DNA from: Apostichopus japonicus
Taxonomy: Eukaryota; Echinodermata; Holothuroidea; Aspidochirotida; Stichopodidae
Direction: 5' to 3'
Length of the DNA: 64,000 nucleotides
Assembly (NCBI RefSeq): GCF_037975245.1
Contig: NC_092575.1
Span: 10,820,001-10,884,000 of the forward strand
The position numbers were made by a program, and so were the translations under genes. How positions within the stretch are numbered: position 1 is the stretch's first letter; each line of letters starts with the position of its first letter. This document shows positions 1 through 64,000 of the stretch, piece after piece. Under the pieces are notes generated by a model. That model searched no databases, had not been told where the DNA came from, and saw only the letters and a program-made list of their open reading frames with translations.

Positions 1-994
1 TTTCATGAACTCCTGTGACAAGTGCTACAAACGTGTATGATTTGCTGACTTTATTTCCGCCCACATATTCTACAACAATGAAGTCCCCACACTGTGTTGG
101 TCGTTGAACTGTAGGGGATTCAGGGGCACTACAAAGCTTGGACCCCATCAGTCTATGTGAAGAAGTAGATAAACTGTGGCAAGTTCAACGCTCAACTGTA
201 CACATTTAGCATTGAGACATGAAAAGAATTGTTGGCTGCCCTAGTCCAGACAGTCAACAATAGATTATACAATCACACCACCTTAGTAGATATAAACATC
301 ACTCTCAGAGTCAACAACTCCCACAGGATGCTGTATACAATATATATGTATGCATGCAATGATATTTACTTTTAATCATAGGCAAATGACTCAATTATCT
401 GACTGGAAAAAAAAATTGTCCTTCCGTTACTGTCCTTCCGTTACCAAAATGGTAACGGAAAGACAGGTTTTAATCAATCATAATGAACAAACGAAGAGGA
501 CCAGGGTGAAACTAATTATTTCATTTTGTTGGCCAATCTAAACTTGCTTTGAAGATGAACTTTCATTTTAATCATGCTGCAACTTTTCCTGAAAAACTAA
601 AAAAAGTTATATTTTCGGTAACGGAAGGACATTTCAAATGGCAAAAATACCAAAGGCCACTGAAGCGGAACCAATGAAGAAAAGGGGCGAAAATATTATC
701 CATTCAGTTTTCCATGATCTATACTCTCACATGGTAGTGGCTGATATCATTTATATACTCGCTATCAATTAGCAGTGACGAATAGTTTTTATTACCAATC
801 ATCCAATTTTCTGTATCAACTCATGAATATTCAATTACCCATATATTTTCATTCCAAAATGAATGAAAATTGCATTTCTGAACCTGATTCTGGAAAATAT
901 GGACTCTTAGCTTTCATTTGACACCAAATTTACTATTGTCACACACTTTTAATTTTTTGGGTATCATGTCCACTTTCTCATGGAATTGCCCTTA
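1..994. other. Intergenic, no gene recognised
   Basis: No coding pattern is visible. The word GTCCTTCCGTTAC occurs twice in tandem at about 418-444 and in inverted form at about 451-465 and 616-630. The stretch before 994 ends in a motif containing the complement of GGGCAATTCCA, which may be the end of an unclassified DNA transposon. Confidence 0.4.
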
Positions 995-1429
995 TGTTGT
1001 TTACAGACACTGGGCTCAATGTAACCGTAACGGAGGATTGCGTAAACATTGATGGCTTTAATTTATAACGTGGAGATAGAGACCTGAATCAGGCAGAAAA
1101 CAGAAAGGGGAGGAGTATGTTTATATGGAACGAACAGTGGTGTCATCCGAATAATGCTACATTAAAGCATTACTCATGCTAAACATATGTAGAAATTTTA
1201 GCTGTTGGTTTAAGACCTCCCTCGGGAATTTCCGTATGTATGTAATTCATCTCACAGTATATGTACCTAACCGCAGGGTTGGCAAAGCCGCCGCTATTGA
1301 AATATGTGCAGTTATTCAAGATTTAGATGTAGCTCATCCTAATGCTTTTGTTGTTATTGACGGTGACTTTAACCAGTGTATACTGAGAAAAAACTAGTGT
1401 TAGCTATCATCAACATGTACAGTGTCCTA
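995..1429 (+). pseudogene. LINE endonuclease relic, 5' part (Rex1/CR1-like)
   Basis: Degenerate endonuclease/exonuclease/phosphatase domain of a non-LTR retrotransposon. The pieces DGFNL, NEQWCHPNNAT, VEILAVGLRPP, YVPNRR and VVIDGDFNQ are readable in order but in shifting frames with stops. The GDFN motif is the usual catalytic block near the end of this domain. The domain is cut at 1429 by the 4.5 kb insert and resumes at 5981 (LDLCY, LGKSDHDM). It is dead: several stops, no continuous frame. The 5' end of the element was not found, so it is probably truncated. Confidence 0.8.
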
Positions 1430-2610
1430 TAGTCCGGGAGCCCAGAAGGTTTATTCAGCTGAAGAGGTACAAAAGGTTTGGTGGCCTGATTGTGTTGGTA
1501 GGTGACCAAGCATCAATAAAATGTGTTGCTGCCGGGGCACACCCTGCATGGTAGGTGAGGGGGTCACAAAATAGGGGGGCAAAATATGCTTTTATTTAGC
1601 TGAAGAGGTACAAGCACAAAAGTTGGTGGATCTTATTCCCAGGAGGGTACCTTGCATCATGGTGGCAATGACAGCAATATCTGACTGCATGGGGCCCCAG
1701 ACAGTAGCCCAAAAGAGGCCCGCCCATATGGTATTATTCAGCTGAAAAGGTACAAGGGTGAATTCTTTTGCATTTGAACTATTACACATTGTGGTGTACT
1801 AAAACACTAATGACAGTAACTTTGTCCTGCATAGGGGCCCAAACAGTAGCCCTAAGAATGGGCCATGCGGTACAACCAGCTGTTGGCTAATTTATCTAGC
1901 TGTACAGGTACATGAACAAAACTTGTTGGATACTGCTCCCAGCAAGACTAATTACATTGCTGTAGCAACAACAGCAATATCTGCCTGCATGGGACCCCAG
2001 ACAGTGGCCCAAAAGAGGCCCGCCCATGTGGTATTATTCAGCTGAAAAGGTACAAGGGTAGATTCTTTTGCATTTGAACTATTACACATTGGGGTATACT
2101 AAAACACTAATGACAGTAACTTTGTCCTGCATAGGGGCCCAAACAGTAACCCTAAGTATGGGCCATGCGGTACAACCAGCTGTTGGCTAATTTATCTAGC
2201 TGAACAGGTACATGAACAAAACTTGTTGGATACTGCTCCCAGCAAGACTAATTACATTGCTGTAGCAACAACAGCAATATCTGCCTGCATGGGACCCCAG
2301 ACAGTGGCCCAAAAGGGCACAGCCCACATGGTATTATTCAGCTGAAAAGATACAAGGGTAGATTCTTTTGCATTTGAACTATTACACATCGGGGTATACT
2401 ATAATGCTAATGACAGTAACTTTGTCCTTCATAGTGGCCCAAACAGGCCCGTATATGGTGTTATTCAGTCAAAGTAGTACAAGGGTGAATCTTTCAGCAT
2501 TAATGCTGATACATTTAGGTTTACCTAAGTAGATCTACCAATGACACCAACTTCGTTCTGCACTGGGGCCCAGACAATATAGCCCAACATAGCCCCTCCT
2601 TTCATGTTTA
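1430..2610. repeat. Left inverted-repeat arm with 300 bp units
   Basis: The left arm matches the complement of the right arm. The marker TTCAGCTGAAAAG recurs at 1738, 2038 and 2338, an exact 300 bp period, with the last unit decaying toward 2610. Measured from the outer ends, unit boundaries fall at about 308, 608 and 908 bp. The right arm has the same spacing, so the arms share one architecture. Confidence 0.85.
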
Positions 2611-3675
2611 TTGTCTCTTGCCACGATTGGACGAGCAGTGAGAGAAAACAGAAATGATATAATTGCAAGAGATTTATGATTTATTGGACCTGGTTAACAA
2701 CGTTATTTGTCTTCTTCGTTAGAAATCCAGTGTAACGTACCTTATAATTGGATTGCGAGGCAATTCAAAACTGTGAATACCACCATACCTGAACGCTATG
2801 ATAGGTGCACTTTTTTTAAATGTAATTTAAAATACTTTGTGTAGCCAGAATTGTATCTTTCAGAATGACCTAAAACATTGTACTGGCCCTAATTAACTCA
2901 AAGTTGGTCTCCATCGTTGTAGCATTGAACTGATATACTTTGATTCAACTTGCTCAATCATTGATCGTAATGATTTATCAGTGATAATCATATGAAGGCA
3001 TGTTAACATCATCACTTGCTGAAATAACATATTTACAGTTTTGGTTAAAATGATAACATATAGTAACATCCATAATACATGTACACTAGGGTAATGTACC
3101 GTAAACAGTCAATTGGACACCATTTTGTATATCTTAGGCAACATTGATACTATAAAGTTTAGCACACAGAATTATAACGAAAGAGTGTTACTAGATTCCC
3201 ATAGCTAGGTACAAAAGATAGGAATGTACAGACAAGTAACAAATACTGTAAGTCAGTGGAATTTTCTGAAATGTAAGCTGCTGACATTATTATTGTCCAT
3301 TGTCACAGCAGTACATGGAAAATACAGCACTTGATTTAGCGAGTAATACACTAATGTTACATGTTAGGGTCAACCAAGAAAAGGCCAAATATCAAAACTA
3401 CATCAATCTTCAACAGCCTCATAGGTTCTGGGTAACAGGTTTTGTACATGTCAAGAAGATGAAATGTTGCTCCAGGGTGTGGTGGAAGTTTTGTTTTAAC
3501 CACTGCAAACAGATGGGTTTTATTACATAATAACTATGAAATCCATAAGTTCCTGTCAATAGAGAATATTACCTTTCTGCCCGTTCTATTGTGTTGATGT
3601 ATGTCACAATATAATGATTATTTACGACATAGATATGGCACAAGTAATTGTTTGCGTTCTCATCAAGGGTCATAC
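2611..3675. other. Internal non-coding part of the Academ-like element
   Basis: AT-rich DNA between the left arm and the nuclease relic. I see no motif-bearing reading frame. It may be the degraded place of the missing transposase exons or a deletion scar. Confidence 0.4.
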
Positions 3676-4463
3676 CTAATCCTCATCCTCACATTCACTC
3701 TCACTGTCATCACGCCATGGCTGATCATCCAACTCACTGTCATCATCAACATCTGCTACGTCCATATCGTATTTTCTCATATTTTCTGCATAGTTATCTC
3801 TTGGATCAACGACAGCATCCAAAGCCAGAGTCATTTCTTCATGCTCATGTACTGGCTCCGAGTCTTCACTGGACAATGTATCGGGTAGAGCTTCTCCTTC
3901 ATACCAATGGGGCACATACAGTCCATCATCATTGGCGATCCATCCATAATTCAGTGGGTGCAGGTCTTTGGTTGGTTGTTTGGTATGTGCATGGCTCCAC
4001 ATCGTAGCAACGAAGTTTGCCCGTAATACGTGTTGATACAGTACCTTCTCACATGGTGGTAAAGATGAGCAATTGATCTTCTTTACGTGTACCGCTTGCT
4101 GTTTCTTTTAGTCATCCTGGTGAAAGACTGGTGCCTGGCTTCATTGATGTCGTCCAATGCCTTGAATCCATAGATCCTGCAAACAAATGCAGTCACTGCA
4201 GGTTTATCGACAGCATTGGTGCATAAGGACTTCAGTGCCTCAACGTAATCAGGGTCTTTCTCTAGATAACTGAAGGGTACAGTCTTGCCTTTCCGGTAGA
4301 ACGCAGAGTTGTAGTCACAACCAGTCAGAGCATGAAAACTAATAAGAGCTTCACTCAAACCTGTTTGCTTTCTTTCAAGCTCACGTGAAATGTTGGTTAC
4401 GTTTATGAATCGTCTCTTGTTTCCTGAACCGAAGTCCAGAGTGATCATCGATGAGGCTGGCAT
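3676..4463 (-). pseudogene. XPG/FEN1-like nuclease fragment of the transposon, frameshifted
   Basis: Read on the minus strand, the first 126 residues (4463 to 4086) contain FINVTNI, then HALTGCDYNSAFYRKGK, then an INEAR segment. The TGCDY core resembles the Gly-Cys-Asp-Tyr signature of the XPG internal domain. A single frame change at about 4090-4115 leads into a second frame (QHVLRAN, then YGWIANDDGLYVPHWYEGEA, then a very acidic tail ending at 3676). Both halves together have the order known from many invertebrate transposon proteins of this type. Only the C-terminal part is present: upstream of 4463 the arm begins and no start is convincing. The frameshift makes it non-functional. Confidence 0.7.
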
Positions 4464-4504
4464 TTTGGGGACAAGACCATGATTTGATGATTTAATTGTT
4501 ATCC

Positions 4505-5977
4505 GCCGTCTTGTCCCATGCAGGCAGATATGCTGTCAATACTGCAGCAATAGATTTAGTCCTGCTCGAAGCGGTATCCAACACGTTTTGTTTATGTACC
4601 TATTCAGGTAGGGATATTAGTTAAAAGCTGGTTGGGCTGCAGGGCCTATCTTTAGGGTTACTGTGAGGGCATATATGCAGGACAAAGTAACTGTCATTAG
4701 TATTTTAGTATACCCCAATGTGCAATAGTTTAAATGCAAAAGGATCTACCCTTGTACCTGTCCAGCTGAATAATACCATATGGGCGGGCCTCTTTTGGGC
4801 CACTGTCTGGGGCCCCATGCAGTCAGATATTGCTGTTGTTGCTACAGCAATGTAATTAGTCTTGCTGGGAGCAGTTTCCAACAAGTTTTGTTCATGTACC
4901 TTTTCAGCTAGATAAATTAGCCAACAGCTGGATGTACCGCATGGCCCATTCTTAGGGCTACTGTTTGGGCCCCTATGCATGACAAAGTTACTGTCATTAG
5001 TGTTTTAGTACACCACAATGTGTAATAGTTCAAATGCAAAAGAATTCACCCTTGTACCTTTTCAGCTGAATAATACCATATGGGCGGGCCTCTTTTGGGC
5101 CACTGTCTGGGGCCCCATGCAGTCAGATATTGCTGTTGTTGCTACAGCAATGAAATTAGTCTTGCTGGGAGCAGTATCCAACAAGTTTTGTTCGTGTTCC
5201 TTTTCAGCTAGATAAATTAGCCAACAGCTGGATGTACCGCATGGCCCATTCTTAGGGCTACTGTTTGGGCCCCTATGCATGACAAATTTACTGTCATTAG
5301 TGTTTTAGTACACCACAATATGTAATAGTTCAAATGCAAAAGAATTCACCCTTGTACCTTTTCAGCTGAATAATACCACATGGGCGGGCCCCTTTTGGGC
5401 TACTGTCTGGGGCCCCATGCAGTCAGATATTGCTGTTGTTGCTACAGCAATGAAATTAGTCTTGCTGGGAGCAGTATCCAACAAGTTTTGTTCGTGTACC
5501 TTTTCAGCTAGATAAATTAGCCAACAGCTGGTTGTACCGCATGGCCCGTTCTTAGGGCTACTGTTTGGGCCCCTATGCAGGACAAAGTTACTGTCATTAG
5601 TGTTTTAGTACACCACAATGTGTAATAGTTCAAATGCAAAAGAATTCACCCTTGTACCTTTTCAGCTGAATAATACCATATGGGCGGGCCTCTTTTGGGC
5701 TACTGTCTGGGGCCCCATGCAGTCAGATATTGCTGTCATTGCCACCATGATGCAAGGTACCCTCCTGGGAATAAGATCCAGCAACTTTTGTGCTTGTACC
5801 TCTTCAGCTAAATAAAAGCATATTTTGCCCCCCTATTTTGTGACCCCCTCACCTACCATGCAGGGTGTGCCCCGGCAGCAACACATTTTATTGATGCTTG
5901 GTCACCTACCAACACAATCAGGCCACCAAACCTTTTGTACCTCTTCAGCTGAATAAACCTTCTGGGCTCCCGGACTA
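4505..5977. repeat. Right inverted-repeat arm with four 300 bp units
   Basis: The phrase CTTGTACCTTTTCAGCTGAA or a close variant recurs at 4751, 5051, 5351 and 5651, an exact 300 bp period. This arm has one more unit than the left arm. The units at 5051 and 5351 are nearly identical, suggesting recent homogenisation. Short open frames inside the units are by-products of the repeat and not genes. Confidence 0.85.
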
Positions 5978-7830
5978 CTACCCGCGGAGAGGCAATCCTA
6001 GATCTTTGCTACTCAAACCTAAAGGAAGCTTACATCGCATCACCGATTACGAAGCTGGGCAAATCTGATCATGATATGATTATTCTACAGCGAAAATACC
6101 AACCTATTGTTCAGAGGCAGAAACCTAAGCTATTGACTGTGAAACAATGGAACCCTGGAGCTATTGACAACCTACAATCCTCTTTAGATCTTACGGACTG
6201 GAATGTGTTCGTCAAAGCCATGGATGGGATAGATGAACTCACTCAAACAATATCTGACTTTTGTACTGAATGCACAGTGCCTTCCAAACAGATTAAGATT
6301 TATCCAAATAATAAGTCTTGGATTACGAGGGAAGTTAAATCAATTATAAATAAGAAGAGCTCGACAAGATTATAAAGAAGGAAAGGGAGTTGTATAAACG
6401 TAAAATAAGGAAACTTCACGGAGAATCATATGAAATAAGTTTGGGCTGGCATGCGAATGATGAGCGGCTATTCAAATGATACCAGTAAAACATTTATCAA
6501 CCCAATACATCTGTTGCTTACGCAAATCAAGTACATGCGGTTTACAATTGGTTTGATTGTCATGATTTTTCAAATGAGGCATACATAAGAGCTACATAAT
6601 TTATTATCCAGTCACAGGACATATCCTACCCCGTTTTTAACTGTAACTGAAGATGAAGTGCATCATGAGTTATCCAAACTAAATTCATCAAACGCTGCTG
6701 GCCCAGAAGGGTTACAACCCCGTGTGAGCATCTGGCTCTTAAGCTTTTAAACCCCGTTTTGGACCAATATTTAGATCTGATGCAGTTTGCGTACAGGTCT
6801 AAGTGTAGAACGGTAGTACGGAGGATGCTATTTTATCCTGTCTCGAAAAACTGTATTAACATCTTGAACATACAAATTTGGGTCATTCTGCTAGGGTTAT
6901 GTTTTTTTATATTTTTCATCTGCTTTTACCACTATTAAGCCCCACATTTTAGTAAATAAGTTATTAGAAATAAATGACGCCCTGATTTTATTGGGTGGAT
7001 TTTTAATTATCTTACCAATAAGTCACAATATGTTAATATTAGAACACCTAATAGCACATCCAAGGTTATTACATCACATACTGGCGCCCCACAAGATACG
7101 GTTTTAGCACCATTCTTATTCACTCTGTATACATCGGATGCAAGAGCAACTCATGCAAAATACGCATTGGTTAAATTTGCAGATGACACTGCCTGATTGG
7201 GTTTGATAACAAAAGATGATGATACTGTCTACCTAGAACGGATAAAATTACTTTGTTAACTATTGTGGGCAAACTTTTCTAGAACTTAATATTAATAAGA
7301 CAAGGGGTATTAAATGATTTCATTATTAAAGGAAGTATGGTTGAATGGGTTGATAATTATTAATATCTCGGTGTGGTGATAAATAATTAACTTGCATGTC
7401 ATGATCACGTAGATATTTTAATGAGGAAATTAAATTCTAGGATGCATTGCGAATGATGTATAAGTTTAATGTCAATAATAACATTCTTGCCATGTTTTAT
7501 AACTCTACCATTTGGTGTTTGGCAATATAATTTGGTGTCATGCGGTGGCAATGCTAGCATGGAAGATACTTATCGTATTGAAGCTATGATCAGACAGGCA
7601 AGTCGCTTAATCGGGGAAAGTCAGCCAACCTTGGCCTCGTCCTACCAACGGCTCCTAGGAGATGAACTCTACAAAGTTATGAATGACGATGACCACTCAC
7701 TATGTGTGTGTCTGGACAAAACAGTGTTCGCTCGGAGTGGTAGGATGAGGCTGCCGTTGGCCAGTCCAAATAGGCACCCCTCTTTTTTTATTCCACAATG
7801 TATAAAACTTCATAATTTAAATTTTAAACG
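5978..7830 (+). pseudogene. LINE relic, 3' part: endonuclease end, linker and reverse transcriptase (Rex1-like)
   Basis: Continuation of the LINE cut at 1429. In order: the endonuclease end (LDLCYSNLKEAY, LGKSDHDM), a linker with VKQWNPGAID and YPNNKSWITREVKS, the RT entry with NSSNAAGPEGLQP near 6690, the RT core with GAPQDTVLAPFLFTLYTSD near 7085, the catalytic FADDT near 7176, and the C-terminal RLIGESQP and SGRMRLPLASPNRH near 7600-7770. The LFTLYTSD block and the FADD box are typical of Rex1/Babar elements in the CR1 group. Many frameshifts and stops are present. The likely 3' tail is the (TCTTA)-type repeat at about 7975-7990, just before the first EGF exon unit. Confidence 0.8.
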
Positions 7831-8168
7831 CTAATTTGTTACTGTGAACTGTTTTCATATGTCCTGCTTTGTTGTTTTGTTCTTGCCCTTTTGTCACTTT
7901 TTAGTATATTTGTATTTGTATAATACTGTTTTTATGCGAGCATTCTGTTACCCTTTGTGCGGTTTCATAAATGTTATCTTATCTTATCTAACCTTTATAA
8001 ACCGACAAAGTAAAGGATTGCCATTAATCTATCGACTGAGACACATCATTCGATTTCGATTTCGATTTCGACTTCATTTTATTTTATTTGAATATATTTA
8101 TAGTTGGAGTATCGGATAGACCTACTTCAGATATTAATGTTATTTGTTTTCATAATAATTACCACCAG

Positions 8169-22632
<14,464 letters not shown>

Positions 22633-23099
22633 GTGAGAAAATGGTTAATGAAAGGTTATAATTATATATCAATATTGTCAAAGTAGAAAAATCCATGATT
22701 AGGAACCGCGACGAGCTTCAAAGGATTAACAGGAAGTCTAGCAGCTATATGTTGTTGAAACACCGTAAACGGACAGCCACGTGACCTTGACTGGGCACAC
22801 TCTTGATAACTTAGTACTATGGCGTCAATGCAATGATATGCTGTTCATCTTATACGGGATAGTGTGGATAAATGTTTAGAGAGAATTGAGTTGGATCAAG
22901 ACATTCAGCATGAGCTTCACGTTGCTGATTCAGTGAGTATAAACCTCTACCTCTTTTGCAGTTGGTAAAATCGCAACCTCGCGTGTCTATAACCCTAGCC
23001 TAGGCCCCTTGAGAAGATAAATCAGGATCCTAAGTTAACTCTGCAAGAGTAACACTACGGTCGGGGTAGCATAACTTACGCCTTAACATTTGTCAGTAA

Positions 23100-23810
23100 G
23101 TTATGCAAAAAAAGGAATAGAAACGAAGCTGTAACTTTGGTCCAACACATGACTAAACCTCATGTTGAGGCCCCCCCCCCCCCAATAAGGATGTGATGTC
23201 AGAAGAAAATGTGTTTGAGTTGCTGAATGACATTAAATTAAACCTCTGCAAAAGTGGATGTTATTTAAGGGCAATCAAATCAAAGCTGTCCAATTAGAAA
23301 GTGGTAAAGGCCAAACTTGATATTCAAAAGGAATTGGATAAGATCTGCTCAGAATACAAACATTTCACAAAGAGAAGTTTTGTTCAAAGTTCTATTCCAC
23401 AATTGTTGCAAAGGCTGAGAAATATTTCCCAGGGCTTGGCAGGAATAGCTGATCACGTGTTAGCTTTCCACAAGAAAAAAAAGGAGCCACAACCACTGCT
23501 TCTGATGTTCCGTTACAACTCTCTGAGAAAGAAAGAGATGGTATGCACTATATTGGAGTATACATTTTCCATACACTTCACAATAAGCTAAAAATAATTC
23601 ATCCCACTGGATGTCAGACATCACACAACAATCAATGGCTCTTCTTGATGCTGAGAGACTCAGCGCTGATGGGGCTGAAGCAGCCTACACTTGTGACTGT
23701 ATTGAATCGCGGTGGTCAGTGCCATGGCCAGTAAAACTATGTGTTGATGGGCAGGATTATTCAAAGAGAAGGGGTTACCCCAAAAGAGCTCAAAAGATCA
23801 AGTGAAGATG
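23100..23810 (+). pseudogene. Decayed transposon ORF of unknown superfamily
   Basis: A discontinuous reading: SIPQLLQRLRNISQGL near 23395, then HYIGVYIFHTLHNKLK at 23543-23590 in another frame, then LLDAERL near 23645. The second block resembles a C-terminal motif found in several invertebrate DNA-transposon proteins, from memory only. Frames shift at least twice and no start is seen. Confidence 0.45.
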
Positions 23811-26099
23811 TAAAGGCATCAGATGAATAATGAAGTACTGACTGACCAGGAACTGTTTGGCTCATGGACTCCTCAACTACCCACTGTTTTCCACACATAT
23901 GTCCAATTAATCAGACTCTGATCTCTGCTTTTTCAAATCTCAAGTTTCATTTTTGGTACAAAATCATACATTCATTAATATTTCTTAACTTTTATTTTAG
24001 CAAGATATTCAACATGAGTACAGTGTTATGTAGGTTTGTTCTCCGTGTAACCCCTGAAAAAAAGCCTTGTAAGTTTTGTAATCACTTTCATATATTCCAA
24101 AAATATTTTGAATATAATGACATTTAGTACATTTATTTACTCCAAATGTACTCTGTAGAAGGAAAATTAAACAAAAATTCTCATTTCAATTTCTAAAACC
24201 AGTCCATCTTGTATGGTTTACTATAACAGATTCCATCAAGTTACCTTTTTCATATTGCAGCAGTCCAGTCCAGGTTTTGACAACAGAGGCGCCCTTGAAT
24301 CTTATTCGATTTTCTATTGAATTCCTATCAACTATATATGCATGGGAAAAATTGCATTTTGAAAATGGTTTGGAATTGAAACAAACCATGTATACCCATT
24401 TAAATTCCTATTCATTTTAAAAACCACAGCATTGCAATTATTAAAAAGACACACATATAGAGAGTTAAAGTGATTTCAATTCAATGACAAATGTCAAGTT
24501 GGCTGAAGGGTAAAAATAAGCAGGGGGTTGGAGGTCTTTTGATTCCTGGTCAGCCTCAAGTGTCCCATGGTTCCACTGAAATGCTTGTTAACAAGGGGAT
24601 ACTTTTACTATAAGTGGTCCCTGGTCCTTCTACTTTTAATTTCCTGTAGAAGCCAATATTAGGTGATATACCACACAAAACAAATCCGGTGATCCATCTA
24701 GTAGACTAGACTTTATTTGGGTGTCATAGAGTTTTTACATGTTGAGAAGACCATTGTTTAGAACACATCAAATGTTTCTTTTCAAGTTGTTTATAGTAGT
24801 TAAACTTTAAAGAGTGAATCCTTCCCGGTTAAGATTTTTGAAGAGAGTCATTCCCCTAGATATACTCGTGGGTGAGTGTCCTTTTCAATGGTTGTTGTTC
24901 TAATGAATAATTACAAGCTTTGACCAGAGTTTACCTATGTGATCGCAGAGTTTCCTAGATATAGCAACTACGAGGTTGAGAGGGAATACTTTTTGCATTG
25001 TTTGTTATATTTAGAGAAAAGTTAAGTATAGTTTTTAATATTGCTTACGTGAAAGTAGGATTTATGACTATTTTCTGGTCATGAACTCAGAAGCTGGCAA
25101 CGATAATGGACCAGTGGGAGAAGTCACTTGGTCTCTTGCATCATAATTAGTCTCTTGCATCATAGTTAGTCATGGGTTAGGCTTTTACAGTAATGGAATA
25201 GGATTCGACCCCTTTATTGTATTTGTTATAGAATTATCTTTGTCTAATAAAATATAGTAGCCCATGATAATGAAAAAATATGCATGTAAAGGCATGCTCT
25301 TTATTTTACATATTAGCGGAGAAACAAACTATCTACAAGTCTTTTACTTTCATACTTCATCTGTATATTGTTCTGCACTGATTTGGTCATAAATATCAAT
25401 CTTATATCAACCATATTAAACTGATATTTAACTTGATCGGCTATACAACACAGTCACTTTAACATATCCAGTTGTGTCAGTGTGGTGTGTTTGAACTTAT
25501 TCATCCTTTAAAAATAAAATATAATAGTGAAGAATTGATCTGCGAAAAACACTAGGTTGAGTATAAATATTTTGATAATTTTCCAAGTAATTATAAGAAA
25601 TTTAAAAACTATTTTAAATGCAGAATGTTTTACTGTAATCATTTGTATGTAGTAATAATTTACTGGTCCCTGGTTATCCCAAATGCTTCCTGGTTAATTC
25701 ACTTTTAATAGTCATGCTTTTTTCCCCTTCAATCGAAATGAAGATTTAAAGCCCAAATTCGAGTTGAAAGTAGAATTTCAAAGATTGTGAAAAGATTTCA
25801 CTACAGCAGTATGGGGGACGTCTGTCACCACAAGTACCAAACTATTGGTTTTCAATCCGATATGTGGATACGAATATGTGTAATATCAGTTAAATGCCAC
25901 AATACTTTGGAAATCGAAATTTTGTGGGCCTACACGTAGCTTCTTAAACTTTGTGATCACATTAAATGCTGAAGATTGAGACTTCTGCTGCGAAATTTTC
26001 CTCAAATCTCCGTAATGTAATTCTGATCATCTCGATATCCTCAACAATTACCCAAATATTGTTTCCCATAGTGGGACCAAAGTTTTTTCTAGCTAATTT
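23811..26099. other. AT-rich stretch, no gene recognised
   Basis: No splice-bounded or motif-bearing reading frame on either strand. The short frame at 24186-24389 has no recognisable content. Confidence 0.5.
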
Positions 26100-26446
26100 T
26101 GAGGCTTTAAATATAATTCAAAGATCAATAAATCAATTTGGTGCTCACCTACGGCGTTCCTCAAGGGAGTACTTTGGATCCTATCCTGTTTCTCTGCTAT
26201 ATCAATGACATGTGTGGTTCATTGAACATTGATTTTAAGCTTTTGCTTTATGCAGATGATAGTGCCATTTTGTTCTCCCACAAGAGCGCCAGGGTGATAT
26301 CCCAAAGACTTGGAGAGGCACTTGAAGCGTGTAAAGTGACTGGTTCAATGACAACAAGCTCTCTCTCAAAAGATGAGAAAACTGAATTAATTCTTTTTGC
26401 TACTGATAGCATGCTCCAAAAAGCTGGTGACTTCAAAATTACTACC
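26100..26446 (+). pseudogene. LINE reverse transcriptase relic, 5' part
   Basis: RT core with YGVPQGSTLDPILFLCYIND followed by the catalytic box LLYADDSAI and the LSKDEKTELILF segment. The order and spacing fit the CR1/Jockey-type LINE reverse transcriptase. Upstream domains are absent. It is interrupted by the hAT-type element at 26452. Confidence 0.8.
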
Positions 26447-26451
26447 AGTGG

Positions 26452-28867
26452 CAGGTGCGTATCCGGGGGGGGGCGTTGGGGGCGCGCGCCCCCCGGGTAA
26501 GAAAAAGAGGAGAGAAAAAAAGAGAAGAAAAAAGGAAAAAAGAGGGGGGAAAGGAGGAGGAGGAGAGGAAGGAAGGGAAAAGAAAAGGAAGAAAGAGAGA
26601 AAAAGGAGAAAAGGAGGGAGTTAAAGAAAAACGCCAAGACACCGGGAAGAGAAAGAGGAACAGCGACATTATTACAGCGCTGATCCCTATATTATATACA
26701 CAGGGTAGCCAGTGACGGATCAAGGATTTCGGAAGAGACGTTTGCCTCACCCTACCCCTTACACCGAAAACTCAATTGTTGACGTTTCCATTTTTCTTCT
26801 CTGACTCATGATCTATATATTCTATATATGGTCTATCATAACGCGTATGTGTGTATGTACGCCTTAATCAATTGTAGAACGGTGCTATGAAACCAACTGT
26901 GGCTGCACTCGACTGTGTCGTCGGGGAACATGACAAATTTCGGGAAGGGTGCGACCGCCCCCCCCCTTCAGCATATTTTTTTTATGATATCGCTAGTAAT
27001 TTCAAAATAGAAAGTGATTAGATGCAACTTACAAGGCCTGGAAAGTGTCATTTCCAGCGATCTGGGAGGCATTTTCAGCCAAAATTCTCGTATACGCTTC
27101 GCGCCAACTAATGGAGGAGCTACGCTTAGATAATTTGTCTACGGGCTTCGCCCTTTCCTTGGCAAATTCCTTGCTACGCGCCGGTTCGAATTTGTAAAGC
27201 AAACAGCAGATATCACATCATATCAGTGAGCATGAAAATGGCCTTCCAGGATGAACAGCCTCAAAATTGTCCGACTTGCCCGAAAAAAATAACCAAAAAT
27301 TCCAACATGTCAATGTCAATATCATATAAACAAGCATCGGTTATTACATCAGATGCCATCGTGTACCTTACGGTCCGTGAAAGTTGCTCAGTATACCGCG
27401 GGATGCTAATGTAAACAACGAAATGTCTTATGTAGATGGAGAAAATCATCGAGGTCCAATTATGTTAAAACTCTCTTTGACATTAGTAATGGCGAATTAG
27501 GGGCTGCAGCCCCCACCCCGCCTCCTACGCCTATGTGTGTATTGTTCGGTTTCGGAAATATCTGCTATATTTTCATTTCCTTCAACCAAGTTTTATAATA
27601 GCCGTTATAAGAGGTTTTAATATTTGTACACCAAGTAATTAACTGTGTCTGAATTTTTGAAAATTTCTGACCGACATTCTTCATCACACGTCCCTCTACT
27701 CGTGCAATATTGAACGGTCTGTTAGGGGTTCAAGGAGTTCTAAAGGGCGGCGGAACCGGGGGGCACAGGGGGCACGTGCCCCCCCCCCTCCCTCACTTTT
27801 CCTCAGGTTAAAAATGTGCCCTTTTTCTACATAAAAATTTAGGTGTCTCAAGTTAGCAAGAGGCCAGGGAACCAGAATGAACACTCGGGAAGGGCCGTTT
27901 CCGGCCATCTGAGGGGTTTGTAAAACTAAAAAATTCTTGCACGCTCCGCGCCAACCGATGGTGGCGCTCCGCTCAGATAGTAGTGCCGACAACTTTGCAA
28001 ATCCTGGCTACGCCGCTGACTTTCTAATGAATTTCTGTGGGTTAAACTCAAAGCTATTTAGAATGGAAAAAAAATTGTTAAGATATTAACAAGGAATAAA
28101 CTCTAATTCGGAAGATTCCCACTTTAGCAACTAGCATGATTTCACCTCATTTTGTCTCAAAAGAAAACTTGTTCTATGTTTCCTAATTTGCACATTGGAT
28201 ATTGCAGTGCTAGTATGCATATTTTCCTTGAGGAGGGGGGGGGGGGCGTTGATGGAGTGATGTGTATACGCAAATAAGATAAATACAATAAGAGTTATAA
28301 ATGGTACTAAATATAAGGCTGCATCAGTCCAATCGAATATCTACAAAGTGCCGTTTGATGTCGGTGCCCCCCCCCCAGATTAAAAGTGCTTCTGCCGCCC
28401 TTGGGTTTTTCTATATTGGTTGTCCATAGATGAAATTTTGTGCAACATTATGGGTATGTTTTGAATTGAGTTTAATCACGAGAAACGTGAATTTTCAAAT
28501 TCTGAACAAATAATGGGCTTAAAACCTTGAAAAGTGGGGCTGCCGGATACTGTGGGCCGCGACGTAGAATCACCTACAAAAGCAATGATCCACAGGACAT
28601 GCGATGAGGTTGAACATGATGTGTGACTAGTGACAAACTTCAAAAAGGTTATGGATGGAAAAAAAAAACTATTGGGAAAAACTTGGTTCTCAGGCAAAAA
28701 GTGTACATCTGGTTGGTCATTTTCAAGCCCGAGAAGTGCCATTTCCGGTGATCTGGATGGTATCAAAACCAGAAAATTTCTTGTACGCTGCGCGCCAACC
28801 GATGGTGGCGCTCCGCTTAGATAGTAATTCGCGCCCCCCGGGTTAGAAAATCCTGGATACGCGCCTG
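26452..28867. mobile_element. hAT-like composite insertion with 5 bp target duplication
   Basis: The left end reads CAGGTGCGTATCCGGG and the complement of the right end reads CAGGCGCGTATCCAGG. AGTGG flanks both sides (26447-26451 and 28868-28872). The LINE reading resumes directly after it (KYLGVLIDN). Inside are several further hAT-type ends (CAGTGACGGATCAAGG at 26710, CCTCCTACGCCTATG near 27520, GGCTACGCCGCTG ending 28018), poly-G/C runs and a purine-rich stretch near 26490-26620, so it is a pile-up of nested non-autonomous elements. No transposase was found. Confidence 0.7.
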
Positions 28868-28872
28868 AGTGG

Positions 28873-29480
28873 CAACTACTCCATTTCTGCTATACTAATG
28901 TTGTCAAATATCTTGGTGTCTTAATCGACAACCGTTTGAGCTTTAACGAGCATGCTATTGATGTTATTAAAAGGGCCAATGCGAGGCTCCATTTTCTGTA
29001 TCGCCAAGCCAGTTGCCTGAATCAACGATGTAGAAGACTGCTATGCATAGCCCTTATTCAATGTCTTTTGACTATACACTTCTTCTTCTTGGTACACAGG
29101 CCTCAATAAAACTCTTATTAAAGAGAAGCTTCAAATTACACAAAATAAAGTGGTTCGCTACATGCTTATGCAAGGCCCAAGATTCCATGTTGGGCAGGAG
29201 AAAATATGTGTGGGGGAGGGGGGGGGGGCACTTTTCAGAAATATGTGCAATATGTGCGTTTTAAGAGTTTTATTTATTGGTTTTATTGGCATTTACCATT
29301 GAAAGTGCATTTTTTTTTGTCTCTAGGGCCCCATTGGAAATGGGCCGACGTTCTGTCAGCCCAATGGTTTTAGCTCCTGTTACTCTTTTTGTTCTTTTCA
29401 ATCTGTTCCGTTCTATTATGTCAACTCTGTTATTTTTTGTTGTTGTTGAACAATCTGAGTGCGAATAAAACAAAACAAAA
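28873..29480 (+). pseudogene. LINE relic, 3' part
   Basis: Continuation after the insertion: KYLGVLIDNRLSFNEHAID, KRANARLHFLYRQAS and RRLLCIALIQCLL are readable, then a frame change leads to LQITQNKVVRYML. A typical LINE 3' region follows (the GGGCCCCATTGGAAATGGGC hairpin near 29329, T-rich, then ATAAAACAAAACAAAAGG near 29464). Confidence 0.75.
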
Positions 29481-29909
29481 GGTGCATACTATTGCGATGG
29501 GGCTTTCACCATCCTCTTAATTGTCAAAAGTCTGCTCTTCTACAAATCTTCGTGAGTGTTCAACAAAAACTGAGTAGGACTAATCTAAATGAAGGTCTCA
29601 TTAATCGAAACAGAAGAGCAGGTTTAATCTGTGAATTCCTTAAAAAAGAAAAGAAAAAAACCTCACCTTTTCGAAGAATGAACTTAGCTTTGTTTTTGTT
29701 AACTTCCCTCCTCATTGTTTATGTGCTGTGAGACTGTACTTAGGCGACTTTGAAACCGGCGACAATGAATCTGTGCACGGTAAGGGGACTGCAAATAAAG
29801 CCGGTAGCAATATATGCCTTCGAAGTTCACCGCGTTTCTTAACCATGCATTTTTTGACTTTGGTATCAATAACAAACCTGAATACAAGTATTTATATTGT
29901 ATTAATTTT

Positions 29910-30050
29910 GTATTTTTCTCTTTAATTTACATTCTACAGTCAGAGGAGATACAAGCAGTGCACCGAATCGACCGAGACCTAGTATTCCATTCCGCTTGGG
30001 TTGAAGTACAGGCCCATCAACCATAAAAGAGATAATACATAAAACTAAAC
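29910..30050 (+). repeat. Direct repeat copy 1, exon-like
   Basis: About 140 bases repeated at 31695-31845 with few differences. Each copy has a good polypyrimidine and CTACAG acceptor followed by AGAGGAGATACAAGCAGTG. It could be a duplicated terminal exon or the direct repeats of a retroelement, because the pair brackets the reverse transcriptase relic at 30426-31575. Confidence 0.6.
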
Positions 30051-30425
30051 CTTTTCGTATCTATCAAATATATATATATATATATATAGGCCCTATATAT
30101 ATATATTTATAAAAACAAAGATTCAGATGTTCACTTCCTGTTGCAAAAGTGCTCAATACATAGAAGTAGAGCAAGTACATAGCATAGTATACCTATACGG
30201 TAACCTACATTAGACAATATATGTTACTGCTTTAAGGGTTGCGAGTTGCTTTAATATATGTAGTTGCTTTAAGGGTCCTCATGAAATGCCTATGTACGAC
30301 ATAGATTCTGTGTCCGATGTAACTTGGGTTTTATATACTATTGCGCTGGATAAACATTTCCCGTGTAGGGGGCAGCTTTCTGCAGATCTACAGTAACATG
30401 ATCTAGAAGGGGTCGAATTGCTGCT

Positions 30426-31575
30426 CTACTTGATGATGTTAGAATTATGGGATAGAATGATTGACTTTATATGTTTCGTGCAGCGGTAGCTATCTTTCAC
30501 GGCGTTTCTGTTCAATATTCTGTGAAGCATGTGGTCCCGAGGGAAGTTCTTTGTTATAAGCTTAAGGAAGGTACCTCCTGCATTGGTTTTCACGTCCATA
30601 CTGAATGGGCGGGGGGGGGGGGGGAGGGTTGAACCCAATGATGTTCCTGGTGCGGGTTCTTTTTTGGTGCGCTTGGCGGGGCGTTCGCTACCTTGTTTCG
30701 CTTGAGGTGCATTGTGTGGATTCTGTGTACCCACTAAATTTCAGGGATTCGTCGTACACGCGAGCGGTAGTATTGAAAACGTCTCGGTTCAATGATAGCA
30801 TAGATATTCTTTTGCTTACGGCGATGAAGGAGCTGCCTGATTACAGGTGGTAGGTGGTTGGATTTCGCGTTGATGTAAATGGGCAGGGCATTGGGTTTCC
30901 TGTATGGTTGGTGTATGCCGGTTGCGAGGTTGATGTCTAGGTATAGTTTACTGATGTAAGGTTGGTTTGGACGATGATTTGTAAGCCAAATGACTGGAAA
31001 CTCTGGATCAGTTACTTTCTTACGCGGTCTGCTTTTGGGGCCTGGGTGGTTCTTCATGACAGCAAGGCCGTCGTCTCCATAAAGGTCTACGCTGGTCAGG
31101 TTAAGTTTGTCTTCTAGATCAGGGTTGTCCAACCCTTTGCAGAGGAGGGCCACATGGAATGATTATGATGAAGGAGGGGGCCGCATGAGCCCTACACTCG
31201 ATTTTTTTGCCCGAAGCCCAAGGCAACAAAATGTGAGCACTGCGCGCGGAGCGCACTGATTTATTTTCCTTCCTGATAAAACAGATGAATCAAGTCCAGC
31301 CGCCCCACCCCCCTCCGCTGAGAGTGTCACACAAACTGACCTGTATTCAGTTTTTTGGACCCAGAAGGTTCGAATGATTGATTATATAGCTTCAAATTGT
31401 AATCAATAAATCTACTCACTAAAATTTCGCACCGTAGAGCATCTCTGGCGGGCCGGACGCAACCCTGCGGCGGGCCGGACTGTAGCCCGCGGGCCGTAGG
31501 TTGGACAACCCTGTTCTAGATGATGTAGGATGAAAAAGCCTACAAGCTCACATATGTTGGCACCTACAACAGACT
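30426..31575 (-). pseudogene. Reverse transcriptase relic (Penelope-like type, tentative)
   Basis: On the minus strand, GANICELVGFFILHHLE (before the MITE) joins DKLNLTSVDLYGDDGLAV. The YGDD box is the RT catalytic centre. KLYLDINLATGIHQPYRKPN and LPIYINAKSNHLPPVIRQ follow, then KTNAGGTFLKLITKNFPRDH and LHRILNRNAVK further on with frame changes. The LD..YRKP..YIN..SNHPP order is like that of Penelope-type elements and a related invertebrate RT family. The N-terminal part is missing. Confidence 0.65.
31120..31513. mobile_element. hAT MITE, 394 bp
   Basis: Terminal inverted repeats CAGGGTTGTCCAACC and GGTTGGACAACCCTG are perfect. TTCTAGAT is duplicated exactly at 31112-31119 and 31514-31521, the 8 bp expected for hAT. 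Removing the element and one duplication rejoins the interrupted RT frame (ILHHLE then DKLNL) without a shift. It has no coding capacity. Confidence 0.92.
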
Positions 31576-31694
31576 TTTTATTGCACATATGTGTGTGTGT
31601 ATAATCTTAGCAAATATACAGTGTAGAAATAAATAAGAAATATATAAGAAATATATAAATTGGAGTGACTCTCCCTTCCTGTATTTTTTTTCTT

Positions 31695-31845
31695 AATTGT
31701 TTTCTTTAATTAACATTCTACAGTCAGAGGAGATACAAACAGTGCACCGAATCGACCGAGACCTAGTATTCCTTTCCGCTTGGGTTGAAGTACAGGCCCA
31801 TCAACCATAAATTAGGAGATAATACATAAATTAAACTCTTTTTTT
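31695..31845 (+). repeat. Direct repeat copy 2, exon-like
   Basis: Second copy of the 29910 repeat, offset by 1,784 bases, with the same CTACAG acceptor and the phrase GCACCGAATCGACCGAGACC. Confidence 0.6.
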
Positions 31846-32354
31846 TGTATCTATGAGTGTGCCACCCACCTAAACACACACATAGATATTAGCAAAAACC
31901 TTAGTGTTAAACTATGTAGTTATAGACCTAATTATAGCCTAACTATGAGTCACTATTTCATGTATAAATTTTTGTTTTTGAGGGAGGGCCCCACTCTCCT
32001 ACATTGGAATCGGTTTCAACGACCTCAGGACCACAGCAACCCCTCATTATTAAAATCCTGGATCAGCCCCTGAGTTAGTGAATATGTGGGGGGGGGGGGG
32101 GGCGGAGGGAATTGTGTTCCTTTTGTGTCATTTTATTATAAAAAGTAACAGGCCAAAGGATGCACATAAGTTACCTATCATGTGGAAATGAGGAACACTT
32201 TAGCACCCCCCCCCCCCCTTGTCATTTCTTTGTTCACACTAATTAAAGGCCAATGATGAGCCAATCCTGCTGTAGTATGTACTTTCTTCTCTTTTGCCAA
32301 TCTCGTTAGAATATCTAACTTGTGGCTTGTGTATAGCGATGCTGGGAATACAGT

Positions 32355-32455
32355 AACAATGCATGGCCTATAACAATGCGGCTATATATATAGAGCTTCA
32401 ATACCCAACTTATTTCTTTGTCCCGATTGAGTGGAATGTCTTGGATTTCAAACGA
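32355..32455 (+). repeat. Dispersed repeat shared with 20690-20800
   Basis: The phrases TATATAGAGCTTCAATACC, AACTTATTTCT and GATTGAGTG..AATGTCTT are shared with the intron stretch near 20720-20790. Class unknown. Confidence 0.55.
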
Positions 32456-33068
32456 AGTATTTTCTGCATTGTATTTTCATGTGATCTTTTCAAGGATGTT
32501 TTTGCTCTTTAGTCAAAGTTTGACTCATTTTAGGACAGAAATACTTTCTCCTTCACGTTGATTCTTTGGAGAAAAAAAAAGTTTTAACACTTAGCACTTA
32601 TCAAAAACTTTCCAAAAATTGATACTTTATTTAGTCCATTTACACTCTTATGTGCCTATAATTATAGGGGGCATTTCGAATATCAAAAGTTAAATAGAAA
32701 TGTTGATGCCAATCGAAAGATTAACAAATTCTACATTCGATATGTAATTACATGTCAGTACAATTGTCAGTATTCATTGGTGACCTAATTATTAGCATTT
32801 AATCACTTTTGGGGAGGCTAGATGAAAATGCAAAATTGAGAGCGGGCTTCAAGGCGTTCTGTCTCCTAACAACGACTCGGGCCTAAGCCCCTTTCATATC
32901 TTTGGAGAACCATTTCTCTAGCCTGAAATCAAATTATTGAAGAAGACGTTTACTCGAAAACAGTCAAGGAAAACAAATAGAATAAATTTTGTGAAGTAAT
33001 TACGAAAGTGCGTACCTTTTAAAGCCTTATTCACGAATACGATCTATCAAGGACAAAATGATCAACTA

Positions 33069-33094
33069 TATATATATATATAAATATATATATA

Positions 33095-33178
<84 letters not shown>
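33069..33178. repeat. (TA)n microsatellite
   Basis: About 110 bases of TA repeats with a few interruptions at the start. Confidence 0.95.
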
Positions 33179-33180
<2 letters not shown>

Positions 33181-33329
33181 TTTCGAGTTGGATAGCATCA
33201 TGTTGATCTCTAGAGTAGGGCAAAATATGTCACCAAAAACAGAACTAGTATTGTTCGATATAGGTGACAAACGCCTACAGTGGAATTACGATCTTCCTTA
33301 CCGGTTTCGAACCTCTGGACATACAATCA

Positions 33330-33401
33330 GCGTCCATAGCCTAGTGGTTAGGGTGTCCGCGTACAGACCGGGAGGCCCGTGGTTCGAATCCCGGTGGAGG
33401 C
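33330..33401 (+). tRNA. tRNA-like sequence (tRNA-derived SINE head or tRNA pseudogene)
   Basis: 72 bases that fold as a cloverleaf: acceptor stem 6 of 7 pairs, T33 present, anticodon ACA (Cys box), anticodon stem 4 of 5 pairs, T stem only 3 of 5 pairs. The A box TAGCCTAGTGG and B box GGTTCGAATCC are perfect Pol III promoter motifs, and TTTTTT follows about 8 bases downstream. ACA is not the usual Cys anticodon and the T stem is broken, so a SINE head or pseudogene is more likely than a working tRNA. Confidence 0.65.
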
Positions 33402-33665
33402 TGAAAGTTTTTTCACTGTTCTTGATTTTCCAACTCATTACGATTTTCATTTATATATATATATATATATATATATTTACAATATATGATATAACCGGAT
33501 GGTTTCGACTGCGCAGGCGCGCACATAATTGTTTCGTTTTTCACCAAAAATTGATTTTTAGTTTAAAACTGGAAAGGATAGCACCATTTTGCATCTAAGC
33601 TCTTTTCAGGACACCCCTCCCCTTATACCCCTCCCCTAGGACGGCGATTCACCACTATGTGCCTG

Positions 33666-33796
<131 letters not shown>

Positions 33797-34039
33797 TCGA
33801 GACAATTTAACAAAGGCTTTAATCATCCATGCATTTCATCGATCATTTCATCCTTGAAGCTGGCACTCCCGGCATAGTTCTGTACTTAGCCCTTTCTAAT
33901 ACTCTTTATATGTTAACAACGTATAAGCAGTACAGAAGCATATAAATGTGGTGACAGTTGTGTACTGTAGCTGTAGTCGTCAATTGAGAAGAAGAAGAAG
34001 AAGAAACAAGAGCAAGTCAAGTTGATCGAAAAATACAAA

Positions 34040-34211
34040 ATGACGCTGCCAAAGTTACGTAAAGAACATTTGCTTCTGTTAGTCATTGGCTTTTTGTTCA
34101 GTAATGTTTTAAACATGCTGCCGATGCCCTCCTTTTTAAAACACCGTGACGACTGTACCGTTGCTGACGACCGGTTTCTGCCGCCGAAAATATAGGGGGA
34201 AATTATAGTCG
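34040..34211 (+). pseudogene. Sulfotransferase pseudogene, signal-anchor exon
   Basis: ATG at 34040 opens a short basic tail (MTLPKLRKEH) followed by a hydrophobic stretch of about 17 residues (LLLLVIGFLFSNVLNML), the layout of a type II Golgi membrane enzyme. The frame reaches a TAG at 34193-34195, shortly before a good donor (GTCG then GTAAGT, exon end 34211). The stop and the damaged last exon (35542-36471) argue that the gene is dead. Linking the two exons is inferred from order, strand and family structure. Confidence 0.6.
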
Positions 34212-35541
34212 GTAAGTACTTATACTGAATTAGATGGGCGAGGTTGGGTTGGTGGGCGGGCATGGGGTGTAGCATGAATCATTAAGCTGAAACCGTTACA
34301 AATAATTGCACTAGTCAGTCCGGATCACCATACCCAATGTAACGGCGGGTAGGTATGGGTTACCCTATCAGGGGGAGGGGCAAAATAGTTTAGAAGGTAC
34401 ACAATTATCTGTTTCTTATAACTTGTGAAGGTTTTGTACACATCATTGATGGTGGCCCCAAATGGGGAGGGGAGGGTGGGGGTGTACACAGTAGACAGCA
34501 TGGGGGGGCACTATTACCGAGCCCCAGCCTGACAACGGTATCTGCACTAGCAGTGTCGGAAATTCCATAGGAAATATCAACGGTGTTGAATTGAAGTATG
34601 ATGTAACCCAGTTTCCAGGCAACTACCATAGCGGGAATATATGGGTTTTAGATTTAGGATATACCTTGAGAATTCTCGTTATGAAATAAAACCGGGAGCT
34701 CCATATATTGTTTAAACTAAACGAGAAAATTAAAAATTGAAGACTGCATTGTATCTCTGAATTTCTAGTGGGAAAAATGGGTTCTTTGGTGTAGTATATG
34801 GTGCGCATAGCATGCCAAAATTCCTGAAATCGACCATTATCTAATTTGATCGGCACATGCCCTAATACTCTCATTCGAAAACTGACATTTCCTACCATAT
34901 AAGAGGTTCACAAGTTCTAATTAAGATTATATATAGGTATAACATCACAATTAGAGTAGTGCACGTCCGCCTGAGAGGTTAACCAGTGTCGGAAAATAGC
35001 CCTAAAGTGACCAACTATATTGCTTTTTTTTAAATTTGATGAGTCATCACTATTCTTTTGATGCTTGGAAGTTGAAGACGATCATCGGAAATAAACTACT
35101 GATGGTCTACAAATCTGGAGGATTGAATGTGATTTAAGGTATTTTAGAAAATCTTGAGTGAAACAAGACGATTCCGCAGCGATAACTGGCAGATGGGTTG
35201 GGTTAGCACTATGATAAACTGTCATTGTGGCAAAAGTGGAATGTTTTGTGATAGCCCAAGCCATTAACTATCATATGGGGTGGGGAGGGGAGGGGGGTAG
35301 GACATGTCAGTTGAAACTTCTATATATGCTCTATCGGCCTTGGAAAGTGACGTGTTTAGTGTGTAAGTCAATGGGAGCAATTATCTGTGGTATGATATCT
35401 ATACATCGGGTTCTGATTGGGAGAAGTCGGCCTAAAAGCAAGTTGAACAATGAACTATTATCGGCGTCCCCAGTTTTCAGAAAACATTATCAAAGGACTT
35501 TTTAATTTGTTAGTTCCTTTTTTTTCTCTGAATCTTGATAG

Positions 35542-36471
35542 GATCACAGAAATACTTTCTAGTACGACGAAGCTCTCCAACGACTGCCATCAAATCCATG
35601 ATCAGTTGAACAGTTGCCATAACCTACCAAACTATTTCCTCTACCCAGAACAGCGCCAATATTACTCAGACGCAATCATTAACTTTTGGCATGTTCAGAA
35701 ATCAGGCGGTACAAGTATCGAAAGCTGTATGGGAAAAATGTACAGGTGGCTGCAGAACACAATTAGACATGCTATCGAAAAAAGGAGTCTTCGTAAGTAG
35801 CTCAACCAGACCGATTTTAAGAGGGCACAACACGCTGGGTTTGTGTGATTTTATTCACGACAAAATTACCACGAGAAAATGTTCAACCTTCTCAATCTTT
35901 CGTGAACCATACGATCGAGTTGTTTCACATTATTTTTTCACCAGAGATATTGCACGGAACTATAATCATTCCAACCAAATCTACGAGAAAGCCACACTTC
36001 TTTCAATTACCGACTGGGTTAAATACTTAGGTTCTGTTACGAAGCAAGCCTTGACCAACCGATATGAAATCACCGAAACAGCCAGCGGAAAACGCAGTTG
36101 CCGATTGCTAGGCAATAGGAAATTACTGACTGAGATGTTAGATGAAAAGTCCCGTAGTAGATGGAGTTTTGGAACACCTGGATCGGTATTTATCTGTGGT
36201 AGGCTTGCAGGACGAATTACAGACTACACTGAAGATGCTACAAAAAGCTTATAATCTAACATTCACAGAATCGTGTGGAGACGTACACGTGTTGAGGGGT
36301 ACATATGAGGGGCTGGATATTTCTGCGCAGAATCAACTGAAAGCCGAAGCTAAACGTGCACTCTTGGAGGACAAAGGAGTAGAAAGATTTATGAGGTTTG
36401 ACGTAAGACTCTACAATAGAGTTAAAGAAATATTTTATGCTCAAAAGCGAGAGCTAGAAAAAATGGAATAA
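35542..36471 (+). pseudogene. Sulfotransferase catalytic exon, frameshifted (Sulfotransfer_2-like)
   Basis: Last exon after a pyrimidine-rich acceptor (ending TTGATAG). The first frame gives NFWHVQKSGGTSIESCMG, matching the 5'-phosphosulfate loop that binds PAPS. After a frame change at about 35735-35760 the second frame gives RGHNTLGLCDF and then STFSIFREPYDRVVSHYFF, the 3'-phosphate binding block. After a second change at about 36140-36170 the third frame gives VLEHLDRYLSVVGLQDEL and ends with [14 protein letters not shown] at 36471. The order is that of Golgi carbohydrate sulfotransferases. Both shifts go the same way (+1), so sequencing error is possible, but exon 1 also has a stop. Confidence 0.75.
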
Positions 36472-36573
36472 CTAATAGACTTGTTGCTGAACATACTTGC
36501 AGTGGGTCTCGCTAGTACTGTCCCATCATAGTTGCCTGTACTCGACACTGACTCACCCTCAAGAATGTGTACT

Positions 36574-36710
<137 letters not shown>

Positions 36711-37068
36711 TTGTGACATTTTTGGTATAGTCTAGGGTAGATATATGTTAAACTAAGTACTCTTACAAACGGGAGTTCTGCTTGTACTCACTACTCATAG
36801 TTTTGTACTCGTTCTCAGAAAGGTATGTAGTACTCAACTGAAATGGAAATGAATAAACAGCTTTAATTCATAAACAGTTTATGCATTTGATAGTACATTG
36901 TAGTACCCAACCTAAGATTACAATTGATCAATCTCAGCCTAACACGTTCCTACAATTGTCATCAAATGATGGCAAAGGGGATGAATGAAGAATGACTTCG
37001 TGGTTATTTAATTTCCATTTGATTTCCAACATTGCGTTGTCCAGACAGGTTTTTAAAAATGATAGGCC

Positions 37069-37108
<40 letters not shown>

Positions 37109-37241
37109 CACTCTCGTACTTTCAGAATTTAAAAGGGGCACTTCCCCCAAAGGAGTGTTATTACACTTCATGTAGCTCCATGATAACCAAAGAAAGGTTT
37201 TGCCCAAATTGCCTCCCACGTTGCAGGGAATAAACTATATT

Positions 37242-37638
37242 ATACAACACCTAATTATATTCCGGCCATTTGATTGGTCAATTGATCGTCGATTGCATGC
37301 AAAATCCGCTCTATTCCACTCTATGAAATAGAACCATGGGTTATACTTTTTTGATAGCACTTTTTTCAATGGTAAGAGAGCAGAGAAACCTGTCTGTTCA
37401 AAACAATCTGTTGCATGAGTGCATTTTACCCATCTTAATATAATATGTTGTATAAAACAAATAATGAATGGTTTCCATTCGTGCAATAGTGCAACTATTT
37501 CATTCGTTGAAAGATGTAATTTGTTCCATTCAACTCGTCTGCGCCTCGTTGAATGGAACATTCCATCTTTCAACTCATGAAATATTTGCACTATTGCACA
37601 CATAACCATTTATTATTTGTATAATAACAGTGTTGTAT
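37242..37638. mobile_element. Foldback MITE-like element with long hairpin
   Basis: The ends are TACAACAC and GTGTTGTA. The right part is a large hairpin: arms at about 37455-37533 and 37547-37625 are complementary (for example GTGCAATAGTGCAA with TTGCACTATTGCAC, and GTTCCATTCAAC with GTTGAATGGAAC) around a loop of about 13 bases. It has no coding capacity. No clear target duplication beyond TA or TAT. Confidence 0.65.
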
Positions 37639-38159
37639 TTCGTATAGCAGACGAACTTTTAGGGGAAACATTTAGGGGAAACAAGGGTCGCGTAGCTTCT
37701 TTCAACCTGAAAAGAGGGCTTTAATGATATTTCCTGCTTTTAGTTCAATTTTATTTTTCAGTGTACTCAAAAGGGTTGGGGGGGGGGGACGATCGCTCCC
37801 ATTGCTCCCCCTGGCTACGTCCCTGAATATACTTAACGGTACCGGTTAGATGGTTACTTTTTATACAGCTGTAAATCTCCGACCATTTGCGGTATCCATA
37901 ACTCTGTGATTAATAACAAATTAAGTATTCAAATTGGAAAGCCACATCCTGATGAAAGGAGAAATCTTAGCATGAGAGGAGTTTTATTCAACCCAAGATA
38001 ACTAAGTGGTTTCATGGCTTCGATGTACCCGTTAAATAACGTCGCATACTGGTTTTTCGCAAACCGTTGCTAAATTACGTTCTAGCACAGGCGTCCTGGC
38101 TGCTGGTATTCTTGCGTAAAATACATTTTTTGTAACAGTGTATAGATACTCTCAACTAG

Positions 38160-38516
38160 CAGGGGCGTCGGAAGCTATTTGGGATTGGTACGGCAGATCA
38201 GAGTGTGGCCATCTATCATAATTATCGGGGGGACGTTTGGTAGGTCAAACTACGCTACGCGCCACCATGGTTGGCGCGTAGCGTAATGGAGAAAATTTTG
38301 AAAAAATGTCTCCCAGATTGCAGGAAATGGAACTTCCCGAGCTTGAAAACAAGACCCCTGCCACCCGACTAATCTTCTGAAACACATTTTGAAGTATGTT
38401 TCATTTTGGTTCTTTATTTTTTGCCATTGTATTTTCTTAGTCCTACTTTTTTTTTTTCTTTTTTGCGCCGTGAATATTGGTTCGCCGGACCTGCCGTACC
38501 GGCTCCGACGCCCCTG
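38160..38516. mobile_element. hAT-like MITE, 357 bp, 5 bp duplication
   Basis: Ends CAGGGGCGTCGGAAGC and (complement of the right end) CAGGGGCGTCGGAGCC. ACTAG is duplicated exactly at 38155-38159 and 38517-38521. The core contains a block with CGCGCCA..ATGGTTGGCGCG that is shared with the inserts at 27.0-28.9 kb and 59.9 kb. Confidence 0.88.
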
Positions 38517-38521
38517 ACTAG

Positions 38522-39620
38522 TGATCAAGTTACGACCACGTGGTTCTTGTGGAAACGTTAAGGTGCCTTCATGATGTTAAAATGTTCACACACTTATATC
38601 ATCAATTTTCTGGAAACTTGCACTTGCAATTTTACAAATTTTCGAATCGACTTCTTGTCGAAATTAGTCAATTTAGCCTTTTCACATTTTTTTTATTGGA
38701 AAAATGTACTTACCAAAATTTGCAATTTGACATTTTGTTGAAAAATTGCCTAACTGAAAACAATTTTGATATCCTACCAAACATGCAACACTCGCGTTGC
38801 AAACGGTGAAAGTCGTACGTGTTCAATTCAACCATTTGTTGCAAACTGTTGAAATGATAACAATCCATAAGAACACATCAGCGTTTTCCAGCAAAGTTGT
38901 TAAAATATTCATACTATACCATTTATCATTTGTTGAATTATTGAGCAATTGAAAAGATCAAATCGTGATAAATTTAAATTTTTTGTTTTGTTTTTTTTAA
39001 TTTTTGTTGATTTTTTAAAATATACTTAGTACAAGATCGGCACCTAAACGTAGGTGCCTTCATCCGTATTATAACCCCAACATTTGTTTTGTCTTGTAGG
39101 AATATTCTTTCAATAAAAATATGATCAATAGTTTTAATACCAACGTTACGTCAAGCTCGTAGCCAGATTTTGATTTTTTTAGGGCGCGGGAGGGGCACAA
39201 ATGTTTATCTTATGCAGGTATATCTCAACACAATTGTATTGTTTGGGTAAGGGGGCTAAGATCCAAAAATGGTGCTATCTTTTCCATCATTTTAGCTACA
39301 ATTTTGTAGCCACTTTATTAAAAACCAGAAAATGGATAGTGGTTTCGATGTTTTAACATGATCCGTTTTCTTCATGAATCTGACGTGATGTAAAGTGAGG
39401 GTGTATAACATACTTGGTATAAGTAATACAGTGAAAAGCAGTGTGATGTAACAAATAATAAATACACAATGACACAGGCTGTCCTGCAAGGACCATTATA
39501 CTCAACAACAGGCTTCTTGAACTAAATGTGATAGATACAGCAACATACCAAATATGACATCTGTCCTTGTTAAAATATTGTGTATAACATGGTTTCACAA
39601 TCTGACCCTTGGTGAACTCA
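38522..39620. other. AT-rich stretch, no gene recognised
   Basis: No motif-bearing frame. The right part (from about 39490) grades into the tandem array that follows. Confidence 0.5.
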
Positions 39621-40620
39621 AACGACCATTGACCTCCACCCACAACATTAGGCTTCTTGTACTCAATGTGGTACAAATACATACCAAATATGCGATCTGT
39701 CCAAGCTTCCCTTGCGATATTAAGGTTAGGAAGGTGTGTTAGTGTGAAGAGACAGGTACGAGGGGACTGAAGTAAATACTTGGCATTTGTTGACTTCAAA
39801 TTACCTTTTACCTCCACCAAAGCTATATAAGCTCCTTAAATTTGATATGGTACATCTACAAACCAAATATGAGATCTGTCCCTTCTTGCAATATCATGTT
39901 TACACCTGTGTTTGACCTGTTGTCCTCAAATGACCTATGACCTCCACCAAAAACAATAGGCTTCTTTACTCTATGTTATACACCTTCATACCAAGTATCT
40001 GATCTGCCCAAGCTTCCAATATTGAGATATCATGTTTAAAAGGTTTTCAATAAATTGACCTCTGATGACCAAACTGACCTTTCACCTCCACCAAAAATCA
40101 ATGGCTATTGTATTGAATATGCTACTTCTACACACCAAATATGAGGTCTGCCTTAGCTTCCAATATTGAGATATCATGTTTACAATGTTTCCACAATTTG
40201 ATCACCGGTGACCCTAAATGACCTTTGACCTCCACTGAAAACAAATAGGCTTCTTGTTGTCAATGTGTTACGTCTACACACCAAATACGAGTTCTGCTTG
40301 TGCTTCTCTTCTTGATATGTCATGTTTACAAAGTTTTCACATTTGTGCCCCTGGTGACCCCTAACGACGGTTTGTCCACCACCAAAAACAACCAGCTTCC
40401 TATACCTAATGTGGTACTTCTACAAAGTAAATATGAGGTCTGACCAACAGCTCTTCTTGAGATATTGTGTTTACAAAGATTTCACATTTTGACCCCGGTG
40501 ACCCTAAATGGCCTATGACCTCCACAGAAACAACAGGCTCCTTGTACACAATGTGGTACATCTACACACCAAACAATTTCCTTCTTGAGATATCGTGTTG
40601 AAAAGATGGGCGTCACAAAC
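39490..40620. repeat. Tandem array of about 144 bp units
   Basis: About eight degenerate units. The marker CCTCCAC occurs at 39941, 40085, 40229 and 40519, a period of about 144 bases. Earlier units (about 39632 and 39811) are spaced less regularly. Each unit contains TGACCT-type words (several as TGACCTTTGACCT or close to it), AATAGGCTTCTTGT, CACCAAATATGAG and GATATC.TGTTTACA. The array ends near a CA repeat at 40622-40645. Confidence 0.85.
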
Positions 40621-40649
40621 GTACACACACACACGCTCACATGCGCACA

Positions 40650-43600
40650 TTATATATGTATAACGAATGTAATGTGTTTTTTTTACTGTTTGAATGGGTA
40701 AAGCTTTGTTAATATTACCGTCTCGTTGCAATCTGCCCGACGTTTCACTGAGTGATGTCACGCATTAAATTGTTATCAGACCCTATTTTACAGTAACCTA
40801 TCAATGTGTTTCTGACAGGATGTTTAGAACTCAACGCCCCCCCCCAAAAAAAAATGCAATTTTCACATTACCCCGTGTGATCGAACAATCTGATATAAAT
40901 TTTACCAGATTATTTTACTTGCTGTCAAAGCCGATATAATTGTAAATAAACAAACTTTTATGATCAGAAAGTCAGTTTTCACATCTTGATTTAAAGTTGA
41001 CATAAGTTTGTTACTTAATTAACCAGGCTGTACATTTCGAAGCGGTTATAGATATATCATCTATATAGGAGGTCGAGTCATCTTCAATATATTTGCTAAA
41101 AAGCATCTCAATAACATACTAAACGTTTATGAATAACATTTGGGAGAGGTTAGGTTGGCAGACGTTCTCTAATCCCCCCCCCCCATACACACCCATAATT
41201 CCAGCGCATCATATTTCCATACGATAGTAATATACTATGGAATTGCGGAGTAAAGTTCAGCATGGGTTACACAAGGGGGCCCAACATTACTTATGGGTGT
41301 TGGGAGGTTGATGCAATATTCATCAACCATCAATTTCTCTCCTATATTTGCAACGTTATGAGCAGTCTCAAAGCAAAAGTTATTTTTTAAGGGATTGGGA
41401 TGAAGTGAGTGGGGCAGGGGGGTTGGTTTGTGGATATAAGGAGGAAGCAATATGGGCAACAACTATCACTATTAATTAAAACTTTAATTACGGACAATTT
41501 TAACCGGGTCGATATCTTAAGCAGCGGACAATTCTGTTCCATGACGTCACTGGGTATATTCATCTTGACTGTCCGTTGGGAAGATTCAGGATACTGTAAG
41601 ATGATATAAAAGGATCGTCTTTTATGCTAAATCTCTGGATAGGTAATTGAAGGCTAACATTGATGATGACGTTACTTCCTCATTGCATATCTAAAGGTTG
41701 AGGTTAATCAACTCTTATATCAATTTTAATCATTCAGCCAAAACATCATGTTCTTATTAATAACTTATAAACAACAGAGAGCATCGTTGGATGACATTGA
41801 GCACCATCTGTTCTTGACACATTTGTATATTCATTGTTAATATGTCATGTGAGGGCTATAAAATGTCTTATTTTTCCAATTGAGTTTAGTGTTACATCTG
41901 ATGGAACTGATCTATTAGTCGGTGTGATAGACTACATAGTCCAGTCACTTTAACTGATGAACGTCAACTGCTTAAGAGTTGAAGTTGAAATAAATAAAAC
42001 AAAACTGTTAGCAAACTGCTTATCCACTAGAGAGCCTGTGTAGGAGATTGTGTAAAAGTAAGTTGGCCTGAACGTTGAAAGAAAAAATAGGAAAGGAAAC
42101 AAAAATTGAATTCGATAAGGAATATGGTCTAATAACAAGGAGGAGAATGAACCAAAATGTGACGCAGGAATTATTCAGACAACCATTAGCGTGTGGATCG
42201 TGAACCACGAAGGTTCAACGTTACATAAAAACATAACATCCATCACAAGAGCTCAAGCGTTCGAAGCATTTCCGTTTTATAAGAATGACTTTACAACACA
42301 CTTTTCTGCAAGAGTTTGACCAATTCTACATATAGCCTACTACAATCACGTGCCGGTAATTCACCTTCTACATGAACGAGGGAGAAGGGGAGCTGAGGTG
42401 TGGATTTATCCGTCACTTTCTGTTTTGCCATGCATGTCTTAACATGTATAATAATTATCCAGGCTGCTGTAATCATTGTAAATTCGAGTCAACGTAACAA
42501 GTATGAGTGCATAGCACATTGATATACCGACGTAAAAGCAATGCCCGATTTCATTTCTACGAGGAAATTGACATCTAGCTTACCGTCAAATTATCACTTT
42601 GTGTTTTGTCGTAGGCCTACTAAAGTCCGTGAAAATGTTGGCTTTTTCATTAAAACTTTCTATCAAAGGTCGAAAGTTTGAGGAAAACACCGAAATCTTG
42701 CAACAGTTTATTTGGACCTTTCGTTGTACCCTCATACACCCTCCTACTTTATTGAGTACCTACTAATTTTATTACTATCCCGAAGTTTCAGGAAAATTTG
42801 CTTTTTTGAGATTTAAATAGTCTGTTGAACTTTTAAAATTTAACATTTCAAGGAATAAATCGAAATATTTGGGAGATATCAGGATTGAAATTTGTGTCAT
42901 GAGTGTGTCATTTTGTCAGGTCATGAAGACAAAGTGTTGCCGAAGGTGCAAACACGGCTATTCCTTTAGCTATTCTTTTTTTTTATTTGCATTTTTCTTT
43001 CTTTTTTCCATGTTCAAGCTGAGTTTACGCACTTGACACTAAAAACAATGGAAGCACTTTTTAGGTACATGCTCAGAAATTCAACATGTTTGATCAACCA
43101 TTATTTTGGGAAGCTCAACTTTATAACGGAAAATATGTAGTGCTATAAATAATAAGTCTATAAAAATCAATGCAAATGAGAATCGGTCTGTAATATTTTG
43201 ATTTGGTCAAGCTATCATCTTTGTCTGTCAAAGAACTTTTAAGTTGCTATTTCCATGCAGGGTGGAATAAAAATGTTCTTACCTTTTCTTGGCGGGGGGG
43301 GGGGGAGGGGGTGGGATGTCGTTCATCTCTATCACATAGACACGTGATGATGGTTGGGTGTGCTTCTGATACCTTAACTAAGACTCTTCTCAGTCGCGAA
43401 AGTAAAGATATTATTAGAGAATTATATTGTATACAAGCATTAACAGATGCCTGTAGCAGCGGCGAATTAGGTATAGGAGGCTGACATTTGATGGAAACAG
43501 CCAGATGCGAAGGAAGGAGCTTGCGAAGGAGGGGGCATTCCCGCCCTCCCTCCTTGCGCACGCCATTGGCGTTTAGTGCTGTTGCCAGATAATGGTACCG

Positions 43601-45344
43601 CTTGGAACCACACCGTGACCGGGTTTTGCGTTACTTTTACCAAACAAACGTAATACAAAAACATAACTGGATCAATCCACTAACAAGTAACGAATTGTCA
43701 ACGTATTTAATTTATAGTCTTTTATTTTCCCCATTCCCATTAAAGGGGTTTTCTTATATAAACGTCCCTGGTCCTACCATTACACCGTTACAGGGTGTTT
43801 TTCAGGGACCTTAAGTTTCCTCGAAGAGGTCGAGTTTGATTTCCCAGATTGCGAAAAAAAGGTTGATTTTACAGCAAATGATAATAATGGATTCAAATAA
43901 GCCTCACATACGTACCGCAAGAAGGAGGATATAAATGTCTTCGTGCTTAATGTCTTTTCGTCGTTATACAGTCATCAATTGAATGCTTGATACGCGTTAG
44001 CGGAAGCCGATTAAAACGCTAAACGTGCACTGTGAATTCTGGACTACTCAGATAGCGTAAACATCTTGTCGTACAGGTTTCAGTAATATGAAAGCAAATG
44101 CACCACTTGAATAGCATTAATCTCTATCTATTGTTATAAACTTGTTTCGAAACAGGAAGATGTGGTTCTTCAATGAGTATAGATAAAGTCAATTAGTGTG
44201 TTACGTTTTGGACATTACGTGGACTACTTGGTATTCCAGTAATGGCGGTTTTCTTCATTTCTTCATTGTTCATCAGATTGTAGTCCATTGACTGGTAAAA
44301 CAAATAGAACAAAGAACAAGGAATCGGATAACATTCATCCGAGATCAAACTAGTTTTATCCTGAGACGTGTACAACGAACAGATAGACCGAAGAGTTGAA
44401 GACATCCCGAAGATCAAGTGTAGTATCTGTTCCCTTTCGAGGGGAATGGTCATAAACACCTCACGATGGTCACACAGTCACATTCTCGAAGCAAGGGGAC
44501 TGGGGTTGAGAAGTAGGAAAGATGTTCGGTAGTTTGGTTTTCGTGCCCAGGTTCTTTCCTGGGAGAGTATCCCCGGTATTCAATAATGGGAGAATGATCG
44601 ACAGATAGATTTTGCTGTAACTTGATTACTCACTTAAATAATTAAATAATGAATAAAGCAGAATTTTAGTCTTGATGTTATAATAGAAAGAAAACAAAAA
44701 ACTTTGAGTCCAAATACTGTTTCTGTAGCTTTTCCAGTATTTTTCATGATATGTATCGTTAAATATACTTAATTTCTGGAATATTCGTTTACTAGGCTAA
44801 CTTGATGGTGACGTCGGCTCCTCATTGCAGTTCTTATAGTTAATGTTAATCCGTTATTTCTTAAGGTCAACCAGAATATGTTCGTTAAACTTCATATTGT
44901 AACGCCGACCGAATTCTATTCAGTCAAGTCGGAACACAGAGTCTCGAAAAGTGAGCCAGAGAGTTGAAGTAAGGTCTAAAAACAAGTAAAATGTCTAGAA
45001 TCACCAGTCACCAGGTAGAGCCAGGAAACACAATAACGGTTCCTTAAAGGAGATATCGCTCGTAGACTTTTTTTTGAGGGCGCTAGCATTATCGCGGTTT
45101 CAGGGAGGTTTAATGGGACCCATATTACTCACGTGACCTCGGTGGCAAATTTAGATCAGTGAATAGCACAGGCAAGCGTATGCGTACTGTAACAAGCTCG
45201 TACCCATGCACACATAATGTTATAACACAGCATTTCAGTGTACCGCACAGGATGTTCGTACTCGATAGTTTGTAGTTTGTGTGCCTTTAGTAAAGAATAC
45301 TGTACGATTTTCGTCCAAATACAATCGAGAGTATAGTGAAAATC
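40650..45344. other. Intergenic, no gene recognised
   Basis: Contains dispersed repeats (41765-41990; a PLE-type 3' fragment near 42000-42080) and a possible small hAT insert near 43455-43570 with poor ends. No exon-like reading frame was found before the start codon at 45345. No clear TATA box was identified upstream of it. Confidence 0.5.
41765..41990 (+). repeat. Dispersed repeat, direct copy of 60745-60965
   Basis: Shared phrases in the same order include ACAGAG..CA.C.TTGGATGACATT, CACCAT.TGT and GTCCAGTCACTTTAACT. A related fragment is visible near 25450. Class unknown. Confidence 0.65.
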
Positions 45345-45622
45345 ATGGAAAAGGGATCAGGGCAAGGAGAATCTGGCGAAAGAAAACGGCCTTATCCTGG
45401 AACGAGCGTAGGTTCAAGTGGAGGAAGGCCTTTGTTGCATGGACCGAATAGGAACCGCAGTGTGAAGGAACAACAGCGACAAAGAGATGCCACGAAGATT
45501 TATCTTCTACGTTCTTATGTAAACTGGCAAATGGAGAAAGAACTCTACAAACATTTCCATGATTTGACTTTTGTTAGCAACGCAGATTTCGCAGAACATT
45601 TGCTTCAGGATCACACAAAAAG
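45345..45622 (+). CDS. DDE-like gene exon 1
   Basis: Starts at ATG 45345 and ends at AAAAAG before GTAATG, phase 2. It encodes a Gly/Ser/Arg-rich leader and a helical stretch (KIYLLRSYVNWQMEKELYKH). Confidence 0.75.
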
Positions 45623-48600
45623 GTAATGATTTGCTTAGCTAGGCTAAAACTGTTTGGGTAGTACTACTACTAGTACATGGTAGTACTACAGGGTATTGTC
45701 CTAGGTTACATGTATAGCCTAGGCCTAGTCAGTATTGCGAAGTACAGAATACTGCGAAGTTCAGACATCCCTAAGAAATACACGATTACACCATGATAAC
45801 CTACAAGCAAAAGCCAATATCACTAAAAACTACAAAGCTACAGTTATTTCCTCTCCAAAATGACCCGTGTGCAAGTATGTACGTACATATTTGTCAATAA
45901 CATGAATATATAGTTTTGGTGTATTTTAAGGCTTAGGTACGTGTTCGAACTTGGCAGTGTCTATGCTTTTGTTTTTGTAACATACATGATTTGATAAGCC
46001 TAGGCTATGTAACTAGGCCTATCATTCATTATTTTTCCAATGGACCTAGTGTGTGCTAACCTTATCATACTTATCCTAGCACAAAGTAGCAGTAAGTTTT
46101 CTTACTGAGTCTGTTTGTGAATGCTTGTCATGAAGATACTGTATACAGTTAAACATTAAAATATCCTTCCTAAAGAAGACTGACAGGGACTGGGGGTCTT
46201 TAGTTTCACTCCTCATATTTATGCCATGGAAAGCTGGGCCTTCTCATCACTAAAAAGTAAACTGTTTTTGCCTCAACAAATTGATGGAAACATATTTTCT
46301 AACCACTAGGCCTAGGTGATCTGTTCATCCCCACCCCTCCAGGTTCTAAATTGTTATCAGCTGTCCTTGTTTGAAGAATAATTCTTGTGAATGAGCATTT
46401 GAAAGAAAAGTATTAAGTATGAAGCCTCATCTTTGTCCAGTCATAATTAGGCATATAACATAGGACTAAGGCCTATAGTATTAGTAATAAGTATGATGTT
46501 CATAGTAATTGCATCCCCTAATTTTGTAATATGCACCAGTGAGGAAGGCCTACTATGCTGTACAAATAAAACCACATGGACCTGCATAAAAATAATGCAT
46601 CTACATAAATACTTTAGAATCACTCCTAACTGATTTACATGTTGGGTCATTCCATATCAAATCACCAAATTTTGGGGTATGTTGTAGTTTGACATCTTTG
46701 AAAAATTCCCAGATTTATTGTATGAGTGGACCACCACAAAATAAGCATATTCTGAAAATTTCAGTTGCATTGCTTTACTATTGGCCGATTTAAAATTTAA
46801 AATTAAAATTCTTTCTTCTATTTTATAAGTCTTCTAATTAAATGAATTCAACCAGGAGCAGACAAGTACATTGCATATAGTATTTTTTTATATGAAATTA
46901 AAAACTGCACAGTATTGAATGACCTTGAAGTACAGTACAATACCCAGGCTCAAAACACATGGAACATCAAAACAGGCAAAAACGTTTTTTGTAAAAATCC
47001 CAAACTTTGAGGATTTTTCATTTCAAAATAAGGCAAAACACCCTCCTGAATTTTTTTGTGCAAACAGGGTGGTACTATATCTCTTCCAGAAAAAATTATC
47101 AATTTTTTTTTAATTTGACGCGTTTTGAGTTATTGGCCGTCAAAAACGACCTCTTTTGTACATCGGAGCAACTTAACAACTTCATAAATTAATATTGAGA
47201 ACAGCTAGAACCCTGAAATTTGTTATTGTGTAAGAACTTTGTACTCATTAATAAAGTATAAACCCTGACAGCTCTAACATGGTTACTTTGGTAAAAAATT
47301 GGCATCAAAACCCCTACCTCATGCTGAATCGCAGCATGAAATAGCAACTTTAGAGTTGCACAACTTGCAAACATATTATAAGAAAGCATTGTAATCACTA
47401 TTTTGTAATATTTGTAGTAGACATAATAACCTCTGAAAGAATCAAGTACCATGAAGCAATGGTTTGGGAGCAATTCATCACTAAAAATGGCACATTTTTT
47501 AGCGAAAAATACAAACATAAAATATTTTGACACTTTTAAGTTGACCCAACTCCACAAGACAATATTTTTGTAGCCTAATTTTTTCTTTTCCTGTTCTATG
47601 GGTTAGACTCTATAGGCATCTGTAATAGAAAGGTAGTAGAAATTCTGAATGTTCAATTGCTGAGAAATGAGACCTCAAAAGTCAAGAAAATGCCAAAATG
47701 CCATGGTGGCGACAAATTGCGGAATTTCAAAGTGTGATAAATCGGCCAATTGTAAAGTAATGCAACTGAAATTTTCAGAATATACTTATTTTATGGTGGT
47801 CCAATCATAAAATAAATTTGGGAATTTTTGGAAAGGGTGCAGCAACAGCCATCCGTGATTTGACACGGAATGACCCTGTTTTCACTTTTCACACCGCTAC
47901 GTATGCAACTAGATCTTAGGTTTTTCTAAGCTCAGCCACAGCCAGCATATATGCAATCAAGTTTTAATGGTTCATTTGGGCAACAGAGTGTATACTGTTA
48001 TCTACTGACTGTCTGTCCAATATTCCAGCAATCATGTGTACATTTCTGTGTTTGGGATTTTTGAAGGAACCCAACTGCTATGCAAGAAATTAGGTTAATT
48101 AGCCTCACTAATTGAGGGACCATATTAGTACATATAGCTATACCTATATAAACCTTTATATAGCCATGCCTGGAGGTAAGAAAGTACCAGTTTTTTGTGT
48201 AGGCCTGATGCTCATACTTTATGATGCTGTCCTAAGTTATCATATTTTTATAGTCAGTACTTTGCTTGTTTTTGTTCAGCTTCTTGTAAATGATCTGATG
48301 TTTAGTGTTCAAAAATGATAATATCTATTAAATTTGGTGGCCAAAACTTATCTCTTGTGGAGAGTAATCGAGCGTTAATGGTAGTCTGATATCAAGCTAT
48401 TCACTTAAACAGGAAGTCTTCACAATGGTGGGCTTATGTCATGGAGTAAGCTAGCATCACAATTCTCACACATGAAACCAACTGCTCACATAAACAGGAA
48501 GTTTACACAGTACAGTAGGTAAATAACGAGTGTACATCAGTCTTTGATCTTGAAAAAGACTGGACATCTTTTAGTGATATGAAACCAAACAGTTCACTTA

Positions 48601-51600
48601 GACAGGAAGTTTACATAGTAAATTGTACATTGACATGTGAGCTGAAGTTGATGGGCAAGCAGTTGGGCAACACAAAATTATCCTCACAATTTTCTTGAAA
48701 GGTACTGAGGTTTATGGATATGTTGAAGAAGAGTATGAAAGAACATCTCATCCTTATCTGGGTTTAAGTCAATATGGGTTAACAATATGTCATTATTGAA
48801 AAGTGTTTGTTTGTTACTTTTCTCTTTCATATTTTTTCTTGGTTAGGTACAGTATGAAAACCTGTTGTTTTTAATGATTTGGTCATTACCAGATTCATTA
48901 AGCATACAATTAAGCTTGTGGTGTACTGTACAGTTAATTTACTATTTCAGTTAATATGATCTACGGACAATTTTTTTGTTTCATTGAACAGGTGTCAAAT
49001 GCATCTTTTCCGGAAAGATGCCGAAAGTCAGACAGAGGCATTCTCAGCAGCTGTCACCACAGAAAGATCAGTTGACACTCAGAAAGGAGAAGGTAAATTT
49101 ATATGTTTATCCTTGCATGAATTACAGACTGGAAGAGCAGTGCTAATCTTATATCTGATCTGATGTGATCAGAAAAATTATACAATTTCATTCTAATTAA
49201 ATTCCCAAAGAAAAGAAAAAATGGTAGCATATTGCTCATCCACTAAAAAGCATACATGTGTATTAGAATTTATAAAAGTAAGTGGGCCTGATATTATCAG
49301 GATCTTCTTTAGAGGCAAACTGACTAGTAATAGGAAATTCAAGAGACACAATAGAGCCTGGAACAGAGAGGACATTGTGAGCACAAAGAAAGGAGTTAAT
49401 GGTGTATTGAACAAAAGGAGTCAGGGAAAGCAGAGGTAATAGATAAACTGTGGAGTACAAAACGAGGATTAAGTAAGGAGAGAGGGCAAATAAACTATGG
49501 CAGAATACAGAGATGGAGCAGGATAAAGTTAGTCATGTCCCTCCTGTATTTTGAGCCCAAGGTTAAGGCATTTCGTCCACTCTCTCTATCTCTGCTGAGG
49601 TGTACTATGTCTGAGATGTTAAGTCTACGAATTTAGTTACCTGTTGGGACATGTCTTTAATGGTATGATTGGGCAGCTGCAAGTGTTCCCCTACTGGAGT
49701 CTCCATTTTCATGGTATTGCCATTGACCTGTGACTAGAAATGCTTCTTGAGGGTGGTCTTGGTTTCACCAACATACTTGTAACTCAATATCCTATACTTT
49801 AATGTTCTCTAAACTAAATGACACCATTTGGATTAAAATATCAGTTTCCAATGCTGCATAAGTATAACAATTTCTAAACAAAAGTATATTTTTAGTCACA
49901 GCCATAGTTTCCAATGTGTACAGTACATATTGCAGGAAACTTGCAAGCTAGTAATTATTGTTTTATGTCATCTTTACAGAAACTTTTGATCCAGCTACTT
50001 CGACACCTCTCAAGAAGCCATCTGCCATGTTCTGTCCAATGTCACCAGTAGGAGTAGATATAGAGCAGCATGGGAGAGAAACTGCAGACCATACACATAC
50101 ATTGTAAGATTGTAATATTGAACTTATCTGAATGCAGATCTAATTAAAACATTGCAATAAGGTTGACACAGACTTACAGCCTGTATGAGCTGCATAGTTA
50201 CTAATGTCATCAATTTCAATAGAAGCCTTGTGTATCAGATTGTTGGCAAACTCCACATCTCTCTCTGTTAAGCAATCAAGTCAAATGGTATCATTTCTAT
50301 AGACTGCTTTGGTATAAAATATTATCTACAGACAATGAGCAAGATCAGCTGCTTAGCATGATCTTAGAAGGATCCTTTTCTCCACCACAATAGTTGTTGT
50401 TTTATGTTGGGAATGGAAGGTGGCGAAGGGGAGACTTGCTACATTTAACAAGGATTTGGTAAGGGAAGAAGAAACCCAAGGGTATGGAGGGAGGAGGGTG
50501 GGGGCAGTCACTCTTCACTGAACATTTACTATCTGTGCTGTTAATGATTATCTTTAAACGATTTTGTGTGTGTATTAAGTTTGTACGAGTGTATGTATGT
50601 GAGGAGGTATATATTGGTGGATGGATGGATGTTTGTATCTATTTACATTTACGTGTGCACAATATGCATATCAATTGATGCTTTGTGCAGTTTTACTAAG
50701 ATCAAGAAGGTTTCATGATTTCACTCTACATGTCAGCTTCATTTATATAAAAAAATTGTTTGAGTTACATCATCGATACCACAATGCAATTATTTTTATT
50801 CCGGTTCGAATCAGCTTAGCACAGTATAAGTCAGTTTTTGAATTGTGTAATTGAACTTCATATTTCACTACCTTGTCATCAACTTACTCAAGCCATTCTT
50901 TTAATATCTGCATTGTTATTGTTTACAGGGGTAACAGTTGTTCCCAAAAAGAACTGCAGAAAGAACTGGAGTACTGCTCAGATGATGAAGGAGAGGAAGA
51001 CAAATTTGGAGACTGGGAAGATGTTATGGATGAACTAAACCAGAGTAAACTTTCTGTGTAAGTTTATTTGTTGAACGTCTGACTGTTTATGACTACTGTA
51101 CATTTTAGAATTTTGAAGGTTTGATAATTGATTTTTTCCTTGATGAAAAGTCCAAAAGTATAAACTAATAAATTCAATTGTTGACTACTGATGGCTCAGT
51201 ATCGAGTGTGGAGTTGAAAAAGCAGTGTTGCTATGACATAAGTTGGTGCATGTGTAATGACTTAGCTAAGTACATAGTTAAGGTGGGCACTGAGCACTAG
51301 GCATAGACCCCCCCCCCCCTCCCACGATTTTCTGTTTTTTGGTTCCTTGCTTTTTGCAAAGCAAGGAACCTATGCGTTCAACTTGGCGTGTGTGTGTGTG
51401 TGTATGTGTGTGTGTGTGTATGTGTGTGTGTGTGTATGTGACGCTTGGCTTGTGTACACGATATCTCAATAAGGAAATGATGTATCATGATCAAACTTGT
51501 TGGGTGGATAGCCCATAGTGAGAGGAAGATCCCTATTGTTTTTGGTGCCCGCAAAGGTCACCAAAGGTCAGTTAGATGCCAAAAACCAATATATTAAAAA

Positions 51601-54600
51601 CAGCAATAACTCCCATTGTCAGGGTCCGACATGGTTGATATTTTGCGAGTAGTTGTGAATGGGGTAAGGGATCGTTCCCAAACATAACGGTAATGTGATC
51701 GAAGGTCAACAAAGGTCAATTAATGATAAAAAACTAGTATTTTTGCGATAACTTGAGAACGAAATGTCCGTTAGGGTTGGATGTTGCTTTAATGTCATCC
51801 AATTGTCGACCCGCATCTGGGTGACCCTTGACCTCAATTTGACCTCTGGTGACCTTTACATGTTTTGGGGGATTTTTACAGTTTTGATGCTATTTTTAGA
51901 TGTCAAAGGTACCTTCTGATCATAAATGTCAATAGGTTGACCCCGTGTGACCTTTATGTGCGAAGTTATATGAGGTCAAAGTTTTTCGGTCAGAGTTAGG
52001 ATGGTTGTACAGACTTGTCGTTTTGTTTTTTGGAATCAGGAGATTAAACTACATCTGAAACCAAGGTCAAAAGGTCAAAGGTCACATTAGAAAAAATGTG
52101 CTTATTTTGGGAGGAAACGAGCAAAAAAGAAAATGTTTGGTTTTGATGCTAGATTTGGATATCAAAGGTACCTTCCGATCAAAAATGTCAATTGGTTGAC
52201 ACCTGTGTGACCTTCGTGTGCGAAGTTATATGAGGTCAAAGTTAATTTTCAGACATTTAATGCAACAACTCCCAGTTCCAAGGTGTGACATGGTTGATAT
52301 TTTTGGACAAGTTGGAAATGGTATAGGGGAATAGTTTCAAACTTAACGGTCATGTGATCCAACGTCACCAAAGGTCAGCTAATGTTAAAAAAGTAGTATT
52401 TTGGGGGGAGAAAATGGGCAAAGAAAAAATGTTTGAATTTTTACAGTCATGCTCTATTTAGGTCTCACCGATCAAAAATGTCAATTGGTTGACCTCCGGG
52501 TGACCTTTGTGTGTGAAGTTATGTATACAAGTTCAAAGTTAATTTTCATACATTTAATGCAATTAAATCTCAATGCCAAGGTGTGACATGGTTGATATTT
52601 TGGGACAAGTTGTGAACGGGGTGGTGGAACATTTTGAAACTTAAAGGTCATGTCATCTGAGGTCACCAATGTTATCATATCTGTTGACACGCTTGTAGGT
52701 CTCTTATATTTCTTACATTTTCGACACCATATTTAGATCTCAAAAGTGCCTTTTGATCAAAAATCCGATCACATTTTGTGATCACAAAAGTGGTGGTTAT
52801 AGTGTTGGTTACTTTATGGGAACATGTAGGACCACAATTACTTGGACTATTTGAGCCCAATCTTGCTTGATAATATTACTGTATGTGTATTGTCAAATAC
52901 CCCAAGCAAGGAACCACAGTGCCCTTGGGCTCTTGTTTGAATGTAGGTGTTATTCCATAGGAAATGTTTTCTCCATAGTGGGGTCTTCTCACATTCACCT
53001 TCCCAGGGGCTGTAGTGTAAACATGATACTGTACATATCAAACAATCTACTGTCTAGATCTCATATCTGGTATACATTGTTAACTGCAAGATGATGTACT
53101 TATGTCCATCGTAAACATGACCTGTTGGGAATCGAGTTGAATATATTTTGTTGATATTTTTTTCAGAAACCAGCTTGAAACTAGTTTGCAAGTGGATGAG
53201 GAGGTTTTTGGATTTCAAGGAGACGACAGAGATTCAGATGAAACCCCAGTTTTTGAACCAAACCAACCTAAGCAAGACACTCAACCTTTCATTGACTCCT
53301 GTGTTAAAGAAGATAAAATAATTGTATGGGTGTCTAAGATAGAAGAACTGCTCAAGCAAGTCCATGGAGAAACATGCCCTAACCCCAGTTGCCAAAGAAT
53401 GCTGGTATACCAAAACACTTTCACTGGATCAGGCTTGAAAGTGACATGGTCATGTTGTGAGGGACATAGCCCTGGTCAATGGTTCTCACAACCATTATTC
53501 AACAGAATGTATGCCGGCAACCTTCTAATTGCATCAGGTGTTATTCTTTCTGGAAACAGTTTAATGAAGATGACACACTTTTTCAAAACCATAGGATTGA
53601 AGAGCATCACAAAAGATACATTTTATAGGACCCAGCGGCTGTATGTTGCCCCTGTTGTAGACAATTTTTGGCAAGGAATGCAGCAAGGCATTTTGTCAGC
53701 GTATGGTGACCAACAAGTTGTTCTAGCTGGAGATGGAAGATGCGATTCACCAGGTCACAGTGCTCAGTACTGCAGCTATGTTTTTACTGATGAAGCAACG
53801 AAGAAAGTTCTCCATGTGGAAGTTGTCGATGTAAGAGAGGTTGGGGGTAAAAGCCCAAACATGGAAAAGATGGCATTCGAGCGAGGAATGGATTTCCTTA
53901 TGAAACAGATCAAAGTTGAAGAACTTGTGACAGATGCTCATACACAGATTAGTGCTGCCATGAAGAATTCAGTGAAGTTTCAGGATGTGACCCATCAACA
54001 TGATGTATGGCATGGCGCAAAAAGCATTGCCAGAAAAATTAAGAAAGCCTCCAGATTAAGAGAAAACCGTGTGTTGCAGAGTTGGTTACCTTCAATTAGG
54101 AACCATTTTTGGTTCTCCTCAAAGACGTCCAACCGTGATGATGTAAGGATGAAAGCAACATTCCTTGGGATTCTGCACCATATTGTGGACGAGCATGAGT
54201 GGGTGTTTGGGACAGATGGACGTCCAGGAAAGTGTGCCCATGAAGAGCTGCAGGATGCAGAGAGAACCAAACGCTGGTTGAAGAAAGGTTCTGTTCCACA
54301 CAAGACCCTGGCAACTGAACTGACAGCTCGGCGTTTCTTGAATAACTTGAAGTATTACAAAAACTTCAGGCATACTGGAATTCTGGAATCATTTAATAAT
54401 CATCTACTGATGTATGCTCCTAAACGTCATTCGTATGGCTATGTTGGATTTACTATTAGGAATAAGCTGGCTGTTATTGACCATAACTACCACGCAGACA
54501 GACGACAAGCAACACAGGTGGATGGCACCCCTCGTTTTCAGTGCAAGTACAGTAAGAGCACTGGAAGATTCTCCGCTCAGCCTCTCATGGAGCAAAAGAG

Positions 54601-54793
54601 TTATGGCTACCTACCAGAGCTGATGGGACTGATCTTTTTGCAACGTGCAAACACAACTGGCCCTCTCAACCAGCAAGTACCAATGAAGGAAAATGACCCC
54701 AAAAGGATCCATCCACGAATCTCTCTGTTGCCTAGACCACCTATTCAAGAGCTAATAAAATGTCATAAGAGTCGTTTTGAGCCCTCCAACTAA
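45345..54793 (+). CDS. DDE transposase-like protein, five exons, 752 aa, intact
   Basis: Exons 45345-45622, 48992-49092, 49980-50103, 50929-51057 and 53167-54793 join in one frame (phases 2, 1, 2, 2) to 753 codons including TAA. The N-terminal 200 residues are Ser/Lys/Glu-rich with an acidic patch (SDDEGEEDKFGDWED). Residues 281-308 hold a zinc-ribbon-like set (CPNPSC, then CC and H). The core looks like an RNase H-fold DDE transposase: D400 in LAGDGRCDSPG, D467 in LVTDAH, H493 in HDVWHGAKS, E618 in HTGILESFNN. Similar proteins occur in cnidarians, fish and other invertebrates, from memory only. Introns carry other transposons yet the frame is intact and no terminal repeats were found, so it is either domesticated or a recently active multi-intron element gene. 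It converges with the ballast-domain gene 580 bases away. The likely start is ATG 45345; a GTG lies upstream in frame. Confidence 0.82.
46644..47876. mobile_element. DNA transposon with about 165 bp inverted repeats, in intron 1
   Basis: The left end GGGTCATTCCATATCAAATC pairs with the right end (complement GGGTCATTCCGTGTCAAATC). Complementarity continues for about 165 bases (shared TCTGAAAATTTCAGTTGCAT and TTGGCCGATTT). TGTT flanks both sides (46640-46643, 47877-47880). No transposase is visible inside. The superfamily is unknown; a 4 bp duplication that is not TTAA excludes typical Kolobok and piggyBac. Confidence 0.82.
48992..49092 (+). CDS. DDE-like gene exon 2
   Basis: 101 nt, GAACAG acceptor and GTAAAT donor, phases 2 to 1. 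It encodes CQMHLFRKDAESQTEAF and a Thr/Ser-rich tail. Confidence 0.75.
49190..49782 (-). pseudogene. Penelope-like element 3' fragment with GIY-YIG endonuclease relic
   Basis: On the minus strand from about 49782, YKYVGETKTTLKKHF, then TPVGEHLQLPNHTIKDM and KFVDLT are readable with stops between. This is the order of the GIY-YIG nuclease domain of Penelope-like retroelements. The following sequence (49440-49190) resembles the fragment near 42000-42080, as expected for the 3' untranslated part. It lies antisense in intron 2 of the DDE-like gene. Confidence 0.65.
49980..50103 (+). CDS. DDE-like gene exon 3
   Basis: 124 nt, TTTACAG acceptor and GTAAGA donor, phases 1 to 2. It encodes ETFDPATSTPLKKPSAMF and MSPVGVDIEQHGRE. 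Confidence 0.78.
50929..51057 (+). CDS. DDE-like gene exon 4
   Basis: 129 nt, TTTACAG acceptor and GTAAGT donor, phases 2 to 2. It encodes a coiled, acidic segment (SQKELQKELEYCSDDEGEE). Confidence 0.8.
51341..52925. repeat. Repeat element with GGTTCCTTGC ends and AGGTCA words, in intron 4
   Basis: It begins with the hairpin GGTTCCTTGCTTTTTGCAAAGCAAGGAACC (51341-51371, in two arms) and ends with CAAGCAAGGAACC near 52908. In between, three or more degenerate units repeat (GGTTGATATTTTG..CAAGTTG, AAAAATGTCAATTGGTTGACC, GAAGTTATATGAGGTCAAAG). AGGTCA is frequent, including AGGTCAAAAGGTCAAAGGTCA-like clusters near 52063. A TG repeat lies at 51385-51440. Confidence 0.7.
53167..54793 (+). CDS. DDE-like gene exon 5 (catalytic core, terminal)
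   Basis: 1,627 nt after a TTTTTTTCAG acceptor. It encodes residues 211-752, including the zinc-ribbon-like cysteines and the D/D/H/E positions, and ends at TAA 54791-54793. Codon use is even and there are no stops over 541 residues. No canonical AATAAA was found in the 580 bases to the next gene. Confidence 0.9.
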
Positions 54794-55299
54794 GTCAAGT
54801 TTATTCCAAAATGTCACCAACTTCCCCCCTCCCGGATTTATTAGCTTATACCGAGGGGAACATGATAATGAAGAAAATCTTGATTAATGTTATGATGTGT
54901 TTATGAAGTAGAAATTCACATATTGGTTTGAGAATTTGAAACTTTATTCAGTCCTCTTATCAGCTACAGTAGTACAGTAGTCAATAATAGTTCTCAATAG
55001 AGTTTTCATTATGGTTGCATAGAATTGGGGGGAACATAGCATATTAGCTTTTAAAATCGTATTTATTGATCTATAGAACGGTAACATATAAGTGGAATAA
55101 TTTAAGAACTCCATAGATGCAATACTTTTTTAAATAATATAACATGTGTATGGTTAAACCTGAAACTAGCCATGATTCTACCTCAAATGTTATCAGTATC
55201 TCAAAGGAAGCATTCTTTGAGGCTGTTGGATTTTTTTAACATAAACAGAACATGTGTGTAAGTCACATGGCATACACAGTAGTGTAACTAAAAACTCAA

Positions 55300-55305
55300 T
55301 TTATT
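55300..55305 (-). promoter_or_regulatory. Polyadenylation signal AATAAA of the ballast-domain gene
   Basis: AATAAA on the minus strand, 68 bases past the stop codon at 55373-55375, a normal distance for a short 3' untranslated region. Confidence 0.6.
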
Positions 55306-55372
55306 GATTGTTTAGTATTTAACACTTTTTTTCACTAATGAACTACTCTTTATGGCATCTAGTTTATTTTCT

Positions 55373-55879
55373 TCAGTCCTCCAAGATGCCATTACCAATT
55401 TCCAAACCTTTGTACATGTTATTAGCAGCTGGAAATCTCATCCTGATTGCCCAAATGCAGCAAGATGGTATCACTCTTCTTCTTCCTGCACCTAATCTGC
55501 CATGCTGCCAATATATAAATTGTTTGTAGGCATAGTGCCTATAATTTTTGTTAGTTCGAACGGCTGCATCTGCCAATATGTCTTCTGTTGCCCGCATTGC
55601 TACCTCGAGTACATGTGCATTAATGCAGACAGTTAGGAAAACCTCACTCGTTGACAGACATCCTTCCTGCAACCTGCAGCATTTTTTTTCCACATCTTGA
55701 GGCATTTCTTTACACCGGCCACAGTTACACCATCCTGGGCTCTTAGGTGAATGGTCACTTTCCTCTTGAAATGAAGAATTCTCCTTTAACAGATAGTCTT
55801 CATATGCACCTGGGTTCCTTTTCAGTAGATCGGTGGCTACATTCTCCAAGTCTTCCCTCCCAAGCTCATGTACAAAGGT
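55373..55879 (-). CDS. Ballast-domain gene exon 3 (terminal)
   Basis: 507 nt, begins after TTTTTTGACAG with ACC TTT GTA and ends at TGA. It holds the whole ballast-like domain. The TTG codon within it is not a start. Confidence 0.85.
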   Translation of the reverse strand, partial: TFVHELGREDLENVATDLLKRNPGAYEDYLLKENSSFQEESDHSPKSPGWCNCGRCKEMPQDVEKKCCRLQEGCLSTSEVFLTVCINAHVLEVAMRATEDILADAAVRTNKNYRHYAYKQFIYWQHGRLGAGRRRVIPSCCIWAIRMRFPAANNMYKGLEIGNGILED

Positions 55880-57593
55880 CTGTCAAAAAAATTATGTATA
55901 CTAAATATATTTTATGGGCATTTTCTTAACACATACAGTTTTGCATTCCAGTGTGATAAACAAACAAACTTATGTCAAAATTAAATGATTTGAAATCACA
56001 CATAGTCAAATGTGCCAGTGAGTTTAAAATTGTATGTATATGTCATATCTTGAAAGTTCCATTTTCTTTTTAAAATCATATACGACAGTGAAGTGTGGAT
56101 TGGGCATTGTCATTGATTTTGTAATAGTTTCTCCATACGTTCTTCTATCACATATCTGCTTATAATTACATGTTATTATCTGTAAAATGTTGTGGCAGAA
56201 CATGATAGCTAAAAGTAAAGTGTAATCTTTCTAAATCACTCCCCATACACACTCATAAACACACATAACATAAGTGTTCAACATTGAGATATGCCTAACA
56301 ATTGATGTTTATTACTTTGCATGTGGTAAATTTAATCATTAAAAGTCTAGTCACAAATACCTTTATTTTTTCTTCAATTGTGTCTTCCAATTGTTCTGGC
56401 ATGCCTTCAGTGAATCTCTCGTTGTGTTCATCATCTTCAGAGTCACTTGAATCCTGAACAAAGACATTTATGATGGTGTTGTAATTTTTGGGTAAAAATA
56501 TAACAGTAATGTATTGGGCAGATTGAAAAAGTTGTAAGAAAAAGCATTGGTTCTTTATATTTCTTTGACTTGATTAATACATTTAATTATTTTCCCAGTT
56601 TTTACATATCAATACATGCAACTTGAGATTTTTTCACTTCCATAATTTACCTTGTTTTATATTTCTGTGTTCAGTTGGTAACTTTGCAGTTTCATGACAG
56701 GTGAAAGGTTTTGGGGTAATACAGTATGTATGTGGTGTCCTAAGAGAGAGGGAGAGAGAGGGGGGGGGGGTCGAATATGACCCGGCACCCTCAAACATAT
56801 TAGAAACCATTATAGCAAGTTCTAGCAGTTTGGAGACCTCTAGTAAGGCTATATAGTATTGTGGGTACCCTTAAAGGTATGCTGTATTGGATCCAAATAA
56901 GCCAGATGTTTACAAATGGTCACCTCTGGTAAAAAAAACTCTTAAAATGTTTTTGTTACCACCTTGGAGGTGAAATTTACCCCACTGGGTACATTAAGTC
57001 ATATTGTGTGTTCATTTAGAATGTCTGAGAACAAATTGGAGAGTAACTACTGCCAGGAAGGTACTTTTTGAAAACTTACATTGCTCAGTTATTGCGTGCA
57101 TTCACTGTCATGTTCACAGAGGTCTTTCCGACTGAAGACCGATAAAATCGCAGGCCTAGCCTTGATAGCTGTATCCGACCGAAGGGGATTGGAGGTGTGG
57201 TAAGGGGGGGGGGGGGTTGACAGTTATAACATGACAATAGAATCCTTTATAGCTACCATTGGTCAATCAAGTATGGTCCAAAGAACAAACGCATAATTCA
57301 GCCTACATATGTATGGTCCCATTTGTTCCCACCATATTGGCGAATAGGCAAAACCCCTATGATATTGAAAGTGAGTCAGATGTTTTTCTACTTACCGGAG
57401 GTTCACGATTTGCGCAATGTCTTGTTCTTGTGCCACATTGACATGATTCTGAACAAAAGAGATCATACATACGACAGGGGCAAGCACTATTCCCAGACTT
57501 TCGTTGACAGGTCGTGCGACATTCACAAACCGTTGGATCAGCAGCTATTGATACATCTGCATCTCCAGATTGAGATAAATTGCTTTCGTCCAT
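55373..57593 (-). CDS. P2X7-type ballast-domain protein, three exons, 265 aa
   Basis: Exons 57593-57396, 56453-56361 and 55879-55373 on the minus strand, all phase 0, with good sites (GTAAG donor; TTCAG and TGACAG acceptors), total 265 residues plus TGA. The start AAAATGG is a good context. Residues 23-61 form a CXC-like cluster (CECRTTCQRKSGNSACPC, LFCSESCQCG). Residues 66-97 are acidic and charged. Residues 145-250 match the Cys/Zn ballast domain known at the C-terminus of vertebrate P2X7: GWCNCGRC (148-153), CC (164-165), C171, then YRHYAYKQF, W, and IPSCCIWAIRMRFP with CC at 237-238. No P2X channel domain or membrane segment is present, so it is a free-standing, presumably intracellular relative. 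It converges with the DDE-like gene. Confidence 0.85.
56361..56453 (-). CDS. Ballast-domain gene exon 2
   Basis: 93 nt (31 codons), TTGTTCAG acceptor and GTATTT donor, phase 0-0. It encodes DSSDSEDDEHNERFTEGM and a Glu/Lys-rich end. Confidence 0.8.
57396..57593 (-). CDS. Ballast-domain gene exon 1
   Basis: 198 nt from ATG to GAACCTCCG before GTAAGT. It encodes the Cys-rich cluster with about a dozen cysteines, likely metal-binding. Confidence 0.82.
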
Positions 57594-57599
57594 TTTGTT

Positions 57600-59525
57600 C
57601 GATAGTAGCTATGACTGTGAAGCAGGAGCTTGGCCACCCTCTAATTCAAGGCGGGCAAGGTTGGGGAAATTCGATCAAGGAGAAACAATCAGAGAATGGC
57701 CAGCTTTGTATTAATCTACACGATTTAACAAGCCGGAATATTTGCGGATTAACAGCGGGTATAAATATATGTATCGGTTTAATTTTCACTGGTGTTCATT
57801 TCCGTTGCCAGGAGGGGATATGATTTGAACGTGGGGGAGGGTGTGAGTGTGTGGGGGGGGGGTCCCCTATGTAGTATTCAACGATGCTATATTTTACGTT
57901 TATCGTCTTGTATCACATGTATATCAAAAACCTTTATCGACACGATCAATCAGTCCTTACTCTCACCTCCTTTCATGCACTGGTGTATAACCGTGTATTT
58001 ATTTTCTGGCAAGATAACAGTTAGGCATCAGTAAGGGTAAATAGGTCATAACAACTGAGAGAGTTTTGTGTCCCTGTAGTCACTTACATCCTGGTAGCAG
58101 TATAGAGAGAAGAAGCCTACTAGATCAGAGACCATAGTCATCTATTGCTGTGTCTTATTTTCCATCATCCTTGAAACATTATATCCTCTCCCTTTGATTT
58201 CTTGATGTCATAAAGCTGTATTTATGAAGTGCAATATTTAATTCCAGTATTTAGATTGTATATTCTTCTTGTGTATTTGACAGTATCCCAGTGATCTCCA
58301 TTTTTGTGCTCTTGGTTTTCTTTTCTCTGTATTTAAATTCATATTATATCTATCTCTACCCCTATAGCCTCCACCTCCACATTTTCTTTACTTTCTTCCT
58401 CCATCCCTTCATCTGTCTTTCACTCTTGTTTTTTTCACCTTTCCTTCCATCTGTTTACCCTGTATGTTTTAGTTTGCGGACTCCCCCCCCCCCCACATCT
58501 CACCCCCAGAAAAATGTTCACAAGGTTGACAAGTCTCCCCGTGCTAGTCCCAAGCTATACACCCTTGTTGTGGTGACCGTTCACTATACTTGCAGGTTAC
58601 TACAAGGTTGGCGCATCTGTAAAAGTTGGAAATACACTGTGTTTTTTTACAGTAAAATAGCATTAGGTTACTGTACTTCAAAAGGCTAAACTTTCTGATA
58701 TTCGATACAGCATAAAGCATGCAGAGCAACTACGAAACCAGGACACCCGAACTGTTCGGACTTCGACTGCTCACCATGTAGGCCTAAAAGAGTAAAACAA
58801 GGGAGCTGTTAGAGTAGCAGCTCAAACTAATACGCTCGATGCAAAGCTCGACCGTAACCTATACTGTACAGCCACTGAGTGTAGATCAGTGTGTACAGCC
58901 CATTAGTTGTGAAAAGTTCTGAACGTAGAAACAAACCACAGACGTTTGTATCACACAACACACACGAAAACGCGGCGTAACAGTGTACCGCATATGTACT
59001 GCCACTGACAAGAAAATGTGCAGGAATTTGTCAAGGCCACCGCTTCAGGTAACCAAACCCGTTTATTGCTTACTCGCCGTAAATACGGGATTGCTAAGAA
59101 ATTACGAGACAACAGCGACGAACCGGTAGAGGGTAGTATTGATATTATTTTTGAATCGGGTGGTGTGAAGGACAGAATTTACGAGGAATTTACGAGCGAT
59201 CCCACCTTTAACACACAAATATTACTTTTTATTAAGATCCGTGTAGAGAGTACACATGAGTAATATTGCAGTAAACGATTGCAACTTAGCGCTGACCAAC
59301 TACTTTCTCAACTTTTGGGCTTCTGCCTCTTACGAACAATAATCCAATCCTTTTTACCAAGCAGCTTGAATAGCTGAAGTCGGTTACCCCCTTTCATGTT
59401 TTTGATGTAGGCCGAAGCGCGCGCGCAGGACTGGGTTCCTTTTGTTTTGGAAAACCGTCTGCACTACTGGAAAACACGGCGAGCTTCCTTAGATCTAAAG
59501 AGAAAGGGTTAATTAAAGGTCTGGG
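57600..59525. other. Upstream and intergenic region, no gene recognised
   Basis: Upstream of the ballast-domain gene. An 81-codon open stretch at 59018-59263 (KYGIAKKLRDNS, GSIDIIFESGG) has an upstream stop at 59006 and only a weak acceptor near 59022; I cannot assign it. Confidence 0.45.
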
Positions 59526-60644
59526 CATAGGCGTAGGAGCCTCATTTGATTTGGGGGGGGGGGGGGGGGGCTGTAACGACTTGCCCGAAAAATATAACCA
59601 ACATTTTTCGCGCGCTCCACGCGCTTTCCACATCTTAATGTGCATATCATATAGGCATTCATCGGTTATTACATCACCTGCCAATAACATAAAATCATTT
59701 TCCGTGTTATTACCCTTCCATATTGGTTAGAATTATTGGGGAAGTTGTTACAACAATAATGATAATAATAATAATATAAGAAAACACATTGCCAATTCTT
59801 CTTCTTTTTTCAGTAGGTGCCATTGGCGGAGCTAGGGGTATTGGTCAGGGGGAGAGAATGGTCTGTAGGGGCGCTTTTGACACTATCTAATCGGAGCGCC
59901 ACCACAGGTTGGCGCGGAGCGTACAGAAATTTTTGGAGTAAAGATACTCCCTAGATCGCCGGAAATTATCCTTTCCGGGCCTTGCTAATTTGCAGATAAA
60001 CGAAGAATAAATATGTGTCATCGCCATTTGTCAGAAAATTGCACCAACAAAATGTGACAAATGTCAATAGGTATTTGAGAGCGCAATAAAAAAGTCGCGA
60101 ATAAGTAAAAAGTGGTGGAAAGCTGAAAAGGGCGCCCGCAGTCCATTTGAGTCCGTCAGGGGGGGGGGGGGGAATCCGCCCCTCTGACTGTATGGACGCT
60201 CCGCCACTGGTAGGTGGCGCAAAATTCTCTTGCCCAAATTTTCACCCAAAAAATTGAAAAAAACACACTGCAAATTATTATTCTTTCAGTAGGTGCCCGA
60301 AAAAGTTCTCAGCATATTGCCCGAATTTTCACCGAAAAATTTGAAAAACACATTGCAAATTCTTCTTCTTTCAGTAGGTGCTCGAAAAATTCTCAGTATA
60401 TTGCCCGAATTTTCACCACAAAATTAAAAAAACACATTGCAAATTATTATTTTTTCAGAAGATGCCCGAAAAATTCTCAGCATATTGCCGAATTTTCACC
60501 ACAAAAAAAATGTAAAACACATTGCAAATTCTTCTTCTTCCAGAAGGTGCCCGAAAAACTCTCAGCATATTGCCCGAATTTTCACCAAAAGAATTGGTTG
60601 GGAGCTGCAGCCCCCCAGCCCCCCCCCCGCCTCCTACGCCTATG
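59526..60644. mobile_element. hAT element, 1,119 bp, with internal tandem repeats
   Basis: Ends CATAGGCGTAGGAG and CCTCCTACGCCTATG (inverted). The flanks GGTCTGGG (59518-59525) and GGTCTGCG (60645-60652) agree at 7 of 8 positions, as expected for an old hAT duplication. The interior has about five tandem units of about 85 bases (the CAG.AGGTGC.CGAAAAA marker at about 60286, 60372, 60457 and 60541). No transposase. A second MITE is nested at 59821. Confidence 0.82.
59821..60209. mobile_element. Nested hAT MITE, 389 bp
   Basis: Ends CATTGGCGGAGC and GCTCCGCCACTG. The flanks GTAGGTGC (59813-59820) and GTAGGTGG (60210-60217) agree at 7 of 8. It inserted into one of the tandem units of the surrounding hAT element, whose CAGTAGGTGC motif supplied the target. 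Confidence 0.85.
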
Positions 60645-61975
60645 GGTCTGCGGCCTGAGACGGGGAAATCAAAATAAGAATAGAGCATAGCCCGAGCTCA
60701 ATACAGAACGAAATCTGCTTGACTTATAGGTCAAATTTCTGTAACAATATACGCAACAGAGCACCTTTGGATGACATTCAACACCATTTGTCCTTAACAA
60801 ATTGGTAATAAATTATAAACAAGTCATTTGAGACCATATCATCTTAATTTCTCCCTTTGAGTTTTGTATTGCAACTGAGGAACTAGTCTGATGGGTTGTG
60901 TACTAAACTAAAAGGTCCAGTCACTTTAACTAGTGAACCTCAACTGTTTAAAGGGTCATTCCAAAAAACAAACAAAAAATAAGTAAATGTGCTATACAAT
61001 TCTAGCTAGACCGAGAGCAGTGGTTTTGAACGGTCCACGGCATATCAAAGTTAATTTGGTTCCTGAAGTTATCAAAACACAATAAGGGGTACATTTTTTT
61101 GGTGAATCTCCAACAAAGTTCTTAAAATCACTCAGTTTCCGAAACTACCTACTATCCGGTATGAGAATTGCTACAACACTGTTGATTATAATGGGATCAT
61201 ATTGACACTGGTATACTTTGGTCTTCTTGCAAAAGTGATATAGATTGAATTCTATGTATATTAAAATGTTATCTCATGGTCTTGCTGGCTTGCATGTCTC
61301 TGGCATTACAACGAATATAATGCTTGTTTTGGTGTAGGTTGGGTAAATCTTTGCCAACACATTTATACCCAACAATGAGTTTAATTGCTTGGGCTTACCA
61401 CAAATAACCCATTACAATAAAATTCATACCACCCTCAGAGTGACAAGAAAAAAAAAAGGCTTTCAGGGAATTCGATGGCGCTAGTTTGAAACAGGGTGGT
61501 TTTTTTAATATAAAATAGTTATATGGCACTTAAAGGCATCCGTAAATTCACTTTTAGGAGAATAGCGCCTCATCAGGTCACGTATTCAGTGGACGGTGGC
61601 TGCAAGCATGCCGGTCGCAGAGATGTCACCACCTCTGGCCAAAGGCAAGGATTCACGCACGCCACCTAGTACGCTTCTGGTCGATTTGACCGACCTTCTG
61701 CGCATCCTCCCGGGTTCTTTTGCGACAACAAGGGAGACATGGTACGGGATCCTAGGCCACAAAAAGTACCATACCTACAGCCAAAGGTATTATCGCCAGA
61801 GGCCTGTCTTGAACCCTAGCCACGATTTACACGACCGACAAGGAATGAGTCTTTCATCACCCGCTTAACAGCATCGGCCACCACATCAGCTAGTAAATTA
61901 TGTGGTTGAATTAATATATCAAGACTTCAGTGTCGACTACTGAAAGAGAAAAAGAAATTTTAAACGTGTATAACC
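60645..61975. other. Intergenic with dispersed repeat, no gene recognised
   Basis: Contains the direct copy (60745-60965) of the 41765 repeat. The open frame at 61596-61868 has no recognisable domain. Confidence 0.45.
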
Positions 61976-62047
61976 AACCATTGATGGAATCGAACTCAGT
62001 TTTATCAGATTACCAGTCCACTGCTCTACCCTCTGAGCCATTTGACA
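61976..62047 (-). tRNA. tRNA-like sequence, Thr (GGT) type, degenerate
   Basis: 72 bases on the minus strand: A box TGGCTCAGAGGGTAGAGCAG, T33 and anticodon GGT, B box GTTCGATTCC. The acceptor stem pairs at only about 4 of 7 positions and the T stem is largely unpaired, so it is probably a tRNA pseudogene or SINE head. Confidence 0.55.
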
Positions 62048-62227
62048 AGTTAACTTTTAACGAGCTTTAATTGGTATTATTGGTTGGATACAATCTATTG
62101 GTAACAGTGAACGACACTGCCTTCAACGAAATCTCTATTCATCCTGTTTCACTCTCATTAGAACAACGGATCTGAATATCTTGATTAACAAGAAGCTCAC
62201 GCTTCAATGTCTTTGTTTACGTTGCAG

Positions 62228-62484
62228 CATGCAGTAAGAATGTCGTTTCCTTTCAAGACGTAAATGTACAAAAGGATAATGCCCCGATACTATCGATGAC
62301 TTCGAAGCAAGGAGTAAAAATAAACGGATTCCGTGAAATCTTCTTATTCACAAAAGGTCGCTTACGATTATGCTCGCAAGAGAGTTCTTGCTGTAACTTG
62401 TCTCCCTTTACAACTAAATTCTATGTAGACGATGAACTGGGATTAAGCCTAAAATTTCAACAAACAATTTCAAGACCTTTTTGA
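62228..62484 (+). CDS. Candidate terminal exon of an unidentified gene
   Basis: After a good TTTACGTTGCAG acceptor, phase 1 reading gives 84 codons to TGA: CSKNVVSFQDVNVQKDNAP, then KINGFREIFLFTKGRLRLC, and FYVDDELGLSLKF. Four cysteines and alternating hydrophobic residues suggest a small beta-rich extracellular domain. I do not recognise it. No companion exon was found in the window. Confidence 0.4.
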
Positions 62485-64000
62485 ATGAGGAAGGGACAAT
62501 ACTTATTAAGTCAAACACGTTAACTACATGTGATCTTATTTAGGAATCTGAATGGCTGGAAATAGCACAGTAATTCGAAACTCGAAACATAATTCATAGG
62601 GTTTTGAGTTTATGCAAGTAGATTTGGGAAACACGGGGATCGGGAATTCGTCAACTACAAGACTTTGTTTAGCCCGCAGTGACTTGTTGTATTTATTGAT
62701 ACTCTGAAACTGCGGTATTTGCGTGTATATTTTGTCAACACTCTGACATGGTCGACTCTATCAGTAGCTAAAATCTCTATAAAGCATAAGTTATAGGAGA
62801 CAATAGCTATAGTCCCTTTCAAGGTCGTAGCTACTCTCCTTTCACCGCCGCCCTCCTTCTCATTTCATTTGCCGATACGTTACTGACGCAAATATATCTT
62901 ATCATCAAGAACATGCAGAATAGAGTGGGACCATCATATTTAATTAGACGATGGGCCAACGGAGACATTCCTCCCTCCCACTAACTAACTTTAACTTCCT
63001 CACCCGACCCAAATTTATTCATGCAACACATTTAATCTTGAAAAAAGAACATCATGTTACAAAGTATTGTAAGCGTTGTAAGTGTCAAAAGAAAGGAAGA
63101 ACCAATGAGAACATGTGAACTATAGAAACATTCTTTGTATTCCGTTTCAAGCCATGGATGATTAGAGATTACGATAATCTCAAGAACTAAACCGCCATGA
63201 ATGGAAGAAAAGCTAACAGGGAAAGCATTCTTTTAAGATATCCCTCAGAAAAAATACACTTTATACAACCATAACACAGCTATATGCTGCTTGATCCTTT
63301 CTATGGATTTAAAACTAAAGACATTAGATCGAAGAAAAGGGAATGATACAATCGTGGCACACCTGTTTTCAATCTTTCAATCACATGAATTAAGATTGTG
63401 GCAGAGGTCAGGTGAAGTTTCCCTTCTCATTAGAAGGGGATTCTCCCTAGCAGGGGATTCTCCCTGCTTGCCTGCTGGATGTCCCTGCTCCCATTTTGCG
63501 TAAGAGTTAGAGAATATTATTCTGTCAACAAGATCGATGAGTGGCTATATGCGAAATATTGTAAAGTCAAGTCAATTTTTTCATGTTATTTACCGTTGAT
63601 TCAAATTTACTTTCTTTTATGTTTGTTTCCATTTATTTGTGTTTTGTACATTCTGTTGTAGTGGAATGTAGCAAATCAGTAGCCTGTCAGTTGACGCAGC
63701 TGAATTAAATCATGTGAACTGTAAGATATATGCCATAAGTAGAACCCATAATGAGGGGAAAAAACAAAAGATGTTGTGTCATTTTATTAGGCTTGACCTA
63801 AAAAAAATCAGGTTTAAGCATGAAAGGGATAAACGTAGCTAGGTAAATTGGGTAATCGTACGTAACCATGGTATCGTCCTGTATTAGGAACTGGTATTAC
63901 TATTGGGTAACTCACAAATGTGTCACGCTCACTGCATACAGTTTGACGCAAATATAGAAAATAACGTGAGAACAAGAGAGTAAATAGCAAAGCGAGGACT
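62485..64000. other. Intergenic, nothing recognised
   Basis: No convincing exon, repeat or RNA gene on either strand. Confidence 0.45.

Follow-up and report, generated by a model that had tools for sequence, protein, structure and literature searches.

Two convergent genes at the locus

The window, a 64,000-nucleotide stretch of Apostichopus japonicus DNA, contains two spliced genes that converge on opposite strands, their stop codons 579 bases apart and both frames intact. One encodes a DDE transposase (five exons, 752 amino acids, 45345–54793 of the forward strand) and the other a small ballast-domain protein, KolX (three exons, 265 amino acids, 57593–55373 of the reverse strand). A first-pass annotation of the same letters had described both genes and their closely spaced ends; its two models were reproduced exactly, with GT...AG introns and no internal stops.

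Exon 1 of the transposase gene (45345–45622) carries the start codon and is placed by a splice-consistent model, a similar exon being found in the C8 and C7 families. Exons 2 (48992–49092), 3 (49980–50103), and 4 (50929–51057) are defined by AG/GT borders and reading frame. Exon 5 (53167–54793) encodes the catalytic core (D400, D467, D490xxH493, E618) and matches the Pfam Mutator family (PF20700, E 1.9e-8); ISL3 scored E 0.2, below the cut-off, and Pfam returned no Kolobok label. The DDE residues, which had been reported as kept, are indeed present (D400, D467, and E618) and, together with D490, are invariant in six aligned rows, with H493 replaced by proline in one of them. The D490-x-x-H493 element, located between the second D and the E, has the C/DxxH form that is the Kolobok signature. 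Between C/DxxH and the last E, where Kolobok transposases carry a zinc finger, there are invariant C and H residues (C355, H357, H377, and H401 in A1 numbering), which are candidate ligands of such a finger.

KolX exon 1 (57396–57593) encodes a CXC-like cysteine module (residues 23–60), exon 2 (56361–56453, AG/GT borders, in frame) an acidic linker, and exon 3 (55373–55879) the ballast domain, all on the reverse strand. The P2X7-type ballast domain proposed earlier is borne out by the Pfam P2RX7_C profile (PF20478, E 1.7e-32), by solved P2X7 chains (best E 2.5e-21), and by residue mapping. Each of the eight cysteines in the ballast domain of KolX has a cysteine counterpart in P2X7, and P2X7 R546, H547, Y550, and R578 have equivalents there too. 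In contrast to P2X7, KolX has no attached ion channel, the equivalents of R574 and K583 are not conserved, and P2X7 C493, C548, and C552 have no counterpart. A paper on the P2X7 ballast and NANOR-like proteins (PMC7016195) states that H547 had not been found in invertebrates, whereas this KolX carries the equivalent histidine (R211-H212). Kojima and Bao (2022, PMC9587614) describe the tail of P2X7 as a captured KolX, a protein with the ballast fold, and the KolX residues seen here are consistent with that capture. An AlphaFold model of the ballast exon (seven sequences, mean pLDDT 44.8) was too poor for use and does not confirm the fold. Screening IMG/VR with the ballast alignment gave 74 pattern matches, none of them a relative.

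The N-terminal module contains nine cysteines common to four element families, this one and three others. Its C-x-C spacing resembles that of CXC/tesmin-type zinc domains. Four such exons had no Pfam match at E 10, and an exon profile had none in the PDB. The earlier description of KolX as a CXC-like plus ballast-domain protein thus stands for the ballast half; for the other half it holds in cysteine spacing, with no Pfam or PDB profile match behind the name, so that "CXC-like" is used here as a term for spacing. The words "CXC" and "tesmin" are absent from the main text of PMC9587614, which makes no mention of such an N-terminal exon in its KolX.

Pairing of ballast and transposase genes across the genome

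A convergent Kolobok-type transposase lies within 15 kb of 32 of the 41 ballast matches of at least 50 bits, and a non-convergent one lies beside none. For the remaining nine no transposase was found within 15 kb, and a search near them with a second family's transposase exon as query was also negative. Within 5 kb the count is 30 of 41 (80 transposase rows used). Uniform placement of 63 ballast matches and 60 transposase loci would give about 0.06 neighbours within 5 kb, an underestimate because the matches cluster on C16 and C17; the pairing is not due to chance. Viewed from the transposase side, a convergent KolX accompanies 33 of 39 loci of at least 40% identity and is missing from six. 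Because nine ballast matches and six transposases are unpaired, the pair is not universal. Homologues of the two genes are nonetheless adjacent in this genome, convergent in all 32 pairs, and the small protein matches the P2X7 C-terminal profile; neither of the findings that the first-pass annotation named as refuting its proposal (homologues never adjacent, no P2X7 profile match) was obtained.

These counts, for which coordinates were entered manually, have the following scope. The ballast search scored 150 of 471 candidates, and the sample comprised 63 of the 150 rows, namely all 41 of at least 50 bits and 22 weaker ones. Of the 87 weaker rows excluded, 61 scored 29–33 bits (two of these were fetched); as a 42.0-bit row (C14:20410955) was left out, only the 50-bit count is complete. 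The transposase search scored 80 of 322 candidates, and 94 rows were merged to 60 loci, with 20 of 75 rows from a second search, those outside the 60 loci, added. The transposase-side count used identities for 90 of the 94 rows and six KolX rows in addition to the 63, some of them overlapping.

Several ballast exons are open although no transposase was found within 15 kb (e.g., C19:11523823 and C17:16725225). These are possible domesticated genes, though they may instead be remnants of dead elements. C15:2159299 is a further ballast gene with no transposase found nearby.

Termini, target site and relationship to known elements

Both genes lie within a 14,160-bp unit (45048–59207, forward orientation) whose limits are given by the ends of BLAST blocks in copies on contigs C5 and C9 with unrelated flanks. 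On the left, the alignment of the three copies stops at a TTAA (45044–45047; repeat I12), followed by a terminal inverted repeat, AGGAGATATCGCTCGTA (45048–45064, forward strand). The right inverted repeat, AGGTGGGATCGCTCGTA reading inward (59191–59207, reverse strand), precedes a second TTAA (59208–59211) placed by the copy alignment. With its TTAA copies the unit spans 45044–59211, which is broader than the gene pair originally delimited. The 17-bp inverted repeats are identical at 14 of 17 positions as reverse complements, and the termini, 5′-AGG...CCT-3′, fit the 5′-RR...YY-3′ mark of Kolobok. TTAA flanks both sides in all three copies, as expected of the 4-bp Kolobok target duplication. 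Across the genome, TTAA joined to the terminus with at most three mismatches occurs at 298 sites, compared to 27 for a reversed control; six exact sites were fetched among the matches listed, and six distance examples were chosen by eye.

Elements of the Kol0 lineage possess an accessory protein KolX with a ballast fold, and two-gene units carrying it are reported across animals (PMC9587614). The Kolobok-1_XT type of Kol0, as described there, resembles the window element in its two genes, its DDE transposase with C/DxxH, its ballast KolX, its TTAA duplication, and its 5′-RR/YY-3′ ends. In Xenopus, full-length XKol copies of 6.8–13.9 kb have AG ends and are flanked by TTAA, apart from one right flank that reads ATAA (PMC6004289); flanks, ends, and comparable length are shared with the window element. 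The passages of that paper concern the transposase, however, and the term KolX is absent from it.

Assignment to another TTAA-inserting superfamily, piggyBac, or to the KolobokP lineage is very improbable. TTAA is common to piggyBac too, but the window proteins have no piggyBac Pfam match, and 5′-RR/YY-3′ ends are given as a mark of Kolobok against piggyBac (PMC9587614). KolobokP likewise places an accessory gene downstream of the transposase on the complementary strand; in the same account it has terminal direct repeats of about 450 or 660 bp and a His-Me nuclease. The window element, in contrast, lacks long terminal direct repeats (between its first and last 1,000 bp the longest direct match is 20 bp at 80%), and its second gene matches P2RX7_C, with no nuclease found. 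The ends, the TTAA, the DDE residues with C/DxxH, and a KolX whose ballast domain is recognizable in sequence by PF20478 and P2X7 chains fit Kol0. The locus at 45044–59211 is thus almost certainly a recently inserted, autonomous-looking Kol0-lineage DNA transposon of the Kolobok superfamily. Because elements of this type, and their connection with P2X7, have been in print since 2022, it is a fresh, well-preserved example and not a new kind.

Dispersed copies and empty sites

The C5 and C9 copies differ from the window element by 0.2% (28 substitutions in about 14.1 kb; BLAST blocks 99.4–99.6% identical) and from each other by eight substitutions. Their flanks are unrelated, and both genes are open in all three copies once the exon borders of the window element are applied to them. 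KolX coding differences number one or two per pair, all of them amino-acid changes, and give too little material for a test of selection. When the two 240-nt flanks are joined, they align without a break over the junction in at least 22 rows at 86% identity or more (40 of 50 candidates scored), and three such rows, read and aligned, have a single 4-base site, TTGA. The element landed in a host repeat, and the uninterrupted repeat copies are paralogous empty sites.

The first-pass annotation had left two readings: a two-gene mobile unit, and a domesticated transposase gene with a host ballast-domain gene as its chance neighbour. The second draws on the intact frames and on the open ballast exons without a nearby transposase. 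Domesticated genes, however, lose mobility and remain at one place, whereas this pair has inverted repeats, TTAA-flanked copies, near-identical counterparts at unrelated sites, and empty sites; because three dispersed copies carry target duplications, domestication is refuted at the window locus, and we give it hardly any credence. Least credible is a segmental or assembly duplicate, which the mere eight substitutions between the C5 and C9 copies might suggest and which the flank comparison refutes, as homology ends at TTAA on both sides in three copies and empty sites exist. For this locus we reject domestication, duplication, piggyBac, and KolobokP alike. The transposase and KolX genes are parts of one recently mobile transposon; in this genome the two-gene unit is upheld by precise ends, 17-bp inverted repeats, TTAA in three copies, near-identical dispersed copies, empty sites, and the 32 convergent pairs.

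A second element family, on C21 and C9, also has TTAA and AG...CT ends. The C2/C8 family has TTAA at its right ends only, and the left break between its two copies is not at TTAA.

A possible role of KolX

By analogy with the superfamily, the transposase would bind the termini, excise the element, and insert it at TTAA. More tentatively, KolX may assist a step of transposition, its CXC-like, presumed zinc module might touch DNA, and its ballast domain, structured by zinc and possibly binding GDP, could serve in assembly or regulation. No paper on KolX function was found in the open-access literature searched. A joint reading would hold that (i) KolX is a two-module cofactor, with the zinc module on element DNA and the zinc/GDP ballast assembling or gating the transposase complex, (ii) the nucleotide-sensing switch of P2X7 is transposon-derived, and (iii) besides Nanor, additional host genes of this genome, for example at C19:11523823, are independently domesticated KolX. 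We regard this combination as speculative and rather unlikely as a whole; if it is true, P2X7 gained a nucleotide-sensing switch, beyond a fold, from a transposon.

The pair is intact and was recently mobile, its ends are defined, and two sister copies exist; it offers what would be needed to compare excision in the presence and absence of KolX, for whose function the conserved cysteine module is a testable hint. The parts of the literature searched yielded no earlier description of this N-terminal KolX module across four families, of open ballast exons lacking a nearby transposase, or of the internally deleted derivatives that retain the first-exon regions of both the transposase and the KolX genes.

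Structure and recent movement of the element

The transposase gene (45345-54793, + strand; 752 amino acids, five exons) and the gene for the second protein, KolX (57593-55373, − strand; 265 amino acids, three exons), were modelled with consensus splice sites and converge, with 579 bases between their stop codons in the rebuilt models. Blocks that the window, which lies on contig C15, shares with one place each on contigs C5 and C9 are 99.4-99.6% identical by BLAST and span 45044 to 59212-59213 in the window, while the DNA beyond them is unrelated in all three places. TTAA stands at both ends of the element, followed by 5′-AGG, and the termini form 17 bp inverted repeats with 14 identities. In full alignments, 28 substitutions (0.2% of about 14.1 kb) separate the window copy from either of the other two, and the C5 and C9 copies are 8 substitutions apart; both frames are open in all three copies when the window's exon boundaries are applied to each. 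The 45044-59211 unit is a DNA transposon that has moved recently, a single mobile unit that carries two intact genes and is inserted at TTAA.

When the two flanks of the window copy are joined, the resulting 240-base query aligns across the junction with a host repeat in 22 rows of at least 86% identity among the matches listed. These matches begin at base 56 of the query or later, and in several empty-site copies the first 56 bases are found about 1 kb away. At the three empty places that we read, the 4-base site is present once and reads TTGA, against TTAA in the occupied copy, so the target copy of the repeat presumably carried TTAA.

Intron 1 of the transposase gene holds a structure at 46644-47876 whose 92-nt arms are 92% complementary and whose inverted ends are of the GGGTCATTCCATATCAAATCAC type. 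It may be a small transposon nested in the larger one; no duplicated target site could be made out in its flanks.

The transposase and earlier descriptions

The last exon of the transposase matches Pfam Mutator (PF20700, 1.9e-8). Equivalents of D400, D467, D490, and E618 are invariant in an alignment of the window transposase with five other rows from the same genome, in one of which the H493 equivalent is a proline. The element carries marks that PMC9587614 names for Kolobok, namely the C/DxxH motif, TTAA duplication, and 5′-RR/YY-3′ ends. As in its superfamily, the transposase would move the element by cut-and-paste.

The main idea of the first-pass annotation, a two-gene mobile unit that includes a ballast-domain gene, proved right in view of the TTAA, the inverted repeats, the near-identical copies, and the convergent pairs, and is already published: Kojima and Bao (PMC9587614) report that Kol0 elements encode a transposase and KolX, that KolX resembles the P2X7 ballast, that P2X7 came about when a P2X4-like gene fused to KolX, and that Nanor probably derives from KolX by domestication. 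Earlier, Rump et al. (PMC7016195) had described free ballast proteins across animals and two linked neighbour genes; they named no transposon. For KolX with Kolobok, or Kolobok with P2X7, the literature accessible to us yielded only a general review besides PMC9587614.

KolX

The C-terminal part of KolX is a ballast domain (PF20478, 1.7e-32; best P2X7 chain in the PDB, 2.5e-21). Aligned to chain 9e3m_A, its eight cysteines correspond to C477, C479, C482, C498, C499, C506, C572, and C573, and R546, H547, Y550, and R578 of P2X7 have counterparts in KolX, whereas R574 and K583 have none. An H547 equivalent in a sea cucumber differs from the statement in PMC7016195 that this residue is not found in invertebrates.

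The first exon carries nine cysteines in the order C.C...C.R...CPC......C...C.CG.....C.N, with a middle gap of variable length; it recurs in the C8/C2, C7, and C21/C9 families at 33-42% identity and matched no known profile in Pfam and PDB searches. KolX may be a DNA-contacting, zinc-structured cofactor, a reading favoured by its partnership in diverged families and by the conserved cysteine module, and opposed by the occurrence of transposase loci without KolX.

Pairing across the genome

Among 41 ballast matches of at least 50 bits in this genome of 671.6 Mb and 35 contigs, 32 have this kind of transposase within 15 kb, always convergent, and none was found within that distance for the other nine. 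At a threshold of at least 42 bits (one row missing), 40 matches are convergent and 21 lack a transposase. Conversely, among the matches listed, 39 transposase loci reach 40% identity; a convergent KolX accompanies 33 and is missing from six; below 40% (n = 21, again among the matches listed), four are convergent, one is on the same strand, and 16 are without KolX. Given these 16, the less related transposases seem largely to be a Kolobok-like lineage without KolX.

Long open transposase frames at C7:5561592, C16:8066965, C16:3188260, and C7:974897 are 34-36% identical to that of the window; KolX was not found within 15 kb of them, and they are a related lineage, perhaps with another accessory gene.

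The family of C14:11832564, which had looked unpaired, proved on reading to have a convergent multi-exon transposase on the opposite strand; five more copies pair convergently, and C16:30751765 is unpaired. The transposase exon adjoining C17:20260281, used as a query, revealed no partner for the remaining nine unpaired ballast matches.

In the C21/C9 pair, the left end reads TTAA-AGGGGCG... and the right end ...CCTCT-TTAA. For C2/C8 the right end reads ...TCT-TTAA; the left break of that pair is not at TTAA and is not the element's end, since the C8 copy has its transposase exon 1 outside the break.

Deleted derivatives and ballast exons without a transposase

TTAA followed by the terminus, with up to three mismatches, matches 150 sites on one strand and 148 on its complement (reversed pattern, 13 and 14), a count of ends rather than elements because both ends of the element fit with that many mismatches. 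Each of the six derivatives fetched is preserved from the left end across the exon-1 region, with about 87-90% identity to the element there; four have an inner deletion in common (element 1600 to 2843), another has an insertion, and the sixth loses similarity past 1.1 kb. Six examples carry a remnant of KolX exon 1 that stops 4.19-4.20 kb away from the left end. The preserved left region and these remnants indicate that internally deleted copies retain the region of the first exon of each gene.

No Kolobok transposase turned up within 15 kb of the open ballast exons at C19:11523646-11524285 (L054), C17:16725225 (L002), C17:1719889 (L003), C15:2159299, and C2:5853532. The C19 exon shares just 26% identity with the window KolX and differs in its N-terminal stretch. 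Such exons are candidates for domesticated, Nanor-like KolX genes or for KolX-only remnants.

A repeat with the last third of a ballast domain would account for 61 rows (29-33 bits). The two copies fetched, L046 and L047, are 98.7% alike, with one boundary at TTAA-AGTGGCC, and from these the repeat looks like a non-autonomous Kolobok relative.

Elsewhere on the + strand of the window are a piece of reverse transcriptase (26132-26500; RVT_1, 9e-8), a frame with weak similarity to sulfotransferases that falls short of the curated cut-off (35610-36254), and an EGF-like exon (13536-13892; PF00008, 1.5e-7) that is probably part of a host gene.
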